From NCBI RefSeq assembly GCF_024713945.1, contig NC_134681.1:1302001-1366000 (forward strand): a stretch of 64,000 nt of DNA. Direction: 5' to 3'. The position numbers were made by a program, and so were the translations under genes. The stretch is from Dermatophagoides farinae. Taxonomy: Eukaryota; Arthropoda; Arachnida; Sarcoptiformes; Pyroglyphidae. This document shows positions 1 to 64,000 of this stretch, in pieces (the first letter of the stretch is position 1; each line of letters opens with the position of its first letter). The notes beneath the pieces were generated by a model. The model was not told the DNA's origin and did no database searches. It saw nothing but the letters and a program-made list of their open reading frames with translations.

Positions 1-24
1 ATTCGATTGATATTTTTTTTCCAT

Positions 25-124
25 TCATTCAAATGAATCGATTAATTTTTTTCGACCAACTTTCTTTTGTTCAATATCATGAAATTGTGGCTTCGTGAAA
101 AATGTCAAACTACCATCCAGATAT
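25..124 (-). CDS. Terminal coding exon of an unidentified minus-strand gene (partial)
   Basis: On the minus strand a good 3' splice site (a T-rich tract ending GTGCAG) opens directly into 33 in-frame codons that end at a TGA at 25-27. The peptide starts YLDGSLTFFTKPQF and ends GRKKLIDSFE. It enters in phase 2, so two bases come from an upstream exon. The composition is normal for protein rather than low complexity, which sets it apart from the surrounding AT-rich noise. I do not recognise the family. Upstream exons of this gene should lie to the right; a strong minus-strand donor at 3038 is one candidate part of it. Confidence 0.4.
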
Positions 125-461
125 CTGCACAAAAAAAACAAGATGGTTGTGTTGTTGTGTGTGATGAAAAAAAAAATCGATTGACCTTGATCATGAATCA
201 AGATTGAGATGAACAAAAAAAAAATCTTCAATCGTTGATGAGGCAAACCGGAATTAGAAAAAAAAACCAGTGAATGATGTAGAAAATAGAAAATTCTTAT
301 GATTCGAGATGATAAATAATTTGGAAAATTACAAATGAATTTCGGTTATCATGTGATTATTTAGTTATTTATTTATTTTTTTTCACGGAAATCCAGAAAA
401 AAAATATCGATTCCACTTTGATTGATTGTCCGATGGATTTATATTTATATATAATTATTAA

Positions 462-813
462 TTATTTATTTAAAAAATAATAATAATCAAAATAATAATA
501 ATCCATAACGAAAAAATCGGTACCCGGATAATTTGTTAAATCGATTGATTTCTGATATAAACATTTTATACTATCATCATGTAAAAATTTATGGTCTTCA
601 TGTTTAACAAATTGATTATTAATCGATTGAAATTGGTGGATAAAAATAACATCAAATAAACCACTATTGATAATGATGATGATTATAGATGTTGATGATT
701 GATAATGATAAACAAAACAATAACAAAATGGTGAAAAAACAAAAAACGATGAATAATAAAGATAATAATTAACGACAGTAGTGTTTGAAAAGTTCATACT
801 GATTTCATTCATT
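462..813 (-). CDS. Weak hypothetical ORF
   Basis: A minus-strand open frame with internal ATGs (around 800-813) reads through a Tyr/Phe-rich hydrophobic stretch, an Ile run and then a more protein-like segment (KHEDHKFLHDDS, then LTNYPGTDFFVMD), ending at a TAA. The early ATG gives a short N-terminus with an N-glycosylation-like NTT. It has no recognised domain and much of it is AT-driven composition. It could be a small gene, an exon of the gene ending at 25, or chance. Confidence 0.18.
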
Positions 814-3037
814 AAAAAAAAAGAAAAAGAAGAAAAAAACAATTGAAAAAAATTTAAAATCTTATATATGGATGATGAAAATGTTTCAGACAAAAAAATT
901 CTCACACACACACACACACACACACACTATCGGTTGCAAAGAATCCAGAATTGAAAAAAAAATCACAAGGCTAAAATAAAATAATGTAGATGTATATATT
1001 CATCAATTGAGAGCGCGTGCGTATTCACACACACACACACACACTTGAAATGTATTTTCATTCAATTTTTTTTTTCACTGTTTGGTTTGAATTTATCATA
1101 AATGTTTTTGTTTTGTTTTCATTTTCATTTTCATTATGAATGAATCACATCACATTATTATTTATTTAAAATTTACATTTGAAAAAGTTTTCTATCGATA
1201 TAATAATGGAAAATTGTACTGTTGTTATTGATCAATTCATAAATATCATCAATATTTATATTATATATTGAAAACGATAATTGATGTTTACGACGACGTT
1301 GATGATAATTTTGATGCATTTAAAATATTAATCAATTTGTACAACAAAAAAACAAAATTGTTTTTTTCTTTTTTGATCAACAAAATATTCATCATTATGA
1401 TAAAAATAGCAACATTATTTATGAATATATGATATTCTTTTTTTTGCAACAGCACCAACAACAGAATGAAAAAAAAATATGTAGGAATAAAAAGCGAAAA
1501 AATTCAAAAAATTATATCAAGGAATTTTTTTTTGTTTTTTGTTGAGCAAAGAATGTTTTGTTTTGTCTGTCAGCAAGATGGAATTTCACCAGGTTTTTTT
1601 CCGTTCTTGTTTGTTTGTTGTGGTGATGGTTGTTTGGGTGATGGTTGGTTGATTGTGAAATAAACACTGTTCATCATTTAAAATACATACGTTTGTGGTG
1701 AATTTTGTTTTGTTTTTTTTTTATTAGTAGTAAACAGCAAAACATTAAGTCAGTCAGTCAGTCAGTCATACAATGCGACAAACAGAATCGATTCGTTTGA
1801 TGAGAAAAAAAAATTCATACAAAACAATTCACTTGATACGTTCGGCAATAAAGGAATATTTTCATTCTAAATAAAAAAAAATAAATAAAAAGAAAAACGA
1901 AAAATGAAAATAAAAAATATGGAATTGGTCAAAGAATAATAAAGAAAAAAAATAATAATGATATTGACATTGAAATTTCAAGAGAGAATAATAGAAAAAA
2001 AAACTTCTGGCTTTCTCCAGTAAATGGGCCCGATGAAAGAATCAATTTTATTCTTGCCTAAATAAAAAAAAAAGTCTCAAACCTCTCACGCATTCTAATG
2101 AATGTAAAAAAAACTATCAATGTTTATGTGGCATGGAGCGACAATATAAGTATGTCCGTATCTGATGCAATTCAAAACAGGAATAACCAACCAGCAACAA
2201 CAACAAAAAAATATTTCATGAACAATAAACAGAAAATGATGAACATGAGAAAAGAAAAATCTTTATAGTTGGCTATAACACAACCACCATCATGATGATG
2301 ATAGTAATATCCGGTCGAATGAATCTATATGATTATATGGTATTTTGTTTGGATTATCATCATCATAGATGTGGTGGTTGCTGCTGCTGCTGCTGCTGCT
2401 AAAAATTCTATTATGAATAGACGTGCAACACCCACACATACTATATGGATGAACCGATAGCAGAATCGAAGAATCGTGTGTGTGTACATGTACAATTTTG
2501 TCTTTATTTATAATATATGGTGACTTGGTATTTATATAGATATTTTTAGAATAAATTTCTTTTTTATTTTTTTGTTGTTTGTTTCTTTATAATAGAGATT
2601 AATTTGACGTGGATTTGTTGTTTGTATGTGAAAAGCAAATTATCCAAAAAAGGGCAGGTGTTATTTATGATCAATCAATCAATCAGTCAATGAATATCAT
2701 CCTGTATACATTCTATATTCTATTCTGATACATCCGTTTGTTTTTTATTTTTTGTTATTGAAATTTCGGAAATAACAAAATTGATAATGTCTATGGATTT
2801 ATTCTGGATTGATTGATTGATTAATTAATCAATTAATTCATGAACACGAATAAATTGATCAAATGATCGTAACGAGAATCAAATTGGATGTCATCGTACG
2901 AAATGTTAGAATGAAAGAATTTTTTTTTTTTAGACTGATTTATCCATTTCTCGTTTGCCATGTTTGCATAAACACCCGCCCACGCACGTACACCCACAGA
3001 CACACACACACACATGTAAAATTGTTGTATAACTTAC

Positions 3038-3128
3038 CTCATGAATAAAGATGATGATGATGATAAATTTCTTCGATAAAAATGAAAAAATCAATCTAGA
3101 CAAGCTAGATAAATTGGATGTGAGCACA
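3038..3128 (-). other. Candidate internal exon (strong donor)
   Basis: The minus strand shows a near-perfect 5' splice site (GAG|GTAAGT, exon end at 3038) and, 91 bases upstream, an acceptor (TTATAG|T, exon start 3128). Between them one frame stays open, encoding a hydrophobic peptide with an Ile run. It could be a coding or 5' UTR exon of the minus-strand gene that ends at 25. Only the splice consensus supports it. Confidence 0.25.
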
Positions 3129-6100
3129 CTATAACTAAAATTTTTTACATTTTAAAAAAAAATTATGAAATACCATAATAATAAAATCCAATGATCATCA
3201 TCGTTGGCTTTATATATCAATTATCAATTCTCAACAATGTGTACGATGTGCATCAACAACCGAAATAAAACAGTAAAAAAAATGTGAACAGAAAAAAATG
3301 TAATTTAATGTGTAGTGCACGCGATATCAAAAAAAAAATTGTACATTCAGGTGATGGATGAGTAAGTGATGGTGGGGACGAGTTGTGGTGGGGGGAAGTG
3401 AGGCAATTGCATACATAAAATGATGATTAAAAAAAAGTGTCAAAAGAGTAAAAAAACAAAAAAAAATAAAAAATAGACCATTGCTCTGATGCCTTTTTTT
3501 TACCATCTCAAACTACTCAAAATTTTCGACACCAAAGGTTCATCAGATTTTAATTTGTTTTCATCAAAAAAAAAATCTTTCCATTGAATTTACGCAATTT
3601 TTACCACACATATGTATGTGTGGATTTATGATGGTGGTGGTGGTTGTTTTCGGGGGATAAAAGCCATTCAGTCTAGTTAAGATTAGTTAGTTCTATAGCT
3701 AGCTGATAATTGATGATGATGACAATGGCTGTCATGATAATAATGATAATAATAATAATAAAAAAATTTCCAGTTAAATCTCATTCTGTTTATATTTATT
3801 TTTTTAAAAAAATAAAATACTGGAATGTTTGCCTGAACACGTACACCATATTTATATATTTATGATTGATGGAAATGTGTATCAATTTTTTTTTGTCAAT
3901 ATTTCATCTACATCAACATTATTGAATAGAAAAACAAACAAACAAACAAACATATGGAAATCTGTACCATTATCAACCGGGTCCGAAATTGTTATTATTT
4001 CATTTTTCATTGCTATTATCAGCTGTTAGGGGAAAAAAACATCCATATCATAAATAATCAAAGATGATGAGGATTGGGATTCGATGAAAAAAAAACGACA
4101 ACGATCCTTTTATTGTTGCTAACTAATTAAAATATTCAATAATGACCACATTGCATGTGCAGGATGACACATACACATATACAGTGTGGTCATAATCGTA
4201 GCCATTATCATCGTTATCATTATTATTAGGTTTTATTTTACAACATTGACAACAGACATAATTTGATATTACGTATTTTCTTTGAGCAAAAAAAAAAAAA
4301 ATAAGATTAAAGATTGAAATCAATAGCTGGAAAAAAACTTTTCATCATCTATGCATAAAGCTTGCGAATAATTTGGAGAAAAACAGCAAGAAAAAAATCC
4401 AAAATTCCAAGACAGGGACAAATGTGTAAGACCAAAAACGCAAAAAAAATCGGGTTAAACAAATCTTTGATGATGAAACAAAAAAAAAACAGAAAAATAA
4501 ACAACAATCACAGGATAGGATTATTAGGATTATTGCAAAGCATCCGTTTTGCTTAACCAGTAACGTGATGTGTGTGTGTGTGTGTGTTCATAACCAGTAT
4601 TTTACCTGGACAACTTATCGAATTTGAGGTCAAAAAAAAAAAGAAAATCAAACAAAAAAAAAATGACTGAAATTAAATACGTGATATATGGCACACGCAC
4701 GCACAAAATAAATGAAAATATGAGAATTCCATTTGATTATTAATTCCAGAGTATAATATTTGGCCTTCGACAACAACAACAACAACAACAACAACAGAAG
4801 CAGCAGCAGCCAGACTGATGATAAATAAACAAACAGAAAAAAAACCTATGAAAAGGTCACTGGTTCATTAAACATTAATGATGATTGTGATGATGATGAT
4901 GATGATATTTTGATAGAAGATTCTAGGCTACAACAAGTGGAAAAGAAAATTATTTTGTTTGATTTTTAGCTAAATCATTGCTCTATTTAATTCAATTTTT
5001 GCCTACTTTTGGTTACAATTTCATCAACCGGTTAATTCGTGATAAAATGTCAATTGATTAAATTATCATGAAGTGAAAAAAAAATTTTCAAAATAGTTTC
5101 CTATTGATTGAACGATCGATCGATATATATTATATATCAAGATTAATTGGCAAAAACAAAATTTATTCATTTCCAGAAACAAACAAAAAAAAATGCAAAT
5201 AATCAGGAAAAAATATCCTGTTTGTTTTGGTTGAAATCAAAATTTGAAATACATATAGAAAAAAAATTTATCAAGATCAAGGTCAAATCAAAATATAATG
5301 AGGGCAACAGCGGTAGTAGTAGTAGCAGCAGCAGCAGCATCGATAACAATCAAGCAAAAAAGAACCAATATCCAAAATTGAGAATCAAAATTTACAAATT
5401 GTCACATAATTCATTTTGTTTTTGTCAAATTGTGAAAAAACAAAATTTCAAAGAATAGAGAGAATTTTTTTCTTTTTGGAATGAACAAAAAAAGAATTTA
5501 GGTGAAGGTTTTGTTTGTCTGTTTTTTTTTTTTTTTTGGTTTCTTGAATTTCTGTTTATGTTAAAGAATAATTTTCAAAATTATCATCATCATCATCATC
5601 AAATGTGAAGAATTCGTGTTTTATGATTTAGCTCAATAAAAATATCAATTTGTTTTTCCTGTATGATTGACCAATGTATGAATAAAAATGGATGGATAAT
5701 CAAAAATCAGTATGAATTAATGAGCAAATGATGATGATGATGATGATGACAGATTACATAAGTGAAATTTTTGTTGTTTTTTTTCTGTCTGAATTTTTTC
5801 CTGTTAGAACCGTCTGTCGTTTGTTTTTTTTTTTGGCTTGTTTTGTTTTTTGCATGATGTTATTTACAATAAAATTATTAGAAGAAAAAAAAATCGATAA
5901 TGGCCATCATCAATAATTAATAATCAAATGTTGATGACTAGAGAATCTATGGTGGTGGTAATTGTTTTGTTGTTGACAAAAGGTGTGTATTCATTGTAAA
6001 ATCGTATGTGTTTATGTTTAAGCCAAAATGAAGAAATTAAAAATTTTTTGAAAAAAAAATGAATGATCAGAAGATGAGAGAGAGAGAGAAAAAAAAATGG

Positions 6101-6238
6101 AATATAGAATAAGGCTTAATGGATGAAAGTAAAAAAAAAGAAAAAATTTAAGAAATCACAAAATTTGTTTTTTCCTGTTTCTGTGTGTATGTATGTGTGT
6201 GTGTGTATGTGTGTGCGTGTGATTGATTGATTGATTGA

Positions 6239-6597
6239 TCAAATTTCATTGGAACCCATTTCAACAATTGTTGTTAATTTTTGACGATAACGTCTTAATG
6301 GACGATATAATCGACGTTTAGGTGAATCGGCCATTTTAAATGTAACTAATCTTGGTGATGGTGGTGTAGCTGGTGATATTGTTTTATTACCCATTGGAAA
6401 TACAAAATAAGTTAATGGTCGATCATCTAATATATCGATAATAACATCATCTGGTTCATTTTCATCATCTAGATTGATTGATTGTGTTCTAACATTATTG
6501 ATAGAATGACGATAAGGTTCTAATTGATGGCCATGATTTTTACGACGATAATATCGTCCACGATGATGATGTTGATTTCTATTCCGATTGAAACATT
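6239..6597 (-). CDS. Orphan C-terminal coding exon, possibly of the DHHC palmitoyltransferase
   Basis: A minus-strand frame of about 119 codons with clearly protein-like composition ends at TGA 6239-6241. It starts CFNRNRNQHHHRG and continues through an acidic stretch (DDENEPDDVIIDILDD), a Pro/Ser stretch (TPPSPRL) and a basic end (SPKRRLYRPLRRYRQK). The upstream palmitoyltransferase exon ends in phase 1 if its donor at 7420 is used. An acceptor inside this ORF at about 6519 (CAATTAG|AA) would accept phase 1 and enter this frame, which makes it a candidate alternative C-terminus. Another candidate chain uses a GTGAGT donor near 7149 in phase 0. It could also be a separate gene. Family not recognised. 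Confidence 0.45.
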
Positions 6598-7388
6598 TCT
6601 ATTTTTTTTTTTTTTTTTGTTCGAAGTAATGAGAAAAAAAAAGATTGAAAAATTAGAATTTTGGTTCAAGAATACAAACAACAACATCAACAAACTAAAA
6701 TCGGATCAAAAAAAAAAAAACATACGGAAAAATCTAAAATATCGGCAAAACACATTGCACAAATTTTGAGACAACAACAAACAAGAATCAATAACAAGAC
6801 AACAAAAAGAAATGAATAAATTCCGAAAAACATTTTTTGTTAAATCAATCAATATCGATTGAAAAAAAATGAAACTAAAACAAAATTAAATGTTGAAAAA
6901 ATAAATGAATTGAACGAAAACGAAACCAAAAAGAAAAAATAAATAAATAACTATTTGGTTGTCTAGGCATCAAATACACATACACAACATTGGCTAATAA
7001 TCAAGATTCATAATCTGGATTCTAACGATAACAACAAAAAGAAAAATTCACACTTTTATAAAAAGATTGAAATCAAAATTTTATCATCATCAGGATGATA
7101 TTAGAGAAACGTGGAAAAAAATTCAAATAGAAAAAAATGAAACTCACAATAAATTGTTTGGTTGTGTCCTGTTGTCTGTTCTTGATGATGATAATGTGTA
7201 TATGTAAGTGTGTGTGTGTGTTGTGACCGTGGTTGTAGCCGTTGATCAGATTCAAATTACATAACGAAATCTCCATCACATGGAATGTCTCAAATTTTGT
7301 TTTTTGTTTGTTTTTCTATGGCTTTCATTCAATGATGATTATTTGTATCCTGTAAATGTAGAGAGAAAAGGGGTTAATTTTTTTTTCT

Positions 7389-7394
7389 TTTATT
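7389..7394 (-). promoter_or_regulatory. Possible poly(A) signal of the palmitoyltransferase
   Basis: AATAAA on the minus strand lies 18 bases after the TAA at 7412. It fits a very short 3' UTR, but the motif is common by chance in DNA this AT-rich. Confidence 0.3.
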
Positions 7395-7411
7395 TTGTTA
7401 TTGATTAATAA

Positions 7412-7631
7412 TTACTTACCATTATCGTTATTATTTGATTGTGATTTTATTTGCTGTGATCGTGTGTTTATTGTTTGACCAACAACATTACCACCTTTCA
7501 CTGTAGTTGTTGTTCCCTGTGACCGTTTTTGTTGATGATTATTGGATCTTGATTGATATGTACCGGTTATTGAACCACCACCACCAACAGAACTACCGGT
7601 TGATGATTTACTTGAATTCGATGGATGATGT

Positions 7632-7662
<31 letters not shown>

Positions 7663-10107
7663 GTGAACAAGATGTCGCTGTCGTTGATTTTGAAATTTGA
7701 GAATTGTTATTGTTATTATTATTATTCCATTGTTGCGACTGTGTTTGTGTTGATGGATAATTACAATAATCATGATTATTATGATCATGATCATCATTAT
7801 CATCATTATCATTAATAATTATTGATGATGAATTATTTTTCTTCAATAAATTCGGATAATATGGATCAATAACCATTGTCGTTGTATAATTATGATAATC
7901 AGATTGTTGTTGTAATTGTGCTATATTTGTTTGTTGTCGAATTGATGGCGATGATGATGATTGTTTTTGATAATAACAAGCCTGTTGACATGTTGAATGT
8001 GGATAATTTAATGAATCAATGGCGTTGGCTGTTTCATGATGATGATTATGATGATCTATTTGATATGGTTCGGCCATCATTACTATTGAATTATGGGAAT
8101 TATCATTAATTGGCTGTGGTTGTTGTTGTTGATGATAATAATTAGGTTGTAATCCATAACGTTGTTGTTGTTGTTGTTGCTGTTTATCAAGCTCATCAAT
8201 ATCATGACCAAGATAAACCTGGCCATGTAAATCTGAATGAAGTTGTTGAGATATGGACATATTCTTCATCATCGGTACATAATATTGTGATTGACCATTC
8301 GATTGTTGTTTAAGTTGATGCGATATAATTTGTGGTGATTTATTCATTGATGGTGGCTGTTGTTGTTGTTGTTGCTGTTGATGATGATGATAATAGCTAG
8401 CCATGCCCGGGGCTTGCAGTTGTTGTTGTTGTTGTTGTTGACCAGAAATAAAAGCTGCTGTTGGTTGTAATGGATATGCAACTGGACCAGGGAAACGAAT
8501 CGATTGTGATTGTTTTGATGATTGTGGTGATTGTGTTTGATGATTGGAATTATTATTAGATGCCGTTGTTGTTATGATACTTTCTTCACAATAAACATAT
8601 GAACGTCGATGTATTAAACTGATGACAGATGTTGTTGTTGTTGGTTTTTTTTTGGTGTATGCAAAAAAAAACAAACAAAAGATTAATGAATTAAAAGGAT
8701 AATATAAAAATATCGCAGACAAACCTTGGACCAATTGGTGAACATAATATTGAATAACAATTACGAAATATTGATCCCAATGAATAAGGATTAGTAACAG
8801 ACACATGATTACGTTTTGAGAATGATCCTTTAATATCTTCATTTGTTGTTAAATTTGACATAATAAGATAGGTATGAAAACCGGCTAATCCTAATATTGA
8901 CCATACAGAAAAGAAACATATGATCATTTCAACAACACTCACTGGTGATTGTTTAACAGCCTCAACAAATGTCATTGTTTTTGATACTAATAATAATAAA
9001 AAAAAATATGAAAATTATAAATAATTTTTTTTGGCAACATTATCATCAATACATACATAGAATAAAATGTGTTATTATGCATGAAAAAACATATATGCAT
9101 AAAAATGCTAATGATACGATGAACATGTAGAAAAAACGATAATTACGTTTACCAACACAATTACCAACCCATGGACAATGATGATCAAAACGTTCTATTA
9201 TATATTTATATATTGGTATTAAAAATGAATTTTTATTCATCAAAAATTAAAATAAAAATCAAAATTACTAACCAACACAATTATCACAAAGGCTACAATG
9301 AGATGCACGAGGTGGCCTGAATATTTTACATGTAAAACAATATTTTAATTTTATAGTCTGATTATTGATCATAACTTCTTTGGTACGTGGCGGTGGTCGC
9401 ATTGTTGATGAATTACTTTGGTTTGGAACTGGGATGAGAAAAATTTTTTTTTTTTTTTGATCAATTTTTGAATCAATTATTATCATGAATATGAAACTTA
9501 CCAATTTGTTGTTCAACATCGGCTGCTTCAGCCGGTGTTGCACGCGGTAATATACCGGGATCGGTAAATGATGTACGAAATAGACTGAATAGAACAAATA
9601 AAAATAGACAAGCAGCAACAATCGGTACCAATGGGCTAATTTTATTCGATAGATATGGTGAACTATGACAGAACAGAATGAATCAATTAATCAATCATTT
9701 TTTTTTATCAAAAATTTCAAATGAAAAACTTACTCAAAAATAAAAAATGAAACACATGTACCAACCAATAATGTAACGGTAAAATAGAAAACCGAAATTT
9801 GTTTGGCCATTATAATACGGCCATCACAGAAGAATCGATTTCGTCCAGGAAATATACGATAACGACGTACACGACGTACATTTGTTGTTGCCATTGATGT
9901 TGATGCCGCTGTTGTAGCTATTATCGTTGGACTTGAATTATTATTATTATTGTTGTTGTTGTTGTTGTTGTTGGTGGTGGTGGTTGTGGTAGTCATTGTG
10001 TTATTATCATTATTATTGATGACAACACCCATCGCTGCTGCTGCTGCTACTGTTGATGAAATGGGTGGTGATGTGCTACTGGAACTTTTATTATTATTCT
10101 GGGTCAT
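7412..10107 (-). CDS. DHHC palmitoyltransferase, ZDHHC9/14/18 type
   Basis: Integral membrane protein S-acyltransferase, expected in Golgi or plasma membranes, transferring palmitate to cysteines of target proteins. Exons: 9734-10107, 9502-9662, 9273-9428, 9057-9194, 8725-8986, 7412-8618; all phases join and give 765 residues. The N-terminus is a Ser/Thr/Asn-rich run followed by [12 protein letters not shown] and TM1/TM2, then [12 protein letters not shown]. The Cys-rich domain has [21 protein letters not shown], then [12 protein letters not shown] with catalytic Cys at about residue 237. TM3/TM4 are followed by the TTxE motif (LTTNEDIKG) and the [12 protein letters not shown] region. These match the ZDHHC14/18 and Drosophila app group as I recall it. 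The last exon adds about 400 residues of Gln/His/Asn/Ser-rich sequence, far longer than most relatives. The C-terminus is ambiguous: the last codons GGT AAG TAA are also a consensus donor (G|GTAAGT at 7420). Confidence 0.9.
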
Positions 10108-10313
10108 TGTGTAAAAGATTTTTCGTCGTCGTCGTCGTTGTTGTTGTTTTTATTGTGGTTGGCACAGTTCCTATTATTTTAAAAAAGAAGGTTATTATTA
10201 CAATAAAATATAAACGACAAAATAACAAATCAATCAATCAATCAATCGATAGATCAATATAATCAATTTTATTAATAGTTAATGGTAATAGAAGAAAAAA
10301 AATCAATATATAC

Positions 10314-10336
10314 CTGAATCGGATGATGATCAAATC
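10314..10336 (-). other. Candidate 23-nt 5' UTR mini-exon of the palmitoyltransferase
   Basis: On the minus strand an acceptor (CATTACAG|G at 10336) and a donor (TTCAG|GTATAT at 10314) bracket 23 bases lacking an ATG. An acceptor at 10170 (AATAATAG|G) could join it to the start-codon exon. The position just upstream of the ATG at 10107 fits a spliced leader region. Supported by splice consensus only. Confidence 0.3.
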
Positions 10337-12413
10337 CTGTAATGATTGGTTAGCTGTTGTTTTTCTCGTTTATAGTCTATTGATTTTAATATATGTGTTC
10401 TTTTTCCTAGGTCTGTCAACGATAAACGATAATAAAAGTCGAATATTTATGATGATGATGATGATTAAATTTCATTTGTGAAATGAGAATAATTTTCTTG
10501 AAATAATCAATTGATTGATTGATCGATTTATTATTTTTTTAAAAAGTTTTTTTTGATAAAAATTTGATCAAGCTAATTTATCGATTATCAAACACTCCAA
10601 GGACTTGAATTTGATTAATTGAATTTATTTCTTTTTTTTTTACGTTTGTTCCAAATCATCATCATGAATAATTATTGATAATTTTTTTTGGCCATTCATG
10701 AAGGCAATGTTGATGATGATGATGATCACAATAATAATAAAAATAATAATAATGATGATGATCACAATCCATTACAATTTGAAAAACAGAATCTGTTTGA
10801 TAATAATAACGAAAAACAAAAAACATGAAAAAATTAAATTTCCTGTCATCAAATGAAATGAATTTTAATCTGGCAATATATAATGAGAGAAATCATCACT
10901 ATTCATCAATCCAACAAGACATGTCAAAAAAAAATAAATTGGAACTAGAATTTTTTTTCATCAGAATTGAAATTATTATGGATTCATGATTGGAATTCAA
11001 GATTCTTGAGAAAAAAAATATTTCATTGAAAATGGTGATAAAAGTGTCACCTATTACTTCATCAGAACCACCACCACTAACACCCAAACAGAAAACTTTT
11101 CAGTTTTTTTTTTCTCGTTGCAGCTGTCAAACCAACTTTGTCCAAGACAATTGAAGTATAATAATTCCATTTCCGATTATAAAGAATGGTGAATTCTTTG
11201 AAATGAGAAATGAAAAAAAAAGTTAAGCCAAAAAGCAAAAAACAAAAAAACAAATTCTTTCCGATTATTCTTAGACAGTGGAGAGTGGGCGTTGGATTCA
11301 TTTTTTTTTTTTTTTTTGAATGATGATGATGTATTACATTTGTACAATTTACATGCACACACACACAAAAAAAAACATCAAATTTATGGTTTCTATAGTG
11401 CGATACAAAAAAAACAAAACAGAAAACATAAAAATAACCATCAAACAACAACAGCAGTAAATTAGTGACACAAACACCAAAAAAAAAATTAATACCTTTG
11501 ATTTTGTTCACATCAAATCACTAATATGTGTGTGTGTGTGTGCCATTTTTTGGATTTATTCTCAATTTTAGTTTTGTCATTATCATCATCATCATCATTT
11601 GATCATTGCCTAGAAACGAAAACAAAATTCGGAAATGGAAAAAATCAAATCAAATCAAAACGAATTGATTCATGAAACATTATATGGTCGCATGATTGAC
11701 AAATCACACACACATACACACAAACACAGAACAACAGCATTAAACTAGAGGACAAAAAAAATTGGCCAGAAATCGAAAAAAAAGGTTGATGATTGAGAAT
11801 AAAATATTGATTCATTTTTTGTTTTGCAATAAAAAGGATAAAGATCCGATTTCTTTTTAGCTTAAATCAAAAAAAAAGAACGAGACAAATTAAGTAGAAA
11901 AAAAGAAAGAAAAGGAAAAGAAAATTGATCTTACGAAAAAAAAATAAATACCGATGATGATAATCACTTGGTAAATCACTACTTATCATCAAGTATCACA
12001 TCACATTAAGATTATCGATATATATGATGTGTGTGTGTGTGTTTGTGTGTTGATAAGCGAAAATACAACGCAAAGAGGATAATTACATTATATAAACGAC
12101 GAGGACGCAAAAAAAAATATACGGTTAAGAATAAGAAAAATCGTTTTTTCCTTAATTTAAATATATATATAATATAATATATAAATCAAATCGATTTTCG
12201 ATTTTTGAAATCATAACAAATTTTTGCCTCTTAAAAACAAACAAACAAACAGACACACACACATAAATCAAAAATATGCAAAAAGATGGCTTCACTCGCT
12301 CTCTTTCTTTCTCTCTCTCTCTTACGAACTCATCAATCAAATCGATGCTTTTTGATTGTTTAATTTTTGGGTTTGAAAATGTATGAAAATTACTATATTC
12401 AAGAACATAAACA

Positions 12414-12448
<35 letters not shown>

Positions 12449-14055
12449 TTATAGCTGAATACAAACACAAATAAACAGAAAAAAAAGCTGTCAAAAGTCA
12501 ACGAAATGACAGGGAAAATAAAGAAAAAGAAGAAAACGAAAATAAAACGAAAAACATATAGGCAATTTGTACCGGAAATTGCCCGTCAAGGACAAGTGTG
12601 AAAAGAATGAAAAAAAACCAAACAAATAAAGCTGTTATTATTATTATTATAGGTATTAGTAGAAGGTCCATATACATACAAAACATGTGATGTGAACAAA
12701 GAACAAAAAAAAAATGAAATAAAAAGTGGAAACGAAAAAAAAGAATATTATCCGCTAATGAAAAAAAAAACTGTGGAAAAGAGTAATGAAAAAACGATTA
12801 TTTTGCACCGAAAAAAAAAGAAAGAGAAGAAGAAGAAAATTCTTGTTTGAAACCGGAAAAAATAACATTTGTAATAATAATATGTGTACGAATGTATATA
12901 TTCGAACCAAGTCCATTATTATAATATAAAAACATGTAAATTTTGAAAACATTCATGTTTTCCATATCGATTAGATGATTATTGATCAATATTTTTTCCA
13001 TATTTTTTTGTTGTTGTTGTTGTCTCGTTTTTTTTTCTCTGTAACCAAGAAAATGTGGAATTTTTTTTTCTGCGGTCAAAAAAAAAAAAAAAATAAATGA
13101 ATTCCAATGACAATGATTTATTCATTTCATCATCGAAACGAAACGAAACGAGAATTTAAAAAAAAACATTTCATTCATATTACAAATAAAAGGATAAACA
13201 CAAAATAAACAAATTATATAAGAATAAAAATAAAAGAAATCTAAGCAATGACTCAACAAGAATTGTGCTTAAATACATAAACAATAATTCAATAAATATA
13301 ATAATTCAATTCACAACAATTCACTCACCATACCACATAGAGAATTTGAACAAAAAAAAAATTCAAACAAAACAAAACAAAACAAACACTTGGAAAAAGA
13401 GTGAAAGAGAGAGAGAATAGTCATGGAAAAACAAAATTTGTCAGGAACTCATGAATCATTAATTTAGAATTTTGAAATTGGATTTGATTCGAATCAGACA
13501 CACACACACACACACAGATAGACATAAACCTCTAAACGCCCAACTTGTTATTTGGAACAAATAACCAAAATTTTTTTTTGTTTTGTTTTTGATTTAAAAG
13601 TTTTTTTTTTGACAAAAAAAAATCCCATTAACTATAAATGATGATGGTGATCAGAAATGAATAGTTTTAGTTTACTCACTATTAGAAACAAATATAAAAA
13701 TACAAAAGAATCAAAGTTACGAATTCTAAAATCGGATTTACAATCAATATACAAGAAAAACAAAAAGTTTTAAAATGATGATGATGATGATGAAAATGAT
13801 TACAAAATAATCTCTTTTCATTCATAAATAATGAGATGATGATGATGGGTAAATGGAATCAAAATTGAAATCGAAATAAAATTGAAATTGAAAATGTCAT
13901 CAAAAATTACAATTTTATGGAAGAAAATTGAAAAAAAATGTCAAAACAATGATCTATTAGATCGAAATCATTTCTATTGACATTTTTATTTTTATGGTGA
14001 AAATTTCGAAAACGAAAAACAAAAACAAATGAAATGAAATATATGTCAAACTTAC

Positions 14056-14085
14056 CTGGATGTTTTAGTTGTTGTTGTAGTTGTT
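14056..14085 (-). other. Strong isolated splice donor, possible distal 5' UTR exon
   Basis: The minus strand reads ACATCCAG|GTAAGTTTGAC, a full 5' splice consensus with the exon end at 14056. No open frame of note precedes it. It sits about 3.9 kb upstream of the palmitoyltransferase start on the same strand, so it could be that gene's first non-coding exon. The upstream edge is not defined; the end coordinate given is nominal. Confidence 0.3.
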
Positions 14086-15380
14086 TTTTTTTTTTTTTTT
14101 TTTTGCTGGTGGAATGTAATTTATGATTGAATTTTCAGCAAAAATAATAATGTAAAATTGAGAATTTCAACACAATGATCACAATTTGATCATGAATCAG
14201 AAAATGATGAAGAATTTTATATTTCTTGTCGAATAAATAAATTGACAAAATTGTAAAAGAGTGATTGCTCAATACATTGATGCCGATGATTCTATGCTAG
14301 AGATTCATTGGATGCTAAATATTATTCTGTATGTGTGTGTGTGTTGTTTAATTCTGAACAGTCGTAGTATATGTGTTGTGTGTGTGTGTGTGTTTAGTAG
14401 GCGGCTAGATTTCTCTTAAATTTAAGAATATATTATTATTATTTGGTTATTTATCTTGAAGAAATCCAAGAAACAAAGATAGCCGAAATATAGATAGATA
14501 TAGTGTTTTTTCTTAATAATAACAATGATGAATATATCACCAAAAAAAAAACAGAGAATCTGTAGAAAATCAGCAATTCAATAAACATGAAGAACACAAT
14601 AATAATAATAATAATCATTAAAATAAATCCTGGCAAAAAAAAAAGAAACACACCAGGCAAACTCCGGTTATTCTATAACCAATCAACCAAACAACAATTC
14701 ATTGACAACAACAACAACGACGACGACGACAACAACAACAACCACGACAACGATAGAAAAAAAAGTCTGCAATGATATGAACAACAACAATATTAGGGGC
14801 CGTCATGCATTTACAGCGTTTACAGCGCCACAATATGGCAATATTGGAGATATATTTTTTATGTTGTTGTTGTAGTAGTTCATTGAACACATTTTTATCC
14901 GTGGGTGTGGGTGTATGAATACAATCCAGTTCACATATATACACTACACATATATATATTAGATGTGTTAGGAGTGGTGGCATTAATCGAATATAAACAT
15001 CTCCATATGACGTTCCACTATATTTGGAACAATTGCAGACCAATTTCACTCTCTGTATTTGATTTTGGATCGTTTTTTTTTCGTAGTAGTAGTAGTAGTA
15101 GTAAGTAATATTAGTGACAAAAAAATGTATCCAAAATTCGTTGTTGCTGTTGTAGATAATAGATGGCGTAATTAGCGCAAAAAAAATTACAAAATAATTA
15201 CAGTTAAACTTTGTCTTTTCTTATTGATTTTTTTCATTGTTATTGAGTAATTTCAATCAATAATTGTTTTCAGTCGACTTTTAATCTCCAGTTAAAATCA
15301 GATTCTTGTGGGAAAATTGAATGAATTTATTAGGTTTGAATTGGGAAAATGAAAAAAAAACAAAAAATTCCAAAAATAAT

Positions 15381-15412
15381 TTATGATACAAGAGAAATAT
15401 CCTGTATCATAA
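15381..15412. repeat. Perfect 10-bp stem-loop
   Basis: TTATGATACA and its exact reverse complement TGTATCATAA are separated by a 12-base loop. The stem is not a simple repeat, unlike most palindromes in this window. Confidence 0.6.
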
Positions 15413-15514
15413 TAATCATCATTATACATACATATCTCTGTCGTCATTTTTATTTTTTTCGTTGTTCGTTGTTGTTTGTGTGAGTCGATATACAACATAT
15501 ATTGTGTGCAGATG

Positions 15515-15544
15515 TTTTTTTTTATCATTGATGATAAAAAAAAA
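15515..15544. repeat. Perfect 13-bp AT hairpin
   Basis: Nine T plus ATCA, a 4-base TTGA loop, then TGAT plus nine A form a perfect 13-bp inverted repeat about 100 bp from the previous stem-loop. It gives a T-run on either strand. Confidence 0.6.
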
Positions 15545-18015
15545 TAAGTGTTGAGAACGAGCATCAATGCTCAATGATCATCAATTTTTTTTATGTAAGA
15601 AATGATATGAAATTGAATATTTCTTTAAAAAAAATCAGTCAATTTTTGTAATCAATAAATCCTCTCTCTCTCTCTTAGTTTGTGTGTGTGTGTTGTACAT
15701 CATCGATTTCAAAATTTTTTTTTGTTGTTTGTTTTTTTCTGTTATTCAATAATTTATTATTCAAATTGATTGATTCAATTTTTTTTGTTTGTTGTTGTTG
15801 TTGTTGCTGTCGATGTTGTTCGAATCACATTCCAATATTATTGATTAATGATGATTGAATGAACTATGCCACGTAATTATTTACTTACACATCCTTCAAA
15901 AACATTTTGCAACTTTTAAATGTAGAAAAAAAAACACCGGCAAAAATCTATATTTTTTTTTACAAAGACATATATCCGTGTTTTTATTGTATTGATTGAT
16001 TGATTATTGATTAATTGAAATTTTTTTTTCTATTATTATTTATTGTCACAACAGCAACTTCCTGGATAAATTATTGTCTGTCGTGTTGTATTGCAACCAC
16101 GATTACAAGAAAACGAGAGAAATGAAATGAAAAATTCTTACAAAGGTACGATTCCACAATGATTATAGATTTAAATTCTAATAAAAAAATTCTTTTCATT
16201 TTAATTCTTCAATTTTATTCCGTTTTTTCATCATATCATTATCATCAATCATCAACCAATAATGGAATTTGGAGAATTCGAATCAAAAAAAAAAAAAATC
16301 ATTTTGATGATATTTAATGCAATATTGCAAACAAATTCTACCTACGCACAAACACATCATCATCATCTTTTGGATCGGTGAAAAAACGATGATGATGTAC
16401 GCATAAACTTTTTTTTTTTGTCTTGAACAGCAGAATTACGCCGACTCATCGAACAAATCTATGATTTTTGATCATCATCATCATCATCATCACCATACTA
16501 CATTCACATTATATAATCTTTTTTTTTTCTTCGTCTTCTTCATCTCCATCTAAATCTTCATTCTTTTTCTCTCTCTCTCCCTCTTCATTTTTTTTCTATA
16601 TATAATAATTGAGTTTACTGATGAGCTGTTGCTACTACATCATTTTTTTCTGTATACAATTGTGTGTATTTGTTTTTTTTGGTGTTATCATCATCAACCG
16701 AAAAAATGTTCTTCTACATACACAACAATAAACAACTATTGAAATATTGAATAGTAGAAAAATATTCAACCCGAATGTTGAATGTTACCAACGAATCAAC
16801 TGATGACAAACCATACATTCCAAACTGTGTTCAACTATAACAACGACAACAACAACAAAAAGATTATTTTGTGCGTTTTATATATATATATAATATTCAA
16901 TTGAATCAATTTCCGTATAATGATGATTATAATATACAATACATTTTAATATATAGAACATTGTGGTATAGTTGTATTTGACCATTTTGATTATTTTTTT
17001 TCTCTATAATTTTCTTGTGTTATATATATATACATGTGTGTAACATTATAAACACACGCATATACACACGATTGTTATGATATTTTGAGTCAAGGAAACT
17101 CAAGACAAAAAAAAAATAGGAGAAAATAGCAAAAAAAAAATAATTTCTACGTTTGTTTTTTTTTACATTTCAACTTTTTCGTTGTCGAGCAACTAACAAA
17201 CAAAACGGCAAAAACAAAAACAAAATCAAACAAATAGAATCTCGATATATTTCAAGTCATTTTGGGAAGCTAAAAAATCAAACTAATCATTTGACTAGAA
17301 TATATATATATATGTGCAAAGGTATGTATGTTATTTTCAATTTTTTTTTCTCATGAAATTCTTGAAAAATGATTCTCGAATCATCGAGTGATGAATTTTT
17401 TTCCGTTTTTTTTTTGTTTGCCTCTGTTCCAACTTCGATGATGATGTAGTTTTTCATTTTCTTTTGTCGAATGGATCGAAAACAGATCATAAATTGTTGT
17501 TTTTTTTGTTCTTTTTTGGATAAATTCACTTTAAACTATGCTAAGATTACTGTTTCATGATGATGATGATGATGACCTTTGGTTTTTTCGTCAAAGTTAC
17601 CATATGGATCCATCATCATCCAATGTTTTTTTTTACCATAAAAAGTTGTGTGTGTGTGTGTCTGTGTCTAGGATTTTTTTTTAGGTCATCTTGGAACACG
17701 TTTTTTTGTCGTTTGTTTCAAGATGTTTCAAAAAAAATGAGGACAATAAATATGATGATGATTAAAGAGAATATATATAAAACAAAAAGGACACTAAAAC
17801 CTGGGAGTTTTTCTCTCTCTCTCTTTGTTTTTTCAAATTGAAATCAATTAATCAAATCAATTTTTTTTTCTCTGATTGATTAATAGTTTCAAAATAGGAC
17901 TAATTCTCATTGTTATTTGTAGTTTTACAAATGATGAAATGATGATATAAAAAAAACACCGCAGACAGATGAAGGACACAAGGATTTTTGAATTTTTTTT
18001 TGTCTTGTTTCTCCC

Positions 18016-18041
<26 letters not shown>
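18016..18041. repeat. (CT)n microsatellite
   Basis: About 13 uninterrupted CT units in the gap upstream of lap. Confidence 0.9.
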
Positions 18042-18047
<6 letters not shown>

Positions 18048-19322
18048 TTTCCGGTTTTTTTTTAATTTGTTTATCAATCAAAAATCAAATCGTTTAAATA
18101 TTTTGTCATTGATAATGTCCATCAAAAAATGATAAGCATCACCGAGTGCAACAGAGATAAGGTGCTTTTTTATAATTTTTTTTCTCTCTATCTCTATCTC
18201 TATCTCTGTCTGTCTGTCTGTATGTTTGTTTGTTTTTTTTTTTCTGTCTGAATATGAAAAAAAAAACAAAAACAAAAACAGCCGCAAAATTTCCCATTTA
18301 CTAATTCAAATCATCAAATGGTACGACAACAGGCAAAGAAAAAAAAACAAAAGAAGAAAAAGGCGTTTATTATTGGTGATTTTTTTTTGGAGAAAGCCAA
18401 AAAATTTTTTTTTCAACAAGAAACAGAACAAAAAAATCAATATATTTCACATTGTCATTTCAATGAAATATAGAAATGAGAGAAAAAAAAAACACATCAT
18501 GGCTATGATGTGTGTGGTAATTGTCAACTAAAAAAAAAAAAAAAAATTACAACAGCCACAACGTTGATGATTACAAGATTTGACTTGACATATCCATCCA
18601 ATTCACTCACTCACTCATTCATTCATTCATTCATTCAAATGTGGATGTTCTTCACACACACACACACACACTTAATGGTGTATTAGTGGTGATGATTGTT
18701 GGTCGTCAATAAATTTTTTTTTTTTTTTGATACTTCAACTCATGTCGTTGTTGTTGTTGTTGTTGTTGTTGTTGTATTTTATTGTTATTTACAGAAAAAG
18801 TTTTCTTATTTTTTTTTAAAAAATTTCATTTCTACGTCCAATAAATCGGTAGTGGTGGCGGTGGTGGTGTCCAACACAATTGATATGTGTGTGTTTGGAA
18901 TTGACTCAAACTGACTGATGTCAAACTCTAAATATCACTATGTCTATGTGTGTGTGTGTGTGTATTGTGAATGAAATTGAATTTTTCTGTTATCGAAACA
19001 TAATAACACCACAGAAAAGAAATAAACGCCCGTTTTTTTCCATTTTTTTCATTTTCATTTTCATTTTCATTCTTTTTTTCCATACTTTATCATCATCATT
19101 ATTATTACAGCGACAACAACATCAACAACGAAACGTTTCACATATATATATAATTTTTTGTGGTTGAAAAAAAAATTCTCTACACACTTGCAATATATTT
19201 ATTGGTCATTGATTTTTTTCAATTATTTGTTTATTTATTTATTTATGTTTCATGTGAAATTCTTTCTTCAAGAAGAATAAGAAGAAGTTGAATAAACAAA
19301 AAAAAACAAAAATCGAATCAAA

Positions 19323-22300
19323 ATGATGCCCGGAGCTCATTCAGGGCAAACCTTAAATGATCGTCTTAATGCAGCACGTTATGCATTAGCCGGTCAAGGT
19401 TTAGCTCGTGTTGTTTGTAAAGCTACCACTGAAGAAATGATTGCACCGAAAAAGAAACATATTGATTGTAAGTAATTTATTAATTATTTATTGATTGATT
19501 CATTTAAATTCTAAAAAAAAATCATTTTTAAATGAAAACAAAAAATAAATAGATTTATTACAATGTACTGATGAACCAAACGTATCGATACCTCAATTGG
19601 CCAATCTATTGATTGAACGTACACAACAATCTAGTTGGGTTGTAGTGTTCAAAGCATTGGTTACCGTACATCATCTTATGTGTTATGGAAATGAACGTTT
19701 TACACAATATCTTGCATCAAGTAATTGTAATTTTCAGCTAAATAATTATCTGGATAAAGCAGCACCAAAAGGTTATGATATGTCAATATTTATAAGACGT
19801 TATGCACGTTATATTAATACAAAAGCACTTTCATATCGTACGGTTGCTTTTGATTTTACCAAAGTCAAACGAGGGTATGTTTTTTTCATTGTTTTGTGTT
19901 TTTTTTTGTTTTTTTTGTTTGGTTTGTTTGTATAATTTTTTTTGTTTGTTTTTTTTTGCTATCCATTGGTTAGTGATGAAGGTCAATTACGACAGATGGG
20001 TATGGAAAAATTATTGAAAACAATACCTGTATTACAGACACAGATCGATACATTATTGGAATTTGATTGTAATGCAAATGATTTAACTAATGGCGTTATC
20101 AATGCAGCATTTTTTTTGCTATTCAAAGACATTATTCGTTTATTTGCATGCTATAATGATGGTATTATAACGTGTTTGGAAAAATATTTTGAATTAACAA
20201 ACAAAAAAATGGCACGTGAAACATTGGATATTTATAAAAAATTTCTAACACGTATGAATAAAGTTGGTGAATTTTTAAAAGTAGCCGAAATGGCCGGTAT
20301 TGATCGTGGTGAAATACCTGATCTAACTAAAGCACCAAGTAGCCTTTTAGAGGCTATGGAACAACATTTGGCTGCAATGGAAGGTCGAAAACCAGGGTAA
20401 TTTTATATTTGAATTGAACAAAAAAATAATAATAATGCAAACATTTTAAATTAATTTAATTGCAAAAAAAAAAAATAAACTTTCAAAAATTATAGAACAA
20501 CATCAAATGGTGATAATAAACCACCAGTGGATGAACAAACGACGGTGAAAAAAGCTATTGAAGAAGAAGAAAAATTCCTTAATAAATTAAAGGTATTTTT
20601 TTTTGCCCGATGGATTCTATATATGTTCATGTTTAACACTAAACTAACTATACTTAATCTGATTCTATTGAATTTCTTTCTTTTTTTCTTGCTTGCTATC
20701 CATAAATTCGTTCATTGTTTCAGAACGAATCTTCGGAAAATTCGGTCAGTGTTTGTAAAGCTTTTGTGTGTGTGTGTGTTTGAAGTCGGCTTTGAATTTC
20801 AATTTCCTTTTTAAATATTCTGTAAAAATGGAATTTTTTTCTATTTTGTTTGCTCATTTTTTGTTTTGTTTTTTTTTTTTTTTTTTTTTTTTGGTTTTGA
20901 TCAAAAATTTTTAGGAAAAACATATTCAAGAGAAAAAAGTGAACAATCCATTTTTGGCAATATCCAGTGGTGGTGGTGGTGGTGGTGGTGGTGGTAATAA
21001 AAATGAAAATTCTAATCAAGATGAATTGGCAAAAAAATCCAATGATATGATCGATTTATTGATGGATGGCGGTAGTAGTGGTAATAATAGTGCTGAAAAA
21101 ACATCAAATGCTGATCTATTCTCATTGGATACAAATGCATCATCATCATCGGCAATGGCTGCCAATAATCCATTTGCCGATATATTAAGTTCATTGAGTA
21201 TTACACCGGCAAATAATGCCACTTCTTCAGCAACTACTACAACTAGCGCTGGTGCTGGTGCTGGTGGTGGTGGTGGTGATGATTTTGCTACATCCGATGG
21301 TTTTGCTGCTGCATTCGGAACTTCCAGTAATTCCAATATTGGTAATGTTAATTTATAGATTGATTCGAATATTAATTTTTTTTTTTGGTGTGTTTGTGTG
21401 TGAAATTTTGAAATTTTTTTTATAATTTCTAATTTCTAATCAAGAAAATTAGGCTATTTTGACAGAATGATTTTTTTTTTTAGTTGATTTTTCATATATT
21501 TTTTCTTTTGATTGGCGGATAGTTTGGTTGGCGGGTTTTTTGTTTTGTTTTGTTTGGTTTGGTTTGGTTTTGTTCACCACAATTTATTTTAGCTTTTTTT
21601 TCTATTCCAAAAAAAAAACGAAGAAAATCATTTCACAATTGCACAAAGATTTATTTTTCCATTTTAAAGAATTAGATTATTACAAAACACTACCATCATC
21701 ATACAATGAACACCACAATGACAAACATAACATTCATAAACAATTTGTGTGTGTGTGTGTGTGTGTAAAAGTGAATGGAATGATTCTTTTTATTCTTTTT
21801 ATTGTTTTTTTTTGTTGTTTATCCATTGGATTCAACGATTTATTATTGATCATCATCATTTTTGTTTGTTTTTTTTTCTCTCATCATTATCCATCATCGA
21901 ATCAAATCACAATTTGATCAATTTTATTTTCCTCTATTTATTGTATTCAACTAACCATCTGAATCTTTTTTTTTCTCTTTCTTTATTATATTCCATATAT
22001 ATGTATATATCTTTTTAATATGTTCTCTATAATAATTCTGGAATTCTTGAAACACGTTCATTGGTTGTTTACTATTGATTTTTTTTTCTTCTTTTACTTT
22101 GGTGCATTATAATGTTCAACATTCGTTTTTTTGAATTTTTTTTTCACTTTGTTTTACAATTGTGTGTATGTGTGTGTGTATATGAATATGAAATGATATA
22201 AATAGTGAAAGCACCACCAGTCATGACCATGTATCCAGGTATGTGAATTTTTTTTCCCTGGTTAAATTTACACATATATATGATATATAAAAAAATCTTC

Positions 22301-22705
22301 ATTGAATCATAAATGATTATCATCATCATCAATACAATCATAACCATCATCATTGACAAAATTATCACATCAGATTTTTCTAATTAATAACCAAATAAAC
22401 ACATTAATATCTGATGATGATGATGATGATGATGAATATAATCAATATTTACACACACATGCGCACACACCCACACAATGCGGCCAATCTATAATTTTGT
22501 TTCATTTTTTTTCTTGCTTGCTTTTTTTTGCTTGCTTATTTTGTTTAAAAAAAAAATTTTCATTTCTCATTTTGCACGTTTTTTTTCATTTACATATATT
22601 TCACACACACACACGCACACTCGAAATTTTTGTTGTTGTTGTTGAAAAATTTCATTATTATCATCATATCTTTACTAATCATTACCATTCCTTTCTTTCT
22701 TTTTT

Positions 22706-22736
<31 letters not shown>

Positions 22737-25478
22737 CTATTTTCTATTTCCTTTCAATTTTCGTTTGATGAAAATGCTTTCACTAAAATTATTGCGATTT
22801 GAAAACTCGTTGTTGTTGTTGTTGTTGTTTTACACGCACACGTACACACACACGAATAGAATCAACAACTAAAAAATCACCTACTATTGATGGTAAGTTT
22901 TTTTTTTTTTGCTTTTGTTGTTGATCATCCGTAGTATGTTTTACCAGTAGTTGTAGTATATTCGTCCTTTTCCTTTATTTTTTCTTCATTCCAATTATTA
23001 TTGGAAACATGAAGATAATATATCTGATATTTTTTTTTAAATTCCATTTAATCGTAAAGATCGAAATAAAGGTGGTAAAGCACCAATACGACCACCACCT
23101 CCACCTGCTTCTGCAGGAAAAGATAATGATGATAATAATGATGGTGTAACCACTCCAAGTCGATCAAAACAACCACCATCACGCCCACCTGCACCAACCA
23201 CATCATCATCATCATCATCGTCATCGAAAACAACGACACCATCGACACAGCAAGCACAACCATCATTTCCAGATGTTGCTGCTGGTGGCGATCAAGCCCA
23301 ATTACAACAACAATTTCTTCAATTTCAACAACAAATGATGCAACAATTAATGCAACAAGGTGGTGCTGGTGGTGGTACCGGTACCAATACTACAGATCCA
23401 TCACAAATGATGGCTCAAATGCAAATGATGATGTCGCAGATGATGAATAAAACTACAGCAGCTGATACTACTAGTGCTACTACCATAGATTCTGATTCAA
23501 AATCGAATGTAGAAAAATTATCGGAACAATTGGATGATAAATTACGATCAGAAAATGAAGATTCAAATTCAACAAAAACACAAGAATCACAAGAAATAAA
23601 AATAGATGATTCAGATGTCAATTAAGACATTGACATTAACATATATGCGAAAATATCGACTGACTGATCTAAATAGATGCCTAGCGAATTTCATTAATAA
23701 TAATAATACTCATCTTCATCATCATCTAATAGATCCATCCATTATATACTCATCATTATCATCATTTAAATTCCTCCATAATATTTACAAAATCACTATC
23801 TTCTTCATCCTATCTGTGTGTGTGTGAATGTGTGTGTGTGTTTGTAAATTTCTTCTAGAATATTCTTCTAGTGTGTGTATGTTTGTGAAACTCAAAAAAA
23901 AAAATGAAAATTCTCATTATGAATAGCTGTGTACGTGTTTCGATAAACCTGTTTTGTTTGTTGTTTGTTGGATGTTAAATACATACACAGACACACACAC
24001 ACACACACTCACGAAAAAAGAAACGGAATTTATTTTTCATTTTTTAATTTTAATTTTCGATTCTTGAATTTTTTTTACGAGAATCAATGCTTGCTTGCCT
24101 GCTTGCTTGTTTGCTGGTGGCTAGTTGTTACGTTTGTTGTCTTTGTGTGTGTGTGTATGTGTGTGTTTATTAACTTTGAATTTTTATTTTTTTTTTTTTA
24201 ATTTTTGTTTATCGTTGCTGCTGTTTGCTTTTTTGTTGTTGTTGTTGTCGTTTTATTTTTCACATAGTGCACTAATATTATCCATATATAATACACCCAC
24301 ACACTCACACCTAGATTTTACATATTTATCCTTATTTAAAATGATTCATAATGATGATTTTTTTCAGGAAAAAAAATTAACTTTGGATTTTTTTTTCTTT
24401 TTTTTTTGATTTTTAAATAATCATTGTTTAATGGCACACACACACATTTATATTTAGGTTTCGATGCATTCGGTGATGTATTACAGCCACAGAATGTTAG
24501 TACATTGATACAGAATCAAAAATCATTGATGAATTCAATCGATATGACCAATAATAATAATGGTTTCAACAATATGTTCAACAATCATATTAATAATAAT
24601 AATCATATAGTGCCAACAATATCTTCCTCAACAACAATAATGCCGTCATCAACGACAACACTTTTATCATCATCAACATCCACATCATCATCAGTGCCAA
24701 CAAGTTCCTCAAATCCAACAACTGGTATACTAGTTAAAGGTGATCTCGATGCTACATTAGCTAGTTTAGCTCAAAATCTTGATATCAATGGTCTCAAAGG
24801 AGCTGGCAACTATAAAAGGTTTGTTTTTGTTTTGTTATGAATTTTCAATATTGAGCATCAGTTTTTTTTGTTTATTAGGGGACAACAATTTAATCCAAGT
24901 CCAAAAAGTACAATGAAAACTGGTGGTGGTAGTACATTATCATCATCATCATCAACAACAACAACAATGAATGGTACTAATGGTGGTGGATCAATATCAC
25001 CATCAATGATGATGAGAAATACATCAACAGCGGCTAATTGGAATCGTCCATCTATGATAATACCTCCATCATCATGGGCTACAACAACATCGGTTACAGG
25101 ATCAACGCAACAACCAGCCATGATAATGCCAATGATTGGTGGTGGTATACCATCAACAGCATTATTTGCTGCAGCCGCTCAACAGCAGCAGCCACAAACA
25201 GCAACAATGATGATGGGCAATTCATTTGCGGTATGAAGAAAGAAAAAAAAATAAAAAAAAATTTGACATCAAAAATTGATTGATCCACTGTTCTTACATT
25301 ATTTTAGATACGACAACCATCAATGATACCCGGTGCCGTACCTATATTGCCACCAACTGTGAATGCATCCACATTGTCCAGTATATTGGCCGGTCAAAAA
25401 ACAACAACAACAAACACTACTACTACTAATAATAATAATAATAATAATTCATCAATCGATCCATTTGGGGCACTTTGA
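19323..25478 (+). CDS. lap: Clathrin assembly adaptor, lap/PICALM (AP180 family)
   Basis: Endocytic adaptor that binds PI(4,5)P2 and clathrin and helps retrieve SNAREs at coated pits. Core exons: 19323-19467, 19553-19874, 19974-20396, 20496-20592, 20915-21341, 24458-24818, 24879-25230, 25308-25478; phases close to 765 residues. The first about 290 residues are the ANTH domain, with the lipid-binding KATxxxxxxPKKKH signature near residues 33-46 and the conserved [17 protein letters not shown] and [12 protein letters not shown] blocks. The C-terminal half is unstructured, with NPF (NNPFLAI, NNPFADI) and DPF (IDPFGAL) endocytic motifs, [10 protein letters not shown] and [14 protein letters not shown], the last two as in PICALM. 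The start ATG follows an A-rich leader (TCAAAATGATG). Several phase-compatible alternative exons lie between 20592 and 24458 and are listed separately. If the donor at 21341 is ignored the frame stops at 21358. Confidence 0.92.
20724..20744 (+). other. lap: Candidate 21-nt microexon of lap
   Basis: Between core exons ending at 20592 and starting at 20915, both at phase 0, a strong acceptor (TTCATTGTTTCAG|) is followed after 21 bases by a donor (|GTCAGT). The 21 bases encode NESSENS and keep the reading frame. Inclusion would add seven polar residues just after the ANTH domain, before the NPF-containing tail. Confidence 0.5.
22206..22238 (+). other. lap: Candidate 33-nt cassette exon A of lap
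   Basis: An acceptor (ATATAAATAG|) and donor (CCAG|GTATGT) bracket 33 bases. They enter and leave in phase 1, the same phase in which the preceding lap exon (ending 21341) leaves. In frame it reads [11 protein letters not shown], which keeps the frame. The donor is good; the acceptor is moderate. Confidence 0.4.
22693..22737. repeat. (CTTT)n tract
   Basis: Imperfect CTTT tetranucleotide array within the lap intron, upstream of candidate cassette B. Confidence 0.85.
22860..22892 (+). other. lap: Candidate 33-nt cassette exon B of lap
   Basis: A second 33-base open segment, phase 1 to phase 1, reads [11 protein letters not shown]. It has a strong donor (GATG|GTAAGT) and a weak acceptor inside a CA-rich tract (CACGAATAG|). 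Same size and phase as cassette A. Confidence 0.35.
23060..23625 (+). CDS. Alternative terminal exon of lap, or an independent nested exon
   Basis: A plus-strand frame of about 188 codons opens behind an acceptor (T-rich tract then CGTAAAG|) in phase 1, matching the phase leaving the upstream lap exon, and stops at TAA 23623-23625. The peptide has a proline patch ([13 protein letters not shown]), a Ser run, a Gln/Met-rich stretch ([20 protein letters not shown]) and an acidic end ([11 protein letters not shown]). No domain is recognised. If spliced to lap it replaces the FDAFGDVL...DPFGAL tail. It could instead belong to an unrelated nested gene starting at the ATGs in cassette A. Confidence 0.5.
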
Positions 25479-25481
25479 ATG

Positions 25482-25487
25482 AATAAA
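25482..25487 (+). promoter_or_regulatory. Possible lap poly(A) signal
   Basis: AATAAA begins four bases after the lap stop codon. That is unusually close; a later site may be used. Confidence 0.25.
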
Positions 25488-26194
25488 CCATTTTGAAAAC
25501 AGCCAATGAAGTACAAAACATCAAAACAAGAAACAAAACAAAAAAAAACTCAAAAAAAAAATTTCAAGTTCAAATTTTTCAATTCAATTCAATGATTTTT
25601 TTTTCATCATTCAAAAATTCTATCATCAAAAGTATTCACCGTGTAATGTTTTTAATTATTTATGATGATGATGATGAATAATGAATGATTGAATCGATTC
25701 TGGATTTCTAAACAATTGAAAACAACACACTCATACACACACACACACACACAAATGAAATAGTATTCAAAAAAAAAATGGATGAAACACCCGCACACAC
25801 ACAAAAAAAAACGCCTACATTTGAATTTTTTTCCCCTCCATTCCCCGTTATATATTCGATTGTTGAATACGTTTACTATTATTATTATTATTAGATATAA
25901 TGAACACACACACACGAATAAGTACAAATGATGAATACTGAAACAATTCAATACAAGAGTAAACAGAACAGAATATTCTCTATTTCGTTTTTAATTTCAT
26001 TTTAGTTTTTTATTTTATTTTTTACAATTAAATCAATCATGTTGAAATCAATGAATTTCTTTTCTCGCATTGATTTGTTTGTTTTTATTTAAATTTAATT
26101 GAATTTCATTTTTTTTCTGATTTCGTTTTTTTTAATTAAATTAAATTTTTGAAAAAAATCCGGTTTTTTTTGTTTAAAATCAAATCAATCAATA
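25488..26194. other. Short convergent intergenic region
   Basis: About 0.7 kb between the 3' ends of plus-strand lap and minus-strand FITM. It holds CA arrays (25737-25753) and poly-A/T. An AATAAA on the minus strand at 26084-26089 is a candidate end signal for FITM. Confidence 0.5.
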
Positions 26195-26219
26195 AATTAA
26201 TTAATTAATTAATTAATTA
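26195..26219. repeat. (AATT)n array overlapping the FITM stop
   Basis: Self-complementary AATT units; the FITM stop codon TAA lies inside the array, so slippage here could change the C-terminal residues. Confidence 0.8.
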
Positions 26220-27274
26220 CATAATGAATTAAGAAAATGACAACACCAAACTGTCCATATGAGTGATATTAATTTTTCAATGGTTGTATGATAGAAAAAT
26301 GCCGTCTGTAATAGAATTATATCCCAGATTATTGATACGAAACGTGTGAATAAATAGATAAACAGACAGGATTGATCGAACCATAAAATTGATTTCGATT
26401 CATTTTTTCGGTTCATTGATGGTTTTTGATTAATTGTTTTTGTATCAATCATCGAATCGATTTTTGATTTGTCAAATTGTTCATCTTGAAATTGTATAAA
26501 ACGTGGATAAAATGCAATATCATCGACTTGATGTTGATGATGATGATGAACGTGTGATCCAAATTCTTTACGAGCCAATTCAATTTCATCATTAATTATT
26601 ATTTGTGGTTGTTGTTGTTGTTGCCGATGTTGTTTTTGTTGCCGTCTTCGTCGCCGTAGATATTGTCGAAGGAAACGAAATTCTTGTTGTAAAAATAAAT
26701 TAGATAAAATCAATACATGTACATGGCCACTAATATCAAACGAATGGCTTTCAATATTCGTTAGCCATAGATAAAAATCATAAAATTCTTGTGTAGTATA
26801 CCAAATCATTATAAACATTGTCAAACGTATGAATTTATTGCTAATATAATTTCTTAATTGTATGTCAAGCTTTTTAGTAGTAGTGGTTGTTGTTGTTGTT
26901 GTTGTTGTTGTTGTTGATTGTTGTCGATGATCAAAATGAATTTTACAAATAATTGCACACGATATGAATGTTAAACAAATATGTAACACGAACGTTAAAT
27001 ATGGCCAACCAGATTTAACAAATAATTCATGTATTAGATTTGGATTTGAATATTTCAAACATTTCAATTGTGTTTGCCATAATTGAAAATCGTGTATTAA
27101 ACCACCGGTCAATATGATGACCAAATATAATAATAATCGATGATAATGATGATGATGTCGTTGATTATAGTAATGAACATCATGATTAAATCGTTGTTTT
27201 TGATTATTTTGATCAATCCAATAGTATTGGTCCATTTGTAAACAACAACCATAAACAAGCTGATGATGATTCAT
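26213..27274 (-). CDS. Fat storage-inducing transmembrane protein (FIT family)
   Basis: Single-exon ORF of 353 residues starting at a true ATG. FIT proteins are ER membrane proteins needed for lipid-droplet budding and act as acyl-CoA diphosphatases. The family signature is visible: FVKSGWPYLTF near 85-95, FDISGHVHVLILSN near 178-191 carrying the first catalytic His, and FYHTTIEKLISLIWTVW near 326-342 carrying the second. Hydrophobic segments occur near 46-60, 92-112, 147-170, 180-195, 302-325 and 333-348. Two insertions are unusual: a Thr run near 121-133, and a long Arg/Gln/His-rich cytosolic-type loop (about 205-295) between the two histidines, where human FITM2 has about 60 residues from His to His and this protein has about 145. 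The paralogue (FITM1 or FITM2) is not assignable. Confidence 0.82.
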   Translation of the reverse strand: MNHHQLVYGCCLQMDQYYWIDQNNQKQRFNHDVHYYNQRHHHHYHRLLLYLVIILTGGLIHDFQLWQTQLKCLKYSNPNLIHELFVKSGWPYLTFVLHICLTFISCAIICKIHFDHRQQSTTTTTTTTTTTTTKKLDIQLRNYISNKFIRLTMFIMIWYTTQEFYDFYLWLTNIESHSFDISGHVHVLILSNLFLQQEFRFLRQYLRRRRRQQKQHRQQQQQPQIIINDEIELARKEFGSHVHHHHQHQVDDIAFYPRFIQFQDEQFDKSKIDSMIDTKTINQKPSMNRKNESKSILWFDQSCLFIYLFTRFVSIIWDIILLQTAFFYHTTIEKLISLIWTVWCCHFLNSLCN

Positions 27275-27869
27275 ACAATTTAAAATTTTTATTCATTTGA
27301 TGATGATGATTATTATTTTTTTTTTTTTTTGTTAATCTTTAAAATTTCAATTTTATTTTAATTTTTTTTCAAACAAATGAAATAAATCAACAACAACAAC
27401 AACGGCGACGACGACAACGACGACGACGACCACAACAACAATGTGTTCACAATCCAATACATCCATCCATTCAAATTTAATGTTAAAAATTGTCATTTTT
27501 TCATCCTAATCATGGTTGATTTTTGTTTTAGTGTTTCGTGTGTGTGTGTGTGTGTGTGTGCGTTTATGCGTATTGGTGTTAAAAATGCAAATTTTTTTTC
27601 AAACTTACTAACTTATACTTGTGTCAATGTCAAAGTGTATTTTGTTTTGTTGAAAAACAAAATGGATAAGAAGAAAAGCATTTTTTTAGTTTAGTTTAGT
27701 TTTGGTTTTCATCATCATCATTTTTAAAATTAAATAAATTTTTTTTTGCTGTCTGTCTGTCTGTTTCAATGTGTAACGTGAATGTCAAATATTTTGAATC
27801 ACATCTAATTTCATTTCATTTCATTCTATTAATAATGCATATGATGATTATGATGATGATGATGATTCT
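27275..27869. other. Intergenic, FITM promoter side
   Basis: About 0.6 kb with CAA/CGA repeats (27388-27440), a (GT)n array at 27538-27561 and no coding signal. Upstream of FITM and downstream of the malic enzyme, both on the minus strand. Confidence 0.6.
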
Positions 27870-27874
27870 TTATT
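27869..27874 (-). promoter_or_regulatory. AATAAA overlapping the malic enzyme stop codon
   Basis: The last Glu codon, TAA stop and following bases read GAATAAAG, so a poly(A)-signal hexamer overlaps the stop. It may be fortuitous. Confidence 0.2.
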
Positions 27875-30800
27875 CATGTTGATGCCAAGCATGATGACTT
27901 TCTTCAACGTGTTTAGTAAAATTTGATCCATCATATAATGCATCATAAAGACGTGATTTAAGGAATATATATTTATCATCCGGTTCTGGTCTTACATTTG
28001 CATAGCCTTTATTATAAAGCCATTCTGCTACACGTGTTGCCAAACGTAATGATACCTCGTTAATATTATCCAATGGTGGATAAACACTACCAATATCAAG
28101 ATCTTCACGTGATACTTGTTCAGCTAATGCATTGGCTGCGACCAAAAATATTTCATCCACAATTTCATGCACCTGACAAGCCATTACAGCTAAAGCTACA
28201 CCTGGAAATATGTATGCATTATTTCCTTGACCCGGTACGAATGTTTGATCTTTGTATGTAACATTATTGAATGGTGATCCACTGGCAAACACGCATCGTC
28301 CATCAGTATGTTCATACGCTTGTTCGGCAGTACATTCAGCTTTGGATGTTGGATTAGATAGTGCAAATATAATTGGATTCTTATTGATTTCGGCCATTCG
28401 TTTTAGAATAGATTCATTGAAAGCACCAGGTACGGCAGCGGCACCTACAATGATGAAAATGATTTTGAAAATTAAATGTTAAAAACAAAATGTTAAATAA
28501 AACAGACCAATCAAACATGATGGTTGTACAAGATTAACAATTTCCATTAAATCTTTTGTACTTTTAACATTCTTAGCAAATGGCCATTTATGTTCATCAT
28601 CAATAATACCAGGTCTTGATTGTGTAACCAAACCTTGTGAATCGATAAGCCATATTTTGCTATGTGCAGTTTCTTCATCCATTCCATCTTCAATCATAGC
28701 CATAACCAATAGATTAGCGATACCTAATGCAGCCTTTAATTGATAATAATTGATGAGGTGGATAAATGAATGGAAAAAAAGTAAATTTGAATCACGTACC
28801 TCACCGGCACCCAAGAATAGAAATCTATGTTGATTGATTTTTGTGTTTGTTTTACGGAATGAGGCAAGCATACCTGCAACGGCAACCGAAGCTGTACCTT
28901 GTATATCATCATTGAATGTACAATAATCTTTTTTATATTTTGATAGTAAACGGAAAGCATTTTTATTGCCAAAATCTTCAAATTGAATCAAACATGATCG
29001 TCCCCAACGTTTTACAACGGCTTCCATAAATTCATCCAATAATTGATCATAATGTGGACCAGTAGCACGACGTTGTTTTAATCCAATATAATAAGGATCC
29101 TCCAAAAGGGCTTGATTATTTGTACCGACATCTAATGTGACCGGTAATGTTAATTCCGGTGGAATACCGGCAATGGCAGAATAAAGTGCCATTTTACCAA
29201 CCGGTATACCCATACCATTGGCTCCTAGATCACCAAGACCAAGAATTCGTTCACCATCAGTAACGACGATAGCCTTTTATCGATTAAAAAAAAAATTCAG
29301 TCAATTAAAATTTAAAAAAAAAATAATTTGTCATTACCTTAATTTCTGGTTCACCACAATTGCCAAGAATTTCAAAAACACGTCCAGCATCATTGATTGT
29401 AATAAACATACCACGAGGTCGTTTAAATATCAAACTATATTTTTGACATGCTAGACCAACAATCGGTGTATAAACAATTGGCATCAATTCACGTGTATGT
29501 ACTTGTAATACACGATAGAAAAGACGTTTATTATGATCTTGAAGATCACGAAGAAACATATATTTGCCCAGTTCACTGTTGATAGCACGTAAATTATCCA
29601 TAACAATCTGTACCTGTAACTCTTGTGAACGTATTGCAGCCGGTAATAGACCTTTCAATTTGTATACTTCTCGTTCACGGGTTGTGAATGCCAAATCCTA
29701 TGAATATTTGTATGATAAAAACGGAAGTGATAATCATTGAGGAAAAAAAAAACAATCAAATTGGTGGGAAAATGTTCGTATGTGCGTGTGTGTGTATGAT
29801 TATTGTTACCTTATTGACATTCGGTTCCCGTAATAAATCAACACCGCATAATTTCTGCATATCTATCTCAATATCTAATGTTGAACGAAATCTACGTTGT
29901 TCAAAATTTGCCAACAATGTTGTCGATGTTGATGATAATGATGATGATGAAAATGGTTGTTTACGATTAACAATACCTGTTGCTGCTGCTGCTGCTGCTG
30001 CTAATGGTGATGATGTTGAAAATGGTGTTGATAATGTTAATGATGATGAACCAGCACCGACTAATCCACTTGCACGTTGAATTATTTTATTATTCAATGA
30101 TGAAAATTTCCAATAACCAAATGTTAATGGTGATTTTGATTTATCGCAATTCTTAATATAATTTTTTATTATGAAATAGAACAAAAAAAAAATTGATTTC
30201 AGAAAATTGTGAACAAAAAACCATGGAATATATACACACAACAACCAAAAAAAAAAAAAAAGTACAGCCAAAAATGTACTGTACAAAATGGATTCAATAT
30301 TATTATAGAAATTAAATCAAAAACTTTCAAACTAAAGTTAACACTGTCAACACTACATATAGCAAATGAAACAAACAACTTGTAAATTGATTGAGAATAA
30401 TAAAAAAATACAACAACAACAACAACAACTCAATATCAATCAATCTCGGCTCACATTACTAACCACTTATAATGATGATGATGAGTGAATGAGTGAATGA
30501 ATGAATGAATGAATGAATGATTGGCAACACACAGCCATGTGATGAGAGGATTTATGTTTGTTTTTTTTTTGTCATTTTTTTGTGGAGAGGGGGGGGGAAG
30601 AAAAATTGTGACCACAAAACCAAAAGAAAAAAAGACAAAGAGAGAAAGGGAGAAAAAAATCGATTCAATTGAATAAACAGTGACAGTGTGAGAATTTTTT
30701 TTTTTCAATGATAAAGATGTACGTTGGATACACATGTAATACACACGCGCTCACAAACACACACGCACAAAAAAAAACAGGAACGTGCACACAAAATGTA

Positions 30801-33226
30801 CGTACGTATTTTATATATGAGAGATAAAATTTGCTGTTTTTTTTTTGCTTTTTTTTCAACGAAAAAAAAATGATGAAAAAACAGAAAAAAAATTAAATAA
30901 AAAATCCTTTAATACGTCAAACAAAAAATTTTCATTTTCTTTCTCTTCATCCAACTTTTTTTTCCAATCTTTTCTCTTTAATTTTTCAAAATTTTTGGCC
31001 AACAATTTCATTCTTCTATTCTCATTCAGATTGGATTGTTACCTGATGAATCAATTTTTAAGGAAATTTTAATTTAATGAAAAAAAAAAAAATTTAAATT
31101 TAGATGATATTGTCGTCATCATCAATCGGTTTGTCGTCAATGTTGTTGTGAAATATTTAGAGGAGGAAAAAAAACCATTGTATTTCTAACAGTGAAAGAG
31201 AAATGGACGAAAAAAAAATTGAAACACTTGAATTGAGAGTATCAAGGTTAAATAGATTGGCATAAGTGAAAGAGAAAAAATTAACCAATTTTTATTTCTA
31301 TGTGCAGCCATTGAAATTTTAAATTTTAAATTTTCATTTTCATCTGTCAATTTTTTTTCCAATATCCGGCCATCAATGATAATTGATAATTTCTCATTCA
31401 TTCATTTTAAATTTACCCACAATTTATACGATTGATATGATGAGAAACACAAAACAATTATTGATTTTTACCGATTATTGACATTGACCACATATATCAT
31501 TGTTTTTTTTTTTTTTTTTTGGTTTAAAATCTCAATACAAATGAAATTCAAATTGTTGTATGACCTTTAATGAATTAATGTTTTGTTCATTATTATTGTA
31601 TAGTTTCTGGTATGATCATTGATCATTGATCAATGAACAAAATGAAATGATAATAATTGATCGATTGTGTAATGAGTAAATATTGACATTTGTCATTGAA
31701 ATGCAGATAAAACAATGAATGAATGAATAAATGAATAAATGAAATGTAGTGACTCATAATAATTTGATTATTATAATGATACATTTCAAGTTTTTTTGAC
31801 AGGAAATATATATTTATTATGAAATTATGAAATTATGAAAAAAAACAAACAAAATAATGAAATTTTTTTTTCATTATTTATTGGATAAAAACCTGATGAC
31901 CAGCGCTTAAAAAATCATGACGATGATAATTTAATGGACCAGCACAAAGACAACGTCCAGCTAATTCACAATCACATTGACAGCGGCGTAGATTTTTACC
32001 ACAACAAGCACATTCAATATATGGACAATTTGCATATGAATCTTTTGCTATTGGAAAACGATGATGACGTTGATGACGATAAATTGTTGGTGGATTTTTT
32101 GATTCAGAACTAACACGGAAACAACCACAACCGGATGATGGTGAACTACACATATGATTACCCATTTAGTTCGCTTTTTTTAATGATGGTGGTGGTGGTA
32201 AAAAGATTTTTATTTATTTCGTCGTTTAAATTATCAACCAAATTGATACTGACAAAAAGCAAGTGGCTAGTTTTTGAAGCTATACAACAACAACAACAAC
32301 AACAACAACTGTTGTCCAAATATTAAAAATGAAAAAAAATAACAATCAAATTGTTCCATCATTATTTGACAGCAAACAAACAAAAACAAAAAAAAAACAA
32401 ACCAATAACTCAAAATCACCACGTGTGTGGCCTTTCTCTTTCACTTTTCATGTTGTTGTTTCTAAAATCTCATCTTTGCTTTTTTTCGGCTTTTAGTTTT
32501 TGTTTGTTTGTTTGTTCCTTTTTGTTTTTTTTTTCTGAAAACCCAATGTATTTTTCAATCCAACAAGTACAAGTCAAAACACATCCATAAAGAGAAACTG
32601 TTTTTTTTAATTTTTTCGTTTTTTCATTTGTTTGTCTCTCAATCTCAATGTATCAATGAAAATCACAAACGAAGCGAATAAGGAAAGGAAAAAAGAAAAA
32701 AAAACAATAATTATTGACATAAGGATACGGATAATGATGATCATTATATTCCGCTTCGATCATGTTGATAATTATTGTTTTTATCTTGCAACTACTACTA
32801 CTACTATTACTTGCATTCGATTGGTTGAATGATCATTATTACATTAAATCGAATGATCGATTTCAATTATAATCATCATCATCATCATCATGAAGGTAGT
32901 TTGGATCATTTTCCATTTAAAAAAAAAAGAATTTATCAATCAATCAATTTTTATCAAGGTTAACAATTTTATTGATACGATAAAAATCAATCAATCAACA
33001 CCCTTTTTGTTGTTGTTGTTGTCCAATTTATATTCAATCAACTTACCTGATGATAAAAAAATCTTGATGTTTTTTGTTGGCTAGTATATTGCTTTTCATT
33101 ATTATTATGAATTAATTGTTGAAAAATTGAACGATGATAAAATCGATGATGATGATGATGATTTGTTGGATGATGATGATAATGATTGATATTATTTATC
33201 AGACTAGATCGTAGATGATGATTCAT
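27870..33226 (-). CDS. Malic enzyme, probably NADP-dependent and mitochondrial
   Basis: Oxidative decarboxylation of malate to pyruvate with reduction of NAD(P). Well-supported exons: 29810-30151, 29338-29697, 28800-29273, 28508-28733, 27870-28444, phases 0,0,0,0,1 and closing. Visible motifs: [15 protein letters not shown] with [23 protein letters not shown] and [34 protein letters not shown] (metal-site region), dinucleotide-binding [26 protein letters not shown] and [20 protein letters not shown] carries Asp-Ser, as in NADP enzymes, rather than the Asp-Lys I recall for NAD-linked ME2; this is suggestive only. Exon 29810-30151 has no start codon. It is preceded in phase 0 by the likely first exon 33047-33226 (ATG at 33224), whose donor CAG|GTAAGT also ends in phase 0. 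Joined length would be about 718 residues, about 100 more than usual, consistent with a long presequence. Confidence 0.85.
30152..31877. other. Non-coding, probable malic enzyme first intron (distal part)
   Basis: No family-level coding signal. Contains GAAT repeats (30484-30521), a poly-G run near 30589-30597, a poly-T run (31502-31520) and a small minus-strand ORF at 31186-31401 listed separately. Confidence 0.5.
31186..31401 (-). CDS. Small hypothetical ORF
   Basis: A minus-strand ORF with a true ATG encodes 71 residues: a mixed-charge N-terminal half ([17 protein letters not shown]) and a hydrophobic C-terminal half that could be one membrane segment. No homologue recognised, no splice context. 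Could be chance. Confidence 0.18.
   Translation of the reverse strand: MNEKLSIIIDGRILEKKLTDENENLKFKISMAAHRNKNWLIFSLSLMPIYLTLILSIQVFQFFFRPFLFHC
31878..32165 (-). CDS. Small Cys-rich protein of unknown function
   Basis: Single-exon ORF of 95 residues with a strong start context (CTAAATGG) and a TAA directly upstream in frame. It begins [15 protein letters not shown], with Gly2 as a possible N-myristoylation site and nearby cysteines as possible palmitoylation sites. The centre is Cys-dense ([19 protein letters not shown] then GRCLCAG), about 14 Cys in total, often in CxC or CC pairs suggestive of metal binding or disulfide packing. There is no secretion signal. It lies on the same strand as, and probably inside, the first intron of malic enzyme. 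An AATAAA overlaps its stop codon. The final four residues follow a weak possible donor (CATCAG|GTTTTT), so a further exon cannot be excluded. Family not recognised. Confidence 0.55.
   Translation of the reverse strand: MGNHMCSSPSSGCGCFRVSSESKNPPTIYRHQRHHRFPIAKDSYANCPYIECACCGKNLRRCQCDCELAGRCLCAGPLNYHRHDFLSAGHQVFIQ
32166..33046. other. Non-coding, probable malic enzyme first intron (proximal part)
   Basis: No coding signal; CAA array at 32286-32309, ATC repeats near 32871-32890 and poly-A/T tracts. Confidence 0.5.
33047..33226 (-). CDS. Likely first exon of malic enzyme (presequence)
   Basis: An ATG at 33224-33226 opens exactly 60 codons ending in phase 0 at a consensus donor (CATCAG|GTAAGT). 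The peptide starts [14 protein letters not shown] and is rich in His, Arg, Ser, Asn and Gln with a single acidic residue, as expected for a mitochondrial targeting segment. The next good phase-0 coding acceptor on this strand is at 30151, the first ATG-less malic enzyme exon. Splicing into the Cys-rich ORF at 31878-32165 is disfavoured because that frame has a stop just before its ATG. The assignment is by phase and composition only. Confidence 0.45.
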
Positions 33227-35736
33227 TGTTTTTTTTTGTTTGTTTGTCAAATGATAGGGTGGCTGTGGATTGATTTGAAAAATGATATTTCCGTATTTTT
33301 TTTCATATATATCAATCGACAATCAATTGATTGAGGAATTTTTTTTTCACAGAAAAAAAGGAAAAAATGAATAAATTCAATAAACTAATGACCAAATTGA
33401 TGATGCAAAAAAAAACTACAATCAAAATATCACATGATCATGTCATCATCATCATCATTGTGTGTGGGTGTGTATTTGCATATTTTCATCGGGTGATGGG
33501 AATTTTTTTTCCCATTGACACACACACACACACACACACAAAAAAACAAAAAACAAAATGATAAACAAATCCTAAAGGTGATCTTTTTTAGGTCTTTTTT
33601 TTCGGATTCTTTAATTTCGGAAATTCTTCCAAAAACAAACGTTCATCATACAAATAAACAAATATAATTGGGCCTATGATTTAGAAAGCTAATTATTATT
33701 ACTACGTTTGTGGTGGTTGTCGTCGTCGTCGTTTTCTATTTAGGTTGATGATGATGACAATGAACAATTTAGTGACGAATTACAAGATCATAATCACTGT
33801 CAAAAAAAAAATGTAAAATAGAAAATAGAAATAGGAAGCAAAAAACGATGAAAATATGAAAAAAAAGTGGAGGCAATAGTGAAAAACAAAATTCTCCGGT
33901 TATTCAGATTTCAATTCACACACACAGACACGTAAATTAACACAGCATTAGAACACAGCATTTTTTGTTTCTTGTGTGTTTCGGTACTGATCATCAGATC
34001 ATTCATTCATTGCTGTTGAACATTTACCCGAAAAAAAATGTTAACGTTGATGAAAAATTGTCCTTGGAAAATTTTTTTTTCTTCTTCTTCTTCAATTTTC
34101 GTTGCTATTGTGTGTTGTTTTTATTATTATTGCTCAGATTCAATATATATATTGTGTTATATTTGGCTAGCTGAATGACATGTGCATATAGATATTGTGT
34201 GTGTGTGTGTGCGGTTTTTTGCCCTTTGTCTTTATTCTGCTTTAGTTGCTGATTGATGCGCCAGAGCTTTGAAAATGTAATCTATTTACCATTTACCGAT
34301 GTTTTTGTTCTGTTTTTTTTTTTTTTTTTTTTGGTTTTGGCTTAAATACCAGATGAAATTATGCGCAATCTCTTTCTCTCTTTAGTGATAGTAATGAAAA
34401 TTTTCTGGTTGTAGTAGTGGAATTCTTGATGAATTGGAATCAAAAAAAAAAAAAAAAAAATGCCAGATGAAATATATATAGCATATATAAATGAACACAC
34501 ATTAGTGAAATGAATTTCCAGTATTCTATGCTTCACTGAATATTGTTGAAGAGAGAGAAAAAAAAATTCTTAAAGAATCTTCATCACCAGAAAAAAAACC
34601 GCAAAAAAAATGATGATGAAAATGTTTGCAATTTGCAATTATATATGATATATAAAATATTAAAGCCAAATAAACATTATAAAATGCACAGAAAATGAAT
34701 GTAATCGAATGGAATGGAATGGACTGGACTGGAATTAAACGAAACAAAACGAACCAAAGAAAGAAAAATTCCTATTCAAGCAAAAATAAAACATTGAAAT
34801 TTATTACCATTATTATTATTATTATCAAAATGATAACAAACTGGATATTGGAAAAAAGGAATGCAAAATGGAATGCAGAATGGAAAATAGTAAAGTTTTT
34901 TGGTGTTTGGAAAAAAAAATAATCAAATAATAAAAAACGACAATTCAACAGCAACAACAACAGCAACAACAACGACGACGTTAAAGGAGAAAAAAAACCA
35001 CTTCAAGGTTATTATTCATGATGAAACATTGATGGTGCACGCAATCGATGGATATCACCATTTTTATTTTATAATCATCATATTGAATCATAATTTTACA
35101 ATTTACAATGATGAACGAATGTGATAGAAAAAAAAATGGAAAATGACAAAAAAAATCTCATCTTGAAGGTCATCACGATCCTGTATTGTTGATCATCATC
35201 ATCATCATTATTGTTGTTGTTGCAATGATCACAATAATGATGATGATGATGATCCAATCAAATTTCATCATTTTCAGATTTGAGGGTCTTGCAATTTGAA
35301 AATGATGCACTAGGAAAATGGCCATCACCTGGATCATCATATATAAGAAGACAACAACAAGAAAAAAAAATCCGATTTTCAATGGAAAAAAAAAATAATT
35401 GAAAATTAAAGAAAATTTAACAAAATTTAGTTCTGCTCATTCCAATGCGAAGGTTAATCGGTTTCATTTTTTCTTTTTGAAAAAAATTTTCTTGCCCATT
35501 TTTCTAGTCGCTTGTAATGTGAAGAAATGAAAAAAAATGCACATCTTATTTGTGACACTAATTTAATTTAATTTTAGTTCTTTTTTTTTTGATTGAATGA
35601 CAAAAAAAAATTACTTAAATCTTGACTTCAATAATGATATAGTAGTGGTGGTTGTGGTTTTTTTTTTTTTTTTTTGATTGATAAAATAAAATGAATTCTG
35701 TTTTCCATATTTCAATCAATCAATCAATTTTCAATT
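33227..35736. other. Intergenic
   Basis: About 2.5 kb upstream of malic enzyme and downstream of the LDLa gene. CA array (33519-33540), GT array (34197-34212), poly-T runs (34313-34332, 35660-35675) and GGAAT/GGACT repeats near 34708-34732. No supported gene. Confidence 0.6.
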
Positions 35737-37127
35737 TTATAATTGATTACGCATACAAGATCGATAACATCGATCAAGAAATTCTAATCGTTTTATATAT
35801 TCTTCACTACGACCACCACGACATGCATCATTATTATCATTATTGTTACTATTGCTACCTGGATGAATACCACTGGTAGATGGTGAATTATCACCATTAT
35901 ATAATCGTCGATCAACGCCACCTGTTGTTGGTGAATAATATTGTTGTTGATTTAATCCTGTATAACCTTGTCGATGTTGTTGTGTTTGATCAGAATATTG
36001 TCCACCTTGTTGTTGATATGGATATCCATCATTATGTTGTTGTTGTTGTTGTCCTGGATATGGATATACACTACCATGTTGTTGTTGATTTGATTCTTGT
36101 TGAGATGGTGGACATGATCGTTCATCATCACCATATGGACAATCAGCACGTTGATCGCTTGAATTGAATGAAAATATTTTGAATTTAATTTAAAAAAAAA
36201 ATAAAATAAAATTTCTATTCCACTTACCATACTAATTGTCTATCTAAACATTTAAGTGGCATATTAACATGCATACCGGTACCATAACATGTATGTTGTC
36301 CAGGTGAACATTGTTCAACTTGTGGATGATGATATGGATATTGTTGGTTATTACCAGAACAACCATCTTCATCATCATTTTCTTCACAATCTCTTAGGCC
36401 ATTACATTTCCATTCATTTGGTATACAACGTACATGTGGTTGATTTGGACTAACCTTTCGACACATGTATTGATTTTCACCACAAGTTTGTTCTAACATA
36501 AAAATAATAATAATAATGATAATGAATTGTATTTACAAAAAGATCTATGTCCAAGATTTTTTTTTCATTGTTTACCTGGTTGCCCAAAATTGCCTGATTT
36601 TCGAAAGAAAAAATATCTGGATTTAAAAAAAATTCATAGATTCATTGAACAATGATTTAAATACCATAATATGATTGTTGTGATTGTCGTGGATCTTCTT
36701 CCGGATAACCACTAGATGCCACTGGAACACCACTGTTTCCCATCTGATGTTGTAGCTGATTTCTTCGTTCTTGATCTTGATCTTGTTCTTGTGGTTGTTG
36801 TTGTTGTTGTTGTTGCTGCTGCTGTTGTTGGCCACCATCTTGTCCACTATTGGCTGGTGGAAATTGTTCGATTGGTTCTACTTCTTTAATTGTATGAATA
36901 TCCTCACCATCCATAATATCATCATCATCGATATCATTATCGGCTGATGGTGGTGTACTTTCATCACTTGAGCCAAACCAACCGGACTATGAGAAAAATA
37001 TTATACACCCACCAAACACAGGAAAACGTATTTAACTTACAGCCTGTGTTTCGACCGGTAATAGAGAACCAATAATGGCCATAAAGGTCCATAGAATAAG
37101 AATATTTTTCACTGTGAATTTCATCAT
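35737..37127 (-). CDS. Secreted protein with two LDL-receptor class A domains
   Basis: Exons 37041-37127, 36665-36986, 36576-36593 (18 nt), 36228-36492, 35737-36157; phases 0,1,1,2 close to 370 residues. Residues 1-29 (MMKFTVKNILILWTF... ending VETQA) form a clear signal peptide whose end coincides with the first exon border. Residues 30-140 are acidic and then Gln-rich. LDLa1 (about 146-187) and LDLa2 (about 204-246) each have six Cys and the acidic calcium-binding end (DCEENDDEDGC; DCPYGDDERSC). The C-terminal about 125 residues are Gln/Tyr/Gly/Pro-rich and finish with a Cys-containing segment (RLEFLDRCYRSCMRN). No membrane anchor is seen, so it is likely extracellular or a haemolymph/matrix component. 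LDLa repeats bind lipoproteins, proteases or other ligands; the ligand is unknown here. Confidence 0.85.
36576..36593 (-). other. 18-nt microexon of the LDLa gene
   Basis: Bracketed by a polypyrimidine acceptor (TTTTTTCTTTCGAAAAATCAG|) and a CAG|GTAAAC donor. It enters and leaves in phase 1 and adds GNFGQP between the Gln-rich region and the first LDLa domain. The flanking exons also join in frame without it, so it may be a cassette. Confidence 0.65.
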
Positions 37128-38239
37128 ATTCAAAGTTATTCAAACCAAAAAAAAATATCGGCGTTGGTGGCTAATCCAGACAGAAAAAAAATACAAAATG
37201 ATAGCCAAATAGTAGATTTGCTATTTATATAACAATTATTAATCATAATCATCAAATAGACTATTGAACTGAACAAAAAATTAAAGGAAAAATTTTGATT
37301 TTATTGATTTGTGATCATTTTAATCAAGACAAGAACGGCAAATCAACAACAATAATGATGATAGCTTGGAAAAAAAGCCAATGATGATATTATGTGTGTG
37401 TGTGTGTGTGTGTTGCCCAAATCTTGATATGGGCAAAAGAAATCAAATGTCAAATGAGAATAATATACAAACACACACATACACAGACAGACAGACAGAT
37501 TTATAGATACTTATTATATGTGAGAAATGTTTATGAATCTAACTTGAAACGACAATGTCAATAAAATTGGCAGCCAAAAAAAATCTTGTGCATTCAAATG
37601 ATTTATGCAATTTCATCGAATAATCAATCGATGATGATGATGATGATAAAATCAATTTGGTTTTTTTTCATCTGATTTTTCATCAATATAAAAAAAAATA
37701 TATAGATTGAAAAATGTCTGAATCCACAATCAATTATTGATTGATTGTAATTGATTGTAATCCGTTTGGTAATCGGATTTATTTATATTTATTTATTTTT
37801 TTTCTTGCGCAAACTAAGCAACTTTTTTGTTTCATCAATGGTTTATTGTCACTTATGAAATTTTATTCATCATTTTCAAAATTGATTCAATTTCTTATCA
37901 AATGGTAATCAAATACTTGAATAATGGCAATTGATTTGTTAAAATTATAAACAAATTATATCAATTGAAAATCAATCAAGATTTGATTTTAGATTTTAAA
38001 AGTTTTTTTTTGTTTGTTTGTTTTTTGTTTTCGGTTCATTATGCCGACATTGATTGATATAAATCTCGATTGATCAATAACCTTATGTGGGAACGTGATT
38101 TTCTTGCATCAAATTGATGATATAATTTTTTCACTATGATGATTTTCAATGATTTGAATTGTATCAATCCATATAGTTGATTGAATTTATCGATATCGGC
38201 AATGAAATATCATACACACACACACATCGTATCATATTA

Positions 38240-38274
<35 letters not shown>

Positions 38275-39836
38275 ATAAATATTGAATAGACTACAGTATG
38301 CAATTCCAAAAAGAAAATTATTAATTATCATTTATAGATTCATTTTTTTTTTTTTTATTTAAATTTCATTTTTTTTCTTCTCTTCTTTTCCACCTTAATT
38401 TCATTGTGTTTTGTCTGATATAAATGTTTTCAGGCGTGCGTAGCTGACTTTTAGCTGCTACATAGTTTGTTGTTTCTTTTTTTGGTCCAAAAATTCATCA
38501 AATTTTTTTTTTGTTTGTTTGTTTGTAAATACACATGGATAAGAAGAATAAATGCGTGTGTGTGTGTGTGTGTGTGTTGACAGAAAACGAAATGATCATC
38601 TTTTGTTGGTATAGAAAAAAAAATTTTGAAACATTCGAAGAAAGATATATGTAAAGAAGATGAAGAAGAAGAAGAAGAAGAAGAAAAATTCAAAATTCAA
38701 TCAAATTCAAATTTTTTTCAATTTTAAATTTAAAATAATTTTGTATACAATCAAACAAACAAAATGAACAACAAATGAAGAATTGTTTTCTTTTTTTTCC
38801 GTTTTGAAATTGATTAAAATGAAAACAAAATCAAAAGATGATTATGAGACGGAACAAGGAGGGGAGAAAAATAAAGAGCGAGAGAGAGAGAGATAGGGAT
38901 GAGAAAATCACATCGGTTTTTATGGCTTTTTTTTTGTCATCGGGCATAGGTCGTTAATGATGATGATTAGTAAATGGCTCGATCAATAGGTGGAGCCATA
39001 GGTTTACACATATTTTTTAAATTTTTGTTGTTTTTTTTTTGTTTTTTGTTTTTTGTTTCTCTGTTATGGACAATCATTATTTGACCAACAATTTTCAAAT
39101 TGATTATGTATAAGTAGTAATAGGAATGATGATGATGATAATTGATAATTGATATATTATAGTTTCAATGTGATAATCGATATTTTCAATCAATAAATTC
39201 ATAGTTCTTTTGTGTATGTGTGTGTGTGTGTGTGTGTGTAAGATCAATCAGTAAATCAAACAGTAATTGATAGAAAAGAATGGAAATTTGCAAAATAAAA
39301 ACCACAACAATTAAGTACAGAAAAAACAACAACAACAACAATAACGACAACAATAATGAAAAGAATCGTAGGTTTTTCATATCAGAATTTAAAAAAAAAA
39401 CGAAGAAGAAATTACGGAATTACGGAATCACGACAGTTTTTATATTGTATATTAGGAGATAAAATGAAAGCGGAAAAAAAAGACAACAAAAAAAAATTTT
39501 TTTAAATCAGAAATACAAAAAAAACCGAAACAGATCATCAAATGTAAGTATAAATATAAATATAAATAGTAATGGAAATTGGACGTTTGTTTTGTCTGTT
39601 TCATTGTTTGTTTGTTTTTTGTTTTTTTTTGTTTTGTTTTTTGTTTTTCATATCCGGAAAATTTCAAAGTGACAAAAAAAAACACTTCAAAATTTTTTTG
39701 TTTTGGTTTTGTATCTGGTGATAATAATGAAATATATAAATTCAAAAAGAATTTGGGCCTGATATATTTATATGATAATCATGATAATAGTTACATGACA
39801 ATAGTTGGACATTTTCAACACACAACATGAAGATCA

Positions 39837-39864
<28 letters not shown>
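37128..39864. other. Intergenic between the LDLa gene and slowpoke
   Basis: About 2.7 kb with no supported gene. GT array 37393-37412, a 31-base poly-T at 38243-38273, GT array 38557-38577, GAAGAA array 38660-38683, GT array 39215-39239. Contains the promoter side of the LDLa gene and the 3' end of slowpoke. Confidence 0.6.
38243..38273. repeat. 31-base poly-T
   Basis: Uninterrupted T homopolymer (poly-A on the minus strand). No retrotransposon-like body or target duplication recognised beside it. Confidence 0.85.
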
Positions 39865-39867
<3 letters not shown>

Positions 39868-39870
39868 ATT
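39865..39870 (-). promoter_or_regulatory. Candidate slowpoke poly(A) signal
   Basis: AATAAA on the minus strand about 170 bases after the slowpoke stop codon, next to a T/G-rich (TTTTG)n tract on the plus strand. Confidence 0.35.
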
Positions 39871-40038
39871 TTTGGGTAAATTGGAATTGTTTTTTCTTTT
39901 TTTTCTCAATTTTTTTATCGGTATTTTTTTTAACCTGTTTTAACCGGGCAATTAGGATCGTTGTTGTTGTTGTTGTTATTGATATAAGGATGTGTTATTA
40001 GTGTTTAGTGAGTGAGTGAGTGAGTGAGTGAATGAATG

Positions 40039-43000
40039 TCACCATTCACTTGGATAATTTATATGTACGGGCATCGGTAAACGACGATGTGGATATGAAC
40101 TATATGAACGATGTCTTGATGAACCTTGATGATTTGTTTGATGGCTACGACTTCGTAATGAATGATCAGAATGAGCTCGATGTGTATGATTTGCCGCTGT
40201 AGATGGACGTGAATTTGGTTGTTGTTGTTGTTGTTGTTGCTGTATCAATGTTGATGATTGTTGTTGTGTTGATATATTTAATGGATTATGATGTGTAGTG
40301 AAACCATTTACTGAACTTCGACCATAATTAATTGCCGAACCAGGACCAACAACACCTCTTGTTGTATCACTAAATGGTGTTGATGAATGGCCACGTCGTT
40401 GTTGTTGATTATTATTAACAATATTATTTTCTACACCACCAACACCATCCGGATAGCCATCATGATGATAATTATGATGTCGATGATTATGATGGGTAGC
40501 TGATAATGATGGCTGTTCATCGATTGTATAGATGTCATCATTGATAAGATCAGAAATTTGTCGTCGTCGTATCAATGCATTATCACTTGATCGTGATCGA
40601 ACTGAACCGGGAAATTTACCGCTTACATTTCCATTTGTTGTAGACTGATCAATGGCTGCTATGTTTATCGATGTTGATGATTGTGCCATCCAATTCGTAC
40701 GGTTATTATCCATTACAGGTGGCTGTGATATTGGATCAATAATTTTATTGATATTTATACTTGAATGATGATGTGGATGTGGATTATGTAAATGATGAGG
40801 TCCTTGTGGTGGTGGTAATGATGATGATGGTTGTAGTGGTGGTTGTGGTTGTGGTGGTTGCTGAGGTTGTGATGATGTTTGTTGCTGTGATGTTGTATGA
40901 TGATGAGCAGAATTATGATTACGATTCAATTTGGACGATGCAATTCGTGAATCAATCACAGTGATAAGATCATCTTCAAAATTCGGTAATTGATGATTCA
41001 TGCAGCTAGGATCATTAGCTCGTTTTCTTGCTATTTTATGACCTTCAATACCGGGATCAAATTGAAGTAATACGTATATCTGAATGGAAAAAAATGAATA
41101 TAAAGGGTTAATTTAGTCTTTACATGTAAAACAACAATAAAACACACATACCAGATCAGAACTATAAAGAGTCATTTCAATTGGTGGATTTGTAATCACA
41201 TAACGTTTATTTGAAGCATTATCAGTCCATTCTAGATCACGATAACGTGATATACCGATACAAAGCATACCATAGGCACGTAATGCTTCAACAAATAAAT
41301 CACCATATTCACCACCATTACCATGTTTAGCTAATGGACCTTCATTCAATGATATCTGTCCTACACGACAACGATCACGATTTTTTAATGTTTCACTTGT
41401 AGAATAACCTCCACGTAAACCGGCACCTTCAGCTAATATAAGCTCAAGTTCAGGTGTAGCACCACCTGTAATCAATGATCGAATTAATGTTAATGCATTT
41501 GCATTGAAATATGTTGTTGACATCAATGAATCCAATACGGATACGGCAAATGCTGTGCCACATGCAAATGGTTGTGTTAGATATAATTCCGTATCCGGAT
41601 CATCATCATCATCTTGATCTAAGAATTGTACATTTGTATCATTCACTAATTCAGTGATTAATGGAACTCTAATCAGAAAAAAGTGAAAAAAAAAATTAAA
41701 ATTAGCACAATAATTTTAAACTAAATATATAATAATAATTTCATCAACAACAAACCCTTTTTGACGACCATCGGAAACATCTTCATTTGGATTCCCTAAT
41801 GTATCATCAAAAGTCATTGCTTTTATATTTAAACTGGCCAATATAGCTTCTTTATCCGCTAGATTTGGATCATCTGATGATGGAATTTTTGCTGATAATA
41901 TAACACACATATCGCATAGATTAATATTAACAGCACGTAAATCAGCTCTGGATAATGGTGATCCATTTAATACGCTGATTTTTGGTAAATTTTGTAACAT
42001 TTTCCATTCACGACGTAAATATTCAACATTTCCAACAATAACAACATGTTTAAGCTCATGATATTGAAAGTTTGATGCTCTACATAGAAAAACAATGCAT
42101 GAATGGTTTAAAAAAAATAAAATTAGCAATTATTTGTTGGAAATAAATCTTCTAGTCATAATCATTACCTCAATGGCATAACTAGATTACGTAAACCGAT
42201 TAATGGTGAATCTGGATCGGCAAATAAACAAACGACAACATGTCCATTTAATACGGTCATTGCAGCCTGATTACGATCCAAAACACAATCTTCAATCAAT
42301 TTGGCTGGACACCAATGAAACATTCCGGTTGAATCATATTTCATTTCAGTACGATCAAAATCAAATTCACTATCTTCAAATCCCATCATATCGGGTCCAT
42401 TTGCAATACCGGTTGTACTTAGGCCGAATGTTTCTGGTTTAGCAGCTGTAGGCCTGAAAAATAATAATTTTTTTTTTTAGAGAAAATCCATGTGTCAGTA
42501 ATAATAATAATAATAAACTTACATTAATTTTTTAACTTCATATGATAATCGTGCCAATTGTGTATCAGTATATGGTAATGCTGATGATGAACGTTGTTGT
42601 GGATCTGATGGATCTGATGTACTAGTAATACCACCAAATGTAACACCACCGGTTGTATTACGTTGATGATGTTCATATGGTGTTGTACCCGAAATATAAT
42701 TGGATAATGATGATTGTGCACCAGGATTCAGGCCATCACGATTTTCATCATAAATATTTGTATAAAGATCATTCGTTGACATATGTACCATTGAATGTCG
42801 TTGTTGTTGATGATGATGATGATGATGTGATCCAGATTGTGGATGATGTTGTTGATGTTGTACACGATTAGTATTAGATAATTGTTGTCCACCGGGAATG
42901 GAATTATTATTATTATTAACAACTGTTGTTGAATCACCAAAACCACCAGTAGTAACGGATGATCCAGTAACGATAGCTGGAGCTGTTGCTGATATTTGCT

Positions 43001-46000
43001 GATGTTGTTGTTGTATTGATTGTGATGGATAATGGCTTGCCGGTGGTGCTGTATGTGGATGATATATATCTGTAACAATATCATCAGGATCATCAACATC
43101 AACATCAACATCAACATCATCATCAACATCAACAACATCATCATCGACAACAACAGAATCAGGATTATTCTGAGTATGATAAGGCAATAATAAAGGATCG
43201 GTTTGTGTAAAATGGCGTTGGTGCTGATAGTGCTGATGTAATTGTTGTTGTTGTGAATGGTGCATTCGGTGTTGGTTACTATATATACTATGGCTATGCT
43301 GATATTGTGCTAATTGTTGTTGATGCAGATGTTGTTGTTGTTGTTGTTGATGATGATATAATGATTCGTGCTGCATCGGATATGATGCTAAACGTCTTCG
43401 TTGAAATGATGGTTCTGGTGTTATTTGTCCATCAATATTAATATCAATATCTTGTGGATGATGATGATTACCATTGTTGTTTGGATCATCAACATTAACG
43501 TTGATCAAATGATGTCCATGTGGATGATGATTTAATGAACTTGGCGGTGGTACTGAATATGAATATGGTGGTGGCACAATCATTGTTTTTGCTGCTGCTA
43601 CAGCTGTTGATGATGAATTTGATATAGCCATATTCATCATTGATGATGATGTACCATGACGATTTCGTAGTCCATGTTGATGATGATGATAACCGCCATT
43701 TGATAATTGTGGACAATTTATCGTTTGTTGAGGTAAAATGGTCGTTTCAAAATTATTATAATGAACTTGATGATGTAATAATGATGATATAGGCGGTGGT
43801 AGTTGTTGTTGTTGTTGCTGTTGTTGTGGCACTAAAATTGGCTGTGTAAAAGGCGTCTGTTGTACTGATACTAATCTTTGTTGTAGTTGTTGTTGTTGTT
43901 GTAACGGGTTGGTCATAGATGTTGTTATTTTTCCGCTTGTCGTTGATGATAATATGGGTAGTTGTGTTGGTGGTGGTGGTGGTTGTACAATATATTCCGG
44001 TACTTGATGAGCAATTTGAACTAATTGGTTTTTTTTTGAATTCAAATTTTGATTGTAGACACAAGTGCAATTGATATTTTTATGATTCAATTTCAATGCG
44101 TTTGTGTGTGTGTGTGTTTGTTGCATTTGTACAAGCATAATTCAACAGCAGCAGTAGCAGCAGCAGCAACAACAACAACAACATGGAAAAACAAAAATCA
44201 TTGGTGATTGGAAAATGAAAAATGTTAGTGAATTAAATGATAAAAATCAATAACAACAACGACAACGACAACAACAACAACAAAAAACAGACAGACAAAA
44301 AATATGTGAAAAAAAGAGAGAAAAAAAATAGAATAATGAAAAGCAGCAATTAGATTTTTTTTGTTTACGTTTTGTTTTATTGATATTTTCAATTTGTGTA
44401 TGTGAATGTGGATGTGGATGGATAAGTGTTTGGAATAGGAATTGGAAAGAATTTTCACAAGAATCAAGCAATAAATAGAATGCATAAAACTAAAAAAAAA
44501 AAAAACTAAAAGCATGACATTTGACATTTGATATTGTGGGTGTGTGTGTGTGTAAGTGAAAAAATTCAAGAATAATAATAATAATAAAATGATGATGATG
44601 ATGATGATGGGTTATTGTTTCCAGAATGGAAAAAAATAAATTTCAACAAAAAAAAACAATTTATAATTACCTCGATGTTTACGTGTACTGCGAGCAAATT
44701 CAACGATTGAATGTCTGGGCAATACGTTTCCTTCATCTGATTCATTGTGATGATTATTAGTGGTGGTTGGAAGAAGAAGAAGAAGAAGAAGAAGAAGAAA
44801 AAAAAATGCGAAAAAATGAAAAATTTTTTTTCTCTTTGAAAATCAAATGGATTACATACACATACGACATTTGCATTTTTTAATCACTTTTTCATCTTTG
44901 ATATCAGCATGACATATTTTACAATACCATAATGCTCTGTGCAATATAGAGAGAGAGAGAGAGAAAGTGTGTGTGTGTGTGTGTGTGTGAATCAGTAAAT
45001 TAATTCAATGAATTTATGATTGAGGAATCCAAAAAAAAAAAACAAAAACAAAACAAAACAACAAACCTTTTAACTTCATCGGCACTTTGTGCCATAAAAA
45101 ATCCTTGCGTTTTTCCCTGAATACGTACAAAATTTGATTTCGGATTAATCAATATATTTGAACCAGTTTCTTCGGTTTTATCTGGTGATGATATTTCTAT
45201 TGCAATTAATAATAATTTAAGTTTTAAAAAACAAAGTTCAGCTGCTTGTGGAAATGTCATATATTCGAATGCTGGACTCAGATATTCAGTATACATTTCC
45301 ATTCCAGTACCACAAAGATAATCATTTTGCCATGAAGGCATATCAGGTGCCTATGATGTGAATAAAATGAGAGGAAAAAAAACCGATATGCAAATGAGTA
45401 ATAAGTCATCATCATAGTCGTCGTCGTCCTCGTTATACCGTATTATTATTATTATCAGTAGACAATTATCATACAATTAATTAATATTATGTAAGGTTAT
45501 GCTTTCACTTTTTTTTTATTCGTTTTGTGTTTTTTTTTCCTTTTTTCTTTCTACAAATAATTCACCAAATACACATACATATACACATATATATGATATA
45601 TATGTAGATTATAAATGATTATATTTATATTGGTAACAAGAGCAACAACAAAAAAAAAGATTGAACAAGACACAACCCATACCGTAGAATAATAATTATC
45701 ATAATGAATGAATGAATATAACACGGTGGTAAACAACAAAAAAAAATTCACGTATCACATACCGTTTTAAATGATCGCATAGCAAATAAATTGGCCAACA
45801 TTGTTGAAAATCCCGGTGCCAGACAAGATTGAGCAATGAAACCAAGTTTAAGTTCGCTTACACAGATTACATCATCACCTGGAACATAATAATATGGAAA
45901 AAAAATTGACCAGAGAATAAAAAAAAAAATTTCAAGACTTTCAATCAATGTATGCATGTGTTTGTGTGTGTGTGTGGTCAGGAATTTTTTTTTATTTTAT

Positions 46001-49000
46001 TTTTGCTTGCTTTCTTGTTGTTTAGCAATTTTTTGTTTCGTTTACAACAAGATCCAGACATATATCATGAATGAGTGTTAACGATATGGATCATTAATTT
46101 AATGAACAGAAGAGAGATTTTTATTTTGAGATGTGTGTCTGTTGTGTGTGTATTTACATGTTTTTGGTGAAAATAAGAAAAAAAAAATACTAGAGAACAA
46201 TTTCCGTAACAAACAAAAAAAAATGTCGGTTATATTACTACTGGATAGCTGATGAAAATATTGAAAGGGTAGTGTTGTTAGTGGTGTATTTATATTTTGC
46301 ATTTATCTAGATGATTCTAGAATCTAATATCATTGGTGCTGCTGCTGCTGCTGCTGCTGTTACTGGATTTTTATACTTCTGTTTTTCTAGTTGACTAACC
46401 GGCTGACTGACTGACTGACTGACTGATTGACGGAATGGTGGAATGAATGGATGGTTTATATAAAATTAAATGACTAGCCTGTATGGATGGTACTGGATTT
46501 TTATTTGTCATCATCATCATCATCATCATCATTATCATCGTTGATAATTGTAATAGAAATGACTACGATAATGACAATCGACCAAAAAAAAAAAAATGGA
46601 AAAAAAGCTTAATTAAATCTTCATCATTTGTGAATGAATGAACAGGACACACCGATGACACTCGAAACGGAGAAAAGCAAAAAAAAAAAAGGAATATAGA
46701 AATGGAAAATGGAAAATAATTTGATGATGATTTCGAAATATATGTTGTATGGATAGAATAATTTTTTGTTCTTATATACAAACCTCTTTTCCAATTCCAA
46801 GATGGAATATTAAGTAGATAGGCCTTGTTATGGTACTGCATTAGTTGAATAATCACCTATATATATATATGGAATGAATAAAAAAAAACGAAAAAGAAAC
46901 AGAATATTGAAAATGAAGTATAAAACATATGAAATTTTTAAGAAGATTGACAAACAAACAAAGAACAGAATGTTTTTTCGATTTTTTTTTCTCTTCTTCT
47001 ATCTCACGTTTTGAAATATCTATATCATCAATTTGATTATGAAATTTCGACCAACAAGATTTCTGGTATTTTTTTTTGTAATATTTATGATACATACCCG
47101 AATATCATCGCTATAATTTTTTATTGAAATAACACGCATTATATTTGCTGCATCTTCTGCATCTGGATCTTGACAATATTTATTGGCTAATACTAAACAT
47201 GCATCTGCATCATATACTTTTACACGACTTAAATCGATTGGATTCATCACAGAACCTTGAAAAAATTCAACAGTTGTAAAATGACGTTTTATTAAACCTT
47301 CTAATTCAAGATCCGGTGGTTTACGATGTAGAAATACAACTTCAACATCAACATCTTCACGATCTTCATGTAGAAAATCTTTGAGAAAATGGCTAACACT
47401 TTCATAGGTTATATGACCACAGACAACGATATGTCTTGAAAATGAATAAAACAAAAAAAAACGATTAAAAATCATGAATTTTGTTAAAAATCCAAATATG
47501 GGAAAAACAAAAACAATAAAACAAACAAACCTTCTTCGTTCGGATTTAAATGTACCCGAATATTTTGGCCTCGATCCAATAAGATCAATAATTTCCGGTA
47601 TACAAGAGGCAAATACGGCCAAACCGACCAGTATAAATAAAACAATAAATGTACGACCCAAGGTTGTTTTACAATGTATATCACCATAGCCAACCTAATT
47701 ATAATTTATTATAATTAATTACCATCATCATCATCATCAACAACAACAACGAATCATTTAATCGATTAGTCAGAAACAACAACAAACAAACAAAAAAAAA
47801 AAATTCTAAACTAGCTTACCGTAGACATGGTGACAATAAGAAAATAAACACAATCCCAATAGGACATATAATGGCCATTACGAAAATCCAATGGATCACC
47901 TGAATTTTCAAGCTACATGAAACAAAAACAAATAAAAACAACAACAACAAAAAAGAACAATTCAATCAACATATTGACATTTAACAAACATATGTTGAAC
48001 AATAATGATCACAAAAAGAGAGAGAGAGAGAAGAAACAACAAAATTTAATCATCCTAAAATGAGATATGGTCTTCATTTCTGATTAAACATTTGATTTGT
48101 TAGGTGACAAAAAAAAACCAATGCCAAAGCTATTTGAAATGTTAACAACAACAACAACCACAAGAATCTAGAAAATGAAATGAATAATTGTCCTCATCAT
48201 CATCAATGACGATTACGATGACATGTTGACACGCAATAGGAATCGGAATCGGATCTTGTTCATAAGTGTGTGCGTGTATGTGTAATCAAATTCGAACAAA
48301 ATAACCAGATCAATTTAACATATTGAAATTGAAGGAAATGTAAAAGGTACATGATGGTTTTTATATGAAAAAAACCATATTTGACCATATCAAAATGATC
48401 ATTGTTGATTTGCGTGATGTAATAATAATAATAATATATAGCATCTATATTCTACATGGGATTTCAAGAGAATATTCTGTCATTTCTGTTTTTCTGTTTT
48501 CTGTTTTTTTCTGGTTTCATTGGATCACAACTGGAAATCAAAATAAAACTTACCAAATGTATAAGACCGGCAGCCGTTAACCAAACACTAACAACAATTG
48601 AAATTAATTGAGCCAAACGTATTGATGATGATGTTTTTAATACATTTAGATATTGTAAAATATCTGGAAATGACATTAAACGAAGTGCACGAAGAAAACG
48701 TAGACCTAAAATTCGGATGCAATGATGATTGAAAATAATTATCATTTAAAAAACAAAAACAAATACAAAAAACATACCGATCCAGGTTCGATCAACATAA
48801 ATTGAAACAAATGAAGGCGGTATCGTAAAATAATCGACAAATGAATAAAGCTCGAGCATAAACCATAATTTATCTGAGGCAGCTATGAACTAATATATGA
48901 TGATGATGATTTGAAATTTCCATTTGTTTTTTGTGTTGATTTTGTTACATAAATAAGAAATATTATTCATCAATAAAAATTATTTAACCGAATAAATTAT

Positions 49001-49442
49001 GCAGCAAAAAACAAGAATAATAACAAGAAAAACAAAAACAAAAACAAAAAACACATACTCTTATGAAAAAATAGACCATAAAGAAAATGTTTAATGCCAA
49101 ATCAAATTGTTGTGTAGCATTTTCATTCCATTTTTGGCATTTTTCAACATTGTCACTATAATGGCGAAAGAAATAAAAAAAAAAAAAGAAAGAAACAAAT
49201 GACAATATAGTTAGTATTTCTTCTTCTGTTTATTATTATTATTCATTGAATAATGAATGAATTAGATGATGAGAATATCACCATCATAATCATCATAATC
49301 ATCATCATCAGATTGAAATAAATACAACAAGAACAATTGACTAGCATTATAAGTAAATGAATCCAGTATATAATAAAAACTTATGGAATAAAAATCAACA
49401 GAAAAATTCTCTTTAAAAATTATTTTCCATTTTCTTTCTTCA

Positions 49443-49487
<45 letters not shown>

Positions 49488-49691
49488 TTCGCAACATTTT
49501 GACTATTCAATTATGTAAATGATGATGATGATGATGATTATATAAATAATAGTTATTATGAATAAATTGCCCGCGTCTACCAGAATATCAATTGCATTTA
49601 TTCATCAAATATTCTTATGAATTATGAAATTATTCTGTTTTTATTGTTTTTTATTATAGGGAAGAAAATTTTTTCTCTAGCTTACATTTTT

Positions 49692-49727
<36 letters not shown>

Positions 49728-50504
49728 AAAGAAAAGAATTTTTTTTCCCCAGTATGTTTTTTTTTCATAAAACTTACCCGATTCCTGGCGGACCAGTTCT
49801 CGATGCATCAATAAAATAAATGATAAGCGATGCAATTGAAAGTAAAAATACAAGCACAACCTATGTGGAAATAATGATTATTAATTAATTTATTGATTGT
49901 GATTGAAAAAAAAGGATTAAATGATTAACATACCAAAATACGACCAGTAGTCGATTGACCTGAAATTAATTCACCAGCCCAATCTTTTGCTTCAGCAATC
50001 CAACCAAGATCTTGATTAAAAAATCCAACCGATTCTTGATTCTGAAATTTCAATTGTCCAGTACTACCACTACTGGTTTGTGGATGATGATGTGGACCTT
50101 GATAGACACCGACACCAGCAGCACCATCACGTTGATTTGTATTCTGTTGTTGTTGTTGTTGCTGCTGCCGTTGCTGCTGTTGTTGATATTGTTGTTGATT
50201 ACTTTTCATATGATCAGATCTTGAATTGGAACTTGAGAATAGAAATTCAATCAATCGATAAACCAATACGATGAATATGCCTAGATTCAGGAAATTGGAT
50301 ATTTATTTATTATAGATATATAGCAATGTTTTCAAAGAAAAAAAATAATAATTTACCTGCCAAAAATGTACAAATACTGGACAATAGAAATGCCCACCAT
50401 TTTCTATCCTGTAGACAAAGTGCTTCTTCAGGTGAACGTGGTGGATAACTACTGTACATTGTACTATCCCGTATCTGATATGGGTTTAGATAATTTGATG
50501 ACAT
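40039..50504 (-). CDS. slo: Large-conductance calcium-activated potassium channel (BK, Slo1)
   Basis: Voltage- and calcium-gated K+ channel subunit of nerve and muscle plasma membrane. Nineteen coding exons: 50357-50504, 49934-50280, 49778-49860, 49059-49155, 48778-48889, 48554-48705, 47820-47912, 47531-47694, 47098-47434, 46784-46856, 45763-45878, 45067-45350, 44866-44936, 44671-44736, 42523-44020, 42169-42453, 41756-42079, 41152-41668, 40039-41079. All phases close, giving about 1,935 residues; most Slo1 proteins have 1,100-1,250. In order: S0 ([18 protein letters not shown]), S1, S4 (LRFLRALRL), filter TVGYGD near residue 344, RCK1 from HIVVCGH near 399, linker, RCK2 from FHWCPAKL near 1255, calcium bowl ([13 protein letters not shown]) near 1430, and [19 protein letters not shown]. 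The extra length is an S0-S1 Gln run, about 500 residues of Gln/His-rich RCK1-RCK2 linker, and a roughly 320-residue Ser/His/Gln-rich tail. Confidence 0.95.
42523..44020 (-). other. slo: slo exon 15: giant low-complexity linker exon
   Basis: One 1,498-base exon encodes about 499 residues, almost all Gln, His, Pro, Asn, Ser and Asp runs (for example [13 protein letters not shown], a VDVDD acidic run and several poly-Q/poly-H blocks), then ends YEVKKLM before RCK2. It enters in phase 1 at a rather weak acceptor (CCAATTAG|TT, A-rich upstream) and leaves in phase 2 at AAT|GTAAGT. The frame is open throughout, which for 1.5 kb of AT-rich DNA supports coding. The exact 5' border is the least certain splice site of the gene. 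Confidence 0.8.
44671..44736 (-). other. slo: slo exon 14: 66-nt symmetric cassette at the STREX position
   Basis: A 66-base exon, phase 1 to phase 1, reads [22 protein letters not shown]. It follows directly after the IKKCKC motif that ends RCK1, the site where vertebrate BK channels insert STREX. Its loss would keep the frame. A (CTT)n array on the minus strand lies just upstream of its acceptor (AATCAG|A). Confidence 0.7.
44770..44800. repeat. (GAA)n / (CTT)n array before slo exon 14
   Basis: On the transcribed (minus) strand this is a CTT array about 34 bases upstream of the exon 14 acceptor, so it can serve as an extended polypyrimidine tract. Confidence 0.85.
44949..44989. repeat. Compound (GA)n(GT)n array before slo exon 13
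   Basis: On the minus strand it reads (AC)n then (CT)n ending 12 bases before the exon 13 acceptor (ATTGCACAG|A at 44936). CA repeats and CT tracts next to a 3' splice site are typical binding sites for hnRNP L and PTB-type splicing regulators. Confidence 0.85.
46857..46870. repeat. (TA)n tract at the slo exon 10 acceptor
   Basis: The last bases of the intron before exon 10 are an alternating TA tract ending TATAG|GTG, in place of a normal pyrimidine tract. Confidence 0.7.
49447..49485. repeat. (GT)n microsatellite in a slo intron
   Basis: About 19 uninterrupted TG units between slo exons 3 and 4; CA repeat on the transcribed strand. Confidence 0.9.
49693..49726. repeat. 34-base poly-T in a slo intron
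   Basis: Long T homopolymer (A-run on the transcribed strand) 52 bases past the donor of slo exon 3. Confidence 0.85.
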
Positions 50505-53500
50505 GATTTTTTTTTCTTCTGTTTGTTATCCTCTTTTTTCCAGTTTTTTTTTCACTTTCTATTATTATTCAACGGCAATATTATTGAATCCGATATAATT
50601 ATGATAATCAAGTCGTTTCGTGTGTATATAATGATGATATTAATAATATTAATAAAAATGGGCGATGGTTGCCTGCAAAAATTTTTTTTCTGGTTAGTTG
50701 TCAATATCTGTGTGTGTGTGTGTGTTAGTGTGTCAATATTGTTGTTGAATATATTGATATTTACGATGATAATGATAATGATGATTATGATGATGATGAT
50801 GATAACATAATTCAAGTCAAGTTTTCAGGTTTTTTTTTTGTTGTTGTCGTTGTTGTTGTTGTTGTTCACTTGCATATTTTTGGGCAAAAATTCATGGACC
50901 ATAAGTATTTATCAATCAATCAATCAATCAATATGGACCATTTATTAGTTTACTTTGTATATAATTATAATATATTTAAATAACTTGCTAATGATGATGA
51001 TGTTTATGATAATGTAGACATCTTGATATATTTCATTCATTCATTCATAGTGGGTGTGTGTGTTTGTGTGTGTGTGAATTTGTAATGATAAAAATAACAT
51101 TATTTTTAAAATGATTTTAAAATTTAATTTTATTCTTTTTCAAATTTATTTTCTCATCATTTATTTTGTTCTCTATGATGAATTGTAATAATATAATTAT
51201 GATATAATGGGCGTATGTATCTGGGTGGGCGTCAGTGTGTAAAAGTCGCACACACGAATTGGGTATATTTTTTTGCTTACGTGTTTCAATTTTTTGTTGT
51301 TGTTGTTGTTGTTGTTCTTATTATAAATCTATATATATAATATTCTAGAAATGTTTATATTATTAGTGTATGTGGATGTGTGTGGGTGTGTATGTCAGTG
51401 TCTGTATGTTTGTGTCTAATTGACAAATTTAATCACGTTTTCGATGATGATGATGATGATGATTCTTATTAATACCATCCATTGATATTCGATGATGATG
51501 ATGATGATATTATTTTCGAATGTATTTCTGGTTCTTGTTTTATTTATTTATTGATTATTATTACAACTATGGTGGATCTTTTCGTTTCCGTTTCATTTTT
51601 TCATTTTTTGATTCATTGTATTTTTTTTTGGTATGATGATGATGATGATGATAATGATGATGATGATGATTTGGGATTTTTTTTCTCTCAGCTTTTATTA
51701 TGATTATCGTTGTTGTGGAATTCTTTTTGTCTTTGCAATAGAATTTTTTTTTACTGTAATTTCAATGACCAATACAACATATTTCCATATCGGCTTTTAT
51801 TTTGTTGTTGTTGTTGTTGTTGTCCGATTTGATCAATAAATAAAAAATAATCATAAGCTCAAAGATGAATTCATTTTCATTGAATGAAAATAATGGACTT
51901 GAATATAGAATAGTTGATTTTGTTTCTTCTGTTATTTTTATTATTATTATCGTTGTAGAAATAAAAATCTATATATCCGATGATCAAAATCGATGATGAT
52001 GATGTTGATAATTTTGATTGATCAATTTTGCTTATGATAATGATGAATGGCCATTTGATGTGAGTGTGTGTGTGTGTGTGTGTGCGTTCGTGTGTGTGTG
52101 TAAGTCGGTATGTGAACCAGAATTTTCTGTTATTAAGAATAGAAAAAAAAATTTCGTAAAAAAGTTTCCGAAGAAAAAACATTGTAACATTAAACTGAAT
52201 TTTTTTTCTGCCATCTTTTTCGTTGACAACTATCGGATAAAATTTTCTATAGAATAAATGAATGAATGAATGGATGAATGGATGGACTTTACTAAGTAAT
52301 AGAAAGGCTTTTAAGAATCTTATCAGAAGTAAAAATTTTCTTTGGAATTGATCATGTGTCCGTGCATTTTTTTTTTCTTTCTTTGAAAATTTTGATTCAT
52401 TTTTATAATAATAAAATAATGATGATTCAAGAGAAAAAGAAATCAGTGGCTGTTTTTTTTTTTGTTCGATTACAATTGAAAATATCAATATAATCATCAT
52501 CGTCAATCATTAATAATCTAATGATAATGATGATGATGATGAATAATGTCAATGATGAGAGAAAGATTTGGAAAAAAAATTGAATGGCAAACAACAAACT
52601 ATTGTGAAAAAAAAGGGTAATGCAGAATATTCTCGACAAAATGTTATTCGTTTTCAATTTTGGACTGCTACTGTTTGCTTTCGCTATTTTTTTCTTTTTT
52701 CTTTTTTGTTGTTGCATAATATTCAATGAATTCAATTCAATTCAATTTGATTCATTGTTACAGGTTTGTCTGTATGATGAATTTTTTTTTTTTACTACAA
52801 ATACATCGATGCTTTTTACATGTGTATCACATCATCATGTTTTTTCAATGTGTATCTTTCAATCTTCTTGAAAGGAACAACAAAAAAAAATATTGGAATC
52901 AAGACCAAAATTTTCTACAGAATTCAATATTTAAACATGAATAGGCAGTAGACAGAAAGAGAGAATAAAAAAAAAAGTTTTCCATGTAAAAAGCTCCATC
53001 ATCTCTCACTCGCTCTTTCTTTTTCACAGGTTACCATCGTTCAAATTTTCCATTCAAACTGTTGTTGTTTGATATTGAAAAGAATTTGTATTTGTATTTT
53101 TTTTTTTTTTTTTGATAGCAGCAAACTTTAGTTTGCTCTACAACGATTCTGGCCATCATAATGTTATCAAACATCCTTTCTTTCGGAGCAACAACAACAA
53201 CAACAACAAAAAGTTATGACTGAACTGTGTATAGACAAAGGCAAAGGTAAATATTTAATTTTTAAAAATATGAAAAAAAAAATAAATTGCCAAATATGAT
53301 TAGGAAATGATAATGAAATAGAATGATGATGATGATGATGATTCTTTTCATGGTTACACCTCACTCATTCCACGCCCATTGAATATTCTTAAGAAACAAC
53401 AGAATCATACAGTGAATCATATATATATATATATAGCAATTCTGCTATTCTCTATATAATACCATCAATTCTATTTCATTATTGAAAGAAAAAAAAATTT

Positions 53501-53982
53501 TTCATTTTTTTGACTAGTTTTCTGCTTTTTTAATCTTGTTACTGTACAATTTTTTTTCCGTCATTTTTGGAATTTTCTTTTTTCATCAACGAAAAAGCAA
53601 CAAAAAAGAGGAAAAAAATTCGTCTGATATGGAAAAAAAAATAAACACAGCAACAACAACGGGAAAAAAATTGATAAGAAGGAAAAAAAACACATCTCAA
53701 CTTATTTGATTTGTGGAAAAAAGATAGGAAGCACTGAAAGAAATAAAGAAAAATCCAAAAAAAAAAAATCAAGACCCTGTAGAATAGCTGCTGCTGCTGC
53801 TGTTTGTATTCATCATTTATCAGGGCATCAAGAATGAAATGAAAATGAAAATGAAAAAATGGAACGTATGCAAATTTTATTTTTTTTTGTTCATCATTTT
53901 TTTTCCTCTATATATATGTGTGTGTGTGTTTGGTGTATGTCAACTTTTTTTTTGTTTGTCTCCTTGAAAAACCAACAATATT

Positions 53983-54042
53983 TGTGTGTGTGTGTGTGTG
54001 TGTGTGTTTGTCACCACTGATGATGATGAAATTTTTGTGTTT

Positions 54043-54077
<35 letters not shown>
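53983..54077. repeat. (GT)n and (GA)n arrays 40 bp apart
   Basis: About 12 GT units (53983-54007) followed after a short spacer by about 14 GA units (54050-54077). Confidence 0.9.
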
Positions 54078-56060
54078 CGACGAGAAAAAAAATCAACTGA
54101 ATCCATCAATAGTATGATGGTGAAGTGAATGAATATAATCGAAATTCATCATCATCATCATCATTTATTTATTCATTTCTGTTTGCTTGATTTCTCACAA
54201 TTCAAAGTTGATTTTTTTTTATTCATGGGAACAAAAAAAAAATTCTTTCTATATAAATGTTGAATGTAACGATTGTTAATGTTGCCAATTTACATAGATT
54301 GTTGCAGTATAACATAAGAATAAAAAAAAATGAATGAATGAATGAATAAATGGATGAATTGACGTGAGAAAAATTTATGTCAATTCATATATATACATAC
54401 AAATTAAGTAAATAAACAAATATAAACTAACCAAAGAGAGAGAGAGAGAGAAAAAAAAAATTACCATCGTCATCATCAATGAATGTAAAACATGACGACG
54501 AATTCGTTGTGACGGAATATTTCCAATTTTAATGTCGTTGAATTATTAAATTTTTTTACACAGAATCAAATGTATGATGATGATGATGATGATAAAAACA
54601 GGGTCAAAACAAACAAACAAGAAAAAATTCCATTACATGATGATATTTTTTAATATTAAATAAAAAAAAAATTTCTTTCTTTCTTTCTTGACCATATCAT
54701 TTCATTCATTTTTTTTTGCTGTTGTTTTTAAAATGAAATGGAATCAAACAATGAAAAATAAAATGTCAGTGAAAAAAAAACTGAAAACCAAGCTTTTGGC
54801 AAATGAGTTATTCACTCAATTCCATCAGTCAGTCAGTCAGTGAAATGAAAGAAAATTTTTGACCATAAATTGTAGCCATGATCATCATTATGATCATCAT
54901 CATCATAATAAAGTACTAAACATTCAAAAAAAAAACTAAATCAGTTTCTTATTTTTTCCAGCAACAACAACAACAACATAAAGAAAAAAAACATTTCCAT
55001 CTGCATCATACGACATTTATTATTATTATGGTCTATAGAAAAAAAGCCAAAAAAAATGCTTTCTTTTCAGTCCATTAAATCTTTTTCTCTTTCTTTCTTA
55101 TTCTTTATCCATACACATTACATACATACATTCGTGTATGTGAAGAATATTTTCATTTTTATTTTACTCATCCTCATTTCATTACTACAAAAAAGATGTT
55201 CAATTCTTGGCCATTCTATCTGGTCTGTATTCTATTGTTGTGGTTATTTGTGAATTATATTTTATTATTATTATTCATAAATGTCGTATCATCAACATCA
55301 TCATCATCATCAACATTTGATCAATATTAACCAACATATAGATATATATCTTTCTATCATCATAAAATTGTAATCACCATTCATCATCAATAATGATGAT
55401 AACAATCAATATATGAATATGAATATGACATTCATATTTGTACATTGATGAATGTGAAGAATTATTGCAATTTCAACATGAAAAACAAAACAAAACAAAA
55501 CAAAACAATTGACCATTTGTAGTAGTAAATTTGATTAATTGCCAACAATATTTATTATACAGTTATTTATTTATTTATTTTTTTTTTTTTTTGATTTCAA
55601 ATCCATTTTGTTGTTTTTATAGTTGATTGAAGCCAATTATTTATGACCAAAATTCATTTATTTTCTTTTTTGACGATAATTCATGTCATCATAAAAAAAA
55701 TAATGAAATCATACATGACAGATATAGTTATAATAAACAATAAAGATGACAAATAGCTTATAATCAATCAAATCAATTGGATGGAAATCAAATTACATTC
55801 AGTCCAAAATAAATGGACAAGCAAGAAAAAAAAACAAAACCAAAAAAAAAAAAACATGACCAAAAAAAAACAAATTTGATTGATTCAATCAAAGAACAGA
55901 ATAAACAGAACAACAACAACAAAAAACATTTGAAAATTTACAAAAAAAAACGCAGAATAAGTTCCATCATCATCATCATCATCATCATGCTCATAGAAAA
56001 TTCATAAGAATTGAATCTACCTAACAAACACACCGAGAGAGAGAATAGCAAAACAATTTA

Positions 56061-56064
<4 letters not shown>

Positions 56065-56150
<86 letters not shown>

Positions 56151-56151
56151 T
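56065..56151. repeat. Long compound (TC)n(TG)n microsatellite
   Basis: Roughly 35 uninterrupted TC units (56065-56134) run straight into GT units (56135-56151). It is the longest perfect dinucleotide array in the window. Confidence 0.95.
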
Positions 56152-59100
56152 TGTGAAAAAAAGTAGAATTTTTTGTTTGTTTCCACTAAACATACAATAA
56201 ATAGTGATGATGATGATGATGTGACTTGAATAAAATTATAATATCTCGTTATTATTATCATCGTGGTTATTATTACTATTGTTATTATATATATATATAC
56301 CATTTATAATTCTCTTCTTATTATTATTTTTTCCTATTCACAATTCACATTTCATTTCATTGAAAGAATATTCTAGTTATGTTGATGATGATGATGATGA
56401 TAAGTGTCGTATGTCATCATCATCGTGTGTGTGTGTGTGTGTGAAAATGTGTAAAAGATATTTTTATGAATATTTGAGATTTGTTTTTTTTTTCTTCCAC
56501 TTGATTCTCATAGAAGAATATTCTTTTTTTTTCTTTTCCCATTCACAACTAGTGTTACAACAATGTTAATGTTGTCATCTTATTCATGGTATATCGAAAC
56601 AAGCAAAAAAAAAAATTTTTTTTTTTTTTTTTTTGCAAATTAAAATTAAGAGAACTATTTTGAAACTTTGACAGCCAGAAAAAAAATTGACAATGGAAAA
56701 AAAAATCAATGCTAATGAGAAATCTACACATAATACACCAATAATATAATTTAGTGATAATAGTGACAAGCCATAATGTGTGTAATGGTAATTGATGATG
56801 TAACTTAACATTGGGAGCCAAAAAAAAAAACTTTGATTTTTGTCGTTTCGTTTTGTCATCATCATATCCATAATAATCAGAATATAATCAGAATGTGTAT
56901 TCATTTGTACAGTTTTTTTTTTCTTTCTTCATCGTCATTTCATTAATGTTGCTGGTTTTTTTTTTCTATTTCGTCTCGTTGTATTCAGTTCTTTTTTTTT
57001 TTTTTTTTTTTTGTTCTACCAAAAATTTTTTTTCATCCCATTTCTTTGCATTTTCTTTTGTTGTTTGCCAACACATTTTTTTTTTGTTTTCATTTGAATG
57101 AACACGATTCATGATCATTTTTTTTCTGGTGCTTGGTTTCACACTGGTGAATTGATATAAAACGATTTAGTTCATTGAATGATATTTGAGCTAAATATAA
57201 GTGATATATACATATACAAAATAATAATAAATGGTAATGGTAATATGATTATGATGATGATGATGATGATGACAGTGAGCTAAGTCTGATATTATATTTA
57301 TACATGATCAAAAAAAAAAAACAACAAAACATTCATATACGACGTGCATGATTTTGTCGATTTATCGTTCAATTTAACTAACATGTATATTTAGATGAAA
57401 GATGGAAAAACTATTCAAGCTGTGGTCATAATGAATGTAAATCATTATTAATCATCAATTATCATCATCATCATCATTATTATTATTATGAAAATCGAAT
57501 TCGATTAATTTTGTTTTTTTTTTTGTTCGATTTGATCGATAACAGTTAAATCGATATATATATATATATAAATGATGATGATGATTACTAGATTTGATTT
57601 GCATTATTTCTATACCTATCTCCATTGAAATTACAAATCAGCTCAAATCTGAATTCAAATCACAATTATAGTAATGTCAAGTGTCAATATATTCGTTATT
57701 ACAATGTAAAGAAGAAGAAGAAAAAAAAACCAAAATACTGAACAAAGACAAACGAATCAAATCAGATCACAAGAAAAACAAAACAACAACAACAATAAAA
57801 TTGATGATGATGATGATGACGATGACTAATCCAAGATTAATCCGTATATGAATATAATAAATTTTCATGAGAATTTTTCTCTATCAATTGTGGATACATG
57901 TTGATTAGTGGAAAATTCTAGTCAGTAGCTAGAATAGAATGAATTGAAGTATCTGTATTTGTATGAATGATTTGTACAGATAAATAGATAGATAGGAATA
58001 AATTTCGGCGAAAAATAAAGTAAAAAGAAAAAGTTTTCCCAAAAACAATCCAGAATAAAAGAAAATAAATAAATAAAAAAAAGTTTGTTGTTGTTGCTGT
58101 TGTTGCCATTGTTATTGTGTTTATTTATGATGAACGAACAGAGAAAAAAAGATTCAAAAGTTTTTTTTTTTGTTTCGTTTCATTTTGAATTGAAGATGAA
58201 AATTCAATTCAAACTTCAAATTCAAAGATTGAATTGATGATGGATGGATAAAAGTATGTTTTCTCATCAAACACATAAACATAAACATGTTATAGTGATC
58301 AAAGTGTTGTTGTCCGTATCATTAGATAAATTGATGATGATATGGATGATGAAGACCGAGAAAATAAAACTTTTGATCAAAAAAAAAAAAAAAAAACTTG
58401 GGTGCAAACCAAAAGAAAAAAAAAAGTTAAATTTCATTCTAAACAATTGTTTACGCACCAAATTCTATCGATTCCAAACAACCAAATATAACATTCACGA
58501 AGAGGGTATTTTACGATAAGAAAAGAATCGAAAATTATGATGAAATATTCATATATCTTGTGTGTGTATGTGTGTGTGTATACGTGAATTATGTGAATAA
58601 AAACACACGCAATCAACAATGAAAACAACCACAACAACAATCATTGGACACATGATCAAGTTTGCGAAATTTCTGAATTATATGCAACTGAAAACTAAAA
58701 AACTAAAAAAACAATCGATAATTTCGAACGTTCTCATTTCATTTCATTTTTTTTTTTGTTTCATTCTCATCATTCATATGCAATGAATGAGTAGAAAAAA
58801 AACAAATGAAATGAAATGAAACTTGAGTTTAATTTCATAAATAATGAAAAAAAAATCATTCAAAATAAATGATACTTCAATTTTACGATGGCCTACACTA
58901 TGAGTGGTTTTGATTATTCTAGCAATAAATTCAACGCCAAATCATCATTGGCCCAATTCTCATTGTAATGATAACATTACAGGTAGATTGAATCCAAGAA
59001 AATTCGATCATTTTTCTTTTTCTCTCTAAAAAGATTATCATTGTAATGACCATTCTTTCATTCTTCTTCTTCTTCATTGATAATTCTTATTTAAAATTTG

Positions 59101-59981
59101 TTGGTGATTGTAACCAGTGTATTGAAAGTATACTTTTAGGTTTTTCTTATTAGATAGAATAATAATAATAATAATAATATGAAAAAGTTTGGTTATTATG
59201 CAATATGGTGATATATGAGTTTGGCACAAACTATTTGTTGTTTCTATTGATTCAATCGTTATATACGGTTTTTTTTGCTTCATTTCTTGACTACCAGCTA
59301 TATATTGTTAAGAGATAAATTACCTTTTTTTTCTTGTTTTGAAAGGGTACTTACTACTTTTGTTTTCTATTCGATTCTATTCTATTTTTTTTTCAAGAGG
59401 ACGATGAAGATGAATGTGAATAAATAAAAAAAAACACAAAAAAAGAATCATTCACTTTGTCCGGTTTTTTTTGTGTGTGTATGTCCAAAGGTAGGTCGGT
59501 CGATTGGTTATTATTATTAAAATTTTGATTCTGGTCATTTCACATACTATACATTCGTATAAGTTTCCATTTTTATCTTCATTTTACTATTTTTTTACCT
59601 TTTTTTTCTTGCTGATATTATATTATATAACCGTGAAAAAAAAGAGAGCGCAATATCAAACTTTCCAATGGTTCGGACAGTCCAGGTATCAAATCATCAA
59701 AATACTTTAATATTAGTACAGTATATATGTGTAGTTAGTTATCATAAAGAAAGAAACAGAAAGGAAAAATGGAAAAATAAAAACTTTTCCATCACCCGGT
59801 CCAGGTATTGAATTTGAAAAACGAAGAGAGAGGTAAAAAAAAATGGAAAATAAAAATGAAAACCCGGATCGTGTTTTAATAAACAGTAACCGGACTGTTT
59901 CATATCATGAATGAATGGCCTTCTGGTCAGTTTCTGTTTTTTTAAAGAAAAAATCGAGTCAAACAGAATGATGATTGATTA

Positions 59982-60227
59982 TTACACTGCTGCTGCTACT
60001 GCTGGTGCTGGTGCTGATGCTGGTTTCATAATATTTTTGAATTCATTATTTTTTTTCTCTGGATCACGATGAAAATTGATATCAAACAACAACAACAACA
60101 ACGACGACAACAAGAACAAAATATGTACTGTAGTAAACCAAATAATAACAGGCTTCAAACATTTGCGCAAAAGTAAAAAGAAACAAAAAAAAAAACAAAT
60201 CCAATGCTCACACACACACACACACAC
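59982..60227 (-). CDS. Weak hypothetical ORF or terminal exon
   Basis: A minus-strand open frame encodes a Leu/Phe-rich hydrophobic segment, then INFHRDPEKKNNEFKN and an Ala/Pro end (PASAPAPAVAAAV) before TAA. Possible acceptors (TTTACTACAG|) lie inside. The Ala-rich end comes from a CAG/CTG-like run and may be non-coding. Not recognised. Confidence 0.18.
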   Translation of the reverse strand: MCVCVCEHWICFFFCFFLLLRKCLKPVIIWFTTVHILFLLSSLLLLLFDINFHRDPEKKNNEFKNIMKPASAPAPAVAAAV

Positions 60228-61798
60228 ACACTAACTAACAGGTCAAATCAACTTCATGTTTGAACCAAAAAAAAAAAATGATTGTTTCGCCGTGTTAATG
60301 ATCAAAAATTATTTTGGGGCCCACACACACACACACACATTCATTATAAATTAACATACACTATTCATCGAAACAGAAATGTCATATTTGCGAATAAAAA
60401 AAAAATGAATCATTAGATTCAAAAAAAGATTTATGAAAAAAATGGCTTCTCCCCCTTCCCCGTTACGTTTAGTTTGTCGTCGTTATCGTCGTTATTTGAA
60501 GAGTTTGAGCGCAAAAAAAAAAATTCTAATTAAAAAAAATTGCTGTTCACACAAACACACACAAAAAAAAATACACCTTATAGCGAGAGAGAAAGAAAGA
60601 ATTTGTTCAGTTAACCATTCATTTCATTTGAATATTCACGCTACTTCACCATCAATGTCGGAGAATTAATATTTTCATTTTGGCATAATAATCATATATA
60701 TGATGCAAACCAAAAAAAAAATGTTGAAGGTAATGAGACATAAAGTGAACAAAATGAATCCCGAAAATTTTTGTTGAAAATGAACAAAAAAAATAAAACT
60801 TAATGCACATTTGTTTTTTGCCATCATTAAATGTAAATAATAATTTTCCATATTTCAAAGTGGCAAACGCAACAAAAATTTGACAGAATTTCAAAATTGA
60901 AAAACTAAAAAAAAAAAAAAAAAATAGAAAATAGAATGACAATGTATTTTTGACAATAACCAATAGGAAAAAAATTCTCCAATTTAAATTCTTCAAGATC
61001 AAACAATTTAAAACAAAAATTCATTTCAATCAATTTGACAAATGGAAATTGAATTCTCATTGAATCCATTGTGTTTGCCCAATGTGTCTTAATTTAATTT
61101 TTATTTGAAATAATCATGTATATCATGTCATCAACTAGACTTGTGAGTGACGAAAAATTTCTTTTTCTCTGATAATTTGATTAGAAATTTGAATTTACAA
61201 CTAGAGAAAAAAAAAGTAATATATTGGTATGGTGAGCAAGGGAAAAAAATGGTTTTTATGGCTGTCTCGATTACAAAATTGGTAATAATTAATTAATTAA
61301 TTTAATTAATTAAAAACCATTATTGGTGGAATTGATGATGATTATTTGTGTGGTTTGTTGGTGTTGAATATTCTGTTTTTTTTACTGGTTTTGGTTTTAG
61401 CTTTAATGAAATTTTTTTTTTCATTTGTCCAATTTTTCCCTTTTTATAATGATTTCCTATTGTATTGAAACAGTTTTTTTTTCATCGATAATCATGTGAT
61501 TAACTTTTAATTTTTTGTTGTCATTGTTTTTCACTGACAAATTAACATCAGATTTAAATAGGCGTGGCTATTTTATTTTTCTTCTTCTTCCATTAACACT
61601 TTTCATTTTCATCATTATGTGAAACAAAACAAAACGAAAAAAAAAATGAACCAAAGGAAAAAAAAAACAAGAAAATAATTTATTTTCATTTGTTTATCGC
61701 AATATGCTGGTCGAAGATATATCGATGATTATGATGGAAAGTAATAGTGAATGAAAACATGAACATTTTTTTTTTGTATTAGAAAAAATTAAGAATGT

Positions 61799-61800
61799 CA

Positions 61801-61827
<27 letters not shown>
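61799..61827. repeat. (CA)n microsatellite
   Basis: About 14 CA units in the gene-poor region. Confidence 0.9.
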
Positions 61828-61831
<4 letters not shown>

Positions 61832-62876
61832 CCAGAGACTTAATATATATATGATGATGATCAAAGTGAAAATATAAACAACACACCGAATGAATTTCAT
61901 GTCAAAACACAAAACAACACAACACAACCAAGTACAATGTGTACTGGTTGAACAATAAGCAACGAAAAAAAAAGAATAAAATTCCATAAAACCAAAACAA
62001 GAAAAGAAAATTCTCCATTGCCATCATCATCATCATCATTCGATTCTTCTGGATTTTTTCTTTCATTCATTCATTTTTTTCATATATTTTTACAATTGAA
62101 TAAAAAAAAATAAAGAGAAAAAGCAAAAAATGAGCGAGCGTATGAAAAATGGAAATGGAAAATTTTCTGGCTTTTATCATAATTAATAATGATGATGATG
62201 ATAATAATAAAAGTGCAATTTTTTCTTCCATCATCATCATCACTAACAATTCTCTTAGTTACAGAGATCTACGATATGATTCTTATGATAAAATTGATGA
62301 CAATTAGTATTTTGTGTGTGTGTGTGTGTATGGTCATTGGAACATCAATATATTGCATAAGATCAATGTTATAAGAGAAAAACGGAAATACTTTTTCACA
62401 CACTCGCACACACACACACACTTTTAGTTTAGAAGGTCATTCATTTTCACAGTACAGTATGATGGATTCTTCATTCTTTATAGTGGTTCGATTGTTTTAT
62501 TTGTTGAGTTTCTTAACTGGTTTTTTTTTTGTTTTTCTGTTTTTTTTTTGTTTTTTTTTTTTGGTACTCATTCATTAGTGATGGTCATCTATCTATCTAT
62601 CTATCTATCCATCTTACTGATAAAATTTTTTTTCTATGTGTCCATTTTGAGTTTTTTTTTATTGTCTTCATTGTCGTGTTTGTTCATAACAATTTTTTTT
62701 TTCGCCATTGGATCCATTCACATTAATTAATGGATGAATTGTTTGAGAATTCTACTTCCATTTTTTTTCACTCATTTTGATGATGATCGATGTAATTTGT
62801 CATTTGTTTTGTTTTGTTTGTTTGTTTTTTTTTTTGTTATACAATGTGTCAATTCAGTGTTGATGAACGATATGTA

Positions 62877-62904
<28 letters not shown>
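62877..62904. repeat. (AC)n microsatellite
   Basis: About 14 AC units in the gene-poor region. Confidence 0.9.
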
Positions 62905-62907
<3 letters not shown>

Positions 62908-64000
62908 CATAGTAATTTTTAATAAAAGTTTTTTTGTTTTCTGTTGTTTTCATTTCATCTCATTAACAAAAATGATGATGATGATGATGAAAGTTTTATC
63001 TGGTGAAATTTTATGAATCTTTACACGCCTTACATCCTGTGTACACGTAATGATAATAATAATAGAGAAGAAATGACCTAATTTTTTTTTTTAATTATCA
63101 CTATTCATTATTCATTTGTTTAGAAATTGTAAAATTTTTTGCCACATTCATATTATTATATCAACAACAACAACAACAGCAACAATGCCATATATCAATC
63201 AATCGATCATTTGTTGTGCCACATATAAAAAATATCAATGGTAAATTTACGTGGAAAAAATAGGATCAAATTTCTGCAAAATAAAAACAAAAAAAAAAAT
63301 AAAAAAGAAAATTCATCATTATTTCATATATATATATATATTCAGTGAGTAGAGAATTTTATTTTATTTTTTTTGTCATAACTACTTTTTTTGAGGGGGT
63401 GGAACGAAAAAAAAAATTGAAGTTTTTTTTTTGTTTTTATTTTAATGATATTCATTGTTGGGGCTCAAGTGTGTATATAGTCTACATACTTTGGTCATCA
63501 TCGTCATCATCATTTGAAAATAATTCATTCATTCATTCGTTATTTATGTTAATAATGATTTAAAATGAATTTTTTTTCCTCGCTTCTCATTTTTGAGCAT
63601 GACATTTGACAAAATTTTTCCGTTGTTTCCATGTTCACGCTATGTGTTCTCTTCATTTTTTGTTTTTTTTATTCATTCATATTTTATTTGTCAAAAAAAA
63701 ATGAATATTTCAAAAATAAAATTCAAAATTCAAAATTGTGCAACTCTTTCCATTTTTTTTCTCGCTTTTTTTTCATTTTTTTAATTCCCTTCAAGAATAA
63801 AATAAAATGCAACAAAAATGATAGAACCGATTCATCATCAAAAAAAAAAAAAAAAAAACAGAACAAAACAGAATAAAATTCACATGAAATGCAACAAAAA
63901 AAAACAGCAAAAATAATGACATATTTATAATGATTGTGTGTGTGGGTGTTGTTTCACCGTTTTGTCATCATCACATTTACAGTGTACAAAATACATTCAA

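Follow-up and report, generated by a model that had tools for sequence, protein, structure and literature searches.

Does a BK channel of the dust mite Dermatophagoides farinae carry about 500 additional residues between its RCK1 and RCK2 domains, or is most of the stretch that would encode them absent from the usual mRNA? The window (the whole stretch of DNA analysed, 64,000 nucleotides) contains on its minus strand a slo1 gene, encoding a BK channel alpha subunit, whose visible exons span approximately 40039..50302, as delineated from open reading frames, matches to BK chains of the PDB and the Slo-like RCK family. This family (PF22614) was found at both RCK places, with 128.6 bits in the RCK2 protein, and the gene corresponds exon by exon to a second slo1 gene of the same genome. 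The closest solved relatives are BK channels, with Drosophila Slo (7pxe, E=5e-102) first and Aplysia and human channels next, while KCNU1 (4hpf, E=9e-41) is more distant. The K+ filter GYG (as VGYGDIHC), a Ca bowl of the DQDDDDDPD type (10 protein letters) and a CxxCH motif are present, the last in the exon that ends RCK1 with KKCKC (44866..44936, minus strand; 23 protein letters). The RCK2 exon (42169..42453, minus strand) encodes the last 37 linker residues (PTAAKPET...RTEM), followed by the start of RCK2 (14 protein letters given). The gene with the giant linker is a member of the BK/Slo1 family, in which linker size is not a defining character. A search with the RCK2 sequence returned no relatives from collections of prokaryote genomes and viral contigs. 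The genome also encodes proteins resembling group-2 mite allergens, as befits a mite.

Between the RCK1 and RCK2 exons lies a giant linker exon, 42523..44020 on the minus strand (1498 nt, 498 whole codons), delimited by its open frame and splice signals and ending in LSYEVKKLM. The original prediction had described this stretch as one open exon in phase with its neighbors, and both its borders and its frame proved exact. The surrounding stop-to-stop reading frame (44141..42519, minus strand) amounts to 540 aa, and the exon is free of stops in its own frame, the other two containing 16 and 47; its 5' part, considered separately, has none in frame versus 14 and 29. Among 2000 sequences simulated with a second-order Markov model built from the exon itself (44020-42523), none had an open frame of 498 codons in any frame, the longest being 249 codons. 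The G+C content of the two parts of the exon is 0.359 and 0.361, to be compared with 0.32-0.39 in four exon stretches and 0.17-0.31 in eight intron stretches of slo. Its phases (1 in, 2 out) fit both neighboring exons, and translation of the spliced sequence runs for 639 aa without a stop, starting at the end of RCK1 and reaching into RCK2, all slo1 splice joins being inferred from sequence. The 5' splice site, GTAAGT at 42517..42522 (minus strand), scores 8.37 (17 reference donors, 2.8-11.8), and the flanking introns measure 650 nt before the exon and 69 nt after it.

A direct join of the exon ending in KKCKC to the giant exon would be in frame, but splice sites and an open frame indicate that a symmetric exon of 66 nt (44671..44736, minus strand, phase 1-1; 22 protein letters), absent from the original prediction, probably sits between the two, and its last residues (RKHR) resemble the RKFR of an exon in the sister gene. 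Simple skipping of the giant exon would shift the frame, given that 1498 mod 3 = 1 and its phases are 1 and 2. Full inclusion of the giant exon in the mRNA appears likely.

The expectation of a long, probably disordered Gln/His-rich insertion between RCK1 and RCK2 was borne out. The insert is of low complexity, rich in Q, H, S, P, T and N (Q 14.5%, S 10.2%, H 9.8%, P 8.8%) and predicted to be disordered, the mean hydropathy of the linker (0.397) falling below the order/disorder line (0.427); a Pfam search of the exon gave no family above its cut-off. At the DNA level the exon has a single full-length place in the genome assembly, and the other 85 genomic matches listed (40 of 41 candidates scored) extend over at most ~95 bases, mainly in its repeat stretches. 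An origin from a transposon or a recent duplication was considered and dropped on these grounds.

With the giant exon the RCK1-RCK2 linker of slo1 comprises 559 residues. By the same measure, computed from matches to PDB BK chains that reach only the ends of the mite linker, the corresponding lengths are 54 and 112 residues in human constructs, 85 in Aplysia and 132 in the fly. Drosophila Slo (7pxe) offers a linker that is likewise long and disordered, at the same place in the channel, but with 132 residues versus 559. Two vertebrate BK chains, 8z3s and 6v22, differ by 58 linker residues, an insert which we take to be STREX. This vertebrate insert, an optional cassette, likewise lengthens the RCK1-RCK2 linker, in certain constructs, but by 58 residues; the mite exon contributes ~500, and its 1498 nt cannot be divided by 3. 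In contrast to a STREX-like optional in-frame cassette, the giant exon would shift the frame when skipped. The RCK1-RCK2 linker is already known as variable and disordered. In fly Slo, residues C631-E777 are reported as not resolved (PMC8660915), and a figure legend of PMC12346439 gives 100-200 aa for a BK region that is defined more widely there. The mite linker exceeds this range as well as all measured BK chains, in agreement with the claim that it is unusually long. Among the titles and abstract openings listed in searches on the linker and its splice variants, none showed a BK linker of comparable length, and our searches for mite slowpoke splicing, dust mite slowpoke or Acari slowpoke duplication returned no publication. 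If translated, this would be the longest RCK1-RCK2 linker among the BK channels compared.

The second slo1 gene of the genome (G000:C7, L003), which the original prediction had missed together with the unusual 3' splice site described below, provides additional clues on the nature of the giant exon. Its linker exon (L003:7080-7341) is only 262 nt long, yet equals the giant exon in place and in phases (1/2), and eight of the last nine residues agree (L[S/A]YEVKKLM). Upstream of it the sister gene has a probable His/Ser-rich exon of ~453 nt and a 30-nt candidate microexon, so that its linker measures 124-285 residues depending on the choice of exons. Beyond the shared end the two exons have little in common: the best protein alignment, which includes that end, scores 53, a value reached by 20 of 1000 shuffles, and at the DNA level the score of 40 equals the best of 200 shuffles and involves the shared end only. 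For the interior of the giant exon there is no match in the sister gene or in any PDB BK chain, so that homology of the two exons is argued from their position, their phases and the end they share. On these grounds the giant exon would seem to be a linker exon that has grown. In both genes the channel core is under purifying selection, as judged from their sequences: 525 of 571 residues are identical, no stop interrupts the 571 codons, and dN (0.066) is far below dS (0.79; NG86), yielding a dN/dS of ~0.08.

Taken together, the open frame, the phases, the exonic G+C, the sister exon, purifying selection on the core and the lack of a Pfam domain lead us to regard the stretch as probably, though with some reserve, a true coding exon belonging to one of two functional slo1 genes and contributing a disordered low-complexity segment of ~500 residues to a variable linker. 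A difficulty lies at its 3' splice site. The AG at 44021..44022 (minus strand) has very weak surroundings and scores -4.34, below all 18 reference acceptors (-1.4 to 12.3). It speaks for an unlikely alternative, in which the stretch is partly or mostly intronic or rarely included, and the usual mRNA has a shorter linker. Splicing could enter at an internal in-frame acceptor (43831, 43450, 43309 or 43048), in-phase internal AGs scoring 2.8-5.0, or could remove an in-frame intron such as 43288-43049: the best internal pair, donor 43288 (4.24) and acceptor 43048 (5.02), lies within the reference ranges and would take out 240 nt while keeping the frame. The modest 262 nt of the sister exon would also suit a shorter linker. 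Against this, G+C is exonic and in-frame stops are absent in both parts of the exon, and the AG exclusion zones of the four internal acceptors (21-89 nt) have no special feature, whereas the AG at 44021 comes after 467 nt that contain no other.

No other AG-free run on the minus strand of the window is as long as this zone (44023..44489, minus strand), which ranks third in length among 18,167 AG intervals in 288 kb; two of the three longest lie in linker introns of the two slo1 genes. Measured from the acceptor, the zone has CTAAY at 330 and 205 nt and a pyrimidine tract of 21 nt at 308 nt, while UCUC is confined to the vicinity of 300 nt. Nine TGC, most of them from one CTG repeat, fall in the 150 nt next to the acceptor. 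Of the four longest runs in the 288 kb, the remaining three are each followed by a candidate exon, of 30, 33 and 33 nt, and one of these candidate microexons belongs to the linker of the second slo1 gene. Slightly shorter runs are mostly without a following candidate microexon; of the 16 runs of at least 300 nt, four have a donor scoring at least 6 within 60 nt downstream. Among 26 further acceptors in the two slo genes, 25 have zones of 24-153 nt and one a zone of 361 nt, a comparison that leaves out the sister microexon (502 nt). This last zone, a run of 359 nt in the 288-kb scan, stands before a conserved, ordinary exon of the sister. A long AG-free run is thus no specific sign of a microexon.

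If the stretch is a coding exon, as we favor, the insert is most likely a disordered arm that the channel tolerates alongside a normal gating ring, and its inclusion may be regulated. The segment would hang outside the ring as a flexible arm, RCK1 and RCK2 would pack as usual, basic Ca and voltage gating would be near normal, and the arm might mainly provide regulatory or docking sites. Exon growth probably proceeded in part by triplet-repeat expansion, in an exon tolerant of length change. The very weak acceptor and the very long AG exclusion zone ahead of it suggest, less surely, that use of the 5' end is regulated. Since 1498 is not a multiple of 3, such regulation would require alternative, putative acceptors: the long form might be the neuronal one, with other cells perhaps using an in-frame acceptor further downstream. 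The gene with the giant linker would allow one to see, in a natural setting, how far gating depends on the covalent connection of the two calcium-sensing layers, with the sister gene in the same animal as a matched version with a shorter linker. Slo channels are described as targets of insecticides and antiparasitic drugs (PMC8660915).

The regulated 5' end has a parallel in the Srrm234/eMIC-dependent neural exons of flies, described in PMC8797185 as having a long AG exclusion zone, an extremely weak 3' splice site, CUAAY and upstream UGC; their median length is 31 nt, their 5' splice sites are weak and the introns on either side short. The giant exon shares the long zone and the very weak acceptor, and CTAAY and TGC occur upstream of it, the TGC mostly in one CTG repeat. 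It differs in its 1498 nt, its strong donor (8.37) and the 650-nt intron before it. An SRRM gene with an eMIC-type C-terminus (SRRM_C motif) is present in the genome. We do not class the giant exon as a microexon, since it has 1498 nt and cannot simply be skipped; a microexon starting at 44020 was also sought, and the four GTs in the first 150 nt score -3.8 or worse. Its origin from one is a separate and rather doubtful proposition: an ancestral slo1 would have had a 30-nt neural microexon behind an AG exclusion zone of ~500 nt, as the sister still does, and on loss of the donor the lone AG would have come to open an exon of 1498 nt that absorbed intron and triplet repeats. A possible relic at 42929..42945 (minus strand) matches the 30-nt candidate microexon of the sister at 16 of 17 nt in the same reading frame, a score equalled by 1 of 2000 Markov sequences, by 2 codon shuffles among 2000 and by 1 genomic chunk among 240. 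However, alignment of the giant exon with the sister intron 6841-7079 scores 24 (null maximum 33) and that of the two AG-free zones with each other 28 (null maximum 50), both no better than shuffles, so that sequence support for an absorbed intron comes down to the 17-nt match. If the scenario were true, a switch built for ~10 residues would add, in neurons, a disordered arm of up to 500 residues to the gating ring, and the slo1 pair would be a concrete, testable case of a tiny regulated exon turning into a huge one.

The suggestion that the insertion changes calcium or pH gating is not supported. As an account of the His/Asp-rich arm, a sensor binding protons or divalent metals is improbable: what speaks for it is composition (the linker contains 52 His, as well as an Asp/Val repeat), with the sensing of protons by RCK1 histidines of BK channels (PMC4319557) as a precedent. 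The channel retains its Ca bowl, its pore filter and the CxxCH motif. Hexamer and triplet repeats of the DNA underlie the places of the Asp/Val stretch and the His6 run, and the 340-residue C-terminal tail of the same gene is also rich in Gln and His (Q 9.4%, H 9.4%). Q+H of at least 20% was found in 1 of 21 sampled open reading frames of at least 300 aa, the giant exon having 24%. Finally, an assembly error or a dying gene copy, to which the many short tandem repeats of the region and an RCK2 slightly further from fly Slo than that of the sister (342 bits with a 192 aa query versus 355 bits with a 188 aa query) might point, is highly improbable in view of the unbroken 498-codon frame, the single full-length copy in the assembly and a core that evolves at a dN/dS of ~0.08 over 571 codons without a stop.

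The slo1 gene in the window (G000:C5:1302001-1366000) lies on the minus strand, in a genome of 62.4 Mb in 22 contigs. A spliced model joining the exons 44936-44866, 44736-44671, 44020-42523 (the giant exon, entered in phase 1 and left in phase 2) and 42453-42169, all (-), is open over 639 residues. The originally predicted feature at 42523-44020 is real: the exon coordinates match, and the 1498 nt hold no stop in their own frame, against 16 and 47 in the other two. The stop-free stretch containing the exon runs over 44141..42519 (540 codons). None of 2000 second-order Markov sequences built from the giant exon stayed open over 498 codons in any frame; their longest open frame was 249 codons. 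The G+C content of its 5' and 3' parts (0.359 and 0.361) falls among slo exon stretches (0.32-0.39, n=4) and above intron stretches (0.17-0.31, n=8), and A or T occupies 87% of third codon positions. The whole giant exon is likely to be included in the mRNA, as judged from sequence. An internal intron may nevertheless be removed from it, the best pair being donor 43288 and acceptor 43048, which score 4.24 and 5.02 and whose use would preserve the frame. With the same splice-site matrices (17 donors and 18 acceptors from the window slo1 and its sister gene), the donor of the giant exon after 42523 scores 8.37 (reference donors 2.8-11.8), and its acceptor at 44021 only -4.34 (reference acceptors -1.4 to 12.3).

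Measured from KCKC to KYDSTG, the linker between RCK1 and RCK2 has 559 residues in the spliced model versus 132 in fly Slo (7pxe), 85 in Aplysia (5tj6), 54 in human BK (6v22) and 112 in PDB chain 8z3s, 58 longer than 6v22, the PDB lengths being arithmetic on aligned positions with gaps assumed absent. The BK linker is put at about 100 aa in a statement of PMC4319557, and at 100-200 aa across BK channels in a figure legend of PMC12346439, for a region defined somewhat wider. PDB BK chains match the ends of the linker only, with no match to the interior of the giant exon. The linker is already known to vary, and the insertion makes this one an extreme variant; its description as long and Gln/His-rich holds (Q 14.5, S 10.2, H 9.8, P 8.8%; 559 residues versus 54-132 in PDB chains).

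More of the interest of the finding lies in the splice site and in the sister gene. This second slo1 gene lies at about 755320-764047 of G000:C7, or 320-9047 of L003, the stretch around it. The two cores are identical at 525 of 571 residues, with dN 0.066 versus dS 0.79 (NG86, 571 codons), indicating that both are under purifying selection and that neither is pseudogene-like there. Both genes have the Ca bowl, the GYG filter and the CxxCH motif, and the sister RCK2 matches fly Slo a little better (355 bits versus 342). Equivalent in place to the giant exon is a sister exon of 262 nt (L003:7080-7341), with the same phases and ending in LAYEVKKLM, where the giant exon has LSYEVKKLM. No clear similarity between the two was found outside this common end (with the end counted in, protein alignments score 53 at most, a value reached by 20 of 1000 shuffles), so their homology is based on place, phases and end. 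The sister linker further includes a probable His/Ser-rich exon of ~453 nt (L003 5745-6197) and a candidate microexon of 30 nt (L003 6811-6840), and comes to 124 to 285 residues depending on exon choice. Such unlike linkers in genes with nearly constant cores indicate that the linker is fast-varying. A possible additional exon (L003 5104-5211), with an ambiguous donor, follows a 285-nt AG-free run in the sister linker intron.

The giant exon acceptor is preceded by 467 nt without AG (44489-44023). Among 26 other acceptors of both genes, the sister microexon being left aside, 25 have such zones of 24-153 nt, and one, of the sister's ordinary conserved DSVEKC exon (L003 1603), has 361 nt, or 359 nt when counted as an AG-free run. 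The window counterpart of that exon, at 49155, has a zone of only 64 nt. The sister microexon has a zone of 502 nt, counting its own AG, and the intron before it corresponds in position to that before the giant exon (RKHR/RKFR exon ends). The scan covered both strands of the window, of 24 kb surrounding the sister and of 200 kb drawn as 20 genome stretches (18,167 AG intervals). The four longest AG-free runs were 500, 484, 467 and 432 nt; the 200-kb sample reached 321 among 12,938 intervals. The longest precedes the sister microexon, the third the giant exon, and the second and fourth, which are the two longest on the plus strand of the window, candidate 33-nt microexons at 22860-22892 and 22206-22238 (+), each with a good donor. 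Both candidates lie near an ANTH-domain exon (AP180/CALM-like) and are open if read in the phase-1 frame. After the runs ranked 1, 2 and 4, donors of 9.8-11.3 stand at 30, 33 and 33 nt, on a matrix that takes in the sister microexon's own donor; any donor of at least 6 within 60 nt follows 1,604 of the 18,167 intervals (8.8%). Only one of the next 12 runs of at least 300 nt has such a donor (at 20 nt, a length that 3 does not divide), and so the microexon-like pattern is confined to the very longest runs. By this ranking the splice site of the giant exon is an outlier, in common with candidate microexons.

Long AG exclusion zones and extremely weak 3' splice sites are described in PMC8797185 for fly exons dependent on Srrm and its microexon splicing motif (eMIC), along with CUAAY sites and UGC motifs; these fly exons have a median length of 31 nt, short introns on either side and weak 5' splice sites. 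For human exons, PMC1431707 associates zones of at least 100 nt with more cassette splicing. In contrast to the fly class as described there, the giant exon lacks the short length, the skippability and the weak donor. The genome has an SRRM_C (eMIC) match at G000:C2:4911252-4911329, with the motif SRSRSPSIPRRKGSPSFLEKRRIT, and the frame of this motif indicates that a microexon splicing factor is probably present.

As to origin, positions 42945-42929 of the giant exon match the sister microexon at 16 of 17 nt in the same frame (GGT TTT GGT GAT), a score equalled in 1 of 2000 Markov shuffles, 2 of 2000 codon shuffles and 1 of 240 genomic 1.5-kb chunks. This suggests that a microexon of the sister type may have been swallowed by the giant exon. 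Against this, neither the alignment with the sister intron nor that of the two AG-free zones with each other rose above shuffles. Repeat growth accounts for only part of the exon, since TRF tandem repeats cover 329 of its 1498 nt; other genomic matches are short and mostly over these repeats.

The segment would most likely form a disordered arm on a normal gating ring. Judged by the Uversky line, which is a rough guide, its hydropathy is that of a disordered segment. In the giant exon no Pfam family scores above cut-off, and the fly Slo linker is unresolved in the structure of PMC8660915. Gating would tolerate the linker length and the segment would have a regulatory use, with a choice made between acceptor 44021 and downstream in-frame AGs. 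QRRRLASYP in the segment resembles the consensus of a basophilic kinase/14-3-3 site, possibly by chance. The proposal of a calcium or pH sensor is unsupported. Q/H-richness is not peculiar to the giant exon: the C-terminal tail of the same gene has 9.4% each of Q and H, and one ORF among the 21 sampled with a length of 300 aa or more has Q+H of at least 20%. That tail (40039-41112, -) is long, at 340 residues, and rich in Gln, His and Asn; of the sister tail 111 residues were seen, which are rich in Gln but not in His. Elsewhere in the window, a long ORF at 26213-27292 (-) matches the FIT (fat storage-inducing transmembrane) family and carries a poly-Thr run.
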